A stretch of DNA of 64,000 bases from Mycteria americana (lineage: Eukaryota > Chordata > Aves > Ciconiiformes > Ciconiidae), in NCBI RefSeq assembly GCF_035582795.1, contig NC_134373.1, forward strand, positions 25,948,501 to 26,012,500, written 5' to 3'. Shown here in pieces: positions 1 through 64,000 of this stretch. The notes below the pieces were generated by a model. The model was given only the letters and a program-made list of their open reading frames with translations. It made no database searches and was not told the DNA's origin. The position numbers and the translations under genes are program-made. How positions within the stretch are numbered: the first letter of the stretch is position 1; each line of letters opens with the position of its first letter.

Positions 1-2066
1 TTTACTCATTCCCAGGAGGAGGCATGAGGGACCAATTCGGCTCAGAGAATAGGAGTAGGAGGCTCCAGCTGCAAATGATGTGATGCCTCAACAGGTCCTG
101 CTGCTGCCTGGCAAGGCTTTGGGATGTGGTATGCGGCAGACAGAGGTCACATCTTCCCCCATCCCTCCCCACACCCATGTCTTCCAGCCTCTGCTGTCCC
201 AGGTTCACCCCTTTGCTCCAGGCAAGTGAGAGGTGATGGGGCCCCCCCTTTCTGCTGACAGCCCCTGATGCCTCAAAGGCCGGGCTGGAGGGCTGAGCTG
301 GGGACAGAGGAGCGGAGGCTGCAGGAGCCCTGGGCTCCCCTTCCTTGGGCCAGGGGCCGGGGGTCGGCCAGCACTAACCATCCTCATGCCTGAAGCCTGC
401 TCCAGTGCACAGCGACGGCACACCAGAGCCCGGCTGCCTGGGCATCCCCAGGGCAGACCTGTAAGCAGCTGAGGCAGGCAGGCCAGCTGGTCCTGTACAA
501 CCACCCGCTGCTGAGAAACTGGGTCCCGATGACTGTCCTGGCAGTCACCCTCCTCTGCTACTCAGCATGGTGCACGCCATGCACCGTGTCCACGCTGTGG
601 GAAGCTTGTACCCAGCCCCATCCGCCTGAGCTCTGCCCTGCCAGCCTCGCAGCACGGCTCAGCACACGCCAAATCCCATTGCCGTGCCGTGTCGCTGCCC
701 GGCACAGCGCTGGGCTCGCTGCCTCCTCTGCAAGCCAAAGCTGTGCAGGATCCCCCAGGAGGACCCTGGGGCTGGAGCCAGCGTGGCCGAGCCACGTGCA
801 GGACTGTCCAGCACCAGAGCTCCCAGCCCCGCCGAACCGCGCTTCTCCCCGGCAAACTCAGGCAGCTGGCGCAGAGCAGGCACAGAGCCCAGCAAAACCC
901 CGGGAGGAGCGGGGCTGCCCCCCTGCTGCCCCCTGCTCCTTCCCACTCCACTGCAGTGCCCCATGCCACCCCCCCGCACAGGGCAGCCCCCCCGAAACGG
1001 CACTTCCCCGGGGACAGCATCACCCTGCGCAGCGAGCAGGCGTCGTACTGATGGGCATGAAGTGAAACAGGACATGCTGCATCAGCCATTTCCAGCCCCA
1101 CGAAGCCTCCTCTCCCCCTCCCAGCATCCCGCACAGCCCGTGGCATCGCATCCCCCTCCCCGGCACGGAGCGGGCTCCGGCTGGCAGCGCTGCTCCCGGG
1201 AGCGCAGCAAGCCAGCCGAGCAGTAGCCCCTGGCAGCCGTAGGAGAGAGGCGGCTCATTTCCAGAGTCATTATGGGCTGAAAAGGGTCCCATCAGGTATT
1301 CCGCCCGTTCAGCACATTTATTTTCCCAAACCACAGCAGGGATTTCTGATTCCAGGCTCAATATTAGCGAGGGCTGCACGCTGGCGGCGCCCGGCCAGGA
1401 GCTCGCTGCCTGGGCAGGCAGGGTGCTGCTGGGAGGAGGCCCTGCTAGCAAGCCCTGGGCACCGAGTGGGCAGCCCCGGGCAGCCCCCCGCTTGCCCAGC
1501 CATAGCTGTGCCTCCGGAGCAGAGCCGCTCGGGGGGGGGGTGGTGCACACACGTGAGTATGCAATGCTGGCAGCCTCCAGGATTCACACACATCCCAGCG
1601 CCAACCCCCCCTAAACACAGGAGGGCTCCCCTATGTGCGAAGGGGTCTCAGCCCCCCCCCCCATCCACTCTCGCTGTGCAAAGCACCCTGCGACAGAGCA
1701 CTTCAACCCAGGGGGAAGCACAGGCTGGACCGGGGCTCTACACCACAGCTTTCCCCCTGCCTGCCGCACACCCACCCCGGGGACCACTGAGCCCCACTCC
1801 CCTCCACCCCAGCTCCTGCCTGCAAGCCCCTCTGGCATGGACCTGCGGGCAGCCCGGTCCTGCGGTGCAGAGCCCTACCGAGAGCTCCCACGGAGGATCC
1901 TCTCACTCTCTCCGTGTGAAAATTGGAGGGAAACTCAAACAGAGAGAGATGCAATCTTCAGCAGCCGGAGCGAGCCAGGGAGCCCTGCTCCGGCGAGGCG
2001 TGGCAGGGTGGGTGCCCCCTGCCCCGGCGGGGGCCCCCGGGGAAGCTGAGCCAGGCGTGCACTCAC
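1..2066 (-). other. ASIC4: ASIC4 intron 1, 5' part (non-coding)
   Basis: This stretch follows the GTGAGT donor of the proximal ASIC4 first exon and runs off the left edge of the window. ASIC exon 2 normally begins V-F/Y-T-R-Y-G-K-C-Y-x-F-N, and I find no such coding stretch here in any frame, so the acceptor must lie beyond base 1. Long open frames here on both strands reflect GC richness only. I see no repeat or RNA gene. Confidence 0.7.
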
Positions 2067-2642
2067 CACAGTGAAATCGCGGGAGGAGCAGTTCTCGCCG
2101 CTGAAGTTGCAGCTCTTGAGCATGTCGTCGAGCTGGTGGCCGGTGCGGTTGACGATGTCGGCCATGTCAGGGTCAGGGTAGAGCAGGTCCGTGGCCTTGT
2201 GGCCGTCCCGGTCCTTGGGGGGCAGCCCAGTCATGTTGGCCAAGTGGAAGATGTCGGCGTCGGTGAGCGCCGAGTGGCGGTAGCGGTTGATGTTGCAGAT
2301 GGTGATGGCGGGGAAGACCATCTCGCGGATGGCCTCCTCGTCCAGGGCCATGACGTGAGGGTGCTCCAGGTAGAGCAGCGCTGACTTGGCCGCCTGGTAG
2401 AGGAAGAAGGCGAGCGAGGCCAGGAAGGCGAACGCCCAGAGGGTCTGGCGCACGCCCAGCCGCCCCGACCGGCAGATGTGTCCCAGGCCGTGCAGCGTGC
2501 TGGCGCTGGCGAAGGCGGCCAGGTCCCGGGAGCGGGGCCGGGCGGGCTCCTCGATCAGGCTCTCCTTATCCCCTTCTTCTTTCTCCTTCTGCTTCTCATC
2601 CTCCTCGGCAAATTTGATTTTACACACGATCTCAATCGGCAT
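2067..2642 (-). CDS. ASIC4: ASIC4 proximal (canonical) first coding exon, partial gene
   Basis: First coding exon of acid-sensing ion channel 4, a plasma-membrane member of the ENaC/degenerin family; ASIC4 itself is known as poorly proton-gated and modulatory. The exon encodes 192 residues. Start was set at the Met of MPIEIVCKIKF, the conserved ASIC4 N-terminus; an in-frame Met 18 codons upstream is not part of the family sequence. Visible features: acidic/Lys-rich cytosolic tail (12-32), the 'STLHG' gating motif with His-Gly at 51-52, TM1 at about 68-88, then the start of the extracellular domain with FPAITICNINRYRHS and GLPPKDRDGH. N-glycosylation sequons are NMT, NRT and NFS. The exon ends D-F-T-V, followed by donor GTGAGT (2061-2066) in phase 0, so the next Val comes from exon 2, outside the window. 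The gene runs leftwards in the same direction as GMPPA and SPEG. An alternative first exon lies 36 kb upstream. Confidence 0.95.
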
Positions 2643-3900
2643 CTGCCCCGCGCGGCCGGCGTGCCCAGCCAGCGAGCTGCCCCCCGGCACGGGCACCGGC
2701 TGAGAGCCCAGCCAGGCGCTGGGAGGGGGCTCGGGTCCCCCCCAAGCCCCAGCACGGCGCCGGGAGGGCCGAGCCGTCTCGGGAGGGAAGCGCAGCCCCT
2801 CTCAGCAGCTCCGAGCCGCCGCTTCCCTCTTGTCTCACTAGTCGATCGTCTCCTTGTGCCTTCGCTTATCAGCACAAATACAGCTGTCAAAAACCCCTCT
2901 CTCTCCTCTCCCTCGCTCGCTCTCTCTGCCTCTCTCCTTCGCTCCTCTCTGGTTAAGACCCCAGCAGATACAGGCAGCATTTAGGCATCATGTGCTAATA
3001 AAATCCAGGGAATACTTAATAATTCAAGACATGTCAACATTATTTCATCGTCAAATAAAGAGCGAGCGCCGGAGAAAAGAGGCAGTGTGAAGGGCCCGGC
3101 GCCTCCGGGGCAAGGAGCCGCGCTGCGCCCTCTCCCCAGCCCCGGCTCCGAAGTGCTGCCGGAGCCACTTGTTTGAATGGCTCGGGAGCTGCCGGAGCCG
3201 TGCCGTGCCGTGCCGAGCCGAGCCGAGCCGAGCGGAACCGAGCCGTGCCGCGCCGAGCCGCGCCGTGCCGTGCGATGCCGAGCCGCGCCGCTCCGCGCCG
3301 TGCCGAGCCGAGCCGCGCCGTGCCGCGCCGAGCCGTGCCGTGCCGAGCCGAGGCGGGCGGGGCACGGAGCCTGCCCCCCGCCGTCGCCGCCGTCGCCGCC
3401 GCCGCCGCGCTCGCCGCCTCGCCCCGCCGTGCCCCGCCGGCCCGTGCGCCCCGGGGCAAGAGCGCGGCTCGGCGCGGCGCGGCTCGGCGGGGGCGGGCAG
3501 CTCGCCCGGCGGCCCCCTCCTGCTCGCCCGCCTGCGGACTCCTCCTGCCTCGGCGGCTCCCTGGCCGTTAACCGCCTCCCTGCCACGGCCCGCCGCGCCC
3601 CAAGTCGGAGAGCGCCGAGCCCCGCCGGTCCCGCTCCCGGCCACGGCCCCGCCGAGCCCCGGCCGGCAGGCCGCCGCCGGAGCGGGGCCGGAGACGGGGC
3701 GCCGGGGGTGCACCTCCCCGCGCCCCCCCCCCCCCCCCCCCCGTGCTCCTCGGTGCCCCGGCGCCGGGAGGGCGGCAGCACCGCCACCCACCCCCCGCGC
3801 CCGCCGCCCCCTGCCCCGCTGTGCACCCGGGCTGGGCTCCCCCGGCTCCACGTCTGCCCGCCTCCGTGCCGGGCTCCGCAGTGCCCCACGCACGGCCGGT
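2643..3900 (-). promoter_or_regulatory. ASIC4: Proximal ASIC4 5' UTR / CpG-island promoter region
   Basis: The 1.2 kb upstream of the proximal ATG divides into three parts. The first (2.64-2.95 kb) is GA-rich in the sense direction and probably 5' UTR. The second is a short AT-rich block (about 2,990-3,062) with TTTATT and AATAATGTTGACATG-type sequence. The third is a very dense CpG island (about 3.1-3.9 kb) with a GCCGW pentamer array, GCC triplets (about 3,378-3,416) and a 20-C run at 3,723-3,742. This fits a GC-rich neuronal promoter, but no transcription start can be fixed by eye. The long open frames on both strands here are compositional artefacts. Confidence 0.55.
3195..3352. repeat. 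GCCGW pentanucleotide array in ASIC4 CpG island
   Basis: About 31 near-perfect 5-bp units of GCCGA, GCCGT and GCCGC run almost without interruption for roughly 158 bp. Because five is not a multiple of three, all frames stay open and produce Ala/Arg/Glu/Ser-rich spurious ORFs on both strands. The array lies 0.55-0.7 kb upstream of the proximal ASIC4 ATG, so its length could affect promoter chromatin. It is likely polymorphic. Confidence 0.9.
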
Positions 3901-6254
3901 GTGCAAGAAGCGGGGGGCACCGCGGGCAGAGACCGGCTCTGTTAGGAAGGCTGAGCCGGGGTCACCCCCACCCTCTCCCGCCCTGCTGAGCCCGTGCCCC
4001 TCCTCGGGTCTGGCTCTGCTCCCTCCGCGGCACACGTCCACCCCTGTGCACAGCCCCACGCAGGGCCCAGCTCCCGTGGCAGCACTGCCCCGCACGCAGT
4101 GGGAGAAGCAGGGCGTCCTCCTGCCCCATCCTGCCCACAGCGGTGGGGCTCTGCCTGCATCGCTCAGCGGGGTCAGAGCTGTGATGAGGTTACGGGTTCA
4201 CCCTGCAGACCAACCACAGAGCCACACGGCGCCTGGATCTGGCTGCTCCCCACGCACGGCACCTTCTGCCAGCAAGTCACGATCTCACCCAGCTTCCTGC
4301 CTCAGTTTCCCCAGCTGGTGACGGAGGGTTAGCTCTGCTAGAAAGGCTGAGCCAGACCCCACACCCACAAGTCAAGCAACCCTCTGTGACTGCCTAGTGG
4401 CACAGCGGTGGGGGAAACACCAGCTCCCTGCTTCCAGAACAAGCCCAGCACGGGGTACCCCCCCCAGGAGACGTGGCTCTGCTGGGGAAGTGCGTGCTTG
4501 GCCGGGAAGCTGGAGTCCCTGGAGGACAAGTGATGAGACAGCCGCCCATGAGCACGACAAGAGGCCTTGCCTCCCCCCGGGGACTGCGCCGCAGGTCAGC
4601 ATGACCTTCACTGTGCTGCCGATGCCAACGGCAAAGCTTTCCCCAGTCGTCCGGCAAGCACACACACATCTTCAATCTTCCCATCGATCTGTGCATGGCA
4701 CACATGTTCCTGCCTCTGTGCGGGTCAATACAGCATGATAGGCTGCCTCCGGCAGGGAGCACGAACAGCCCCAGCCGCCCGCTTCACCCCGTCCTGGGAA
4801 TGCGGTGTGCACGTGCCAGCCCCGCATCCCCACCTCGGAGAGGCACGGTGGGGAGCGGGCTGGGCAGGCGGCCCGAGCGCTGCCGCCACCATGGGTGGCC
4901 CCAGCCACAGAGCCACAAGCCCCAAGCTGCTTCCGCAGGGCTGCTTGGCCCGGCAGGGGATGCTTGGCTCTGCAAAGACTGTGGGCAGCAAGGGCCTGAT
5001 CCTGCGGCGAGGAGGTTCTGCGGTGCAAGGCAATGGCCGGCATTGGGTCTGCAGAGCCTGGTGCGGAGTCCCTGCCTGCGTCTCTCAGTGCCATGGCGGC
5101 GAGGGGCACAAGGGCACAGAGGGTCTGCTAGGCGGGTCCACCCCATAAGCCCAGATCCTGAGGTACAAGGCAAACCGAGCTGTGTGAGTGTGAGACCTGC
5201 AGGAGCCCGGTGTCCTCTGTGTGCTGGACAGTCATGGCACGGGAGCAGGACTGTCTCTCGGCTCCCTGCACGGCCCTGGCCCCCACATCACGGGGACCGC
5301 AGACCCCTGCTCTCTCTGGGCCATTAGCAACTGCCACCTGGCCTGGGGACACCTCTCAGAACCCTCCCCCCAGCATGGTCCCCTCCTGTGCGGCCAAAGA
5401 GATGTGTCCTCTCCTCCCTCCTCTCCTGCCTCTCCTCCCCTGCTGTGCCCTGGTCCTGCCTGGCCAGCCGGCAAGGGCAGATGGGTGCTGGGGGCTCGCC
5501 CCTTGCAGGGTGACCCAAGGCACGGGGCTGAAGTGCAGTCAGGCTGGGCTGGGACCAAGCTGTGCCCAAGTGAGTGGCACCCAAGGCACAAGCCCCATCC
5601 CCAGCTGTGGCTGAGGGCCTCCTGCAAGCTACGGAGCAGGGAGAGCTGTGGCTTTGCGGCCGCCAGCACCCATGGAGATGGCACGCCGGGAGAGACACTG
5701 GGCTGGAGGAGCAGGGAAGCAGCGCGGCTGGGAGGGGAGGCAGCAGGGCTCAGGGACTGCTTTCTGATGGGACCAAAGGCAGCGAACACAGCACCAGCTG
5801 GGAACGGCCGGTGCTGCCACTTGGCAGCACGTCTGCAGCTCACGCTTCTCTGCTGGAGCCTCCCACCTGTGGCTGGGCACAGCACGCCTGCACATGGGGG
5901 GTGCGAGGCCACGAGGAGGGACTCTGCGGCGTGCAACGGAGCTCGTCTGCCCCTCCACCCGGCCGTGAGCAGCTGCAGAGCCTGCCTGCCTGCTGATGCT
6001 CCCACATCCAGCCCTTGGGTTCGATGCTAACGGCTGGGAGAAGCCCGATGTCCCAGGCTCCGGAGTGCCGACTTCTAGCCATCGCACAAGCGAGCCGACA
6101 AGACGGGCGAGCCAGCCGAGGGCTCGCCAGCAGATTGGGAGAGGGGGGCCCCCCTGCTTGCCCCCGCACCCCCTATAGCCCAGGGGGATGCTGAGCGGCG
6201 GGGGCTTGGCGCAGGGCCCACGCGCTACACTCAGATGACGGGGGGAGGCTGCGA

Positions 6255-6335
6255 GCGACGGGGAAGACAGGACTGGAATTCGAAATGATGTTGACAAATT
6301 GGAGAAATGGCCTGAAAACAATCAGATACAATTCA
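6255..6335. promoter_or_regulatory. AT-rich candidate conserved non-coding element
   Basis: About 80 bp of sharply lower GC, with AATTCGAAATGATG, TTGACAAATTGG and AATCAGATACAATTC, lies inside GC-rich intron. It has no coding potential, simple repeat or transposon similarity that I can see. Such islands in avian introns are often old enhancers, but this is inference from composition only. Confidence 0.25.
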
Positions 6336-6839
6336 AAAGGACAAGCGCCAAGAGCTGGGCTGAGGCGGGAAGCAAATCTGCCCAGCAAGCGGAGGGCTAG
6401 CGGCTAGAGGGCAGGGCTGCCGAGCGGGCAGGAGGGCAGGGCAGAGCCCTGGCTTGGCGGTGGGCAGCAGCGTCGGCTTGTCCGAGTTTAACACTGACAC
6501 CCAGGACAGTCCCAGGCAGATAAACGAGGTGTGCAGGGGGTCGGACCCCCCCGGGCAGGACGCGCTGTGCAGGTGCGGTTATCTGTGCCTGCAGAAGCTG
6601 CATTTCCAGATGCCCAGCAGCCAGGCAGCTGCTTGGAAAAGCAGCCGGGAGCTAGGAAAAAACCAGGAGAAGCCTCATTCATTTGGGATATGGGATCTGC
6701 CAGTTTAATATGGGATGTCTGGCTGCCCTGCAACTGCACTGAGCTCGGTGGAAAGGAGGATGTTGCTCAGGGCTGCATGAGAAGGAGCATCATTCACAAG
6801 GCATCCGAAGCACTTGCTGGCGGCGAGGCCTCGGTGGGA

Positions 6840-7010
6840 GCCCTGTGCCTGGTCTGGGACCACACGTCAAGAAATATCCAAACTAATTGGAAAGAGTACA
6901 GAGGATGGCAATAACAGAGAGCAGTGCTGGAGACCAGCTGGAGGCACTGGGGGTTTAGGCGAGAGCAGAGGAGGCTAAGAGGCTGCATCTGTAGAGAAAA
7001 CAACTGCTGT
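6840..7010 (+). mobile_element. CR1 LINE 3'-end relic
   Basis: The stretch from TCAAGAAATATCCAAACT through GGAAAGAGTACAGAGGATGGCAATA to AGAGGAGGCTAAGAGG follows, with many substitutions, the familiar CR1 3' segment. That segment reads TCAAGAAGGA..., then GAGTCCAGAGGAGGGCAAC, then a Tyr-Glu-Glu-Arg-Leu-type region, then GAGAAGGCTAAGGGG. The sense strand is plus. Divergence is high and no terminal 8-bp repeat is clear, so this is an old, 5'-truncated copy. The call rests on remembered consensus and was not aligned. Confidence 0.6.
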
Positions 7011-8371
7011 GAGCACAGAAGGAGGGGGCTTTCTAGAGCATCAGGGCCCTGACACGCCATAGAAGACAGCAGGGGTTAGGTGGAGTGTCCACTTGGGAGA
7101 AGCTGGCCCACAGCCTGGAGGTGCTTGGTGGGACTGATCCTGCCCTGGTGCCCTCCAGCACCCTCGTGATGATTCATCCCCCCCAAGACACAGACACTGT
7201 CCGTTTCTATTCTTAGGCTGATCTGGATGAGGGTTTGGTTGTGATTTCCCTATCTTGCCACCGAGCCGATGGATTGACTCGCTGTGCCAGCACCCGACCT
7301 CCTGCCACGCTCTGGCACCGGCGCTGTGCCGCCGCGGTGAGCCCACCCTCCCGGCCATCCGGCGGGGCTGTGGCTCCTCAGTGTGGGCACAGGGGATCAG
7401 CCTGGGGGACTGAAGGGTGGCATGGCTGGGGTAGGGTGGGGGACACAGGTGACGGGACAGTTACAGCCCCAGGCGCACAGTGGGCACCTGCCCAAGGGGA
7501 GACCCCCAGCAGGCAGCCCCCACCTGATCCCCTGCTAGTCCAAGCTGGCCAGGACGCGGATCCAGCTTGCTGGGCACTTCTGCCACCAGCCCAAGCCCGT
7601 GAGCCAGCTGCCGCGTCTTCCTCGCCAGCTCCACACGCTCCAGAGCCGGCACTGGCCGCGGCCCTGTGCCCAGGGGGAAGTGGATCTGGGTCGATCATTA
7701 ATTTTGATCTAATTGAAGGAAACGTGACTGCAGGGCCCAGCTGGCCGCAGCACTTGGCTCTGCCTCGCGCCGGTCAGATCCTCCGAGACCCTTGCAAACA
7801 CGCCGGCTTAACAAGCACAGCCTCCTCCTCCGGCCTCGCCGGCACACTGCCGGCACCCGCCCGGCAGCTCAGGCTCTGTGGCAAGGGTAGCAAGCGCCTC
7901 GGCTGTGGGGAGATGTGGGATGACAAGGTGTCCACTCCAATTATGGGAGAGCAAGGCTGGTGACGGTGTGATAAGCATGCTGGGCATCACTGCATGCCGT
8001 GGAGCCGTCTGTGGGGCAGCCACGGGAGCGGTAATGCTGCTTGCACCTCACTCACCGAAACCTCTGCACCATCCTCCTGCGCCCGCAGGGAGAAGCGGGG
8101 CTGGGAACGGTGGGAGGGAGCCATACGCACCAGGGCAGGGAGCGGAGCCATTGCTACGAACACCGTTATCAGCCGCACGGTGCTGGGATGGGGAGGACGG
8201 CAGCTCCGGCGCCGCAGACAAGGCTCACTGGTGGCCCAGGTCCCCTGGGCAGGTGGTGGCTGGGCTGTGCTGGGCTGGGCTCCCGCACGTGCGGGGAGCC
8301 GCTCTCCGGTTTAGCCCATGGCGGCAGATGACAAGTCTGCCAGGGCCGGCAGATGCATCGGCGATGCCGCA

Positions 8372-8542
8372 CCCCATTAACGCACTGACCCCATTTACGT
8401 AAACTATCCCCATTAAACACAATACCTTATTAAATGCATTACCCCTATTAAGTGTAATACCTTAATTAATGCAACACCCCAATTAAGGACAACACTCCCA
8501 TTCAATTTATTCCTTCATTAAGCGCAAAACCTCAATTACAAA
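8372..8542. repeat. 17-18-bp ATTAA minisatellite, about 10 diverged units
   Basis: About ten head-to-tail units follow the pattern CCyCATTAArygCAAyA, e.g. CCCCATTAACGCACTGA, CCTTATTAAATGCATTA, CCTTAATTAATGCAACA and CTTCATTAAGCGCAAAA. Units are 17-18 bp and differ from each other at several positions, so the array is old. Each unit carries ATTAA or TTAAT, the core of a homeodomain site, giving a dense cluster in an AT-rich block within GC-rich DNA. It is non-coding. Confidence 0.85.
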
Positions 8543-9879
8543 GTCTCTTTTGTAAGCTGTGTGCACGAGCTCGCACAAGGTGCCCTGGACACCTTTTGCT
8601 GTTGCCAGAAAAACAACACTGGGTTTATGAGGCTTTTGGGGTCCTGCCTCCAGGAATTTAAGGAGTGGGTTTCAGTAGGACCTGGGTGTAGGAGCATCTG
8701 CCATGGCTGGGAGGACAATGTCTGCCCGCATCAGAGCCGGGGTAGATCCCATGGACTCTCAATGGGATAATGGGTCAAATCCCAGCCCGGTTCATAGGAG
8801 AAAGGGTTCTGTGCTGGGCCCAGGCTGATTCCATGGTATTTAACCCTGGGGAGCAGCTGAGACCTTGCTGGTTGCCCTCCTGACTTCCTCCACTGAGAGA
8901 TGCTCAGCCGTGCCCCCATCCCAGCCAGCCCCTGCCCCCGTGCTGGGGAGAGGCAGCTGTGGGCTGCCCACCCGTGCACAGCAGCCCCCACCGCTGAGAC
9001 GCTCGACGTGCCACGGACCTGCACGGCCCCAGCTTTGCTGGGCCAAAAGCAAGAGGAGCAGCAGCGACCCGCATCTCCTATCCATGTTCCGCTCTCACCC
9101 CATCAGTACAAACCACCCCCAAACTGAGCCAGCCACTTGGTCGCACCACACAAACATCCTCACTGAGAGAAAACACATCTAAAAGCCTCCCAAATCCATG
9201 GAGAAGAGCAAAGCAGAGTCCCCTTCCCAGCAGGATGGGCACACATTTCAGCACAGAGGGTGTTCAGCATCCCCAGGACGACGCTCAGCCCAGCACCTAT
9301 CTCCAGGCTCCGGGTCCGGCAGTGCTTGCTGGCCCGTGACCGGCAGGAGGTCAGGCTCAGCTCCTGCTGCCCTCCAGTCCTGAGCGGGAGGAGTGGAGGA
9401 AGTGGCCTCACCGCCCTCAGAGCATCCCCCGCGGCTGGCAAAGCCGTCGCAGACGTGACCGGAGAGTGGCTGCGTGGCAGGAGGAGCCCCGGCTCTGAGC
9501 ATGGGGCACTGGGGTGAGCGTGGTCCCTCCTGCCCTCAGCGCTGTTAGGCAGGGGAGAGCATCCTGGGAGCCATCACTGCAGCGTGCAGAGACACTCGTT
9601 TGGTTTTATAGCCTTTTATTGCTGCAGCTGGTTGATCTTCCCTGCTTTCTGCCATCTTGAGGAGGGCAGCCGGGCAGGCTGGCACGTGGCCGCGCTTGCC
9701 GAGCAGCTCGGTGGCAGGGCACGTGCCTGGGGTGCCGCGGGGTTTGCACCACTAGCGAAAGCACCAGCAACGGCAGGGAAACTGGCTTCAGCGCCCTGCT
9801 GGGATGGTCCCCAGCGCTATCCCCACACAGCCCCTCTGCCTGCAGCGTGAGCCCCCCCCTCCCTGCCACTTGTCACCTG

Positions 9880-9990
9880 CCTGGTGGTTTATAAAACTTT
9901 AAAGCTAATGGTGTAATAAACTCCAATAATGATATTGCAGCTGCACCAGGGCACCCTGGGATGAATACATTATGGGAGCTGCAGCAGTTA
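9880..9990. promoter_or_regulatory. AT-rich candidate conserved non-coding element
   Basis: AT-rich island containing TTTATAAAACTTTAAAGC, TAATGGTGTAATAAACTCC, AATAATGATATTGCAGC and ATACATTATGGG. Several TAAT cores are present. There is no coding or repeat explanation. Inferred from composition alone. Confidence 0.25.
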
Positions 9991-11649
9991 GGCACGGAGG
10001 GCAGCATTGGGGCTGGGAGATGCTCCAGCCAGCGCTGCGGGAGACGGCCGAGCCTCTCCTGGCCCCTCTGTGAGCAGGGCACACCCCTGCTTCGCTCCCT
10101 CCCAAGCAACAACCAAGCAAAGGCGACTGGAGGGCAGGCAGGCAGCCCACCTTGGCCACGGTCCTCCCTGATCATAAGCCAGTCTAGGAGACCTCCAGGG
10201 GAAAAGGAGTCGGGAGGAGCATGAGCCCCTAAGGCAGCCTACCGGCAGTTTCTGACTCATGGGCAGGGGATGCTCGGATGGATGGACTGGGCTGAGCCTG
10301 GGGGACCACCCTGCTCCCAGTGGCAGGGGGCCTCCACGGCACTGGGCTCCCTGCTGGGGTGAGCCCCGGCCACTGTGTGCAACCCCGAGCACCGGCCGGG
10401 TGTCCCTGTCCTGCCCCGCCAGCGCCAGCCCCGGCGCACACCTGTCAGGGCTGGCACGCCGGCGTGCACAGCTGCGTGCACGGGTAGGGGTGCTGCTGAA
10501 CACAGCTGTACGGGCACAGCTGGCACAGCTGGGAGGGCATCTCATAGCCAAGGGGACATGTCCAGGGCTTTGCCACACCGGAAGGATATGGCGCAGTTGG
10601 ATGCAACATTGCCGTGGTGCACAGGGAGGATGAGAGCCCCATCCCACCCCAAACAACCCTGATCCTGCACCAGGGAGCAGGTCTGTCCTGCTCTGGCATG
10701 GGAGCAGAAGGGTGTTGGATGCTGCAGGGCTGGAGCCCAGCAGAGCAGCGGTGGGGAGCCCATCGCCAGGCTCTCCGGGCTCCTCTGGAGAGGTGCAGCC
10801 TGCGAGCAGCCCCATGCAGGGCGCAGGTAATGCTCACGCTGGCACCCCAGCAGCACCCACACCGGGCAGCAGGGCTGGTACCCACCGGCCACGGTTCCTC
10901 TGTCTCGGCCCTGGCCCCGAGGGATGCGACGAGCCGGATGGGAGCATGCCCAGCCAGCGGAGCGTGTGGATCCACTCTTCATGCTCCAAGAGACATCGCT
11001 CAGATGCTCCCTCGTGCTCAGCTGTGCCCGCAGGCCCTGTCCTGCCCCGTCCCCTGCAGCCACCGGCACCCGGTGCCCGGGCAGCACGCTCCTGCTCCTC
11101 CCGGCCCTGGACCGCTCCTCCTGCCCCATTCGCAGCGCTTCGCCCAGGCAGCTCCTGCCTCCCGCTTGCCTTTCCTAAAAACAACAGAGCCATAAACTGG
11201 CAGCAGAGCTGCCTCAGCACAGCAATAGGGCTCAGGTTTTAAATGCACCCAGGTCAGGAGATTGGAAGTTATGGGTCCCTGAGCAGCTGTAGCTCAGCCA
11301 CATGGTGCCCATGACGGCCCCGTGCGTGCACAGCCGCCGTGCCGCGGGCGAGGGGCAGAGTTAGCGTTACCATAGGAACCATTGCTTCCCATTTCCCGAC
11401 ATCTGTGTGATTAAAACCTCAACCTTAATGCCATGGCCCTGCCAACTGCATGTGCAGGGGGGGCACCCTACCTGCCCTCCCCAGGCTGCTGCACAAAGGG
11501 GCTGGCAGAGGCGGCTGCCCCTCGGCGGCTGGCGGAGAGGCGGTGGCCAGACCAGGTCTGCAGGGGCGAGCGGGAATTTGGAGGAGGCCACCGGGAAGTC
11601 CAGATGCAAGCTCCACAGCCCAGCTCCTGGGGCTGAGATCCAGCCCAGC

Positions 11650-13510
11650 GGTGGGCCCCGGGGCCAAGCGCACCATGGGCACGGCGCACAGCTGGCTGCT
11701 GAGCACACTGCATCAATCAGCCCCAGCATGGGCCACGAGCGCTGACGGCACGGCGGGTACCACCTGCTGTGGCGCACATGGCTAACAGCAAACAGCTAAC
11801 AGTGCCGCATGTGCCGTGCCAGGCACTGTGGAGCTGGGCGCCTTCAGCACCCCGTGTGCTGCAAACCCCGGGCATGCCGCTGGCACCAAGTGCGGAGCAC
11901 ACTGCAAATGTCTAGCACCTCGCTGGGCTTCATCCTGAGCACGCTGCGAACAGGGAGAGCATCTGACCACCAAGCATCCTAGAAGTGCCGACCCCAAATG
12001 TGAGCTTGCCCGGTGCAAATGCAACGCCTTCAGGCACCAGGTGCCAGCTCCCTGCAAACAGGCGGCCGATGCCAAGCACTGAGGGCACCGCCAGCGCCAC
12101 GTGTGCCACGGGCACTGAAAACTGCGCCGTGAACATGGGATGCACAGCGGGCTGTGAGTGCTTAATGCGCTGCCGAAAGAGCCTCGGCAGGGAAACCACG
12201 GGCTGATGGCGCTGCTAATGCAAGAGCCGGTGCTAGCAGTGCACAGAGAGCATGCTGCCGCTCCGAAGCGGGCTGGCATCTGGCACCGAGCACAGGCTAA
12301 ATAGCAGAAGCACCACTAACGCTGTGCGGCAAGCTCTGCAAATAGCAAAAGCATCAGGAAGCTTCTACTGACCACAGCACGGGCTGCGATCGCAAAGCAC
12401 GCAGCAAGCGAGCAGCGCATCAGGCACCATGGGTGGATGCAGGGCAAGCAGCAAGCACGCACACCTGCGGGAGCGAGCGAGGAGCATGCGGGCAGCAGGA
12501 CCACACTGTGGGCACCACAGGCTGAGCCCACTGCAAGCACGGCACGAGGCACTGGCACTGAGCACTGGCCACAGTGCCAGAATTCTGCTGTAAACAGTGA
12601 TCACGCCACGGGGGCCAAAACACTGAGCGCACCGCAGAGAGCAGGCCAGTGCGAGCACTGACTACGCTGCAAATGCCAAATCTAACAGGCACCGGGCACA
12701 CCTTGAATATGAAGTGCTGCCTATGGAGGCTGCTGAGCACTTGGCAAATACAAAACCACAGCTGACACCGAATGCTGAAGGCGCTGCAAACACCAGCAGC
12801 AGCAGGTCCCACAGCCCGAGCACACCGCGTGTGCTGAGCGCTGCCGACACTGAGCGCGAGCACTGTGGAAATAAGAACGATGCCACAGGTATTAAGTGCT
12901 GAGCACTCTGCAATTATCAAGCAAACTGTGGGCATCAAGCGCTGCACACACCACGACTGCAAACACACTGCAGGCACCAATTTGACAAATACACTCCTGA
13001 TAACAAGCGCGTGGCTGGTGCTGAGCGTGCCGAAAAGAGCTGTGCGAGTGCGGGTAGAGTGCCACAGGCTATTGCGTACACCAAAGCTGGCGCGGGCGCT
13101 GGGGATGCTGTATACATCAGCTCGGGCATTGTGTGCGTTGCAAATACCCAATATAGCATGGGCACTGATTGCCAACCAAATGCTTCTCTGGCTCCTCGTT
13201 ATGTGCCGCGCTATAAATAGGAAACGTGCCAAGGCACCACCCTCCAAACGCATTGTAAACACCAAGTGGACGCAGACACCAGGCACCCCCACGCTGACCA
13301 CCCAGAGCTGGGCACGCTGCAACCAGCGCTCTTCCAACGCCTGCCTCAAAGCCCACTGCAAAGGGCGGCTCGCCCCAGGCTCCACGTGCTCGGCAAACAC
13401 CAGACTCGGCGGCAGCACCAGGCGCTGGCACGCCACGTGTCACCAACCTGCCCCGGGTGTGCAACAGCAACCCGGCAAGCCGCTTGCAGCCGGCGCTGAG
13501 CGCGCTGCCA
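11650..13510. repeat. Large degenerate tandem repeat (about 40-bp unit)
   Basis: About 1.9 kb is built from diverged copies of a unit resembling (G)CTGAGCACACTGCAAATACCAAGYGC. Clear anchor copies are GAGCACACTGCAAAT at 11,895, GAGCACGCTGCGAAC at 11,937 (42 bp later), CTACGCTGCAAATGCC near 12,660 and GAGCACTCTGCAATTATC near 12,901. Period is about 40 bp but drifts. The lack of stops in the unit leaves very long open frames on both strands (for example minus 12,420-13,436 and plus 12,865-13,827). Their translations are themselves repetitive (ICxVLSA-like on minus), have no splice or family support, and should not be taken as genes. Confidence 0.8.
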
Positions 13511-13639
13511 GGGGGATGAAGGCAGCCCTGCCCGCGGGCTGCCGGCCCCACGGCTCCCCCACCCCAGGGTGCGTGGGGACCCACCTGTCTCTCGGGGACC
13601 GACAGCCGTGCAGGAGGGCCGGTGGTGTGGCGCGTGCCG

Positions 13640-13765
13640 GTGTGCTCAGGGCCTGTTATTTCATTTTCACTTGTCCCATCCCATTAGCACAGCTGTCTGC
13701 CACCAGAGAAGGGAAAATTGATGCTAAACGGGATATCAATTTATCATGGAGTGTGTCACCCGCTG
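13640..13765. promoter_or_regulatory. AT-rich candidate conserved non-coding element
   Basis: Island with TTATTTCATTTTCACTTGTCC, CCCATTAGCACAGC and AAAATTGATGCTAAACG followed by GATATCAATTTATCATGG. It lies just right of the degenerate tandem repeat and lacks coding features. Inferred from composition. Confidence 0.25.
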
Positions 13766-15004
13766 CACAGCTCTGCCAGCCGAGCAGCAGAGACGCGCTG
13801 CACCAGCGAAGCAGCACCTGTAATTAACAGCTCGTCAGCCTCCCCCGCACGCTGCAGCCTGGGCACCAGCCGGCGGGTGCGGCACGGGGAATCCCAGCTG
13901 CGGTGCCACCCTCCGCCCCCGCCGGGACCCCAGCATCCCTCCTCGGGGGCTGCGTGTGCCACCTCCCACCCCGCTGCCAGGGATGGAGGCAGCCAGCAGG
14001 TCACGCGTGGGTGCGCCGGGGTTGCCAGCCCATGGGATGCTTGGAGAGAGAGGTTTGTCCCCTGTCCCAGCCCCGCCTCAGCCGTGTCCCCCCCTGCCCT
14101 GGTGTGTCCCAGCGCAAGGCAGAGCCGTAACTCACGGGGTGATGGTGCCCGGTGAGTAACAAGCCAGGAGCCCGGCTCCCGGGTGTGAGTTACGGCCGCT
14201 GCCTGCGCTCAGTGAGACATCAATCCCGGCGGGCGGCAGGGATAGAAACGTAGCGTTCAGTGTGCCGGGAAGGGGCCGCAGCGTGGGCCATCAATCCTGG
14301 GCAGCGGGGTGGGATGCCAGCACGAGCGGGGAGCGGGCAAGGCTGGAGGGCACCCGCTGGAGACGCCCCTGCCCACGTCCCCATGTCCAGCCCCCGTCCC
14401 CCTGGGTGCCCCCAGCCCCAGGGCGAATGCAGGCTGTCGTGCCCAGCCCACGCTGCCCGGCTGTAGGGCCACAGCAGGAAGGACGTGGCTTTTCCCCGCC
14501 GTGGGGATGCCGGTGGCTGTTCTCTGGGAAAGGCAGGAGCAGGAAGGAGGGAAGGGGCCACTGGCACAGCCTGGTACAGAGCCAGGAATAGGGTTCCAGC
14601 CCAGCGCTGGCAAAATCTCCGAGAGGTTTGGCACGAGCAAGCTCTCCATCCCTGCTACTGGGGGCTGCTCAGCGGTACCCCCACCTTCCCCCGATGCCCC
14701 TGCCATATGGGGGTGCTGCAGCCGCACGGCCCCTTCCCCACCGTGCCCTGGCAGGAGCAGGACCAAACTCCCACCCAGCCGGGGCCTGGCTCTGCCACCC
14801 CCCGCCCCACACCCGGCATGCCTGGGCTGTGCGGCAGCGGCGCGGTGGGCAGCCCGTGGGAGGGAGCGGGCGAGCAGGGCGGCCGGCAGAGCCGAGGCTG
14901 TTTGTTGCTTTGATGTTAAACACCCAGAGATGAAATGCGTGCCCCGGGGCTGGGTCCCTTGCAGCCAGCCGGCCGGCCAGCCTCTGGCTGCGGAGCCGTG
15001 CCAG

Positions 15005-15180
15005 CGCTGGGGCCGATAATTGGATGCATGTTTCTTCCAATGAGTTTGTATCATTTTTATGTAAATTTGACATTTTCCTGATGTTCTGTAATGTGCACAA
15101 AGCAAGTGCCTCTCCTGCCGTCGGCAAAGCCTATTTCCTTCCTGTCTGAAGTGCTGTGTTGATTTAAGGGCCTGCTAATA
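15005..15180. promoter_or_regulatory. AT-rich candidate conserved non-coding element
   Basis: About 170 bp with GATAATTGGATGCATG, TTCCAATGAGTTTG, ATCATTTTTATGTAAATTTG and TTCTGTAATGTGCAC. The sharp AT contrast with flanking GC-rich DNA, with neither simple repeat nor transposon similarity, suggests an intronic enhancer. POU-like ATGCAT and homeodomain ATTA cores are visible. Confidence 0.3.
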
Positions 15181-17369
15181 CGCGCAGCCGGGCCCCCCCG
15201 TGCTCATGCACGTGCCCGCACGTGGCTCACTGGCTCCGATCCCTCTCCATCAGCCTGATGTGCAGCTCCCAGGTGCCCAACCCCGTGTCCGACCCAGGGC
15301 TCGGGCCGTGCTGCGCTGGCACAGCATGAACTGGGCTCCCTGAGACAGCAGAGCACCTTCTTTCTCCATCTCACGCGCCACCAAATCCGTGCCGGCACTG
15401 CCGGGCACTGCTCGGCTGTTTGGCTCGTCCTGGCGGAGGTGAAGAGGTGCCTCCGTGCCCGGCGTGGGGAGGGGACCGCCGGCAGCCCCTGCGGGTCTCT
15501 TTCATCTGCTGGAGGAAGGCGGGAGGAGATCAGAGCCTTGGAAGCAGAGGGAGAGGAAAGCAGGAGGCAACCAAGGGGCACCTTTCTGGCAGCACGGTGT
15601 TAACCGCACGCCCAGGGCTGCAGGGGACGGTGCGGGGGAAGCTTTGAACTCTGCCGCTCCAGGAGCTGCCCGAGGGGCCGGGATGGATCTGCCTGGGCAT
15701 CCCGCACTGCTCCCGGGCAGGGGTCCCGTGTCCCGGCCACAGCACCGCCTGCCCACGGCAGCAGCCGTGGCCCTGGGGGGGCCCTTCCCGGGGGTGAGGG
15801 CACCCCCGCTCCCGTGTCCCCTGGCTTCTCGTGCCGCACAATTTTCCCGGTCTCTGTCTGCGGTGCAGGCAAGCGGGTTTCAAAGGCAGCGCTGCTATTT
15901 AAAGCCCTTATTGTTCGCGTCCTTGACACCGGCAGCTACATCCTGCTGTCGTTCGATGCGAGCGCATCCTGGCCCGGCCAGCCAGAGGAAGGCAGCTAAT
16001 GAAGAGCGAGTGCAAAGACGCCTCTTCTTTGTCCTGATCACAAAGCGGCTTCCCAAACAGTCCCCCTCCGCCCTGCGCCAGGCAGCTATTTATAGCTCCC
16101 CTTCCCCAGGGCACGCCGGGAGTTTCCTCCAGACAGCGCTGCCCTGGGATCCCTTTAATGGGCCACAGGGATGAAGGCTCTGCTGCCCCGCGGCCCTGGG
16201 AGCTGCTCGCAAAGACGCCCCATCCCTGCCTGCTCCCCTTGCAGGGGCAGCCGGGGCAGCCAGGGCCGGTGAGAGGGTGGGCTCCCCGCTGGGGTCAGCT
16301 CCCTGCTCAGCCGGCCGCCCCGGGGGAGCCGCTTCATCTGGGCAGCATCGCCGCCTCTCTCCTCTTCCTCCCCACGGACGGGCACGCATCTGCCGCCGCC
16401 GCTCCCCCGCTCGCCTTGGGCACGGGGCTGCGCAGCTGCAGGATGCGGCGGAGGGCTGGGTGCTCCAGCAGAGCCCCCCGCACCCCGGGGCAGCCGGCCT
16501 GCCGGCCCCCCGATTGCACCGGGCATCTGCTGCGCCCCCGTGCCAGGCGCTGCTCTCTCTGGAGAGAGGCTTTGACAGGAAATTAAAGATTAATGTTCCC
16601 CGCGGCACCCCCGCTGCCGAGGTCATGCCCGGCATGGCAACCCGGGCATGTGGGCAGGGAGCAGGGGGGCTGTGTGGGAGACAGAGGTGGGGATGAGGAG
16701 GGAAGGGACGTGTCCCCTGGGCACCGAGCCACCGTCACTACGTCGGGCATCCAGAGCCAGGCAGGGGAATGCCACTCTGCAGGCAGGGCAGCGCCGGGGC
16801 CGAAGGTGCTAGAGAGGTGGCTGTGGAGGGTCACAGGTCTCGAAGCTCTGCGCAGAGCCTTCAGCCCCCTTCCCTGCCTCCTTCACACAGGGGCTGGCCT
16901 GGCCGGGGAGTCACCAGCCCCCCGAGGGGACAGCCTGCGGCAGGCCAGGGGACTCCAGCGCCCAGCGAACTGGCCGCCTGGCACGGCGAGCAGAGCCGTG
17001 CAGCTGAGCAGGCAGCGTGATGCCAGGAGCGTTTCCTCCCTCCCGCCGGGAGGGGATTAAGCTCTGCCCGCTCTGGCTGGCAGCGGCTGTGCCCACACGG
17101 CTGCAGCTGCCGCCTCGGCCCCCGGCGCAGCTGGGTGCTCCGTGCCTGCTGCACCCAACGCCTGCTCCCCTGGCACCCCACCCTGCTCCCAGGGCACAGG
17201 GCTGTGCCAGACCCCCTGTGCCCTGCGCTGACTCCTGTGGGCACACACTGAGCCCCACGAGGGCGGTGGGACCCGTTTGCCCACCGCCTGGCCCTGGGCA
17301 CGCACCTGCCGTGACCACAGGTCTCTCCTCCAGTTCCCCGGGAGCACCGGGTGCCTTGGTGTGTGGGGC

Positions 17370-17640
17370 TGTGGTTTTGTGAAATATGGCCCCTATAAAT
17401 CCCACCGGGTGTGAGCCGTAATTCTCAATATATTTTCAAATATAGTTCAATTATTTTTCCCATATATCATGGGGAAATTGCATTGGCGAGTGGCGGCGCT
17501 AAGCAGGGAGCACGTGGCAGGGCGGCGTTAATAGGATTGTGCATGGTATTATGCATGAGGTCGTTCAGGACACAGTGGGGAACCTCGCGTGCTCCAGAGA
17601 GACGGGAAGAAATAAATCAGGCTATTAGCCCAGCACCTTG
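17370..17640. promoter_or_regulatory. AT-rich candidate enhancer with MEF2/POU-like sites
   Basis: A 270-bp AT-rich block contains CCCCTATAAATCCC, AATATATTTTCAAATATAG, CAATTATTTTTCCC, CCATATATCATGG and ATGGTATTATGCATGAGG. TATTTTCAAATATA is internally near-palindromic. No ORF or repeat explains it, and it is one of the strongest composition anomalies in the intron. Confidence 0.35.
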
Positions 17641-18129
17641 CTCAGGTCTGCAGGGGATTAATCTCTGCAGCGTGCAGGGATCCCAGCTGGGCTGCCTCCC
17701 TGGGCTCCTCCCAGCAGCTCTGTCCCGCTCCCTGCCCGCGTCTGCCCAAAGCGCCGGGGAGCGGAGGCAGCGGCGAACGTGCCAGCGTCACGGAAGTGGG
17801 TGTGACATCTCACCAGGGAGCGGGCATCCCAGGACTGCGCTCAGGACAGTCCCTGAGCCCGGTGGCGTGGCTGGTGGGGCATCCCAGGAAACCCCTGGGT
17901 GTCTCAGGACCTCCTCTGGAAAAGCCTCGTCCTTGGCTTGAGCTTGTGGAAGGGCTGAGGATGAGCATGTCCCCAGCCCGCAGCCCTTGTTCCAGCCCTG
18001 TGTGTGGTCCCAGCAGCTTCATGCCCAGTGCCGTGCTGCAGGCGGGCAGCGCGGGGTGCCCTCGCCGCCTCTCGCCATGCGGCAGGCGCTTGGCCAGCAG
18101 TACCTGGGGAGCAGCCGCAGCCTTCAGGA

Positions 18130-18205
18130 CGGGCGCGTGTAATCAGCCGGGACAGTCACATTTCCTTTGGTTCGCCATGAATATTTATGCAATTTGCGCA
18201 GAGCT
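18130..18205. promoter_or_regulatory. AT-rich candidate conserved non-coding element
   Basis: Contains GTAATCAGCC, CACATTTCCTTTGG and CCATGAATATTTATGCAATT, giving adjacent POU-like (ATGAATATTTATGCA) sites. It stands alone in GC-rich DNA. Inferred. Confidence 0.25.
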
Positions 18206-19094
18206 GCTGGAGCCGAGCTGCTGAGCCAGAGGGGAGACAGCAGCCTGGCCCCCCGGCTCCCCCCAGGTCCCGTGGGACGTCCCTGGGGCTGGTCCTGCTC
18301 GGCCGTACCACGGCACACCTCCACACCGCAGCCGGCGGGCAGCGAGATGGGAAGCAAGGGTCCTGGGAGCAGCGACCTTGGGGATGGACGCAAGGGAGGG
18401 CAGGGTGTCCGAGGTGGGGCTGGGCACTGCTATGCTGGGTTTGCAGTAGGAACATCTGCACCGGCCACAAACCATGCAAACAGCACCAAAAGCAGGTCCC
18501 GGACACTGGGCTCGTGGGCTGCTGCCTGTGCTGCAGCTGGAGGCTTCCTGCCCGCTGCCTGTCCGCCTGGGAGAGCCCGGCAGCCTCAGCACTGCCTGGG
18601 CTGGTGCCAGCAGAGATGGAGCCCAGCACGCAAGCAGCAGGAGGACTTGATTGCATCTCTCCAGGGTGTCTCTGTTTGGGGGCAACCGGAATTACCCCAG
18701 GACCCAACGCCACGGGCTTGTGCCTGCACCCAGTCCAGGGCACAGGGAGGGGGCAAGGGACAGCACTGCTGTGGGCTGCAGACCCCTCCCTGGGGTGGCC
18801 CACGCGGGATCCCCGGGGCTCCTTTGCAGAGGCCGGGTATCCGGGGCTGCCTCCGCGGGCAGGAGCAGGCAGGGTGCTTGCTGCCCTTGCCCAGGGCTTG
18901 GCCCACCGGGAGCAATGAAGAGGTTTCCTGGTGTTTGGCAGATGCTGCTCACCCCCTGGCTGGGTCCCTGGGGGGCTGCCAGGCCCTGCAGTGGGTGCCC
19001 CACAGCAGGCAGGGAGGTGAAGGACCCACCGGGCGAGGGCATGGGTGCTCCCCAGCAGCGATGGGGCTGGTGGTGCCGGAGCAAGCAGTGAGTG

Positions 19095-19235
19095 CAGGTG
19101 AGGTTTACAGTAAAGGGAAAAACAAATTATTAATCATGAGAGCAGCCCCAGCCGGGCTGTCAGGGCCGCATGGGCTCATGAATATTCAGCATCGGGCTGA
19201 GCACTAAATCTCATTTAAATGTCAGGGACCATTAG
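19095..19235. promoter_or_regulatory. AT-rich candidate conserved non-coding element
   Basis: Contains AAACAAATTATTAATCATGA, CTCATGAATATTCAGC and CTAAATCTCATTTAAATGTC. Two CATGA-centred POU/homeodomain-like sites fall within 60 bp. Non-coding; inferred. Confidence 0.27.
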
Positions 19236-21584
19236 GCAGACAGGGAGGGGGCTGGGATGGCAGCTCCCCGCTCCATGCCAAGCCCCGTGCCAGCCGGACA
19301 GGCCAGGACCAGGCTGCTGGCACCCCGCTGGTACGGGTGGGCAGGGGCCGTGCTGGTACTCTGGGTGCCCCTAGCCCAGCACCCGGGCGCTCCTCAGGCG
19401 TGTCTGAAACCGCCGGCACCTCTGCCAACCCTGAACGTCTTCTGATTGCTGAGGGGTGCTGAAAACCCACACTGAGCACCCTACAGATCCAGACACCGCC
19501 AGCCACGAGCCCCACTCCTCCCAAGCAGAGGAACAAATCCTTCTGGATCATCCACCTAGGCAGGCTCAGCCCGGCAGGACACACACGCTGCCCCGGCCCC
19601 CAGCATCCTGGCTGAGCCCTCCGTATCCCCCCAGGCACACAGAGGAGCAGCCCAGCGTCCTTGCCTGGACGCAAGGCTGGTGGGTGCCAGAGGGGTGCCT
19701 GGAGAGGTGCCCAGGATCACCCTGCACGGTGTCGCAGGACCGAGGCCGTGCCGGTGAGACGTGGGCAGCGCAGCCAGGGCTCCGCACACTTGGCGTCCCC
19801 CTTAGGAGCACACCACAGGGCCCGTTCCCTGGCGCTGCCCGGGCACCAGTCCTTTCCACGCCAAGCACCCTCTGGTCTTGAGCCGCCCGCCCGCACCCAG
19901 CCGTCCGTCACGCTCAAGGTGGTGGCAGCAGCAGCAGGCAGCGGCAGGCAGCAGGAGGGAGCCAGGCACACCTGGGCACTGCCTCCCCGTGCTGGCACTC
20001 ACGCTCTCTCCAGCGCAGCAGGGGCCTGGCAATTACACGGATACATTTAAGCTCTTAATCCTGCTGAAGATTATTCCAAGGTCGGGGCGCAAGGCAGGTC
20101 CCCACGCGCTGCCAGGCTGCGACGCGTCCCTGCTGCCATCTGCCGGGACAGGCCAGCCGAGGGGACGCCTGCGCCCCGGCGCACAGCGGCTCTCCCTGTG
20201 CCTGGGCCACCAGCATCCCTCCACCCATGGCATGGCCACAGCCACGAGCCTGCTGGCATCTCCTGAACGTTTGAGCCTGGCATGGGGGACCCTGCCTGCA
20301 GCCTCTCCCAGGCGCCAGTGCCAGCCCCTGGTACCTCCCCTGGCTCTCCCACCTCCCATCGGCTCCCCGAGATTGCCCCGCACTGCTCCACGGGAAGTGC
20401 GAGGGGTGGCCTGAGCTATCCAGAGGGATGAGGACACCTTTGAAGAGGAGATCTCTTCAGTGGGGCACAGGGGACGTTTTGGACTTGCCATGGATGTGGC
20501 GGGGGTCCAGGGCTGCTGTGTGCCCATCCAGGAAGACACGGAAGCTCAGAGCTGCAGAGGAGTGTCTTATCCCGGGTCTGAGGGACCCTGGTGACCAAGG
20601 AAATGGCTCACAAGCTCTAAAATGTTATCATCACTGGCACGGGGGCTGATGGTCTAAGAGCAGCAAGTGGCTCAAAGATGGTGCAAACCAACGTGGGGGC
20701 AGGTCTGAAGCCCGCTGGAGAGCAGGACCATTAACTGCGGTGGTGCATCCCCTGGGACATGCTGGGGTCTCCTCCAGGCACCTCTAGAGGAGCGCGGGTG
20801 CTTTACAGGGCCCTTGCCCCTGCCCGAGGAGGGTTGTGCGTGGTAATTAAAAGGAAGAAAGGTGCCCAAGAGAGGGAAGAAGCACTCGGGCTGAGCGGTG
20901 GCACCCGGGATTCCCCCTCTCGCCCTCTGCATCACTCATCGGAAATCGGCACCCGCTCCCCAGCAGGGCCACGGTCCTGCCCTGCCCGCTGCCGACAGCT
21001 GACAGAGCCCTGCAGGACCTGGCATTTCCGCCCTGGGAAGATGTGTAAGTGCTGCAATCCATCACTGTCCTGTCTCCCGCGGCAGGCCAGCCAGGCTGGG
21101 AGACGGGGCTCTGCAGGGGGGGCTGGCGTTAGCAGCCGGAGGGAGCGGGGCTCCCCGGGGCTTGTCCCAGGGGATGGTGAGAGGGTGATGCACGCTGCAC
21201 CCTTGGGTGCTGTCTGTGACCACGCTGCACCATTTGCACCTGGGACCAGCCCCAGGCTCACCCCGCCAGGCACGGGCAGAGCCTGGGGCAGCACCGCGCC
21301 TGCTCTGCACCCCCAGAGTCCCCGCATCCCGCAACCCCCTCGGAAAGGTGCTTCTGCAGCCTGGCCCACGCTCCCTCCTGCTGCAGGATGTCCTGGGGAC
21401 CAGCGCGGGGTTCTCCTGCTTTCCCCTCATCCAGCTCCCCGGCAGGGCAGCCATCCTGCACGCCGGCACGCAGACACACCAGCCTCCGCACCCCATCCCA
21501 CCAGCCCACCGTACCCCCCTCTGCTCCCCCCCCCCAGCCCCGTGGCGCTGCCCCAAACCCCTATGTCTCCTCCTGCTACTGGTT

Positions 21585-22075
21585 GGGAAGGTAGAAAAAA
21601 AATATTAATGATTATTAGGAAGAACTAAAGTGGAATTGCAAATGTTATTTCTCTGGTAGATGGATGATAGCGGGGTGGATGATAGATAGCTGGATGGATG
21701 GATCTCTCTCCCTCCAAGCTGTAACCCCCTTCCAATCGCTCCCTCCGGAGCACTGCTGTCACCTTGTCTCTGCTCAGAAGGGCTTTTACTGGCTCACTGG
21801 GGGATGCACGAGAACAGGTTATTAATACATGGAGAGGGGGATGGAATCCATTTGACTTGAAAATAGCTGAGAAACTGAACTGCACTTTTAAAATCTGCTT
21901 TTAATCAGAAGGAAAAGAAGAGAAGTTTGAACAATTAGGGAGTAATGAAGAGCTTCGGAAAAAAAAAAGCTCTCTGAAGATTAGCTAAGATTTTTACAGC
22001 ACTTGGAGAATTTAAAGAGCTATGCCGGTATCGAGCAAAATGATACAAATATTCCCTGTGAAAATCACAGGCGGT
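21585..22075. promoter_or_regulatory. Extended AT-rich candidate regulatory block
   Basis: Nearly 500 bp of reduced GC comprises AAATATTAATGATTATTAGG, a GATA/GGAT microsatellite (21,656-21,704), ACTTTTAAAATCTGCTTTTAATC, an A-run at 21,959-21,968 and GAGAATTTAAAGAGC, ending near GTGAAAATCACAGG. Apart from the microsatellite nothing known explains it. It is the longest AT island in the window. Confidence 0.3.
21656..21704 (+). repeat. GATA/GGAT imperfect microsatellite
   Basis: Imperfect tetranucleotide run of GATG, GATA and GGAT units (GTAGATGGATGATAG ... GATAGATAGCTGGATGGATG). Short and interrupted. Confidence 0.8.
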
Positions 22076-22664
22076 GGGACTGACGGCGAGTGCCGGAGCC
22101 TGGATGTCCACAGGCAGGCACAGCAGGGCTCGCTGTGAGCCGCGATGCTGTGCTGCCTGCACGCCGGGGCAGGCAAACAGCCGGCAGCGGCAGGGCTCAC
22201 GCCTCACCCCCTGCCCACGGGAGGTAACGGGAGCGTGGCCAGGAGGGACCCCCAGCTCAGCCGTGGATGAAGAGCCGTGGCGGAGGCTCGTGCCGGGAGC
22301 GCAGCCGCCACGGGGAGGCTGGACCCATCCCAGCCACTCCAAGCCCTCGGCAAGGGGAGCAGGGGCGATCCCCCACGGATTTGGGTTTTGGGGGGCAGGG
22401 ATGCCCAGCGGATGGGCATGGGCAGGGACCGCTGACGGCACATCCCTGGAGGAGAGCGCATGGAAAAGCATCCCTCAGGTACTCCCTGGCGCACATGTGG
22501 GGTGGGCAGCCCTGATGCTGGCATCCCCCGCCCCGAACCGACCCCCGGCCCCCGCCGCACGGGGAAGCCCGAAGGTCGGCCTGTCCGTCCCCGGCGTGCT
22601 GGCGGCTGCTCCCCAGGGGCCCGTCACCGGGAGGCGAGCGCGGGGGCTGCACAGCCGCACACAG

Positions 22665-22925
22665 AAGCAGCTGGGTAATTTTCATGCTAAGTGAAAAGTA
22701 AAGTGCACAGACTCTTTATTAGAGCGAGCACGGTGCGGGGAACAATGAAGGCAGTGATGATCGTTAACTTTCTAATCGGAGGAGAAAAGTCCTCAATGCA
22801 ATTTTTATGGTAATAACATCGACACTAAAGATAATTGCTCCCCGCGTCGCGCTTAGCGCCGGGAAACTGTTTGGGAAAAAAACATTAATTTGCAGGAACT
22901 GAGCCAAAGTTTCCTTAAGGCAGCT
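22665..22925. promoter_or_regulatory. AT-rich candidate conserved non-coding element
   Basis: Contains GGTAATTTTCATGCTAAGTG, GATGATCGTTAACTTTC, CAATGCAATTTTTATGG, TAATAACATCG and AACATTAATTTGCAGG. About 260 bp of low GC with no ORF or repeat signature. Inferred enhancer candidate. Confidence 0.3.
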
Positions 22926-23379
22926 GTTCCCCGTGCCACCCTGCCCCCAGCCCGCGCCGACACTGCCCGCTGGCCGAACCCTGCCCGGCCCACCCCTGCC
23001 CACGCCAGCACCCCTCATCCCTTGCGCCGGCCAGGCTGGGTTTGCACCACACTGGTGCTGGCCAGCGGCACGGGGCTCTCCCAGCACAGGTCCCCGGGGT
23101 TCAGCTCGGCAGGAGATGCCGGAGGCGGTGCAGCCCACCGCTGCGGTGGTGGAAGAGGGCCAGGAACGTTTCGGGCGACGTGATGGAGCAGCACTCGTGC
23201 TGCGGCAAAGGGGACGGGCAGGGCTGCCCCGCGGGCCAGGACTGCCGCTGGCAGGGAGGGATGGGAGCTCATGTTCCCCGGGGAATAATAAGTGCAGGAG
23301 AAATTACAGCCAGGTGACATCTTAACGAGCCGGCGTCCAGCGTGGCATTAATATTCCAGAGGCTGCAATTCCCTGGCGG

Positions 23380-23745
23380 GCGTTTGAAAGATGGGGGAAA
23401 AAAAAAAAAAAAAATCCCAGCCCAGTAAAATCAAATAAATAAATCTCTGCCTAAGCGTGGCGTCTCCCCCGCCCCCGGCACAGAGCGGGCGGCACGCGGT
23501 GTGATTTCCCCTGTGATCCCCTGCCGCCGAGCAAGCAATTGGCTCGTCTTTGCGCGCAGCAGCAGGATGATTTATCCCGGCTCCTGGCGCCCCGGCTGGG
23601 GCGAGAGCGCGGGGCTGGGGATGATGCATTGGGCAGGAGCAGAGGTGGCGGCGGGGGGAAGGCGGGAGAGCAGGGCGCGCACACAGGCCACCGCTCAATC
23701 CTAAATTAATTTTAATATTTGACAAATCAAATCTACTTAGGTGAG
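23380..23745. promoter_or_regulatory. Mixed AT-rich blocks and poly(A) run
   Basis: A 17-A run (23,398-23,414) is followed by AAATCAAATAAATAAATC. After a GC-rich spacer comes CCTAAATTAATTTTAATATT and GACAAATCAAATCTAC (about 23,700-23,740). The poly(A) has no clear retroposon 5' to it, so I treat it as a simple run. The second block is a candidate conserved element. Confidence 0.25.
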
Positions 23746-26700
23746 CCATGGGCCACGCGAGGGAGATTTATGAGGGTTTGGGGCTGTCGGCTGCGCGCGT
23801 AACCCGTGTTCGCCGCTGCCCGGCGGGGCTCCGGCACTCACGGCATCGCTAATTCCCCCCTCCCCGGGGGCAGGGATACAGCCAGCATGTCCAAGCTGCA
23901 TGACAGCGACAAGAAAAATGTCCCGGCCTCTAAGTCCTGGCCTATTAGGCTGGCAGGAGTGACGGGCCCTTTGCCTGCCCCAGCTCTGAGCCCACCGGCA
24001 GAGCTGGCAGCCAGGGCACGGCACCGGCCACGGCTTCGGGTGGTACCCGATGCCCAGGACGTCCCTGGGAGCTCCGGCCGAGCCGGGGAAGAGCAGCCGG
24101 TTCCAGCATGCTGGGGACTGCTCTCCCCTCTGCGGGGCTGGAGCAGTTTCCCGTGGGCTGGGGGCAATGACAGACCTGCGGGCTGGGGAGCCGCGCTGGG
24201 AGCTGGAGGTGGTGCGAGGGGTGTGCAGAGCCGTTCCCCCGCAGGGCCATTTCGGTCCCAGCTCCACCACCAGCCCGCAGATTCATGGGCCCCGGGAGGT
24301 GACAGGAAACCTGATAGATTTTAAGACAGCAACATGCCCTGAATCTGCAAGGTGCCTGAGCAGGCGAGGCAGGGAATCCAAAATGTTTACAGCCTCGGGG
24401 GACGCAGAGACTGCGGAGCAGGGAAGGCAGGCTGGGCTGCCAGGGACGAGCCGGCCACGCTGGGGAGAGACTGCCGGCATCCCTGATGTGCCGTTGGAAA
24501 TCCCTCCCTTGGCGTGGGCATCTCCCCAGCAGCTCTGCGGGACTGGCGGGGGGCACTCGGGGAAGCCCAGTGCCCCCGTGCCGAACCCACTCCTGGCGTG
24601 GGGGCCTCCCCCGGGCTGCAGAGGTCTCTCGCGGTGATGCCGGAGAGGAGCCTTCCACGCTTTCTGCCCCAGTTCCCCTCACTCTTGCCTGTGGGTGAGG
24701 ACCAGCCTGTACTTGTTTTTTCTTGCCGGCTCCTTTATTCAGCGCAGCTGGGTTTGCCGTGCCCGCGTGCCCAGGCAGGGAGACCGGGGCTGCCGTCAGC
24801 CAGCCCTTGCCCGGATGATGCTACTACAGAGACACGGCACTGGGCTCTGTGCTGGAGACAAGCCCCACGTCTGGCTGCAGCCTCAAGCTGGGGTGTCTCG
24901 AGGGACCTACAGCACATCCCTGTCTCAGGGGACCTCCAGCGGCTCATGGCCCGCGGCAGGGCAGGCAGCCTTTCCAACTCCTCCAGCAGCCAAGAGGCAA
25001 GCGGTGCGCAAAGCTTGGGCCAGCCCACAGCCCTGGGTGGCTCCGCTGCCTGCCCTGCCTGTGCCTCCCCCAACTCCCACTCTGCCGATGGCAGAGCCCT
25101 CCGCCTGCCCCGGGCATGCCGGAGAACAGCCGAGGGCCACGGGAGGGATGTGAGATACGGGAGAGACAGCCTGTCCGCAGGGATGACACACACGCCTACA
25201 CCCAGCAATTCTTACAGTATAAAACAGAGACCTCAAAGGTCTCAAAGGACTTTCAGAAATGTCTACAAGTTGCCTGGGCCAGTAGGGACTGGCTGTGGGA
25301 GGTGATGGACATAAGAAGAAGGCAGTTCCAGCCCCTGCTTGCCCCTGTGCTTGGCCAGGCTCCTGGCTGGGTACCAGGGCCAGCCATTGCATCCCAGCGG
25401 GTCCTTGCAGAGAAGGATGCAGCAGGACGGACAGAGGGCTGTGCCCCTGGGGCTGCGAGATCGCAGCAGAGCTTTGACCCTGGGAGCCACACGCGGTTCC
25501 TGGTGGCTCTCTCCAGCCCAGCTCCAGCCTCGTGGGTGCCCCGTCCCCAGCAGAGTCAAACCGCACCGGCCCGTGGGAAGGTGGGGCAGCCAGTTTGTGC
25601 GTGCCCTGTCATGGCTCCAGCTCTCAGCAGAAGTGTATGCTCTCATAAAATATCTACATTTGGATGCAGAGATTTCCAGGGATCGGATAACACTGTGCTG
25701 ATAATTAAACATCTGCTCTGCATTTGTCTGCCTTCCTGCCGCGATGTCGCTCCGGCCCTCGCTCTCCCCTCTCTGTCCTCCAGCAAGTGCTCGGGACCAG
25801 GACGGCATCCCCTGCTCACTGCTCTGCCCCACCCCGGAGGCACAGCATCCCGGGCTATGGGTGCTGGGAGAGAGAGGGCAGCTCCAGGCACCCCTCGGAG
25901 CAAACAGCAGCTTCACTGCCAGCACCTGCAGCCTTCGCGGGGCTGTGAAGCTGACAGCTTGCCCTGTGGCTCATATGAGCCCAAGCGGTCTTGCTGAGCC
26001 CCACCGCGCACCGCCAGCAAGTGCTTGTCCATGCATGGTCCCCTGGGCTGAGCAAGCATCTGGCACCACCATCCTGCAACCAGGAGAGCATCAAAACAAC
26101 CTCCAAATTGATCCCTGAGACTCTTCTGCAAGCCCCAGTCACGTCCTGCTAGGAGCAAGCGTCCGCTCTAGTTACTGTCTCCTAGGAGAGCACCGAGGGC
26201 TTCAGGCTGTCACAGGAGGAGCGGACCCAAACATGACATCTCCATGGAGCCCGGGGTACGGCAGGCAGGGCCACAGCGCTGAGCAGATGGCACCGGGGCC
26301 TGGATCAATGGGAGCCGGTCGGGCCCCACGAGGGCTCTAACAGCTCATACAGGGGCTGGGCTGGTGGTGGGATGAGCCGGCGACAGGGCTGGGTCCCCCC
26401 CCCAGCTGGGTCCCCCCAGCCCCAGCTGTGCCTGCACCCCTGCCCAAGCACCCAGCAGGGCTGAGCCGAGGCGGCTGCACGCTGCCCGCACAGCTGGCCC
26501 CAGGGGCTGCACCCTGCCTGTGCTGCGCTCCCTGCCTGGCCGCTGGTGGCAAGCTCGGGCACCCTCAGCACCCTGCCGGCCGGGCACTGCCAGCAGCTGC
26601 GATGCCACCTCTGCCCCGGGGCCCGCAGCCTGGAGGGGTGCCAGCATCCCTGGGGACAGCACCCTGCCGGGGTGAGGGGACGGAGAGCTGGGGTGGGCTC

Positions 26701-27939
26701 CCCAGGGTGCTCTGCAGATCCCTGGGTGCAGCACCCCAGCAGACCCCAGCCAGCTGCCCCCCTTCACCAGGGCTGCCCTTCGCATCAGCAGGGCAGCCCC
26801 ATCCCTTGTTCCCTGCCCGCTCCCTGCCCTCGCCTCCCGGCCCTCACGCTGTTTGTCACACCTGTCACCATGGCAAGGGAAAGATTAGCGGTAGACCCTC
26901 CGCTCCCGCCCCAAGCCACTGATTCATATTCATGAGACTTCAAAGCATCTTCCCTAGCTCCCCTGCACCAAACCTAATCCTCTGCTGCAGCACCGTGCCA
27001 GCAGCCCTCACTCGCAGCGCGGGGCAGGCAGCTGGCAGCCCCAGAGCGCTCCTGCCCTGGCCGGCGGTGGCCATGCAGCTGCGTGCCTATCGCTCCTGCT
27101 CCTCCACAGCAAGCCTGGACCACGGTCATGAGGGGATGCTCTGTGCCATGGGGGTGCTGCCATGGGAGCCACAGGAATCAGGGGTTAGCAGCACGGAGAC
27201 GATGGTTCGTGTGTCCTCATCTGCACCCGTCCGTCCCTCCACCCCTCCAGAGGAGAGGGCTGTGCCCACAGCACCCTGCCTGGACCGCCAGCCCAGCAGC
27301 ATCCCCGCATGGATGGCAGCGATACCGCCAACAGCCTTTTGTAGGGGCTAATTGGTGCCGGCACCCCATGGCCCCCCCGTGTCCCCACCGCAATCAGCAG
27401 CCAGCAGGCATCAGGCAGGGGCTATTGAGGGGCGGCCGGGCGTGCAGAGCGTGGCCTCGCTGGGCGGCCTGCCTGCTCCCCCCAGGGACGCATCCTGCAG
27501 CACGGCACTGGCGGAGAAGCGGTGGGGAGCGTGCTGGAGGCCACGGCGTTTGGAGGCACAGGCAGGACCAAAGCAAGTACCTACCCCCAGCCCACCCCTG
27601 CAGGGCAGTGGAGCAGAGGACGGGAGGAAGAGGCACCCAGGGGTGCCCTCCGATGGGAGCGTGGGTGCAGGCAGGGCTGCAGACCCCCACAAGTGCTAGT
27701 GTTAGCAGGGCCACCTCCACGTCCAGCTCATCTGCTCCACGGCAGGATCACATCGGGGTCAAACACAGCCGGCCCCACACAGAGAGCCGGTGGCATCGTG
27801 CCACCCGCAGGTGCTAGCCGCCCCGCACCGGTGCTGGTGCCGGGAAGGTGCTGGCTCGGCGCGCGGGTCCTGGCGGCGGGCGGGCAGGCGGGCGGCGGGT
27901 CCCCCACGGAGCCGTCTCCTCCAGATGGCGAAGGCCATT

Positions 27940-28035
27940 AGAGCCGCTCTCGCGCACACGGAGCCATAAAGTTTATGGGCCTCATCATTTAGCTGTAATG
28001 GAAATAGTTAAATCTGTCTCTGTTTAAGCAAACTC
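27940..28035. promoter_or_regulatory. Candidate enhancer with a 15-bp palindromic CCATAAA-G-TTTATGG
   Basis: A perfect inverted repeat CCATAAAGTTTATGG (27,964-27,978) lies next to CATCATTTAGCTGTAATGG and AATAGTTAAATCTG. CATAAA is the core preferred by posterior HOX/CDX factors, so the palindrome could bind a dimer. Non-coding; function inferred. Confidence 0.35.
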
Positions 28036-28989
28036 TGCCCTCACGGGAGCGCCTGGCGCCGGCAGGCAGGGGACTCCGGCGGGCAGCGGGTGGCTCCGCT
28101 CGCCACCCACCGCCGGGGCAGCCGGGACGCCCAGCCCTGGCACTCCCACCCGGCACCTGGGACGTCCCCGTTGTGCCAGGGTGGGGACAGGCATGTGGCA
28201 CCAGCGCGGGGGCTCTCCCTGCGCTGCCAGCCCCGGTGCCTCAGTTTCCCCTTGGTGCGGGGAAGGTGAGAGCCACGTTTGGGGTGAGCAGGCAGGATTT
28301 GGGACTATGCAAATTCCCTGCTAGCAGGAGCGGAGAGGCGATGTGCAGGCAGGCGGGCAGAGAGTGCAGGGAGCTGCGGGCAGGATGCTGCCTGCCTGCT
28401 TCAGGCAGGGCACCCGCAGCTGTATAGGGGTGAGACTGGGGTTCGGCAAATGCAGACCTGGCCTGCACAGGCGGGTGTTTTGGCCTGGCAGCCCCCGGGC
28501 AGGAGCCAGCCTGGAGCCTGCCGGAGTCTGCTGCATGGGACAGAAGAGGACGTGATGCCGTGAAAGCCACTTTTCATCCCTCACCAGGCACCCCCGGGAG
28601 CTGGGCGGGGGGATATGACCCCAGCACAGCCCAGGTTGCTCCCAGCTCTTGAAGCAGGAGCGGGGCAGGGAGCAGGGTGAGAGCAGCACCCCGCTGTGCC
28701 TCACAGCACCCCTCAGCCCCGGCCTGGGGGCAGGGGGCTGGGCACCGGCTGGGAAGCTGCCAGTGTGTTTATGGAGGGCCAGTTTTTCCCCATCGTCACA
28801 TGGAGCGGGTGGGGGTGCTGACCCCAAAGCAGTAGGACAGGCTGATAGCACCTGCAGGGTCTCAGCTCAGCACCCCATGCGACCTCCCGCTGGCCCCACG
28901 TCTCACCCGTTATGGGGTGAGACCCCAGGGCTGCCCCCACTGCTGGAGTGGGTCTCCCCACCCATACTTAGCCATGGTGGTGGTGGGAG

Positions 28990-29110
28990 CTACCCCCTCC
29001 CCAGCATGCAAAGCATGATTAATTACAGAGTAAGTCATTAATATTCACAGCTAATTAAAGATCCTTATCATGAATAATGGAGCTCACTCTCCAAATTATG
29101 GGACAAGGAT
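28990..29110. promoter_or_regulatory. ATTA-rich candidate conserved non-coding element
   Basis: Contains ATGCAAAGCATGATTAATTAC, GTCATTAATATTCAC, GCTAATTAAAGATCC and CATGAATAATGG: at least five TAAT/ATTA cores plus an ATGCAAAG octamer-like site in 100 bp. No coding or transposon explanation. Confidence 0.33.
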
Positions 29111-29559
29111 GGAGGAGGGGGGAAAAAGTCCTGTAGGGAGAGGGGGCTTCAGAGGGGCAAAGCTCTGGGGCAGGGATACAAGGGGCAGTGGTGGCACCCT
29201 CCTTGTGGGGTGCCTGGGTCTGGCAGTGCCCTGGTTGGGGATGCAGTGATGGGCAGAAGCCGGGCCAGCAGGCATTGGGACAGGCAGGGGATCCAGCCAC
29301 GCTGGAGCAGGGGCCAGGCAGCCCCAGGGGCTCCAGGCACCCCTGCCCATGGGTGTCTAACCTGCCACCCCAGCGTGTGTGGGACCCCTTCGTGCTGGCC
29401 CAGTCTTGCACATCTCCCCATGGAGCAGGGACTGTCCTAACCCCGTGGCACACGGCCCCTGAGCCAGCTAATCCCCAGCAGCCACCCAGCGTGGGGCTGG
29501 GATGGGGCTGCCTGGTCCCCGGGGAGCAGGCGGGAGGGGAGGGCACCGGCACTTTGCCT

Positions 29560-29780
29560 GAGCTCCTGTTATACAAATGAAAGGTTTTTAGTGGGAAAGA
29601 CTCCGGGAGAGTAATACATCTCCCATATTGATCGCAGGCCAGGGACCAAGGCACAGCTTAAACAGTAATTGATTTCTAGCCGCCGAGATGTGTTGGGGAG
29701 CATTGATTTAACAGCACTGCAGACACACTGCTACTAATCTGATTAAAGTATTTAGCAGAAATGTTATTCTTTAAAAAAAA
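29560..29780. promoter_or_regulatory. AT-rich candidate conserved non-coding element
   Basis: Contains TTATACAAATGAAAGG, CCCATATTGATCGC, AACAGTAATTGATTTC, GCATTGATTTAACAGC and CTGATTAAAGTATTTAGC. About 220 bp of low GC within GC-rich intron. Inferred. Confidence 0.3.
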
Positions 29781-30549
29781 ACAGAGGGAGGTGATGGTGC
29801 TGCCTGGGGCTGGGGGGATGTGTTGGGGAGCGGGGACAGCACAGCACCCCGCTGGCAGGGGGCCAGGTACGGCTCTGCGCCCGCACCCCGGTGAGGGTGC
29901 TGCTGCCTCGGCACACGTCTCCAGCCAGCTGTGCTCGCAGCCATTCCCGCTGGAGCTGCCAAGGACGCGTGCGAGCCCGGCACGACGCAGGCGAGGCAGG
30001 GCCAAGGACATGTGCCGGGAGCACGGGCGACACGTGTGCGAGCGCCCAGCCAGCCGCCCTGCCGGGGCGGCCACCAGCTGCTCCGGGGACAGAGCAGATG
30101 CGGGAGGTGGAGGCAGCCCGCAGAGGTGGCCCCGGTCGGAGGCACGCTCGGCTAGCAGAACGCACACGTGGCCCACACCCGTGCCGCAGCAGCCAGGGAG
30201 GTGCAGGAGCCGAGGTCTGGCAGTGCCCACAGCCCCAAGCCCCTGCTCCCTGCAGCCTCCCAGGGCAGGGAGGAGATGCTGAGCCACAGGACCGTGCACG
30301 CTGCTGGCCCCCTGGCCGCACGACGTCCCTGTGCACACCCCTTCCCTGCCTTGTGCCCTGCTGCGGGCGGTCAGGCCGTTGTGGGGAGCTCTCGCGTGCT
30401 GTCCCCTCCTGTCCCTGTCCTGCCCCACTGCTGAGAGCGGGGACATGTGCTGCGCTGGTAGGGACGGGACTCCCCCACGCCATTCCCAGCCCCATGGAGA
30501 AGCACCAGCTGAGCAGGTGGAGGGGTTCCTGCCGCTCCCCATCACACAC

Positions 30550-30680
30550 ATCAGCCCAGTTAATTAACAGGCGATATCAAACAAATAAATTATTCCTGCT
30601 TCCTATTGATTCTAATTTACTGGCCCCTGGAGAGCCCGGGCGTGTTTATCCCACCTGTCACCCCTGCTTAGCAGCTGCAC
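30550..30680. promoter_or_regulatory. AT-rich candidate conserved non-coding element
   Basis: Contains CAGTTAATTAACAGG, CAAACAAATAAATTATTCC and CCTATTGATTCTAATTTACTGG. TTAATTAA is palindromic. Inferred regulatory. Confidence 0.28.
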
Positions 30681-33600
30681 TAACATCTGCCCCGCTCCCT
30701 TCACCTCTCCCGCTCCTCCACCTTCGGGGCAGAGCTGGGCACAGCCGTGGGGCCCACGCTGCCCCACGCTGCTGCCTGCCATCCCCTGGGATGCGGCTGC
30801 AGCCCAATCTGCTTATTCTCCCGGGGATGGCGGATGCCCCAGTGCCAGCAGCACAGAGAGGGAGCCTGGCTGCCCATCCTCATGGCACCCCCTGCCTCCC
30901 TGGGGAAAAGCTCCATCCAGGGATGACCTGGCCCCTGCCAGCCCTTTCCCCTCCCCAGCACCCCCAGAAAGGGTGCAGTTCTGGCTGCCCAAGCCCAGCC
31001 CCAGCTCCCCGTGGGCAGCTGGGCCCCCAGCCCAGGCCATGCCCAGCAGGACAGCAGCCGGATTTCCCTGCTGTCCCAGAGAGAGACCACTGCTGTCCAC
31101 CACCAGTCTTTGAAGTCTGCCTCATCTGATGAGGCTGACCAAAGCCCAAGCCCCTCCCAGCTCCCGCCCCTATGGATGCCGGATCAATAAATCAATCCCG
31201 GCTCAGCTGCTGACTGCATAGCTCTTTGCTCCTGAGCAGGCTTGGTCGGGATACCCCGCGGAGGCACAGGGTCCTGGCATCCACCCCTGCCTGCTTTGGG
31301 GGTTCAGCTCATGGCTGATGCCACACTGGGCTAGTGACCCACGCCAGCCTGGGCTCTCCGGCACAATGGCGGCAGCTGCCGGCCCCTGGCAGCCAGGACT
31401 GCCTCCTGCTTGGGTCTGGGCAGCGCCCGGTGATGGGTCCTGGTCCTCCCCTGGCCAGGGCACCACTGCCCAGCACTGCCTGCACAGGGCTGGGCTTTGT
31501 CTGGCAGGAGCCCCCGGGCTCGCATGCAGCGGTGCAAGCGGCAGCGTGCGTGCCCTCCTCTGGGCACGGGAACGCTGGTTGGCGCAGCCGGGGGATGCTC
31601 GGGGCAGCAGCCTGCCGGCACAGAGCTGGCGGTGAGCTGGATGCAGCCGGAGCAGCCCTGGCCACGCCTCGGCTCCGGTGAGCACCCAGCCATGCCGAAC
31701 CGGGGCAGCTGGAGGCTGGCCAGGGCCACAGGATGGGGTTGCGAGCACAGCCTGCCTGCCTGCCTGCCGCTCCAGGCGCTGGTGCTCTCCAGAACTGGCT
31801 GAGCTGGATTTCCTCAGGTTGGACGGATTAAAGTGATCCCAGCCAGACGCCAGTGGCAGGCTGCTTGCCGCGTGTCTGTGGTCCGAGCCTGCCTGGAGCA
31901 TTTGGTGCTCAGATGGGGGTCAGCCAGCATCTGGCTTGGGAAGGGACATGCAGAGCACTGGAGTCACTCTTGGGGACCCTGCCAAGTCCCTGGTGCTGTC
32001 TGTCCCTCCTCAAGCCCTTGGACATCCCCCACACTGCTCTTCCCTTGCAGAAAGCTGAGCAGCGACAGCCCTGCCACTGTGCCGAGGGGTGGTTGAGGAA
32101 GAGCGGCGGACGCTGCTGCCGAGCCCTGCCGCCAAGGTGGCCGGGGCTGGCAGGTGACTCACTCGCCCCGGGTGATTCATCCCAGGCGGCTGGCAGGAGC
32201 AGCCAGAGAGCCAGGGCGGCTTCAGCTGGGCCAGGATGTCTCGCCCAGAGCCAGCCCATCACGCCGGCCTCCAGCCCTTGGCTGAACCCACGCACCTGCT
32301 CCCACGAAGACGCTCCTTGCGGACGCAGCCCGGCTATACCCGTGCCTGGCAGCCACCAGCCTCCCCACCACTGACCCACCACCCGCCCTGCGGAGGCCGT
32401 GGGGTGGCCGGCAGGGCAGGGGGCTGCAGCTCCCGGCCGGCTTGGCGCGGTCCCACGGCGGCGCGCGGCTGGGCGCATGTAGGAGCGGCTGGCAGCGCCG
32501 CAGCCGTGAGATAAGCTCCCCTCTCATCCTCATCGCATGTGACGGGAGGGAGATTTATGGCTCCGAGCTGCGATTTGTGCTCGGCTCCAGCACACGGTAT
32601 TGATCGCTCCTGGTCGCTCCCGCTGCTTCCTCACCTCCCAGCCCCTCCTGCCTGTGAGGCAGGCAAGCCGGCCTTGCCTGTTAACTCTTCCAGACCTGAG
32701 GGCCCCTGGGGCCGGGCACCCCTCTGTGCTGCAGCAGCCAGGGCAATAAGGAGCACGCCAGGTCCAGGCTGGCTGGTGGGGACCCCCTCCCCAGGTTCCC
32801 TCACAGCCCTGTCTTTGGCCAACGTCTCGTATCGGATGCTGCCTGCAGAGTCCCCGTGTCGCTGCCTGCCCACCCTGCCCCTGCCTGGGGGTCCCAGCAG
32901 CTGCACTTGGCAGGGGTCCCTGCAGCCAGCACCGAGAAAGCCCAGCAGCAGGCTCCGGTCTAGAGGGAGTCCCAGTTGCTCCCAGTGCGTGCAAGGGAGC
33001 TGGAGCCCCTGGGGTGTTGGCGGGCGGCTCTGTTGGAAGGACCTGGGCACCAGGGCAAGGCTGGCAGTGGAGCAGGAGCAGCTTGGGCTGTGCCAGGGGG
33101 ACCAGAGCTGGGTCAGGCCAGTGCCCGTGTTGGTGGGTGCTGTAAAACGCCAAGGATGGGACCTGGCAGGTGGGATGTGGGACACCAGAAGCCCCTCTGA
33201 TGAGGAATGAGCGGAGGCCAGAGGAAATGGGATGCTAGGGCCCATCTCTCAGGAGAAGAGTAATGTTTTCCCCAGCCGGGGCTCAGAGCAGAGCAAGCAG
33301 GGGTGGTTTGGCTGGGTTGGCAGTGGGGAGCGTCCCTTGGCAAGGAGAGGGGCGGGCAGGGGGAGGCGGGAGGAGCAGAGCTGTGGGCAGGGGGGTGGCT
33401 GGTGTGGCCAAGGGGACGGGGTGGCGGGCAGTGATAAGGTAACAGCGCAGAGGGGACGGGGCATGGCGCCAGGGATTAGTGCTGAGCATACAGGGATGGC
33501 AGGTGGTGACAAAGGGACGGTGCCCAGGGGACAAGGTGTGATGGCCGCAGGCAGTGCTAAGGGCACATGGGCAGCAGCAGGCACCGAGCGGTCCCAGGGC

Positions 33601-34889
33601 CAGGCAAGGGGCTGATGCCGAGTGAATGGGAATAGGGGGCAGCCGAGAGGGGACGGGGATGGGACTGCGGGTGGCTCTGCAGCAGCAGCAGGAAACGATG
33701 TGTGAAATGAAGAGTTCCTGCCCAGTGCCCAGAGGGAGCGTGCAGCATACTGAGCAGGGGCTGGGGCTGGGGAGGGGGCTGCAGGGGGGTGCACGGCCGA
33801 GGGGTCCCCAGCACCACATGGGGACCCTGACCGGGGGGGCTGCTCCGCAGCATGGGGCTGTGCCTTTCCCAGAGGGGAGGCGGGAGCAGGGCTCTTGGTA
33901 TGGGAGCGGTGGGTGGCTGCCGTGGGGCTGGGGCCTGTGGGGGGCACAGCCCTGCTAGATCAAACCCTCGCCGCCCCCCTTCCGAGACGCCCCAGCCCCG
34001 TTTACCCGCACACCCTCCCCGCTTGCCGGTTTCCCGCTGCTCCACGGAGATAATTAAATCCGCTATTTCGGCAGGTTCCGCATCCCCTGCCAGGCAGATC
34101 CGCAATCAGCGTCGAGAGGGCCCAGGGCTCCCCCACCTGCGCGCCCCTCCCGCCCCCCCGCCGCCGTGCCACCCCCGCGCCGGAGCACCTTGCCTGGCCC
34201 TGCCGCCTCGGCCTGCCTCGGCTCCTTGCCCGCCGGCACAACCTGTCTGCCTGCACCCTTGGGGACAATCCTGGGGGCTCGCAGGAGGGGCAACACACTC
34301 CTCTCCCATACCGGGCACATCTCCCCCTCCAGCTCCAGGGTCGCAGCCCCATGCTGGCTCCTCTGGAGGGGTCAGCCCCGTCCCCAAAGCCAGCCCGGCT
34401 GCAGAGGAACCCATCCAGGGGGTGGCACAGACCCAGAGTGTGGGCAGGAGCAGCTCCCCACCAGCCACCCCGCATCCCCAGCTCCTCATCTATCCCCGGT
34501 TCCGACGTTATCATCTTCCCACGGCACCCAGGGAAGCTTTAAATAATTCACGGAGGTGAGCTCGAGCACAGATGCTCCCGCAGGCAGCTCGGTGTGAGCA
34601 GCCAGGCAGCGGCTGGGCGGCAGAGATAGCGGTGCCGTCCCCGCCGGCTGCCCAGAGCCTGCTGGCACCTGCCAGCCGGGAAGGAAGGGCCTGGACTCGG
34701 TGTTCACGGAGGAAAAGCACTGAGAGCATCATCCTGAGACAGCTCAGCAGAGGCGGGAGGTGAGCAGGGTGCCCGGGGAGCCCCACACCGTGCTGCCCCC
34801 CATGCCCAGCCCTGTGCCATGCCCCAGCCTGGCCAGCTCTCCCCCCGCCCTCCCCTCTGCCCCCAATCTCCTGTGCCAGATCCCAGACC

Positions 34890-35010
34890 GATTCCTGAGA
34901 AAGCCTGTTGTTAAGCTGGCAGCTCTGGCTGTAAATTCAGATCCATAATTTAAGGGGGTAAAACTATTAATAGAACATTAAAATATCTGCTCTCATCTCA
35001 GGCACGAAGG
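34890..35010. promoter_or_regulatory. AT-rich candidate conserved non-coding element
   Basis: Contains GTAAATTCAGATCCATAATT, TAAAACTATTAATAGAAC and ATTAAAATATCTGC. Short AT island, non-coding; inferred. Confidence 0.22.
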
Positions 35011-37019
35011 TGGGAGTGAAGGTGAGGGTGCCTGGATGACCTGCACAGCAGCCCCTGGTCCTGCCAAAAGCCCCGATGCTACCGGTGCCGGGGCGGTGGG
35101 GAGAGCGGCAGGCAGTGCTTTAACTAATCGCCAGCTGTACCAGGAGAGGGGAGGGCGGCATCCATCAGGGAACGGGGTTATTGATGGACTCCAAGGCTGC
35201 TATTACCCGCCAGCCCTGCTATTACACACACCATCACTCAGCGCGTGGCCACGGCCGCCACGCCAGCCCCTCGGTGGTGCCGTGGACTGCGCCGGCCGGG
35301 AAAACCACTGGAAACAGGTATAATTACACGAGACGGGGCCCACCGGGGGTGTTTCGGCTGCAGCCCCGTTAACTGTGCTGTACACGTTGCACTGATGCTG
35401 TTCAATGCTGCCTGGGTCATCCTCCGAGCCCCGTGTCCCCAGCCCCACAGCACGCCAGCACCAAGCAAACCCCGTGGCACATCCCCGCTCCACCCCAGTG
35501 CCTTCTCCATCCTCCTCAGCCAGCCCGGCCCCGTGCAGCCTGGCTGAGCTGCGGGCAGGAGGCAGCCCCTGCCAGCTGGAGGGGGGAGCTGGCCTTCCCT
35601 ACGCGAAGGTGATGGTCTCAGGAGCCGCCGAGCTGTGACGCTGAGAGCCTGCTGCAGCCCGGCTCATTTCGGGAGGATTAATCCGTGATCCCCTGCTGCC
35701 CAGCCCCGGGGAGGGCGGCTCCGGGAAGCGGGGAAGGTGAATTTCAGAGAGATTAACGCTGCTCCCCAGCAGGATGGGAAATGGAGGTACATCTGCTCAT
35801 CCGAATGGAAGGAACAGCCGCCCCGTGGGGGAGCAGATAAAAATAGGCTGACATTTACCTGCCAGCCCCAAGCAGGGCGGGTGGAGGGCACCGTGGCTGG
35901 GCCGTGCCCGCTGAGGGATGCAGGCATCTGCTCGAGTGCCCGGCGCTCACCACTGCTCAGGCTGTAGGGACAGCGTGTGGCACGCGGCGGAGTGGCTGTG
36001 CGTGTGCAGGGCAGTGCCCTGGGGCGGCACCGGTGATGGGGAGTCCCGTCAAGGCAGGGGTGCATGCAGGGCACACGCAGGCGTTGATGCCAGGGTGATG
36101 GGACAGCCAGCCATGTGTGCCGGAGCTGTCGCGTGCTCAGGGCTGCCTGTACGTGGAGGGGAGCAGCAAGGTGGCTGGCAGCAAGGCGGGCAGCCATGGC
36201 ATGGGCAGGGGGGTGAGCTCGGGGCAGAGATGGTGTCCGAGCCTGGAGCCTGCTCAGGGACTCATTCCTCCCTGGGGGATGGTGGTGATGAGAACAGGCA
36301 GGGCTAGGATCCCTGGTAGAAGTGCCCTGGGAGGTGTGCGAGAAAGGTGAAGGAAGCCACTCTCTGCCTGCCCGCGTGCCCTCCCCTGCAACCAGCAAAA
36401 AGAAGTATCTTCACCTGCTCGAAGCCCTGCAGCCCGGGCTGCTGGGAAGGGCTGGCAGCACGCTCTGCCCTGCTCAGGAGCCAGGGGATGCCGCAGCGGC
36501 TGTTCCCACGTCTCCATCTGCCCTCAGCAGCCTCTGTCTTCCTATGCACCACGAACCAGGGCTGAGCATCCTTCTACGATGGCATTAACGTTTCTCATCA
36601 GTGCTGGCAGCTCCTCCCTAGGATGACACTTGCCTCTTCACAGCCATCTCTGAGCAGCACGGCCCAGCCACCCCCCAGCCACAGTCAAGACGCCTCCTCC
36701 GGCATCGCTGGCTTGGCATCCCACCACTGAGCAGACGCTGACCTTGCTGCGTGCCCAGCAGCTCAGGGTGCCTGCCCAAGCCGAGGCACAGCAGTCTGGC
36801 CCACAGCCGGCCACCCAGGTCCCCAGCGCTGCAATAGCCCTGCGAGCCGCTGGCACTCCTGTCCCTGGGGCACAGCAGCACCCAGCCCTCGCCTGGCCTG
36901 GGGCACCCAGCCCAGCCCCAGCAAGCCCGAGCCCGAGCCCAAGCCCTCGCCACCAAGAAGCCAGTGCATGGCTGTGGGTGGGAAGGGTTAACAGCTGTGA
37001 GAGCAGAGCCTCCCCTTCC

Positions 37020-37115
37020 TCCCCCTGATCTGTGTTTTACAGGCCGGAGCTATTACCAGGAAATGTTCCCATCAGCACCATTGATCCCCTTGTTTACAGC
37101 CCTGTAATCCTCAGC
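37020..37115. promoter_or_regulatory. Candidate conserved non-coding element
   Basis: Contains GTGTTTTACAGG, GAGCTATTACCAGG, CACCATTGATCC, TTGTTTACAGCC and TGTAATCCTCAGC. TTGTTTAC is a forkhead-type core. Inferred from composition and motif. Confidence 0.22.
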
Positions 37116-38600
37116 TGTTGACTCTGGAGCAAAGAGGAGAGGAGGGAGAAGGTGGCTCCCTCTTGGCCATCGCCCCTGCCCTGCATCCCCACGCAATGCC
37201 CACCAACGCACCAGGGTGACCTGCACCCAAGCCCTGCAGTGCCTGGCTGGGCACCAAGGTCTCCGCGGCTGGTGGGGAGACAGTGCGGCCCCCGGGGAGA
37301 CAACGGAGGGTGGCACGAGCCCGGCTGCGGCAGCGGCCACGGCCCTGCATGAGCTGGCCCGCGCAGGCGGCTGCGGGTCCCCCCTTGCCAGCGGCGCTCT
37401 CCTGGCACACGGCCGTGCCTCCCGCCAGCTGCCTGACACCTGGTCGCAGGGCCCCGCGTGGCAGCCTTGCTTTGTTCTCATTAGTGCAATGAACGGAGCC
37501 GTCACGCTAAATTAGGGACCCTCCCGACACACAGCTCTGCATCTGCCAAGCCGGCAGCGGCTGCCGGCCAGGAGAGCCCGGCACGGCGGCAGTGGGCACC
37601 CGCTCGGTGCCCCGGGGAGGCTGCAGGCAGGGATAGGCAGCACTCCAGGCTGCCCGCCAGCCAGCGGCACGGCAGGGCCGGGGCACCAGCTCCCGGCATG
37701 GGGTGCTGGCCTGGCACAGCCCTGCCTGCCCCTGCCCCTGACCGTTGGCTCTCCCCACACCAGCGGGGCACGGGTGGCTCCCTGGACCCCTATGCTGGGG
37801 CTGTGGCTCCCCGCAAGCCCCCCACCACTCTCCCTCACCCTTGGCCGAGCTGGGATCATGCAAACCTGTGCCAAGCACCTGAGGCAAGGGCGCTTGTGTG
37901 GCGTCCATCACTGGGACATTCATGAGCTTTTGTAATTCTTCCAGCTCCGATAACGCTGGAGAGCTCAGCCACCTCCCTGTGCCGGTGCCCACAGGCATCT
38001 CCCCACGCCGGCTGGGAGGGCAGGATTGTACCCCTCTCTGCTCACTTACGCTACTGCTTGGATGCAGCCCATCCCCTGGCCCCTGCTCTGCTGGGACGGG
38101 ATGTGCCTTTCCAAAGCCCTCCAGGCAGGGATTTGCCTTCCCTCCCTCCGCAAGCCCTCGGGAGCCTGGCTCTCCCGCAGAGCCCGCCAGAGGGGTACGG
38201 AGCCAGGCTTCCCAGCCAGGATGGAGCAAGGCTGCGGGTCGCAGCCTGCCTCTGCTGGGGCTGAGCCAGCCTGGGCAGGTCCCAGGGCTCCCCAACCCGT
38301 CCTTTCCCTGCACCTCTCAGCCCAGCTTCACGGCACAAGCCCTGCTGGAGCATCCCCAGCCCAGCGCACCCCTGCTCTGCACAGGGCTCTGCCCCAGCCC
38401 CGACAAACCCCACGTCAAACCAGGCAGCCTTACAGCCTGCAAAAAGTGGCCCCTGGCAGCTTTCCCCTTCCCTGATCCCTGGTCACCGGGGGCTAGGATC
38501 CCCTTCTCAGCACCCCAGCAGTGCCCGGGCTGTGGGTGCCGGCACAGAGGCCGTGCCCAGCCCCCCTGCCCCCCAGGACATCCTGCCACTGGGCACTCAC

Positions 38601-39254
38601 TGTCTGGAAGTCGCTGCTGTTGCACTCCTCATCGCCGAATGTGCAGCGGACAAGCATCTCGCCCAGGTCCAGCTGGTGACCCACGCGCCCATAAAACTCC
38701 TCCAGGTTGAAGGGGCGGCTCTTCTCCTCCTCGCTCGTGGCCAGCTTCCCCAGCAGAGCCTCCAGCCTGCTTCTCTCCGTGCTCTCCAGCACCAGGGGCT
38801 GGCCAGCCCCGTCCAGGAGACCCAGCATCTCCCCTGCCCAGTACAGGTCGTGGCTGGAGAGCTGCGAGAAGCGGGCAGGGTTGAGGTTGCAGAGCGTGAC
38901 GGCGGGGAAGGTCTTGTTGCATGCCGTTTCCTCCTCCAGCTGGGTGCTGTGGGGGTACTGGAAGTACAAGCCCATGCACTTGGCGTAAGCGTGGACGAGG
39001 AGGGCCAGCGAGCCCAGGAAGGCCAGCAGCCACAGCAGGTTGCGGGCGGTGTAGCGTCGGTGCCGGAAGATATGCTGGATGCCGTGGAGGGTGGAGTGGC
39101 CGGCAAACTCCTCCAGGCTGCACGGGCGCTGCTGTGGGGCTGGGGCATCGCATGCTGGGTGCCCGGCGGGACAGCCCCCCATGGGAAGGGCTGCTGAGGG
39201 CTGGGGGGGACCCCAGGGGTGTGGAGGGGGCCTCCGGGCTTCCTCCAGCCACAT
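38601..39254 (-). CDS. ASIC4: ASIC4 distal alternative first coding exon (ASIC1a/2a type)
   Basis: A second first exon for an acid-sensing channel, 218 codons from the Met chosen here (MWLEEARR; a further in-frame Met 61 codons upstream and one at residue 25 are possible). Visible parts: Pro-rich cytosolic tail, 'EEFAGHSTLHGIQHIF' with the His-Gly gating motif at 57-58, TM1 at about 72-92, then KTFPAVTLCNLNPARFSQLSS, the hallmark post-TM1 segment. This order and spacing, with 'DLYWAGEMLGLL' and 'RPFNLEEFYGR', resemble ASIC1a/ASIC2a exons more than canonical ASIC4. It ends D-F-Q-T and then donor GTGAGT (38,595-38,600), phase 0, matching the proximal exon exactly. No second set of ASIC exons follows before the proximal exon, so I infer it splices to the shared exon 2 left of the window. 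A separate tandem ASIC gene is the alternative but would need exons that are not seen. Confidence 0.85.
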
Positions 39255-39480
39255 GCTGCCGCCCGGCTCTGCCTCTCCCCACCGAGCCCAAGGCGCTGGA
39301 GGAGGTTTGAGGAGCGGATGAGCGGCACGGCGACGGGCGGGCGGGCTGGGCTGTGCGGCAGGCGGCGTGCGCCAGTGCCGGGGTGGGACCGGCACGCTGT
39401 GGTGCTGCCCGCACCCTGCCCCGAGCGGGGAGCTCACTGAGTGCCGAGACCACGGATGTACTTAGCGATCACCACATCCT
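39255..39480 (-). promoter_or_regulatory. ASIC4: Distal ASIC4 promoter / 5' UTR region
   Basis: GC-rich, CpG-containing sequence lies immediately upstream of the distal first exon. The open frame continues upstream for 61 codons without a family match, so this is more likely 5' UTR than coding. No TATA box is obvious, and the start site cannot be fixed. Confidence 0.4.
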
Positions 39481-40714
39481 GCAGGAACCGGAGCCAGAGG
39501 CTAAAACGTCCTGGAAAGCTCGGGGCACTCTCACCGCCTGTCCCCCGGGGGTGCAGGCAATTAGCTGGAGTCCTGCTCACTTCCACCATCTCTGTGCACT
39601 TAGCGTGGGCTCCCCGGGGAGGGACAGGCGGGCAAACTCCTCACATCCCCCTGCCAGGGCATTTGGGAGCCGCCCAGGCAGGGCTGCACGGCCCCAGTCT
39701 GGGGAGAGGTGCGCGGGCAGGCGTGCCTCGAGGGGCAACGGCTCTTTGGCCATAGGGATGTGGGGGGACCCCAAGCTCTGCACCAGCCTTGCAGGAGCAC
39801 AGCTCCGCGCTGGCCAAGGAGCCAAGGTGCCGAGTGTCACTCTTGTCACAGCTCCTCCACCCTTGGGCTCAAGCACCTCTTCTGGGCTCCCCAAAAGCTG
39901 TGGGGGTCAGGCTCCCGCAAGCACAGGGCGAGGGTGGGGGGTGGCAGGGCACTCGGGGGGCAGCGACACAGACTCCAGGGGAGCGCCCGGAGCTGGTAGC
40001 ACCTGCATGCCACCACGGGGATGCTGCCAGGCTGTCTGGCATGGCACTAACTCGACACCGGGAGCGCTGGCACGGTGCTGGGGCTGGCACAGCCCAGCAT
40101 CCCTCTCCCTCGAGGTGCGCAGGAAGAGGCAAAATCTTTTATGAGGCCAGCGATATAGCTGAGGAAAACAGTTGCTTGTGAGCACTGAGAAGCACCCGTA
40201 TGCCCAAAAGCTTATCTCCTTTTCTGAACCATCTGAGTTGGTCTAGTAAAAGACACTGCCTTTCCCTACCGGGCTCGCCACGCATGCACCCACCTGGGCA
40301 GATCCTGCAGTGCCGTTTCGCTGGCCGTGGGAGCAGAGCGGAGACACAGAGCAGAGCCACGTCCGTGGGGCCGGGGAGGACAGGTCGGGATCGGGGAGGA
40401 CGCCCTAGCTGGGAGGGGGGGCTGCATTCCCCCACCCTGCTCCCCACACCGGGCGCAGGAACCTTCCGGGAGGGAAGATGGGGAAATCAGAGGTGAGGAT
40501 GCCCGGGCACAGGGAGGAGGTGGTGCCCAGGCCCAGTGGGGCTGGAGGGGGGCGAGAGGGCTGGGCTCTCTCCTGCGGATGCTCGGACCTGGCCGGGCAC
40601 CCAGCGGGGCCCTGGAGCGGAGCGAAAGGCACTGCAAGGCCCCGCGGTGTCGGCAGCCGCTGGCCGGCGATGCTGGCCCTGCCCAGCTGCGCTCCCCTGG
40701 CCTGTGCTCCCCAG

Positions 40715-40800
40715 CACAGCTCTAAATCCATTAGCTTTGCATAATTAGATTTTTCTCAATTACCAGATTATGATAATTAACAGCTCATTTGTAGGAGGCA
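40715..40800. promoter_or_regulatory. Homeodomain/octamer-rich candidate enhancer
   Basis: Contains AAATCCATTAGC, CTTTGCATAATTAG, TCTCAATTACC, ATTATGATAATTAAC and CTCATTTGTAGG. CTTTGCATAATTAG joins an octamer-like half (ATGCAAAG on the other strand) to a TAATT core, a typical POU-homeodomain composite. It lies 1.5 kb upstream of the distal ASIC4 exon. Confidence 0.35.
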
Positions 40801-41329
40801 GTGCCTAATCCCGGCATCGCGCTTGGCTCCGCGCCAGCCTGGCTCGCAAGGCTGCTGGCACGGGGACGGCAGGCAGCAGAGCAAACACCGGCGCAGGGGA
40901 GCCCTGCCGGGGGGCCAGGCAGCCTCAGGGGTGCTCCCAGGACCCCCCAAAAGCTCTCCACCACTGGTGACCTAGACCTGCCCTTGCACTGCCCGGCCAA
41001 CACAGCCTGCCTGGACGGGTCGGTCCCCAAAAACGGGAGGGATGAGAGCCCATGCAGGGACAGCATCTGCCGGCGAGGGGAGTCAGCAGGGTTTTAGAAG
41101 CGGCTCAGGCACCCACGCGGCTCCAGAAATGCAGAAAACATCCTGCGACATCTCCTCCTGCAAGCAGGCACCAAGGGGAACCATGGGAGAGGTTAGCGTC
41201 ATGGGCTGGGCTGGCACGGCTGCAGTCATTAAGGGGCTTGTTAATGAACTTTCCTAGTCAATAATGTTGCCAAGGAAGGACAGGAGAGCAGGGTAGCAGG
41301 AAGCAGCCGCCGGTAAGGTACCAATCTTC

Positions 41330-41615
41330 ATCACAGGAAGGCAGGGCAGTCCAGGCAATTACTGCCCATCAACAGAGCTTCATCCCTAGTAAAATAATAG
41401 AACAAATATTAAGAGAAAAATGCTTTTGAGGACCTCGAGGGCAGGGGAACGGGGAGCAATAAAGATGTGCTCAGAGCTCACACAGAATAAATCTACCCAG
41501 TCCGACTTGATTGCCTTTTTTGGGTAAAATTGCTAAATGAATCGATGGAGAGGAGACAAGAGGTGTGATATATCAGGCTTTTATTAAAGCATTTGATATA
41601 GCATCTCAGGGAATT
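41330..41615 (+). mobile_element. CR1-type LINE reverse-transcriptase relic
   Basis: Decayed piece of a non-LTR reverse transcriptase on the plus strand. In successive, frameshifted pieces one reads N-Y-C-P (41,358 on), then IPSKIIEQILRE (from about 41,382), then TQSDLIAFFG (from about 41,496), then YQAFIKAFDI (from about 41,569). These are the familiar CR1 RT segments corresponding to N-Y-R-P-I-S, I-P-S-K-x-x-E-x-I, T-N-L-I-A-F-F and Y-L-D-F-S-K-A-F-D, in the correct order. Stops and frameshifts between them show it is dead and old. The flanks show no poly(A), 3' UTR or target-site duplication. Confidence 0.8.
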
Positions 41616-44600
41616 AATTCCAGTTGGCGAGGACAGCCATCCCCCGCCGGGGCTGGGTGCAGCCCTGGGGAAGCGAGGGGGATGGGGCATCCCCGGAGCG
41701 TGTGGTGGCATGTGGTGGCATCCCGTGACACCAGCGTGGGCAGCGCCGGCGGGGGCAGCCCCTCTTCTCCCACTCCGGGTGAACGTGCCACAGGACCTGC
41801 TCCGTGCCCTGGCTCCCGGGACGGCTGTGCCAGGAGCTCCAGGGTCACATCTGGACCGGCTGTGGGATGCAGCCCCGTGCCCAGTCCCCGCGGGACAGTG
41901 CTCGTAGCCAGCCCTGCACCCGTTCGGGGCCACCACCTCCGCGTGCCCAGGGCCGTCCTGCAGCTTCAGGGCTCTTCTGCTCCTGCCATGGGCTCTGCCT
42001 GCAGAGCTCTGGCTGGGAAATGGCATCATGCGTGGGCAGCGGTCATGCCCAGCCAGGCACGACTGGCTGGGATGTCTCAAGCCATTCCCGTGCGCCTCCT
42101 TTGCACAGCGTTTCTGATCTTCTGCCATGAGCATCTCCAGGCGGGGGATCTGGTCCTGCCTCTCTGCCCAGCATGGGCGGCAATTTCGGCTTCGTACAGG
42201 CAATAAATCAGCCTGCTTGCCTGGAGGTGGCTGCGCAGCCCCTGCTGCTTCAGCTCGAATTTCCCAGTCTCAAATTACCCTGGGCCGCCTGAGAGCCGGC
42301 TGGTTTTGTGCTGCTTGTCCAAACTCCCCCAGCTCCGTTTCTGTTGCTGGATTTTGCCAAAGGCCCTCGAGTGTTCCTGTGCCCAGGAGCAGCATCTCCC
42401 AGCGCCCGGCCCTCGAGGGCAGCCCTGCCAGGGAGCCGAGCCGCGCCAGCCCCGGCTGCCCCATGCCGGGGGAGCCGGACGAGCCTTGGCAGGGCTTCGC
42501 TCAACCACAACGGCATTTGCTCCTCGGCCAGTTCAGCGCGGGGTCAGAGGTCCCAGGCCAAATCTCAACACGTTTTTCTCAGCAGGGGAGCAGCCCAGAG
42601 TGTGGGTTTTGCTGGAAACCACATGGAGCGTTTCTCCTTGAAAACAGTTTCTCCCGACGGGGTTCCTTTGCTGCTCACGCTGGGAGCACCACAGGCGGCA
42701 GTTACACTCCTGGCTGCAGCCTCCTTGCCCTCACCCAGGAGTCCCTCTTGCTGTCCCCTTCGGCCCCGACAGCCCCTTCCCCTGTCCCGTCAGTGCCAAG
42801 GAACCGGGGCTGGAGGTGTCGGAGGCGATGGCAGGCTCTCTCATTTAAACAGCCCTGCCACGGGGCAACGAGCGAGGGAGTCCCGCTGCTGCCAGCACCC
42901 ACAGAGTGATGGGGTCCCCTGGAGCTGCGAGACCTCGGGGGAAGCTGGTGGAGAAGGGTCTCGCGAAGGCACAGCTTGCCCCAGCACCTGGCCAGCCAAG
43001 CTGCCCCATAAGAAAGGCACTAAACATCTGTGAGACCGTTCAGCCATCCCAATTGAGTGTGATGAGCAAAGCGCCAGTGGTTCGGAGGCCAAGCAGAGAG
43101 AAAAGACCCGTGTTTTTGTGGCATCAGCAGATCCCCCTCACACCCCCTGCTTTTGGGGTGACAGAGGAAGCTATTAAATGCAGTGGTCCCAGCAGCAGCC
43201 TCTCCCCTTCCCGCTACCTCCTCTCTCCCCGCAGCCCGGCTCCTTCCCGCACCAGCCTCTTTCCAGCTCCTTGCGCTGGTGCTAATCCCCTAATCTGTGC
43301 AAAGCAACAATTTTCTGCATGGCACAGTGGCTGGTTTGAGATCTGCATCCCTCCTCCCCCGAAAGCCAGCTCCCTTATCAGCAGCAGGTATCAGGTGAGC
43401 CAGGCACCATCTACCTCTGATAAACCCATGTTTGATTTTGCCCTATTTCCTTTTATCTCCAAGCCCGTAATTAGCCCTCATCTCACAACGCGTTGTGCTG
43501 CCTTGTGCGGTGAGGAGCGGAGGGGATCGTGCTTTGCTGGGCAGCCCTGGACCACAGCCTCTTGCTGGTGGGGTTTGAGGAGCCGGCAGGGCGATGCCTG
43601 GGGACGAATCCTGCCCACCACGCTGGCTGCCGAGCTGTCCCTCCTCTCTCCGCACCCGGGCCGTGTTCCCTTTAATCTCGCACAGCGGCGGAGATGGATT
43701 TCCTCCCTGTGAGCCAGATGTGTTGCACAGAGCATAAACACCCGCGACAGTTGTTGTGCTCCTCGGTGCAAAGGCATCAGATGTCTGCATTAAAACAAAG
43801 CTCTCCACTTAATTACTCAGGCTGATAATTCAGCGCGTGGAGGCGGCTCTGGCTGAGAGCAGAGGGCTGGATCACAGCTGGGACTGGAGAGCCTTGGAGT
43901 GCACATTAATCCCGGCTCTTGCAGCCCTGATTAACGGTGCTGGAAACCTGCCCACCCTGCTCATTCCCAGGGGAAGGGTCCATCCCGGCACCCACTCGCT
44001 GCCCTGCCGGAGGGGGCCCAGGCTGGTGCCTGAGGGACTCTGCTGACCCCTTGCTGGGCCAAGGCACCCCCTTCCCAACATCTTTGGGGTGGGATGGCCC
44101 AGGACGTGGGGACCATCGATCGGAGGGTGCTGCACTGCCCTGGGCACAGCCATCCACTGCATCTGGAGCCCAAGGGAGCTGCACACAGGATGGGGAGGGC
44201 AGAGCATCAAGGTCACCCCGTGCAGGGACCCACTGCCAGAGCATGGCTGGTGGGAGCTGGCGCCAGCCCCGTGGCTGGGCTCAGACCAGGACCAGGCAGA
44301 TCACCAAAGGCTTTGTCCTTGGGGTCCAAGCTGCCTGCTCCTGCTAACCTGCATTTCTCCTTCCGTGGACCAGCAAACAACTCCTGCAAATTCACCTCGC
44401 TGCCCTCAGCCAGCACCAGGACCCAGGGCGCTTCCTGGGAGAGCCCCTCACTCAGCCGTCGGGGCAGGCATGTGCCCTCGGCCCGCGACCGCCCACCCTG
44501 CTCTGCCAGTCTCCCCAGGATGGGATGCTCACGTGTGGGGCTGCTCGCTTGGACCCATCTCCCCTGCCCTCTCCCTTCAGCCTGCTCCCCCAGCCCAGCC

Positions 44601-44974
44601 CCTACCCCCTGCCCAGGCTCCTCACCTCTCCCTCCCTCCCTGACCCCAGTGCCTGGGCATCCCCAGATCTGGGGCATCCCTCTCCCAGCAGAGCCCCCAT
44701 CCCCGGGCACCCTGCAAGCTCGTGCTGCTGCAGATCCACCTGTGGGGTCCTGTCTGTCCAGGGAGACTGATTTCCTCCAGCTCCGGTCTTGCCCTCTTAT
44801 CTCTCCTCCCCGGGCTGCACGCCTTGCTCCGTGGCCCGGGCAAGCGGGAGCGATGGAGCCCATCCTGCCCGGGCTGAGCGCCAAGGCTGGTGCTGGGAAT
44901 GCAGGGCAGCCGGGCCCGATGGAGGCAGGCAGGCAGCTGTGGGCAGCACCATCCCAGCGGGGCCCCAAGGGTTA

Positions 44975-45265
44975 AGTTGTCATGTATTCAGGGCCACACG
45001 CTGGCCAGGAATTACACTTTTATCGGCACGCGGTGCTGCCGCCGCTTGAATTGGGACTGGGAACTCTATTTCCGAGCTCACCCAAATTATTCTCCAAGAG
45101 ATAAAGCGTGGTGCAGAGCAGCGCCGGCGCTTCATTAACATTCCCCAGCCCATTCAGCTTTAAACGAAGATTGCCTGCCTCGGAAAATGATAAAATTGAA
45201 CATGTGAAGCAGGGCATTATGTTCCATCAGCCGATATTATTTCCCACGCAGGGGCCGAGCAGAGA
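44975..45265. promoter_or_regulatory. Strong candidate conserved non-coding element between ASIC4 and RACGAP1 paralogue
   Basis: About 290 bp of mixed composition without simple repeats: AAGTTGTCATGTATTCAGGG, GGAATTACACTTTTATCGG, CCCAAATTATTCTCC, AGAGATAAAGCG, CATTAACATTCCCC, GAAAATGATAAAATTGAAC and CCGATATTATTTCCC. All frames are interrupted, so it is not a hidden exon. The balanced, non-repetitive text contrasts with flanking C/G-rich noise, as deeply conserved elements do. It lies about 2.2 kb upstream of the RACGAP1 paralogue and 5.7 kb upstream of the distal ASIC4 exon. Confidence 0.38.
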
Positions 45266-45784
45266 CACAAACAGCTATTTATGCAGCGCCTGGCCAAGCC
45301 GAGGTGGCTTGGGGGAGGGGGGGAACAGGCTGGGGGGGCACAGGATGGGTGGCGAGTGCTCCCCACCCATCCCCAGTCACGAGAGGGGCTGCCCACACAT
45401 GCTGCCGGGGCAGCTCTGCTCTCCTGGGGGCTGCCGGACTTGTGCCCAGGGTGCGGGGTGGATTTGGGTGCCAAAGACCTGCTCTGTGCATCAGGTGAGG
45501 GAATGTGCTCAGGGGTGCGTGCGGTCCCCCAGACAGCTCTGGCTGTGCCCTGCAAGGCTGGAGCATTTCCATCTGCCACCCTGCCCCGGGGGATGCGTGT
45601 GCCCTGCTAGGGCTGAGCGAGCGGCGTGCCGGGTCCGTGTGCAGGATGGGGTCCCACCTCCCGGGGCTGGGTGCTGGGCCGGCAGGTGCTGGGGAGTACC
45701 CGCAGCCGGGGAGCGCGTGCCTCCTTGGAGGTGAGCAGGCAGCGGAGGGCTGCGCAGGCAGGCCCCCGGGGCTGCGATTGGATT

Positions 45785-45870
45785 TTGCTTGGCCGTGCCG
45801 AGCCTATCGATCCAGTAGTAATTAAAGTCGCTCCAAAACCTGACTCATATTCAACCTTGGGAGGAAGGAG
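45785..45870. promoter_or_regulatory. Candidate conserved non-coding element
   Basis: Contains CCTATCGATCCAGTAGTAATT, AAAGTCGCTCC and TGACTCATATTCAACC. TGACTCA is a perfect AP-1 site (45,841-45,847). Non-coding; inferred. Confidence 0.3.
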
Positions 45871-46340
45871 CTTCTCTGAGAAACACCCTCTGCTCCCTGT
45901 GCACTGGCAGAGCGTGGAGCTCAGCCCCATCGGGGTGCTGCCAGCCTGTCCCAGCCCCCTGCCAGACTCTGTCCCCAGGGGGGACCCTGCCCCAGGGCAG
46001 CCTGGTGCCCAGGGCAGCAGCACCCCATAAGGCAGCATTCCGGCCAGCATCCCCAGCACCACACAGTCCTGCAGTGACCCTGATGAGGTTCAGTCCTTGG
46101 GGTGGGGTCCGTGCTGCCTGGACCCTAGGATGTAGGGGTGCTCCCCCATGCCCCTCGCTTGTCACTGCCTGGGCCCTGTGTGGGACCGGCGCGGGGAGAG
46201 GAGCCTCTTGAACCTGCAGCCGCCCCCGAGAGGAAACCGGGAGGGGGGGAACCTGCTGCCGCATGCCCACGGGGTGCAAAACCCCTTCTGCAGGACAGAG
46301 GCATGCAGGCAGGTGTGAAGGCAGGCGAGGGGCCTGCGAG

Positions 46341-46445
46341 CGTGTGTGTGTGTCTGTGTGTGTGTGTGTGTGCGTGTGTGTGTGTGCGTGTGTGTGTGCG
46401 TGTGTGCGTGTGTGTGTCTGTGTGTGTGTGTGTGTGCGTGTGTGT
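46341..46445 (+). repeat. (TG)n/(CG TGTG) microsatellite
   Basis: About 105 bp of alternating purine-pyrimidine dinucleotides (mostly TG, with CG interruptions and two TC). Such tracts readily adopt Z-DNA and are usually length-polymorphic. It lies 1.0-1.1 kb upstream of the RACGAP1-paralogue ATG and yields spurious Cys/Val or Thr/His ORFs. Confidence 0.95.
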
Positions 46446-46499
46446 CACGCCCAGCCTTGCCGCCAGCCCCGCTGCTATTCCCGGTATTCCAAGCAGGTC

Positions 46500-47474
46500 G
46501 GGACAGGCAGCGAGGAGTGGGAGCTGCCGTTCCCCGGGGCCCCCCGCAAACCCGCCCGGAGCCCCCGCGGGGACGCAGGGCCACCAGGACCTGGGGGGCT
46601 GCGGCGGGGAGGGGGTCCCGCGGCTGGGAGCTGCTCCGCGAGCCCCTGGGCAGGGGCCCCGGGGGGCACAGCACCCCCGCAGCGCCGGGCAGCGGCAGGG
46701 CTTTGAGGCGGGGAGGTGGCTCCATCTGCAGGACACGGCCCCGGCCGGGAGCCCCGGTGCTGGGGGTCCCCGCCGCCCCAGGCAGCCGCCAGCCGCTTTG
46801 CATGCAGGGCACAGCGGCGGGGGACAGCGGACAAGGACACCGGCTCCTCCGGCTCCTCCGGCCCCCACCCACGCCGCTCCCGGGAAGCGGGGCTGGGGGA
46901 AGCGGTGCCGGGAGCCAGCCCCCTCCCGCACCCCCGCACCCCCAGAGCACCCCGCGCCCAGCGCTCCCGCCCGACACCCCTGCACCCCCAGAGCGCCCCG
47001 AACCCACTGCGCCTGCACCCCTCAAGTGCTCTCATCTGGTACCGCGCTGCCGGGGCACCCCGCCTCCAAAGGCGACCCCCACCCAGCACCCCCATCCTGC
47101 CCCGGGCTCTTGCCCCGCACCCCTGCAGCCAGCACTGCCGCCCCGCACCCGGGGCACCCCACGCCCAAGGCTCCCGGGAGGGCTCCCCCCGGCCGGGAGC
47201 CGTCGGGGCGACGGGCCGGGCCCCGGTCGCAGCGGCAGGCGGAGGCGGAGCCGGGCCGGGCTCCACCCCGGCCCCCGGCCCACATAGGCCGGCCGGGAGG
47301 GCCCCTCGCTCCCGGAGCCTGCGCCGTCCCGGGGGCGGCACGGCGGACCCCGGTGGCTGGGGGAGAGCGTGGGGCAGGAGCTGGGGGGGGCCCCGGGAGG
47401 GGTGGGAAGGGGTGGCCGTGCTGCCTGCCTCCAGGGGGGCTGCGGGGGGTCCCGTCCCGTCCCAGGGCAGCGGG
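46500..47474 (+). promoter_or_regulatory. CpG-island promoter / 5' UTR of the RACGAP1 paralogue
   Basis: About 1 kb of very GC- and CpG-rich DNA runs into the first coding exon. It includes C-rich imperfect repeats (GCACCCC/AGAGCACCCC units, about 46,920-47,130). Continuous open frames here are compositional, since none continues meaningfully into the conserved coiled-coil protein. No TATA box or CCAAT box was found close to the ATG. Confidence 0.5.
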
Positions 47475-50400
47475 ATGCTGCGGCAGCGCTGCGGGCGGCT
47501 CCTGGCCCGGCTGGAGCGGGCGCTGCAGCTGCTGGAGCTCGGCGGCAGCGCGGAGGAAGGTGGGTGCGCGCAGCCCCTCGGCCTGGGGCACCCCGGGACC
47601 CCCAGCTCTGCTGCCAGCGGGTACTGGGGGATCTGGGGGCCAGCCCCCCCCCATTCCGGCTGGCCACCTGCTTGTGTTGCCCCCAGACTACATCCAGATT
47701 GCTCGGCGCTTCGAGGCGACGCGCCAGAGATGCTGCCGCCTGGAGCAGGACGGGCGGCGGGCCCGCGAGCAGCTGGCCCGCGTGGAGGCTGAGCGGGCAG
47801 CGCTGGAGGTGAAGCTCAAGCACGCCCGCAACCAGGTGGAAGTGGAGATGAAGAAGCGGCACCGGGCGGAGGCTGAGCTGGAGAAGCAGGTCCGGGGGCT
47901 GGCTGCAGGCGTACCCCACGGGGCTGGCTGCGGGGACCCCAGCCCGTTCACCGCTGCCCCATTTCGCTTGCAGGAGCGCAAACTTCAGCTAGTCTTCGAG
48001 TCCCTGATGCGGGAGCCGTGGGGCAGCGGGGTGCTGAGCGGGGAGCAGCGGTCCGTCCTCAGCGCCCTGGCCAGCCGGCGCCTCGGGGCAGCCCTGGCAC
48101 CGGGCAGGAGGTGAGCAGGGCTGGCGGTCCTCACCCCAGCCCCTCGGGCAGCCCTGGGCTCAGCCGTGACCCTCTTCCCCTCACCTCTGCTAGGCTCGGG
48201 CTCTGGCTGGGCACAGGGGTGCTCGGGCTCTGCAGAGGTGCCCACTCTGGGCTCCCAGGAGCGGCTGTACGAGTAGCTGCTGGCCGGGGGAGGTTGCCCC
48301 GGCCAGGCTGACCCCCAGCTTGCTCCACAGGTCGTCTATGGTAGACGAGTCGTGCCAGTCCCTCCTGTCCCACTCGGACATCAGCTACGACCGCACTGAG
48401 GACGATGTGGTAAGGAGTGACCCCCTGCGAATCCCAGGGTTTGGCTTGTCCCCAGCAGCAAAGGGGTGGTTTTGCCCCACTCCCGCAGTGGGGCAGCCCC
48501 TTTGCATGGCCATGGTTGGGGGTGGGCAGCTGTCAGAGCCAGAGCACGGATGCTGGGGGTGCCCCGGCCCCGTGCAGCCCTGCCAGCCCGCAGCCTCCCT
48601 GTGCCTTTCAGGATGTTGATATGACGGTGGTGCGGACCCTGAAGCGCAAAGCCCAGGAGAGGCAGGTACGGGGGACATGCTGGGGTGCAGCAGCCCTGGG
48701 GGCTGGTGCTGAGGTGGAGCGTGTGCCCCTGCGTGGGTGAGGATCCCCCAGGTCTGCTCTGCTCTCCTGCACTGTGCCTGTGGGACCCCTTGCCCGCACA
48801 GATCAGCAGCCCAGGCTGGGGTGCTGGCCCTGAGCCACACAGGGTTAGGGCACCCAGATACTTCTCCGTCCCCGTGCAGGAGGCTGCAGGGAGCCTGACA
48901 GGGGGGTTAATTTATTGATGCTGGGCTGGGAGCGTCGTCTCTCGGCAAACCTCCTGCGATCAATAGAAACTCCATTACCCTCCACTGTGGCCCAGCTGGG
49001 CTCCTCAATAATTCATCCCCACATGCAGGCATCCTGCACCCCACTCTGCTCACACCTCTGCATTGCAGGCCTGTCCTGGCCTCCCCCAGCCCCTGAGCTG
49101 GCTCCAACCCCGGTGGGGGACCTGGGTGCCCACGGGTCCCCGCAGTGCCTGGTGTGGGGCAGGGTGAGACCGGGACCTTTTGTGGGGCTGAGACCACTTG
49201 GCTTGGGTGCTCTGGGGTGGGGGGGGGGAGAGTCAGGGAGGGGGTCCCTGCCTACCCTTCACCCCATCTGCTCTGTCCCCAGCGTGTGTCCCTGGCCCCT
49301 CAGATCGGCCCCGTGGTGGTGGCGAAGCGGCACCGGTCTTCTGTGGCACCCCACAACACTGTGAGTAGGGACCTGTGCCCTGGGCAGGGTGTTGCCAGAA
49401 GACAACACCGAAACCTTCAGTCGTGTGGGGCTGTGGGGTCTGGGGGTGCTCAGCTGTCCCCTCTGGATGCCTGTGCCCTGCAGCCTGTATCCCCCCACGC
49501 CCATGGTGACAGCATCCCAGGCTGTGCAGGACCACGGGGATAGGGAGCAGGCAGAGCAGAGCTCGTGGGGAGACGTTGGAGCACCATGGTGCTGCAGCCA
49601 TGCACGTTCTCACTGCTCCCCATCTCAGCAGGCGAGTGTGCCAGCCGTGCCCCCTCCCGATGAGGTCCCAGGCCCTGCTGGCAGCCTCCCGCCCGCTGCT
49701 TTGGTGCCACGCCGCTGCTCTCGCCAGGGACACCGTGCCTCCACGCGTGCAGGTCACGGGAAGGGCTGGGGAGGGGGCTCATGGGTGGTGTGGGACCAGC
49801 CTCAGGGTGCTGCTGTCATGGGGGAGGGAGGGGATCTGCTGGGGCATGATTGTCCCCACCACGGGGGTACTGGGGTCCTCTGGACATGCCAAACGCCACT
49901 GTCCCAGGGCAGCCGGGGTGCTGCAGGGGCTCCCTGGGAGGTGGGAAGCCTCCCTACATCCCAGCCAGGAGCTGGGGCAGTTTGCCTTTCAGGGCCCCCG
50001 CCACTGCCTTCTCTCTCTCTGCAGAGCTGACCACGGTGTGGGGCACCAGCGAGGATCCGGGCTGCCATGGCCCAGGGCAGGAGAGCCACACCGAGGGTGG
50101 CTCCGCAGGGCAGCCAGTGCCAGCCCCCTTCCTCTCGCCTCCACAGGGCCTCCCGCAGCTCCAGCACCAGTTCACCTCCAAAACGGTGCATGCCCTGGCC
50201 TCTCTCCCTCCTCTTGGCCGCTACAGAAAAGGGAGCGGGGCAGGGGGAGTGGGTCTGGGGGGGGGAGCAGGGGGGCAAAGCTCTCCTCCATCCCCCCACC
50301 CCAGCTCTGCCAGCACGGGGGATGGATGGAGGCGGTGGGGGCTGGTTTGGGTGGGATGAAGGAGTGGTACTGGGTACGTGCAAGAAGGGGGGGCCCTGAC

Positions 50401-52073
50401 TCTGCTACCCCTCTCCAGGTGATCCGCCCCGAGCCGTGTGGCGTCTGCGGCTCCCGCGTCCGCTTTGGGAAAGCTGCCGTCAAGTGCCGCCAGTGCCAGC
50501 TGCTGCTGCACCCCAAGTGCCGGGAGCAGTGCCCCGGCCCCTGCGCGCCCCGGCCTCACCACCACGCCTGGCCCCGCGAGGTGAGGGGGGGCCCGGCGGT
50601 GCCTGGGGGCTGCTCCATGGGGCTGCCGGGCTATCAGCCCTGGGACGCTGGGGCTCCGCTCCCGGCACAGAGCGGGTTGGCGTTGTCCTCCCCAGGGCGT
50701 GCTGGCTGACTTCGCCCCCCCCGCACCGCCCCTGGTGCCCGCGCTGGTGGTGCAGTGCGTGACTGAGGTGGAGACGCGAGGCTTGACGGAGGTAGGGGCC
50801 GGGGCGGCGGGGGCGGCGATGCTGTGGTCCTCGCGGGGCTGAGCCGCTCTCCCTGTGCCCCAGACGGGGCTGTACCGGGTGCCAGGCACGGAGCAGCTGG
50901 TGCGGGAGTGGAAGCGGAGGCTGCTGCGGGCAGGAGGTGCGCTGCCCGCCCTCGGCAGCGTGGCTGACATCCACGTGGTGTGCGGGGTGCTCAAGGACTT
51001 TCTGCGGGGGCTCAAGGAGCCGCTGGTCACCTTCAGCCTCCACCCTGCCTTCCTGCGGGCTGCTGGTGAGCAGGGGTCCCAAGCCAGGGGGGTGGGAAGG
51101 GGCTGCTCCTCTCCTAACACCCCTCCCCGGTGCTGCCGCAGACATCCCGGACGATGCCGCCTGCGACACAGCCCTGCGCCACGTGGTGAGCAAGCTGCCC
51201 CCGGCCAACAGGGACACCCTGGCCTTCCTCATGCTGCACCTGCTCAGGTGAGGGGCTCATCCCGGCACAGTCTCCCATGGGTCTGTCCCCATCTCCTGGC
51301 TCCCTGCTGCCCACCCAGGCTCCATGCCCCAGAGCGGGGAAGCCGGGCTGAGGATGAAGGGCCCCTTGGCCGGGCAGCGTGCTCACACCGTCCATCCCCC
51401 CTTGCAGGGTGTCGCGCAGCCCTGACTGCAAGATGGACGTCTTCAACCTGTCCCGCGTGTTTGGTCCCACGCTGGTGGGACACAGCTCGGCCAACCCCAC
51501 ACCGCTCGCCATCATGGAGGACACGCCGCGGCAGTGCAAGGTGAGGGGGTCCCCAAGGTGTGGGGTGTACCCCGGGTGCTGCCGGCATCCCCATCCTCAA
51601 TCCCTCCCTGCTCAGGTGGTGGCTCGGCTCCTCTCGCTGCCGCCCGACTTCTGGAGAGGCTTTGTGGGGACGGAGCAGGAGAACCTGGTGCCGACATCAG
51701 CCCTAGGGGACAAACGCGGTGAGGCACAAGAGCCCCGGCCCCCTCCCTGCCCTTGCCCTGTGGCTGCTGAAAGGTCCTGGGTGCCCACAGCTGGGCTGGG
51801 GTGTGGGAACTGTCCCCCGCCCTGTCCCACAGAGCCGTTCTGCCGTGTCGCCTCCCCGGAGCCCAAGCCGGGCCAGCTGAGCCCAGCTGGCACCTGCTGC
51901 CTCCCCAGCACCCTGCGGAGCTGCGTGGGCATGGCCGCCCGGCCCCCGTGAGTGCTGCCGGGTGTGGGTGGGGGCCCAGGGGAGCTCGCTTTGCCCCCCT
52001 GACTCATCTCTCCCCACGCAGGCAGGGGCCAGCGCCGAGGAAGGTGGGTCGGTTCTTCCCTTCTCCGGTGTAG
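47475..52073 (+). CDS. RACGAP1-like: RACGAP1 (MgcRacGAP/CYK-4) paralogue, complete, 16 coding exons
   Basis: RACGAP1 pairs with KIF23 in centralspindlin and acts on Rho GTPases in cytokinesis. Coding exons read: 47475-47559, 47687-47889, 47974-48110, 48331-48409, 48612-48665, 49283-49360, 49629-49752, 50025-50185, 50419-50580, 50696-50791, 50864-51065, 51142-51247, 51408-51540, 51616-51718, 51833-51947, 52022-52073. They join in frame to 629 aa plus stop; human RACGAP1 is 632. Order: N-terminal coiled coil with 'VKLKHARNQVEVE' (about 80-92), 'SSMVDES'/'DISYDRTED' phospho-region (about 142-166), diverged Pro-rich middle, C1 zinc finger (301-349, all His/Cys ligands spaced H-x12-C-x2-C-x12-C-x2-C-x4-H-x2-C-x7-C), RhoGAP domain (about 363-553) with arginine finger R398 in TGLYR, and C-terminal 'VGRFFPSPV'. 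Exon 7 has a CAGCAG acceptor (one Gln optional). Exon 2 uses a weak GTCCGG donor. RhoGAP identity to human RACGAP1 is only about half by eye from memory, so this is a paralogue rather than the orthologue. Confidence 0.92.
48895..49030. promoter_or_regulatory. AT-rich candidate element inside intron 5 of the RACGAP1 paralogue
   Basis: Within the largest intron (48,666-49,282) lies GGTTAATTTATTGATGC, GCGATCAATAGAAACTCCATT and CTCAATAATTCATCCCC, followed by a CATGCAGG. It is the only AT-rich stretch in this gene, with no splice-site-bounded frame, so an intronic enhancer (possibly serving ASIC4) is more likely than an exon. Inferred. Confidence 0.3.
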
Positions 52074-52253
52074 CCTGCAGCGGTGGCTCCCTGGGGGCAT
52101 GGAGCTGGCACCAGAGGAGCGAAGCCTGCGGGGCCAGGCAGCTGCCTGGGGGCTGGTGGTGCTGAGCTCCAAGCCCTGCTCTGCTTCCCTGGGCTCTGCC
52201 CAGCTGCGGTGGCAGGGACGCTGTCCCAGCGCTGTCCTTAGGGCCTGGTTTGT

Positions 52254-52259
52254 ATTAAA
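52254..52259 (+). terminator. Poly(A) signal ATTAAA of RACGAP1 paralogue
   Basis: ATTAAA sits 180 bp after the stop codon, followed within 30-60 bp by TG-rich sequence (TGGCTGTGGCTACTGTCTGTCC), a plausible cleavage context. It is the first recognised hexamer after the stop. Confidence 0.6.
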
Positions 52260-53142
52260 TGTTTGCAGCAAAACAAGCCTGGCTGTGGCTACTGTCTGTC
52301 CCTCCCTGCTGCTGCCAGGTGCCAGGGTTTGGGGCTTGCTGGCATGACAGAGCCTGGCTGGGCAGCAGATGAGAGCTGTACTGACAGCAAGGGTGAGCAG
52401 TGCTCCCCAAAACCCCTGCTTTTGCTGGGCAGGGCAGGTAGAGCCCCCTCCCTGCCCTAGCTGAAGCCCTCCTCTCCCTGCCCTGGAGCCCAGGATGTAG
52501 GAGGCCCCTCTTTCAGCCCAGATGTTGGCCTCAAGTAATCAGAGCTGCTGCTGCTCAGGGCAGGACAACCTTAAAGCATTTCCAGACTTCCTGGCACCTC
52601 AGCAGAGGCCCCTTTAACTCCTTCCTCCCCTCCAGCCCCGGTGCTGGAGCTGCAAAGCCCAGGCAGGGCTGGGATGCACAGCTCCCTCTCCCTCCCAGAG
52701 GGGGAAGCTGGCTGACGCTGTAATGGGCAAGGGCCTAGGCAGGGCTTGTCCCCCTGATAACTCTGCACCAGGGACTGCTGCTACAAGGGGAGCTTAGGGA
52801 AAAGGGGCCTTACACAACAGGGCTAAGAACTGCCCCAGGGCTGTGTCCAGCAGCTGAGAAACCTTTGTCCATACTAAAACCCAGGCCAGATGCAGGACAC
52901 AGGAGAAAACTCATGTACAATGCTGAAAGCAAGCACTTTGGCTCAGTTTCCCCCAGCACATGGGTGTTCACCAGTGGGCAAGGAAATTAGCACATCCAAG
53001 GCAGAGGCAAAACTGAAGCATTTTAATGTGCTTAAAGTCAGGGAACAGCTAATCCCTGCCCAGGACCACAGGAGAACTGGGACAAGAACGCAAAGGGCTG
53101 GGAACAAGGATTTACTGCAAATCTGTCGCACTGGGGTGGCAC

Positions 53143-53158
53143 TGGATGGATGGATGGA
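53143..53158 (+). repeat. Short GGAT tetranucleotide run
   Basis: Four GGAT/TGGA units in a row (GGATGGATGGATGGA). Minor simple repeat in the convergent intergenic region. Confidence 0.7.
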
Positions 53159-54164
53159 GAATCCCTAATGCAGTGCCTCACTGAAGGTGAGAGGTGCAAT
53201 GGGGCCCTTGGCAGAGTGTGGGGCTTTAGCACAGAGCTCCAAAACCAGAGGAGAAGATAGGGAAGTGGATAAAGGGCAGTGTTGGTTACCACAGACATAG
53301 CGTGCCAGGATCAGCAGGGAGTTGCCTTCAATAAAACCAGGGTTTTTTGAGACACAGCAAGGTGGTCTATCTCTGCCACCTGCACACATTAAGTTGATTG
53401 CTCCGGTGCCCTGGAGACAGGACTGGTGCGAGGGGAGACATGCAGCGAACCCCCCAAGCTGCAGCCATGGTGGTGCAGAGGCTGTTGGCCCACCAGGGTA
53501 GCAGGGGCCCGCTGCCATCACTGTGAGCCCTGCCTAGGCAGCCTCTGCAGGTCTCAGCCTGATGGGAGGAGGCTCGGCAGGGCTGGCAGCTCTCCTGGCT
53601 CATACTGAGCCCTTGGGGGCCGGAGGTGGTGCTGGGGGAAGGGTGCTTTTGCAGCTCCCTCCAGGGCCAGCAGCTTGCCTGTCCAACCCAGCCCTTGTGC
53701 ACCACTACCCTCAGGATAGCCCGGTGCTGCTCTGTTTTCCCAATGGTAGGCAGGAGCCCAGATCAGGCTGTTGCAATCACACTGTTGAAATTGGGATCCT
53801 CACAACCAGCTCCTGCAGGGTGGGTTGCCTATGCAGAACAGGCACAGTCGAAGCTCCCCGGCCTCTGAGATGGGCCAAGACCTTCCAGGAAGTTGCAGAC
53901 CAGCAACTTCTGCAGAGTAGGGAGAGCCTGGTGAGGGGGGGCAAGACCGTGCTGGTAGGGCCCTTTGGCGGAGAAACACCCAAAGCTCAGGACCTGAGAT
54001 ACTGCAGGCAGCAAGTGCTCCCTCACCAGCCCCAGCCCAGGGCTCTCTGCACAGGCATGCAGCCTGGTGCCAGGGCCACGTGCTGTCCCCGAAGCCTTCA
54101 CCCTGCCCCAGGGCTGGTCCCTGGGCTGCAAGAGAAGCAGCACGCGAGGCTGATGCTCACCAGC

Positions 54165-54170
54165 TTTAAT
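54165..54170 (-). terminator. GMPPA: Poly(A) signal ATTAAA of GMPPA
   Basis: On the minus strand ATTAAA occurs 160 bp after the GMPPA stop codon and is the first hexamer of that type. It would give a short 3' UTR. Confidence 0.6.
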
Positions 54171-54329
54171 GTCTGTCTGGACTAGGAGTCAGGCACTTGC
54201 AGGGCTCCTGGCCTGCACCTACCCCTCTGGGGGTGCTGGGAATGTCCCAGGAGGTGAAGCCCCCAGCACAGGCTCTTGCTGTGGGGGGCTGGTACTGGCC
54301 ACCCGCCTCCAACCCAGCGAGCAGCTGAC

Positions 54330-57300
54330 TCACAGGATAATCTGGTTCTTGTAGCTGCGGCTCAGCTCCTTGTGAGGAAGGACGATGGAGTTGAGAATAA
54401 CGACCTCAGCAGGGATGGTGACGCTGCAGCCTGCGGGGAGAGCGTCAGTGGGTTAGCAGGAGGGGAGAGACTCTGCCCCACTGCATGGGGCCAGGGCAGC
54501 TGGGTGCAGGTAGGACGTACCCAGGATTGTGATGGATGGTGTGAGGCGCCCGTCCCGGAAGAGGGTCTCGCTGTCAATCTTGGCATAGGGATCGTTGGGG
54601 TTGGGGTCACTGGGCGTTCCTTCAACCCGGGCCCAGCGCCCGATGGTGCTGTCCCAGCCCACGATGGTATTGAGGACACAGGTGTGGTCCTGGGGCAAAG
54701 GAGTGGAGGTGAAGGGTGCTGCTGCCTCCCTGCAAGGGGTAGGGGTTGACAGCCACACCCTCAGACAAACTCTACTTACATGGAGCGAGGCGCCGTGCAG
54801 GACAATGGACTCTCGCACACGCACACCAGCTCCTACCGTCACCCCCTCCCCAATGGAGACGTTGGGGCCCAGCTATGAGGACAGAGGGAGGTGATAAGGT
54901 CAAGGACAACGGCACCCTCAGCTCCCCTGAGCGTCACCCTGCTGCAGAGTCCTGCAGGCCTGCACTCACCACCGCAGTGCTGTCGATGGAGGCTGTTGGG
55001 TGGATGTACACGTTCCCTGCAACACAAGGCAGCTGTGTCAGGAGAGGCAGCTCACATGAGCACCCGCCGCTCGGATCAGGGGAGGTCCTGCCCATGGGTT
55101 CCACTTCCTCCCAAGGCTGCCCTGTCCTCACACGGGGCAGCCCCCAAGGCAGTGGGGGGTGTCAGAGGGGTACCTCGGATGACAGGGCCTCCAGGCTTGT
55201 TCTGGGCCAGCCTCTCCGGGTGGCTTTTGCTGTACTGGTTCAGGTAAAGGCGGCTGGCATAGATAGCAGAGCTGGAGGACGAAAAGCAAACGATTGTTAT
55301 TACCTCTCTGGCACTACCAAGGCAGAGGAGGGTCTGAATTCAGCACCCCCCACCCACCCCTGGGCCCCCTCATCTCCCATCTCTGGTACGGACCACTCAA
55401 TGCCCCTGCTGCGCTAGCTCTAGCCCCAGCCCTTACCCTGCTGATTTGATCTGGCTCCAGAAGCCATCCGTTTTGTAGACATAGAGCTTGCCGCTCCCAG
55501 CCAGTGCCGTAAAAACGTCTTGCTCTAGCCGGATCACTTCTGCACGCTGCCAGCCATTGGAGCTCTCCTCTCTGCAAGCGAGAGGCCCGTTAGACACCCA
55601 TCCCAGTTCACGGCCTCAGCCAGGGACCCAGCAGCTACCCTCCCCAAATCTGCGGGCTCCAGTGATCCTGGACTCCTTCCCAGCCATGCACTTCCCCCAA
55701 AGGTGGGGACAGCCCCAGCCATCAGGCTAGGCCTGCCCAGCCCTGCTGAGCCCCACAGCGGCAGAGGGATGGGGCTCTGCCAGCTGAACCAAGCTCTTAG
55801 CCAGAAGTTGATGGTGCAAGAGCCCCACCCAGTCCAGGTGGGTGTACGAGCACCGCAGCGTACAATCCTGCCCCCGTTCCAGAGCCCTGCACAGCTGGAT
55901 TTTTGCTTGGGTGGTGGTGGAGATGCCAGGTGACAGGCTGCTGGTGCAGAGAGCTGGAGGCGGGAGCAGAGCATTCCCAGGTGAAAGGCCTGCTCAGCCC
56001 CTTGTCCAGAGCTCAATGAAGATGGGGTGGGAGGAGAGGAAGGGAGAGGGGGAGTCTCAAGCTGGCCAGGAGGGGAGCAGAGGAAAGAGCAGCCTTGCAG
56101 AGTAGCCTGGAGCAGGGACGAAAGCATGCATTTCTGCTAGGGACAATCCAGCCCGGAGAGCAGCCAGTGCAGACACAGAGGGAGACTTACCCAAGGTAAG
56201 GACAGCTGGTGCAGGACCAGGAAACAAGTGGGTGATGGCAGAGGAGAAGAGAAGATAGAGAAAGAATGGAGGATGAGCGTGCTGCTGCAGCCCCAGGAAA
56301 CAGTGGGGTGGGAGGGACGTGGGGCAGAGAGAGGCACTCACAGCACTAGCTCCTGCTGGTTCCTCTGGAAGACCTCGCCAATGTGCTGGAAGATGTCAGG
56401 CGTGAACAAGTAGATGCCACAGTTAATGATCTCACTGACAAACGTGCTGGGCTTCTCCACGTAGTGCTGGACCTGGAGGCGAGGGCAGAGATGCGAGTCC
56501 CTGGGTGCAGCCCCCACAGCTGGCGTCACACACCCTCTGCAGCATGCCGGGAACACGCGCCCACACTGTGCCCGCAGCTGGGCTGCAGGTGCCCGCAGCA
56601 CCTGCTGCCCACCCTGTGCCCGGCTCCCTGAGGCCCTCCAGTACCTCCTGCGTGTCCGCGTTCGCCACGATACAGCCATAATTCAGCGCCTGCGTCCTGT
56701 TGGCCTGCAGAGCAAGGATGTGTTAGCAATGGTGGAGCAGCAGGCATGCGGATGCAGAGCAGATGAGACCCGGAGCTCGCACCCAAGGACCCATCCACCG
56801 CAGGAGCCACTGGCTTCTAGATGAGCCCATGGCAGAGCACCGCTGCTCCTCTGCTCCCCAGCACTGCCACTCACTGTGGTACCCAGAATGACAAAGCTGT
56901 GCGCATCCCCGTGCTGCTGCCGGAACTCCAGCATCTCCTGCAAGGGGAACTCTGAGCACACGTCCGCGTTGAGGACAAAGAAGGCCTCAGCACCACCCGA
57001 CAGGATCTGGTCTCGGAAATGATAGATGCCACCACCCGTGCCCAGCGCCGCGTACTCCTGGAGATACCTGCGAGCCAAGCAGGGAAAAGCGAGGGCTTAG
57101 GGAAGCGGGGGTCTGGTGGCACCGCCCGGCAGCAGGGCAGGGAAGGGCTGGCGAGACAATCCTGCCACGCAGCGATGGGGTTCACGTGGATGTCGGCACA
57201 GGGGAAGGAGGCAGTGGCAGCTTGGAGCTGTGCTGGAGAGGCATCTTTGGAGCAGGAGCCAGCCAGGGCAGGGCCCAGGGCAAGCGAGATTTGGCAGAAC

Positions 57301-57858
57301 TAATGCAGGATGCCCGCTGTGCCCACCCACGCTGGGACACGGCCCACCTGCCCAGCGCCCAGGCTCTGGCTGGGGACTGCCAGCCCGGGGGAAGCGGGCG
57401 AGGGGCCGAGCCGGGCTGTGCCGCCACGGGTACCGCTGGGGCGGGAGGGCTCCTGCCCACCTGATGGGGATCTTGAACTCCTGCTGCGCCGACACCAGGA
57501 AGCGGCTGAGGGCCTCGTGGGGCTGGTAGAAGCCCATCAGCAGGATCTCCTTCATGCCGGGCACCTGGCGCGGGCGGCAGGGAGCCGAGTGGGGAGGGCG
57601 GCCCCGGCCCCGGCCCCGGCCGCCCGGCCCCAGGCCCGGCCCCCCGTACCTTGGCGCAGGCCTCGATGTGGTGCTGCACCATGGGCACCCCGGCCACGGG
57701 GAAGAGCGGCTTGGGCACCTCGAAGGACAGCGGCCGGAACCGGGTCCCTGCGGAGCAGAGGCGGGTGGGCGGGGGCCGGCGCCGGCGGGACGCCCCGCGG
57801 GCCGGGCGCACTTACCCTTCTGCGGGCCCCCGATGAGGATCACCGCCTTCAGCGGCAT
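54330..57858 (-). CDS. GMPPA: GMPPA, GDP-mannose pyrophosphorylase alpha subunit, complete, 12 exons
   Basis: Cytosolic partner of GMPPB, which makes GDP-mannose from mannose-1-phosphate and GTP; GMPPA is known as the catalytically weak, GDP-mannose-sensing regulatory subunit. Coding exons, 5' to 3' on minus: 57816-57858, 57650-57747, 57461-57564, 56875-57067, 56645-56704, 56342-56472, 55437-55571, 55174-55271, 54970-55016, 54780-54872, 54521-54689, 54330-54430. All junctions keep frame and give 423 aa (human 420). Visible: nucleotidyltransferase loop [13 protein letters not shown] (10-22), '[12 protein letters not shown]', '[15 protein letters not shown]', '[13 protein letters not shown]', '[19 protein letters not shown]', then the left-handed beta-helix repeats beginning [12 protein letters not shown] and [13 protein letters not shown], and the C-terminus [13 protein letters not shown]. 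Residues after NQQELVL (EESSNGW) replace a different human insertion and are the least certain part. The intron at 55,572-56,341 holds nothing visible. SPEG lies 0.8 kb upstream on the same strand. Confidence 0.97.
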
Positions 57859-58630
57859 CGCGGCTCCGCTCCGCTCCGGCAGCCCCCGCCCGGCCCCGCC
57901 GCCGCTCCCGCCTCCCCCGGCCCGCCCGCCGCTTCCGCACACGTGGCTGCGACACGTCAGCGCGCAGCTCTCTCTCCCCCTCACTGCGTCATCGCGCCGA
58001 GCGGTGCTGCCGGAGACACCGGCCGACCGCCAGGGGGCGCCGCAGCGGCGGGAGGAGGGAGCTGCGCGGGCAAGGGGCGGGCCCTGGGCGTGCAAGGGCG
58101 CGTGCCTGCGGCCGGGGGCGGAGCGAGGGGGCGGAGCGAGGGGGCGGCGGGGGCAGGGCCGGGCCCCGCCCGGGGAACGGCCCCGCTGTGCCCGGGGAAC
58201 GGCCCCGCCGTGCCCGCAGCAGCCCCCGCCAGCGCCGCGGCCCGGCCTCACACGGGCAGCGGGTATTTATAGCCGGGCGGGCGCGTCCCTGCGGCGGGGC
58301 GTCCTCTCACCGGCACCCGCCGTGTCCCCAGCAGGAGCCCGGCCCCCGCTGGCCCTGTCGCCGCCGGGCCCTCCACCACCCGGTATTTTCGCTCCATGAC
58401 GCCAGCGCCCCGTGAGCCGCCCGCCCTGCGCCCGCCCCGGCGCTTCGCAGCTTTCCTGGCTCCTTCCCCGAGTTTCCGACAGCCTTCCCAGCCCGGCCCC
58501 ACCGGGAAGCCTTCCTGGCTTCGGGTCCCCGGATCTTGGGACAGGACCCTCCCGAGGTGCCGGGGGCTGCTCTGCCCACCCCGCCCCCCCGCCCCGTCCC
58601 CTCCCAGCGAGGCACGGAGACGGGACCGGC
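57859..58630 (-). promoter_or_regulatory. GMPPA: GMPPA CpG-island promoter
   Basis: Dense CpG island upstream of the GMPPA ATG, with no TATA box. On the gene strand TGACGTG (plus 57,953-57,959) and CCACGTGT (plus 57,939-57,946) sit about 80-105 bp upstream of the ATG, and a CRE-like TGCGTCAT lies at 57,985-57,992. Further up are duplicated GGGGCGGAGCGAGG units (about 58,120-58,150, Sp1-type) and a duplicated GGGAACGGCCCCGC segment (about 58,170-58,215). The 3' end of SPEG transcription enters this island from the right. Confidence 0.5.
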
Positions 58631-58641
58631 TGCTCAGGGTC

Positions 58642-58647
58642 TTTATT
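58642..58647 (-). terminator. SPEG: Poly(A) signal AATAAA of SPEG
   Basis: TTTATT on plus reads AATAAA on the SPEG strand, 1.13 kb after the stop codon, followed downstream by GTGT/T-poor GC-rich sequence. It is the best hexamer between the stop and GMPPA. Confidence 0.6.
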
Positions 58648-59778
58648 GCTGCTCTGGCACGTTGCTTGCTCCAAACCACGGGGACGGTGGCAACTCCGGA
58701 GCCCGGCAGAGAGGAGGGGACGGGGACGGGGACAGGCAGAGACCTTCTCCCCAAAGTCAATAAATAAAGCCCTACCGCTACAGCAGCATCCGGAAGGCGG
58801 GTGTCCCACCGCCGCCCCCGTCCCCCCCCGCCCAGGGCGCCCCGGCCGCGCCGGAGCGTTCGCCGCCAGCCGGGGAGGGGGCGCGGGGCTCGGCAAGGCA
58901 CCCGGGGGGCGGCAGCGGGGGGAGTGCGGGGGGGGCCCGGGGACGGGCAGGCGGGCTGGCGGCGGGGCGCGGGGCGCGGGCCGGAGCCGGGCAGGCAGAG
59001 CGTGAGCAGCGTGGGCCTGAGCAGGCGCCGGAGGCGCGCGTGGCACGCGGGTGCCCCCCTGCAAAGGAGCGGGGTGCCGGCCAGCCCCCCCGCCCCGGCG
59101 CGGGGAGCAGCCCACAGCCCCGGGGAAGGCACCGGCGTCAGTCCTGGGGCCGCAAACCCGCTTGCCAGGATCGGGGCTGGGAGGAGTGGAAGGTGGGGGG
59201 CTGGCAGCCCCCCACTCCCAGCCGTGAGGACCGGGGCTGTGGCGGCTGGCGGGGGGCCGCGGGGGGGGGGCGGAGGGCTGTGAGCGGGCCCCTCTCTGCA
59301 GGAACCACTGGAGCAGCCTCAGTCCTCGGGCGCTGGCATGCAAACCGGGGGGAGCGCAGGGACCCCCGCGCCGTGGCCGGGGGCAGCTGCAGGCTGCGGT
59401 GTAAGGCACACGGCTGACGGGACCCGCTGGCCAGGGCTGGCTGGCGCGCTGGCAACTCTCCCGCTCCCGCCTAGACTTCCCTCGGCCCCCCATCCCGTCC
59501 TTTCCCCGACCCTCTGCTACATTCTCCGTTCCTCCCAGCAAGGCTTCCCACCGCCCGCCCGCTGCCAGACCCCACCGCCGGGCCGGCAGGGGCAGGACCT
59601 CCCCTCTCCCTCGGCACCCCCAAAATGAGATGCCGGCCGCCAGCATCCCCAGCGGTGGTGCATGAGGTCCGTGGGCTCGTCCCGGCGCATCCCGGCTCCT
59701 CCTCGGCCGCCCCGTCCCGCGGCCCCTGGAATGTTCCTCTGGCTCCTCGGCCCCTCGCGGCCGTGGCCGAGGCACTGG
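58648..59778 (-). other. SPEG: SPEG 3' UTR
   Basis: Non-coding stretch between the SPEG stop and the AATAAA. It is very GC-rich, with long compositional ORFs on both strands. No conserved RNA element is recognised. Confidence 0.6.
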
Positions 59779-62700
59779 CTACTGCGGCCCCGGCGGCTGG
59801 CCACCCTGGTAGGAGCGGAGTAAGACCTTGTGCTTGGTGACAGCCTCGCCGCGGCGCCGCTGGTGCTCCACCAGGAACTCCTTGAGGCGGTTGGTGGTGA
59901 AGGTCAGGGTCTGGCGGCGCAGCTTCATCAGGTAGGCATCCTGGAGCCAGGCATTGGCAAAGCAGTCCTTCACCGTGGGGCGGCTCCTGGGGCAGGGACG
60001 GTGCCGAGTCAGGGGCCGCGGGGTACCCACTGCCACTGCAGCCCCCCAAACCCGGCCACCATGCCTGTCCTGCAACACCCAGGGGGTCCCAGCCCTCTCC
60101 AAGAGCAGAGATGGGCCCCAGAGTCCTGGCCTCAGGAGATCCCAGTGCTCTCCAGGAGCAGGGTAATGGACCCCAGGGTCCCACTGATGATGTCCGGAGG
60201 GTCCCTGTGGGGCAGGGAGCTGCCCGCCTGGCCGGTCATGGGCGCAGTCCGAGGCTGCGTGTCCTCCCTGCCTGGGCCGGGCACTCACCAGGGGTGGACA
60301 GCAAGGACCTTGCGGATGAAGAGGGCAGCGCTCTGCGAGACATTGGGGTACAGCTTGAAGGCATCAAAGCGCCCTGCCAGGATGCGGTTCTCTGTCTCGA
60401 TAGGGTCCAGTTCGAAGAACGGCGACCGCCCGCTGAGCCTGTGAGGGGTTGGCACGGGCTGGGGGGCAGCGGTGGGAGGGCACCTGGGAGCCCCTACCCA
60501 CCCATCCCTGATTTGGAACAGCCACAGCTGCCCAGGGTCTCGATCCCCATGTCCAGCTGGGAAGGGTCTGCAGGGCTACAGCATCCCCCGGCCTACCACC
60601 AGCCTGGTGTCCCCCATGGCACTGAGCCCTGGGTGGGGCTGACTACACCTCAGGGTGCTCGTCCCACCAGCCCCTTCACTTACATGATGTAGGTGAGGAC
60701 ACCAACGCCCCAGACATCTGCTGCAGAGCCCACCGGGTCGCCCTTCACCACCTCCGGTGCTGCGGGCAGGGGAGCAGGGCTGTCATACGCACCAGGGGGC
60801 TCCAGCCCCAGCACCCACGGCAGCCCCAGCACCCACAGCATCCCAAGTATCCCCAGCACTCACAGCATCCACAGCACCCATAGCACCTCACCACTGTACC
60901 CACCTGACACCCCAATACCCTGACAGAGCCCAGCACCTCCAAGGATACCCCAGCTGCCCCACAGCACCCAAACTCTCCCACTGAGCCCAGCACCCCTACA
61001 GAAACCCTCAGTAGACACCCCAGCACCTCGAAGACCCCCCAGTTTCCCCAAGGACACCTCAACCCCCCCGCAGTCCCAAGCCCCCCCGTGCACCGGCACA
61101 CATACACACCTCGGGCACGAGTGTGCCCCGTCCCCATGCCACCGCACCCCCGGTGCCCCACTCACACATGTACTCCAGCGTGCCAACACGTCGCCCCAGC
61201 TGCCGCAGCACGAGGGGGTTGTAGGTCTGGGCGCTGCCAAAATCGATGATCTTGAGGGCGTTCATGCCTGAGATGATGACGTTGTCCGGCTTGATGTCAA
61301 GGTGCACGATGCGGCGGCTGTGCAGGTACTCGAGGCCCTGCAGGAGCTGCAGCACGTAGCTCACCACGTCGTCCTCTGAGTAGCGAAACCTGGGGGCAAA
61401 TGGCATCAGCAGGTGGCCCCGTGCTGGCAGCTGTCACCGGCAGCCCTGCGCCCACCCATACCTGTCCACGATGCTGTAGAGGATCTCCTTGCCAGCGCAG
61501 TTCTCGCAGATGAGCACCAGGTAGCGGGGGGTGATGTACGCCTCGTGCAGGGCCATGATGCGCTCATGGTGCAGTGCCTTGAGGATCTCGTACTCCTGCA
61601 GCACGCTCTGCTTCCTCTCCGCCTCGTAGGGCACAATCTTGGCCATGAAGTGTTTCCCCGTGGCGTTCTCCTTGCACAGCCGGATCACCCCAAAACGGCC
61701 CCTGCAGCACAGGGCAGCGCTCAGCATCCCTGGCGTGGGGTGCTGGTGGGGGGGACACCCCCAGCAGAGCATCCCATCCCATCCCACCACTCCTCACCTC
61801 GCCTTCTCATCCAAGAAGGTGTATGGCTTTTGGGGGACGCCCTGCCGCAGTGCCGTGCTGTCCTTGACCCCCGGGGTCCCGCTCGCAGCCGGGGGCTCCT
61901 TGGAGGATGGGGCAGTGGCAGGGGGCTCCTGTGGTGACGATGACGTGGGGGGCATGGAGACGAAGGAGGTGACCATGTAGGGGGGCATCTTCCGCACGGG
62001 TGCCGCGTTGGGGGTGGGAGAGGGCGTGGGGGCTGAGACAGGGGTGGTTGACGCTGGGGAAACAGGGGAGATCTTGGAAGGCGACGGGGCCCGAGGCGGG
62101 GGAGACATGTCCGTGGGGGGCACGGGGGAGCCCTGGGCGGGGGTGTCTGTGTGGGGCGAGGCGACAGTCCGAGGAGGGGTGAACATGAGCTCCGGGGGCA
62201 CACAGACGGTGATGTCGGGTGGGAGCTCAGGGTCCGGCTGTGGGCCCTCCTTGCTGGGCGTGGGGGGCTGGAGGACCCCGGGGGGGACGTCTGCCTGCGC
62301 CGCCCCATCTGCCTTCTGCACCACTCCCTTGTGCTTGCGGGGCGGCGTGGTGGGGGTGGCCCCCACGGCCGGTGGCTCCAGCTGCCCCACGGGCGTCTGG
62401 GTCGACCGGCTGGAAGCCACCTTCTCGGGGACGGGGACAGCGATGTCCTTGGCTGGGGCAGCTCGGGCATCTGTGGGGAGCAAAGGGAGGTATGAGCCAG
62501 GCACGGGTAAGCCAGGAGCGGGGTGCAAGCGGTACTCTGTTCCCCAAAGCCCTGGGGGGAAGATCCCCTATGACTCAAGGACCCCCAGAGCATCCCAGAG
62601 GCCTCAGCCCCACAGCTGACCCCACAGCTGCCCCACGGGACAGGGCTCTCTCACCTGCTGCCTCGAGGTGCACCTTCCCTGAGGGGCTGCTGTAGGGCCC

Positions 62701-64000
62701 CTGCCCGGCCTTGTTGACACAGGCCACCCGAAACTTGGCGGCACTCCCGGGGGGCAGCTCCGTCACGTTGAAGTAGCAGTCGGTGATGCCGGTGCTGACG
62801 ATCTTCCACTCGTGCTCCCCTGCCGGCACGGGGGCAAGGTGAGGCAGGGGCAGACCAGGGGCAGCGGGCAGCCCCCTGTCCCCCACCCCTGACCCGGGAC
62901 CCCGCCGAGCCCCAGGGGACAGCAAGGACATTGGGCACTTTTGTCCTGTCTTGGTGTCCCTGTGTGAGCCCATCCTTCTGGCTGTGGCTCCCGGGGGACG
63001 GGAGGCAGCCCCACGTACCGTCCAGCCTGCGCTCCAGCGTGTAGGTGCAGGGCGCTTTGCTCTCTGCAGGCTTCCACAGCACCAGCACCGTGTTCTTGTA
63101 CTTCTGGGGGATCTCCGGGGTGCCCGGCCGCCCAGGGAGCCCTGCGAGGGGACGGACAGGGTGCCAGGGGCAGGGCAGAGCTGCCACGGGGCGAGGACAG
63201 CACAACACATGGGCTTGGAGATGCTGGAGGTGCCCGGGCAAAACCAGCCTGTCCCCCCTTCACGAGTTCCAGTCTCTTGCGGATGCGGAGAGCGGAGCTC
63301 AAGTGACCTGCTCTGACTGGTCCCCAGCCCCGGGGCGCGTGCCTGGCACGTGCTCTCTCCCCTCGGGGCAGCGCCTCTGTCCCCCGAGATCCCCCCCCCC
63401 CACATCCTTACGTGCCACAGCCAGCGTGCAGGAGCTGATGGCCGTGCCCAGGGCGTTGGCGGCTGCGCACTCGTACAGCCCCGCGTCCTTCCTGGACACC
63501 TTGGCGATGGTGAGCATCTGCCGGCCATCCTTGCAGGAGACGACGTTCAGCGCGTTGTCCGGCTGCAGGGACCTCTTGTCTGCGGGGGGGAGCAGAGGAG
63601 AGGGATGCTACAATGCCCCCCCCCGCACTCGCCCACCGAGGCAGCGCAGGCAGCCCCCCACCTTTCATCCAGACGATCCTGGGGGTCGGGCTGCCGGCGG
63701 GCAGGCAGCAGAGGGTCAGCGCCTCACCCTCCAGCAGCACCTGGTCCTTCAGCTTGATGTGGAAAACGGGGGGGAAATCTGAAAGCAGAGCGGGGGTCAG
63801 GCTGGGGCAGCGATGGGCACCCGCCGTCCCGTCCCAGGGCTGCACCTACCCGACTCGCTGGGTGCGTGCGGCCGGCCGGCGGCCGGTCCCTCCTCCCGCA
63901 GCAGGCTGGAGGGGATGCTGGGCTGCGAGGCCACCTTCTCCTTCTTGCCCCGCGAGAGCCCCCAGCGCTCCCAGCGGGACCGCTTCTGGCTCTCACCCCC
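59779..64000 (-). CDS. SPEG: SPEG C-terminal part: Ig, FN3, Pro-rich linker, kinase domain 2 (5' truncated by window)
   Basis: SPEG is a giant striated-muscle kinase of the myosin-light-chain-kinase group, located at the triad/junctional SR, needed for heart and muscle; its second kinase domain is reported to act on SERCA2. Exons, 5' to 3': 63850-64000 (open at edge), 63662-63778, 63412-63579, 63019-63141, 62655-62819, 61798-62470, 61462-61701, 61166-61389, 60684-60759, 60289-60438, 59779-59986. They join in frame to 764 residues plus TAG. Numbering within this fragment: basic linker (1-50), Ig (51-145; [14 protein letters not shown]), FN3 (about 150-240; [15 protein letters not shown]), Pro/Ser/Thr linker (242-465), kinase (about 466-717). 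Kinase features: GRFGVIRL loop, lysine in [15 protein letters not shown] catalytic loop (HLD for HRD, as in human SPEG), DFGSAQ, SPE for APE, HPWSRPTV and tail '[14 protein letters not shown]'. All catalytic residues are kept, so the domain should be active. Confidence 0.95.
60790..61085. repeat. SPEG: Degenerate CCCAGCACCC-type repeat in a SPEG intron
   Basis: The 406-bp intron between 60,760 and 61,165 is largely made of 9-12-bp variants of CCCAGCACCCACAGC, CCCCAGCACTCACAGC and ACAGCACCCATAGC, decaying towards the right. The minus-strand translation is Gly/Cys/Trp/Val-rich and spurious. Likely length-variable between individuals. Confidence 0.75.

What the first reader, a model, noticed from the sequence alone, without database searches (positions are those of the whole stretch)
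47475..52073. Intact RACGAP1 duplicate between ASIC4 and GMPPA
The sequence shows a full-length, frame-perfect 16-exon centralspindlin-type RhoGAP gene with every C1 ligand and the arginine finger. From memory, the mammalian GMPPA-ASIC4 interval has no such gene, and its divergence from RACGAP1 proper is too large for an orthologue. I infer a second vertebrate RACGAP1 kept in this lineage and lost in mammals. A second CYK-4 could serve germline, neuronal or polyploid cells.
Basis: partly seen in the sequence, partly recalled or inferred. Interest (0 to 1): 0.85.

Follow-up and report, generated by a model that had tools for sequence, protein, structure and literature searches.

The report
Second RACGAP1 from ancient genome duplication
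This bird-like genome carries, besides the usual cell-division gene RACGAP1, an intact second copy that most likely dates from the whole-genome duplications at the origin of vertebrates, so a protein that cell biologists treat as single-copy seems to have an overlooked sister in at least some animals.

Summary
Observation confirmed. Window 47475-52073 (+) holds a 16-exon, 629-aa gene ("RG2"), all introns GT-AG, with C1 and RhoGAP domains, all C1 zinc ligands and the arginine finger. It is not the RACGAP1 orthologue: canonical RACGAP1 (16 exons, 631 aa) lies on contig C26; the two share all 15 intron phases. In the GAP domain canonical RACGAP1 is 86% identical to human, RG2 55% to either. RG2 is head-to-head with ASIC4, as RACGAP1 is with ASIC1; hedgehog, filament and WNT genes also recur near both. 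That fits the HOXD/HOXC paralogon, so RG2 is best read as a 2R ohnologue kept here and lost in mammals (the loss rests mostly on recall). The locus is not unknown: a chicken study lists a "RACGAP1" on chromosome 7, like ASIC4; another puts RACGAP1 on chromosome 33. Likely function: a second centralspindlin GAP that keeps the ECT2-docking serine and arginine finger but lacks Aurora B site S387 (now Pro). Expression and function untested. Real, moderately interesting, new member of a known kind.

The parts
47475..52073 (+). RG2, second RACGAP1/CYK-4-type gene. CDS exons: 47475-47559, 47687-47889, 47974-48110, 48331-48409, 48612-48665, 49283-49360, 49629-49752, 50025-50185, 50419-50580, 50696-50791, 50864-51065, 51142-51247, 51408-51540, 51616-51718, 51833-51947, 52022-52073
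   Evidence: 1890 nt, 629 aa, all GT-AG; same 15 intron phases as canonical RACGAP1
47687..47889 (+). exon 2: most conserved N-terminal (coiled-coil, presumed MKLP1-binding) segment
   Evidence: 34 of 67 aligned residues identical to canonical RACGAP1; the MKLP1-binding role of this region is recalled for the family
48331..48409 (+). exon 4: PLK1/ECT2-docking segment; S160 (48383-48385) aligns with human S157, S149 with S149, D167 with S164; T173 (= S170) is in exon 5
   Evidence: alignment (human sequence recalled); sites and the role of S157 from PMC2680336 and PMC2680334 (passages)
50165..50547 (+). C1 domain (residues 301-350), split by intron 8, all zinc ligands present
   Evidence: Pfam C1_1 2.7e-08; 4b6d 5.2e-19
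50738..51486 (+). RhoGAP domain (residues 376-522); arginine finger R398 at 50876-50878; P400 at 50882-50884 in place of human S387
   Evidence: Pfam RhoGAP 9.5e-37; alignment
52254..52259 (+). ATTAAA, candidate poly(A) signal
46601..48100 (.). CpG-rich, very GC-rich stretch over the gene's 5' end
   Evidence: GC 0.70-0.83, CpG observed/expected 0.63-0.72 in 300-base bins
38586..39128 (-). ASIC first-exon-type exon resembling ASIC1a exon 1, head-to-head with RG2
   Evidence: tblastn 1.9e-42 with recalled ASIC1; PF00858 4.2e-23
2046..2642 (-). ASIC4 first coding exon
   Evidence: 66% identity to recalled human ASIC4, 3e-69
54333..57852 (-). GMPPA exons (downstream neighbour, tail-to-tail with RG2)
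   Evidence: tblastn with recalled human GMPPA, best piece 5.6e-51

Best explanation
RG2 is an intact second CYK-4/MgcRacGAP gene, the ohnologue of RACGAP1 from the early-vertebrate whole-genome duplications (2R), sitting in the HOXD-side paralogon beside ASIC4 while RACGAP1 sits in the HOXC-side paralogon beside ASIC1. It persisted in the bird lineage and was lost in mammals. Shown: gene structure, domains, paralogy, shared intron phases, paralogous neighbours. Inferred: the protein pairs through its N-terminal coiled coil with the kinesin MKLP1, recruits ECT2 after PLK1 phosphorylation (S160 = human S157), touches membrane by its C1 domain and stimulates GTP hydrolysis by Rac1/Cdc42-type GTPases with R398. 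It should be insensitive to the Aurora B switch reported at S387, and its S164-equivalent is a fixed Asp. Because RACGAP1 does the housekeeping work, RG2 is probably used in a restricted set of cells. I put the 2R origin at about 0.9, a working GAP protein at about 0.75, and a centralspindlin role in restricted cells at about 0.5.
For: Intact 16-exon frame. 15 of 15 intron phases match RACGAP1; 13 of 15 positions fall in the same alignment column, the other two lie next to gaps. The whole-genome search with a 492-residue RG2 query gave 16 matches: 11 RG2 exons on C9, 4 of one gene on C26, and 1 weak RhoGAP match on C4, 28% identity. GAP identity: RG2-human 107/195, RG2-RACGAP1 107/195, RACGAP1-human 168/196. 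RG2 is equidistant from human and same-genome RACGAP1 (259 and 256 of 604 columns; two-against-one patterns 19 and 16 against 260, human sequence recalled). Head-to-head RG2/ASIC4 and RACGAP1/ASIC1; SMARCD1 follows ASIC1 on C26 (recalled probe). Hedgehog genes: three loci in the genome, C9:26.23 Mb, C26:2.13 Mb and C2. Filament genes at C9:26.05 and C26:2.16 Mb and WNT genes at C9:26.37-26.40 and C26:2.08 Mb, among others elsewhere. Beyond this genome: chicken 'RACGAP1' on chromosome 7, where ASIC4 also lies, and RACGAP1 on chromosome 33. Chicken line polymorphism in the chromosome 7 gene, N/S count ratio 0.6, fits constraint.
Against: The AU test on the GAP domain does not reject a bird-lineage duplication (p 0.12). 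Filament, WNT and ASIC genes also occur on other contigs, so those pairs are less telling than the three-member hedgehog family; HOX genes were not searched. No genome of another vertebrate class could be searched, so age and mammalian loss are not shown by sequence. No transcript evidence. The chicken polymorphism test is weak (3 N to 5 S inferred from printed ratios, P 0.039 or 0.063 by mutation model), and that chicken gene carries a splice-donor variant between lines. Exons 6, 7, 8 and 15 are poorly conserved (13-27% identity).
Confidence: 0.78

Rival explanations
1. A later, bird- or sauropsid-lineage segmental copy of RACGAP1 that landed beside ASIC4 and evolved fast.
For: The AU test on the GAP domain does not exclude it; RG2 is a long branch (0.50).
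Against: It would have to land by chance next to the paralogue of RACGAP1's own neighbour, in the same head-to-head orientation, in a block with further paralogous neighbours. RG2 shares no excess of states with same-genome RACGAP1 over human RACGAP1 (16 against 19 columns).
Confidence: 0.08
2. RG2 is a dispensable gene on its way out: frame still open in this individual, but little expressed or already non-functional in some birds.
For: No expression data here; weakly conserved middle (exons 6-8); splice-donor variant reported in the chicken chromosome 7 gene.
Against: Sixteen intact exons with arginine finger and zinc ligands; chicken N/S ratio 0.6 is below the neutral expectation, though weakly.
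Confidence: 0.15
3. RG2 is functional but no longer in centralspindlin: a Rac/Cdc42 GAP for neurons or another post-mitotic role.
For: Loss of the S387, S410, S214 and T260 equivalents (the last two lie in poorly aligned exons). A review reports one fly study in which the orthologue's GAP activity serves axon growth while being dispensable for division.
Against: The same review cites a second fly study that found the GAP activity necessary for cytokinesis. Exon 2 of the coiled-coil region and the PLK1/ECT2-docking exon 4 are well kept (51% and 50%), which points to midzone partners.
Confidence: 0.2
4. RG2 is simply the RACGAP1 orthologue of this species, moved and diverged.
For: Chicken annotation used in one study called a chromosome 7 gene RACGAP1.
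Against: A complete canonical RACGAP1 with the neighbours ASIC1 and SMARCD1 is on C26.
Confidence: 0.01

Closest known systems
RACGAP1 / MgcRacGAP / CYK-4 (GAP subunit of centralspindlin)
   Same: Order of N-terminal coiled-coil region, PLK1-site segment, C1 and RhoGAP; 16 exons with the same 15 phases; arginine finger; ECT2-docking serine; C-terminal FFxSP
   Different: 42% overall identity to the C26 gene (252/607); S387 to Pro, S410 to Gly, S164 to Asp; S214 and T260 not kept; GC3 0.86 against 0.53; other contig, beside ASIC4
Chicken chromosome 7 'RACGAP1' (ENSGALT00000018359, PMC4835825)
   Same: Name, and chromosome 7 with ASIC4, SPEG, OBSL1 and DES in the same gene lists; presumably the orthologue of RG2
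   Different: Not compared by sequence here; adjacency to ASIC4 is inferred from the close transcript numbers; named like the canonical gene, which another chicken study places on chromosome 33 (PMC10286233)
Chimaerins CHN1/CHN2 (C1 + RhoGAP)
   Same: C1 followed by RhoGAP; 31-33% identity in GAP
   Different: The branch between RACGAP1+RG2 and the other RhoGAPs, chimaerins included, has 100/100 support; SH2 domain, no CYK-4 coiled coil (recalled)

Membership tests
RACGAP1/CYK-4 family | C1 domain followed by RhoGAP, most similar to RACGAP1 among RhoGAPs | tested here: met
   best PDB matches are human RACGAP1 for both domains
RACGAP1/CYK-4 family | N-terminal coiled-coil region homologous to CYK-4 | tested here: met
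   exons 1-3 align, exon 2 34/67 identical; coiled-coil propensity itself was not computed
RACGAP1/CYK-4 family | Catalytic arginine finger | tested here: met
   R398 = human R385
RACGAP1/CYK-4 family | PLK1 consensus serine that docks ECT2 (human S157) | tested here: met
   S160 in DISY; role from PMC2680336 (passages)
RACGAP1/CYK-4 family | Aurora B site S387 | tested here: not met
   Pro400. A review states that this serine is not universally conserved, so it does not define membership
RACGAP1/CYK-4 family | Binds MKLP1, localises to the spindle midzone, GAP activity | not testable with these tools
   Needs protein work
RACGAP1 orthologue | Groups with RACGAP1 of other amniotes, and no other canonical copy in the genome | tested here: not met
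   Canonical gene on C26; human+C26 clade 89.7/90
2R ohnologue of RACGAP1 | Lies in a block paralogous to the RACGAP1 block | tested here: met
   ASIC, hedgehog, filament and WNT genes near both loci on C9 and C26
2R ohnologue of RACGAP1 | Duplication older than the bird-mammal split | tested here: inconclusive
   Tree favours it; AU p of alternatives 0.12 and 0.15; column patterns symmetric, 19 and 16
2R ohnologue of RACGAP1 | Present in several vertebrate classes | not testable with these tools
   No vertebrate genome other than the window's own could be searched; chicken is known only from papers

The most novel reading that the evidence does not exclude
Birds, and perhaps most non-mammalian vertebrates, build two kinds of centralspindlin: the standard one with RACGAP1 and a second with RG2, whose GAP is free of the Aurora B switch and which carries one built-in acidic mimic of a PLK1 site, used in special divisions such as those of the germline or polyploid cells. 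Work on RACGAP1 in chicken cells has then run with an unrecognised second GAP in the background.
Probability: 0.3. Interest if true: 0.75.

Novelty: new member of a known kind. Interest (0 to 1): 0.5.

Why it matters
RACGAP1/CYK-4 is treated as a single-copy essential gene (recalled), and how far its GAP activity and its Aurora B phosphorylation matter is disputed (review passages). A natural, long-lived second copy that keeps the arginine finger and the ECT2-docking serine but has Pro at S387 is a ready-made variant for that dispute. It also warns that 'RACGAP1' in chicken data can mean two genes: one study scores a splice variant in a chromosome 7 gene, another a between-line differentiation signal in a chromosome 33 gene and cites a muscle study under the same symbol; in passages of that muscle study and of two oviduct RNA-seq papers the symbol appears without a chromosome. 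Conditional MgcRacGAP knock-out DT40 cells exist; DT40 is a chicken line (recalled), so what RG2 does there can be asked directly.

Tried and rejected
Orthologue hypothesis: rejected (canonical gene on C26). Retrocopy: rejected (15 introns kept). Other GAP family (chimaerin): rejected (tree 100/100). A cell-cycle promoter element (TTTGAA/TTCGAA/TTCAAA or CCAAT/ATTGG) in the 1000 bases above the RG2 start codon: none found; four such words lie within the 1500 bases above that of RACGAP1. The stretches differ in length and base make-up and such short words are weak evidence, so I draw nothing from it. A first gene model with wrong exon ends and a first RACGAP1 model with exon 2 starting two bases too early were discarded and redone; the alignments and identities are void. 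Recalled GPD1, AQP5 and FAIM2 probes found nothing in the fetched C26 (100 kb) or C9 (124 kb with the window) stretches; a tubulin probe found nothing in them either. Paper searches for RACGAP1 with ohnolog, for RACGAP1 with 'lost in mammals' and birds, and for RACGAP1-like/RACGAP1L/paralog names gave no paper on this gene; led to the chicken papers; two searches looked for the DT40 work (one found nothing). Passages of PMC7115952 added nothing. I did not try structure prediction.
Full report
Observation. The finding is correct to the base. Splicing sixteen exons, all introns GT-AG, between 47475 and 52073 gives 1890 nt and 629 aa without interruption. Pfam finds C1 (residues 301-350) and RhoGAP (376-522), both over their cut-offs, and the closest PDB chains for both domains are human RACGAP1. 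Every C1 zinc ligand is present at the spacing seen in human RACGAP1, and the arginine finger is R398. I call the gene RG2.

Canonical copy. A search of the window's whole genome (1.35 Gb, 279 contigs) with a 492-residue RG2 query (exon 7 and most of exon 8 left out) returned 16 matches: 11 are RG2's own exons on C9, four belong to one other gene on C26, and one is a weak RhoGAP match on C4, 28% identity. I modelled the C26 gene from translations: 16 exons, C26:1558367-1552033 on the minus strand, 631 aa, all introns GT-AG. It is RACGAP1 proper: its GAP domain is 168/196 identical to the human one, while RG2 is 107/195 identical to each. RG2 and RACGAP1 share all 15 intron phases, and 13 of 15 introns fall in the same alignment column, the other two lying beside gaps. 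Over the whole length they are 252/607 identical, with exons 2, 4 and 9-13 best kept (48-58%) and exons 6, 7, 8 and 15 worst (13-27%). So this is a duplication of the gene with its introns, neither a retrocopy nor a displaced orthologue.

Age. On the GAP domain (7 sequences: RG2, C26 RACGAP1, and human RACGAP1, CHN1, CHN2, ARHGAP15 and ARHGAP5 from printed PDB alignments), human and C26 RACGAP1 group against RG2 with 89.7/90 support, but the AU test leaves the two other topologies open (p 0.12 and 0.15). Across 604 full-length columns (human sequence recalled) RG2 matches human RACGAP1 at 259 and C26 RACGAP1 at 256; columns where two agree against one number 260 (human = C26), 19 (human = RG2) and 16 (C26 = RG2). 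RG2 is thus no closer to the copy in its own genome than to the human one, as expected if the duplication came before the bird-mammal split. Equal distance alone would also fit a duplication close to that split.

Neighbourhood. This is the strongest evidence. On C26 RACGAP1 (minus) stands head-to-head with ASIC1 (plus, exons from 1574665 to 1591770), and SMARCD1 follows (recalled human probes), the order I recall for human 12q13. In the window RG2 (plus) stands head-to-head with ASIC4-locus first exons on the minus strand (39128-38586 and 2642-2046), with the shared ASIC4 exons further out on C9. GMPPA lies tail-to-tail downstream. Beyond that, the genome's three hedgehog loci are C9:26.23 Mb, C26:2.13 Mb and C2. 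Intermediate-filament exons that I take for desmin and peripherin lie at C9:26.05 and C26:2.16 Mb, and WNT genes at C9:26.37-26.40 and, one, at C26:2.08 Mb. Filament, WNT and ASIC genes also lie on several other contigs (for filaments with clusters on C22 and at C26:0.26-0.50 Mb that I take for keratins), so these pairs count for less than the hedgehog pair. The names IHH/DHH, DES/PRPH, WNT6/WNT10A and WNT1/WNT10B are recalled, not tested, and HOX genes were not searched. Together this fits the HOXD/HOXC paralogon known from the early-vertebrate genome duplications (recalled). An ASIC gene with RACGAP1 at its head, duplicated as a block, explains what is seen. RG2 is therefore best called a 2R ohnologue of RACGAP1.

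Other species. No other vertebrate genome could be searched. The literature gives an independent anchor. A chicken study lists 'RACGAP1' (ENSGALT00000018359) on chromosome 7, in gene lists that also hold ASIC4 (ENSGALT00000018356), SPEG, OBSL1 and DES of chromosome 7, with a splice-donor variant between its lines (PMC4835825, passages); that the two lie side by side is my inference from the transcript numbers. Another lists RACGAP1 on chromosome 33 (PMC10286233, passages). So chicken very probably has both genes, and the chromosome 7 one was named as if it were the only one; I have not compared its sequence. Chicken RNA-seq papers that report RACGAP1 among cell-cycle genes (PMC6678745, PMC6237962, PMC8088581, passages) show no chromosome, so they tell nothing about RG2. 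The first study's table gives a non-synonymous to synonymous SNV ratio of 0.6 and dN/L of 0.001808, which fits 3 to 5 over a 1659-nt CDS (my inference). Against a neutral expectation of 69-73% non-synonymous, computed on RG2's own codons, the chance of 3 or fewer in 8 is 0.039 to 0.063, a weak sign of constraint. For mammals I have only recall and a cattle paper that names the GMPPA-ASIC4 interval, where a gene model overlaps GMPPA and ASIC4-AS1, and that does not mention RACGAP1 (PMC11796172, passages and term counts). My paper searches showed no paper that describes this gene as a RACGAP1 paralogue; the library holds open-licence papers only, and beyond the listings I looked only at the passages named here.

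Mechanism. Four putative PLK1 sites of human CYK-4, S149, S157, S164 and S170, are described as well conserved, and pS157 is reported as the primary ECT2 docking site (PMC2680334 and PMC2680336, passages). RG2 has S149, S160 in DISY, D167 and T173 at these places: three remain phosphorylatable and one is a fixed acid. The Aurora B site S387, whose role is disputed and which is not universal (review PMC6784142, passages), is Pro400, and S410 (an Aurora B site by recall) is Gly424. S214 and T260, also reported as PLK1 sites, are not kept, although they lie in poorly aligned exons. My reading: RG2 can still enter centralspindlin and recruit ECT2, and has a working GAP, but its GAP is not tuned by Aurora B at S387. 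Since the C26 gene covers general cytokinesis, RG2 probably serves particular cells. That last step is inference without expression data.

Verdict. It is a new member of a known kind, interesting because the family is thought of as single-copy and because the natural variant bears on open questions about CYK-4's GAP domain.

Noticed in passing
window 38586-39128 (-); C9:25927274-25927783 (-), outside the window: The ASIC4 locus carries three ASIC first-exon-type exons: the normal ASIC4 one (2642-2046), one 36 kb upstream resembling ASIC1a exon 1, and one just before the shared exons. ASIC1 on C26 has two (1574725 and 1588505). This suggests alternative first exons that predate the ASIC1/ASIC4 duplication, with a third in ASIC4.
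   Followed up: partly
The one unit read shows a RhoGAP over two exons, TAGAP/ARHGAP20-like by eye and recall only (fetched). An amplified RhoGAP family worth its own study.
   Followed up: partly
window about 46330-46450: A GT-type simple repeat lies about 1 kb upstream of RG2, seen only as CVCVCV runs in the ORF list.
   Followed up: no
window 49629: Exon 7 acceptor is a tandem CAG|CAG (NAGNAG), so RG2 may occur as 629- and 628-aa forms (sequence).
   Followed up: no
window 47475-52073 compared with C26:1552033-1558367: GC3 of RG2 is 0.86 against 0.53 for RACGAP1, although RACGAP1 sits on a 2.99-Mb contig, where higher GC might have been expected.
   Followed up: no
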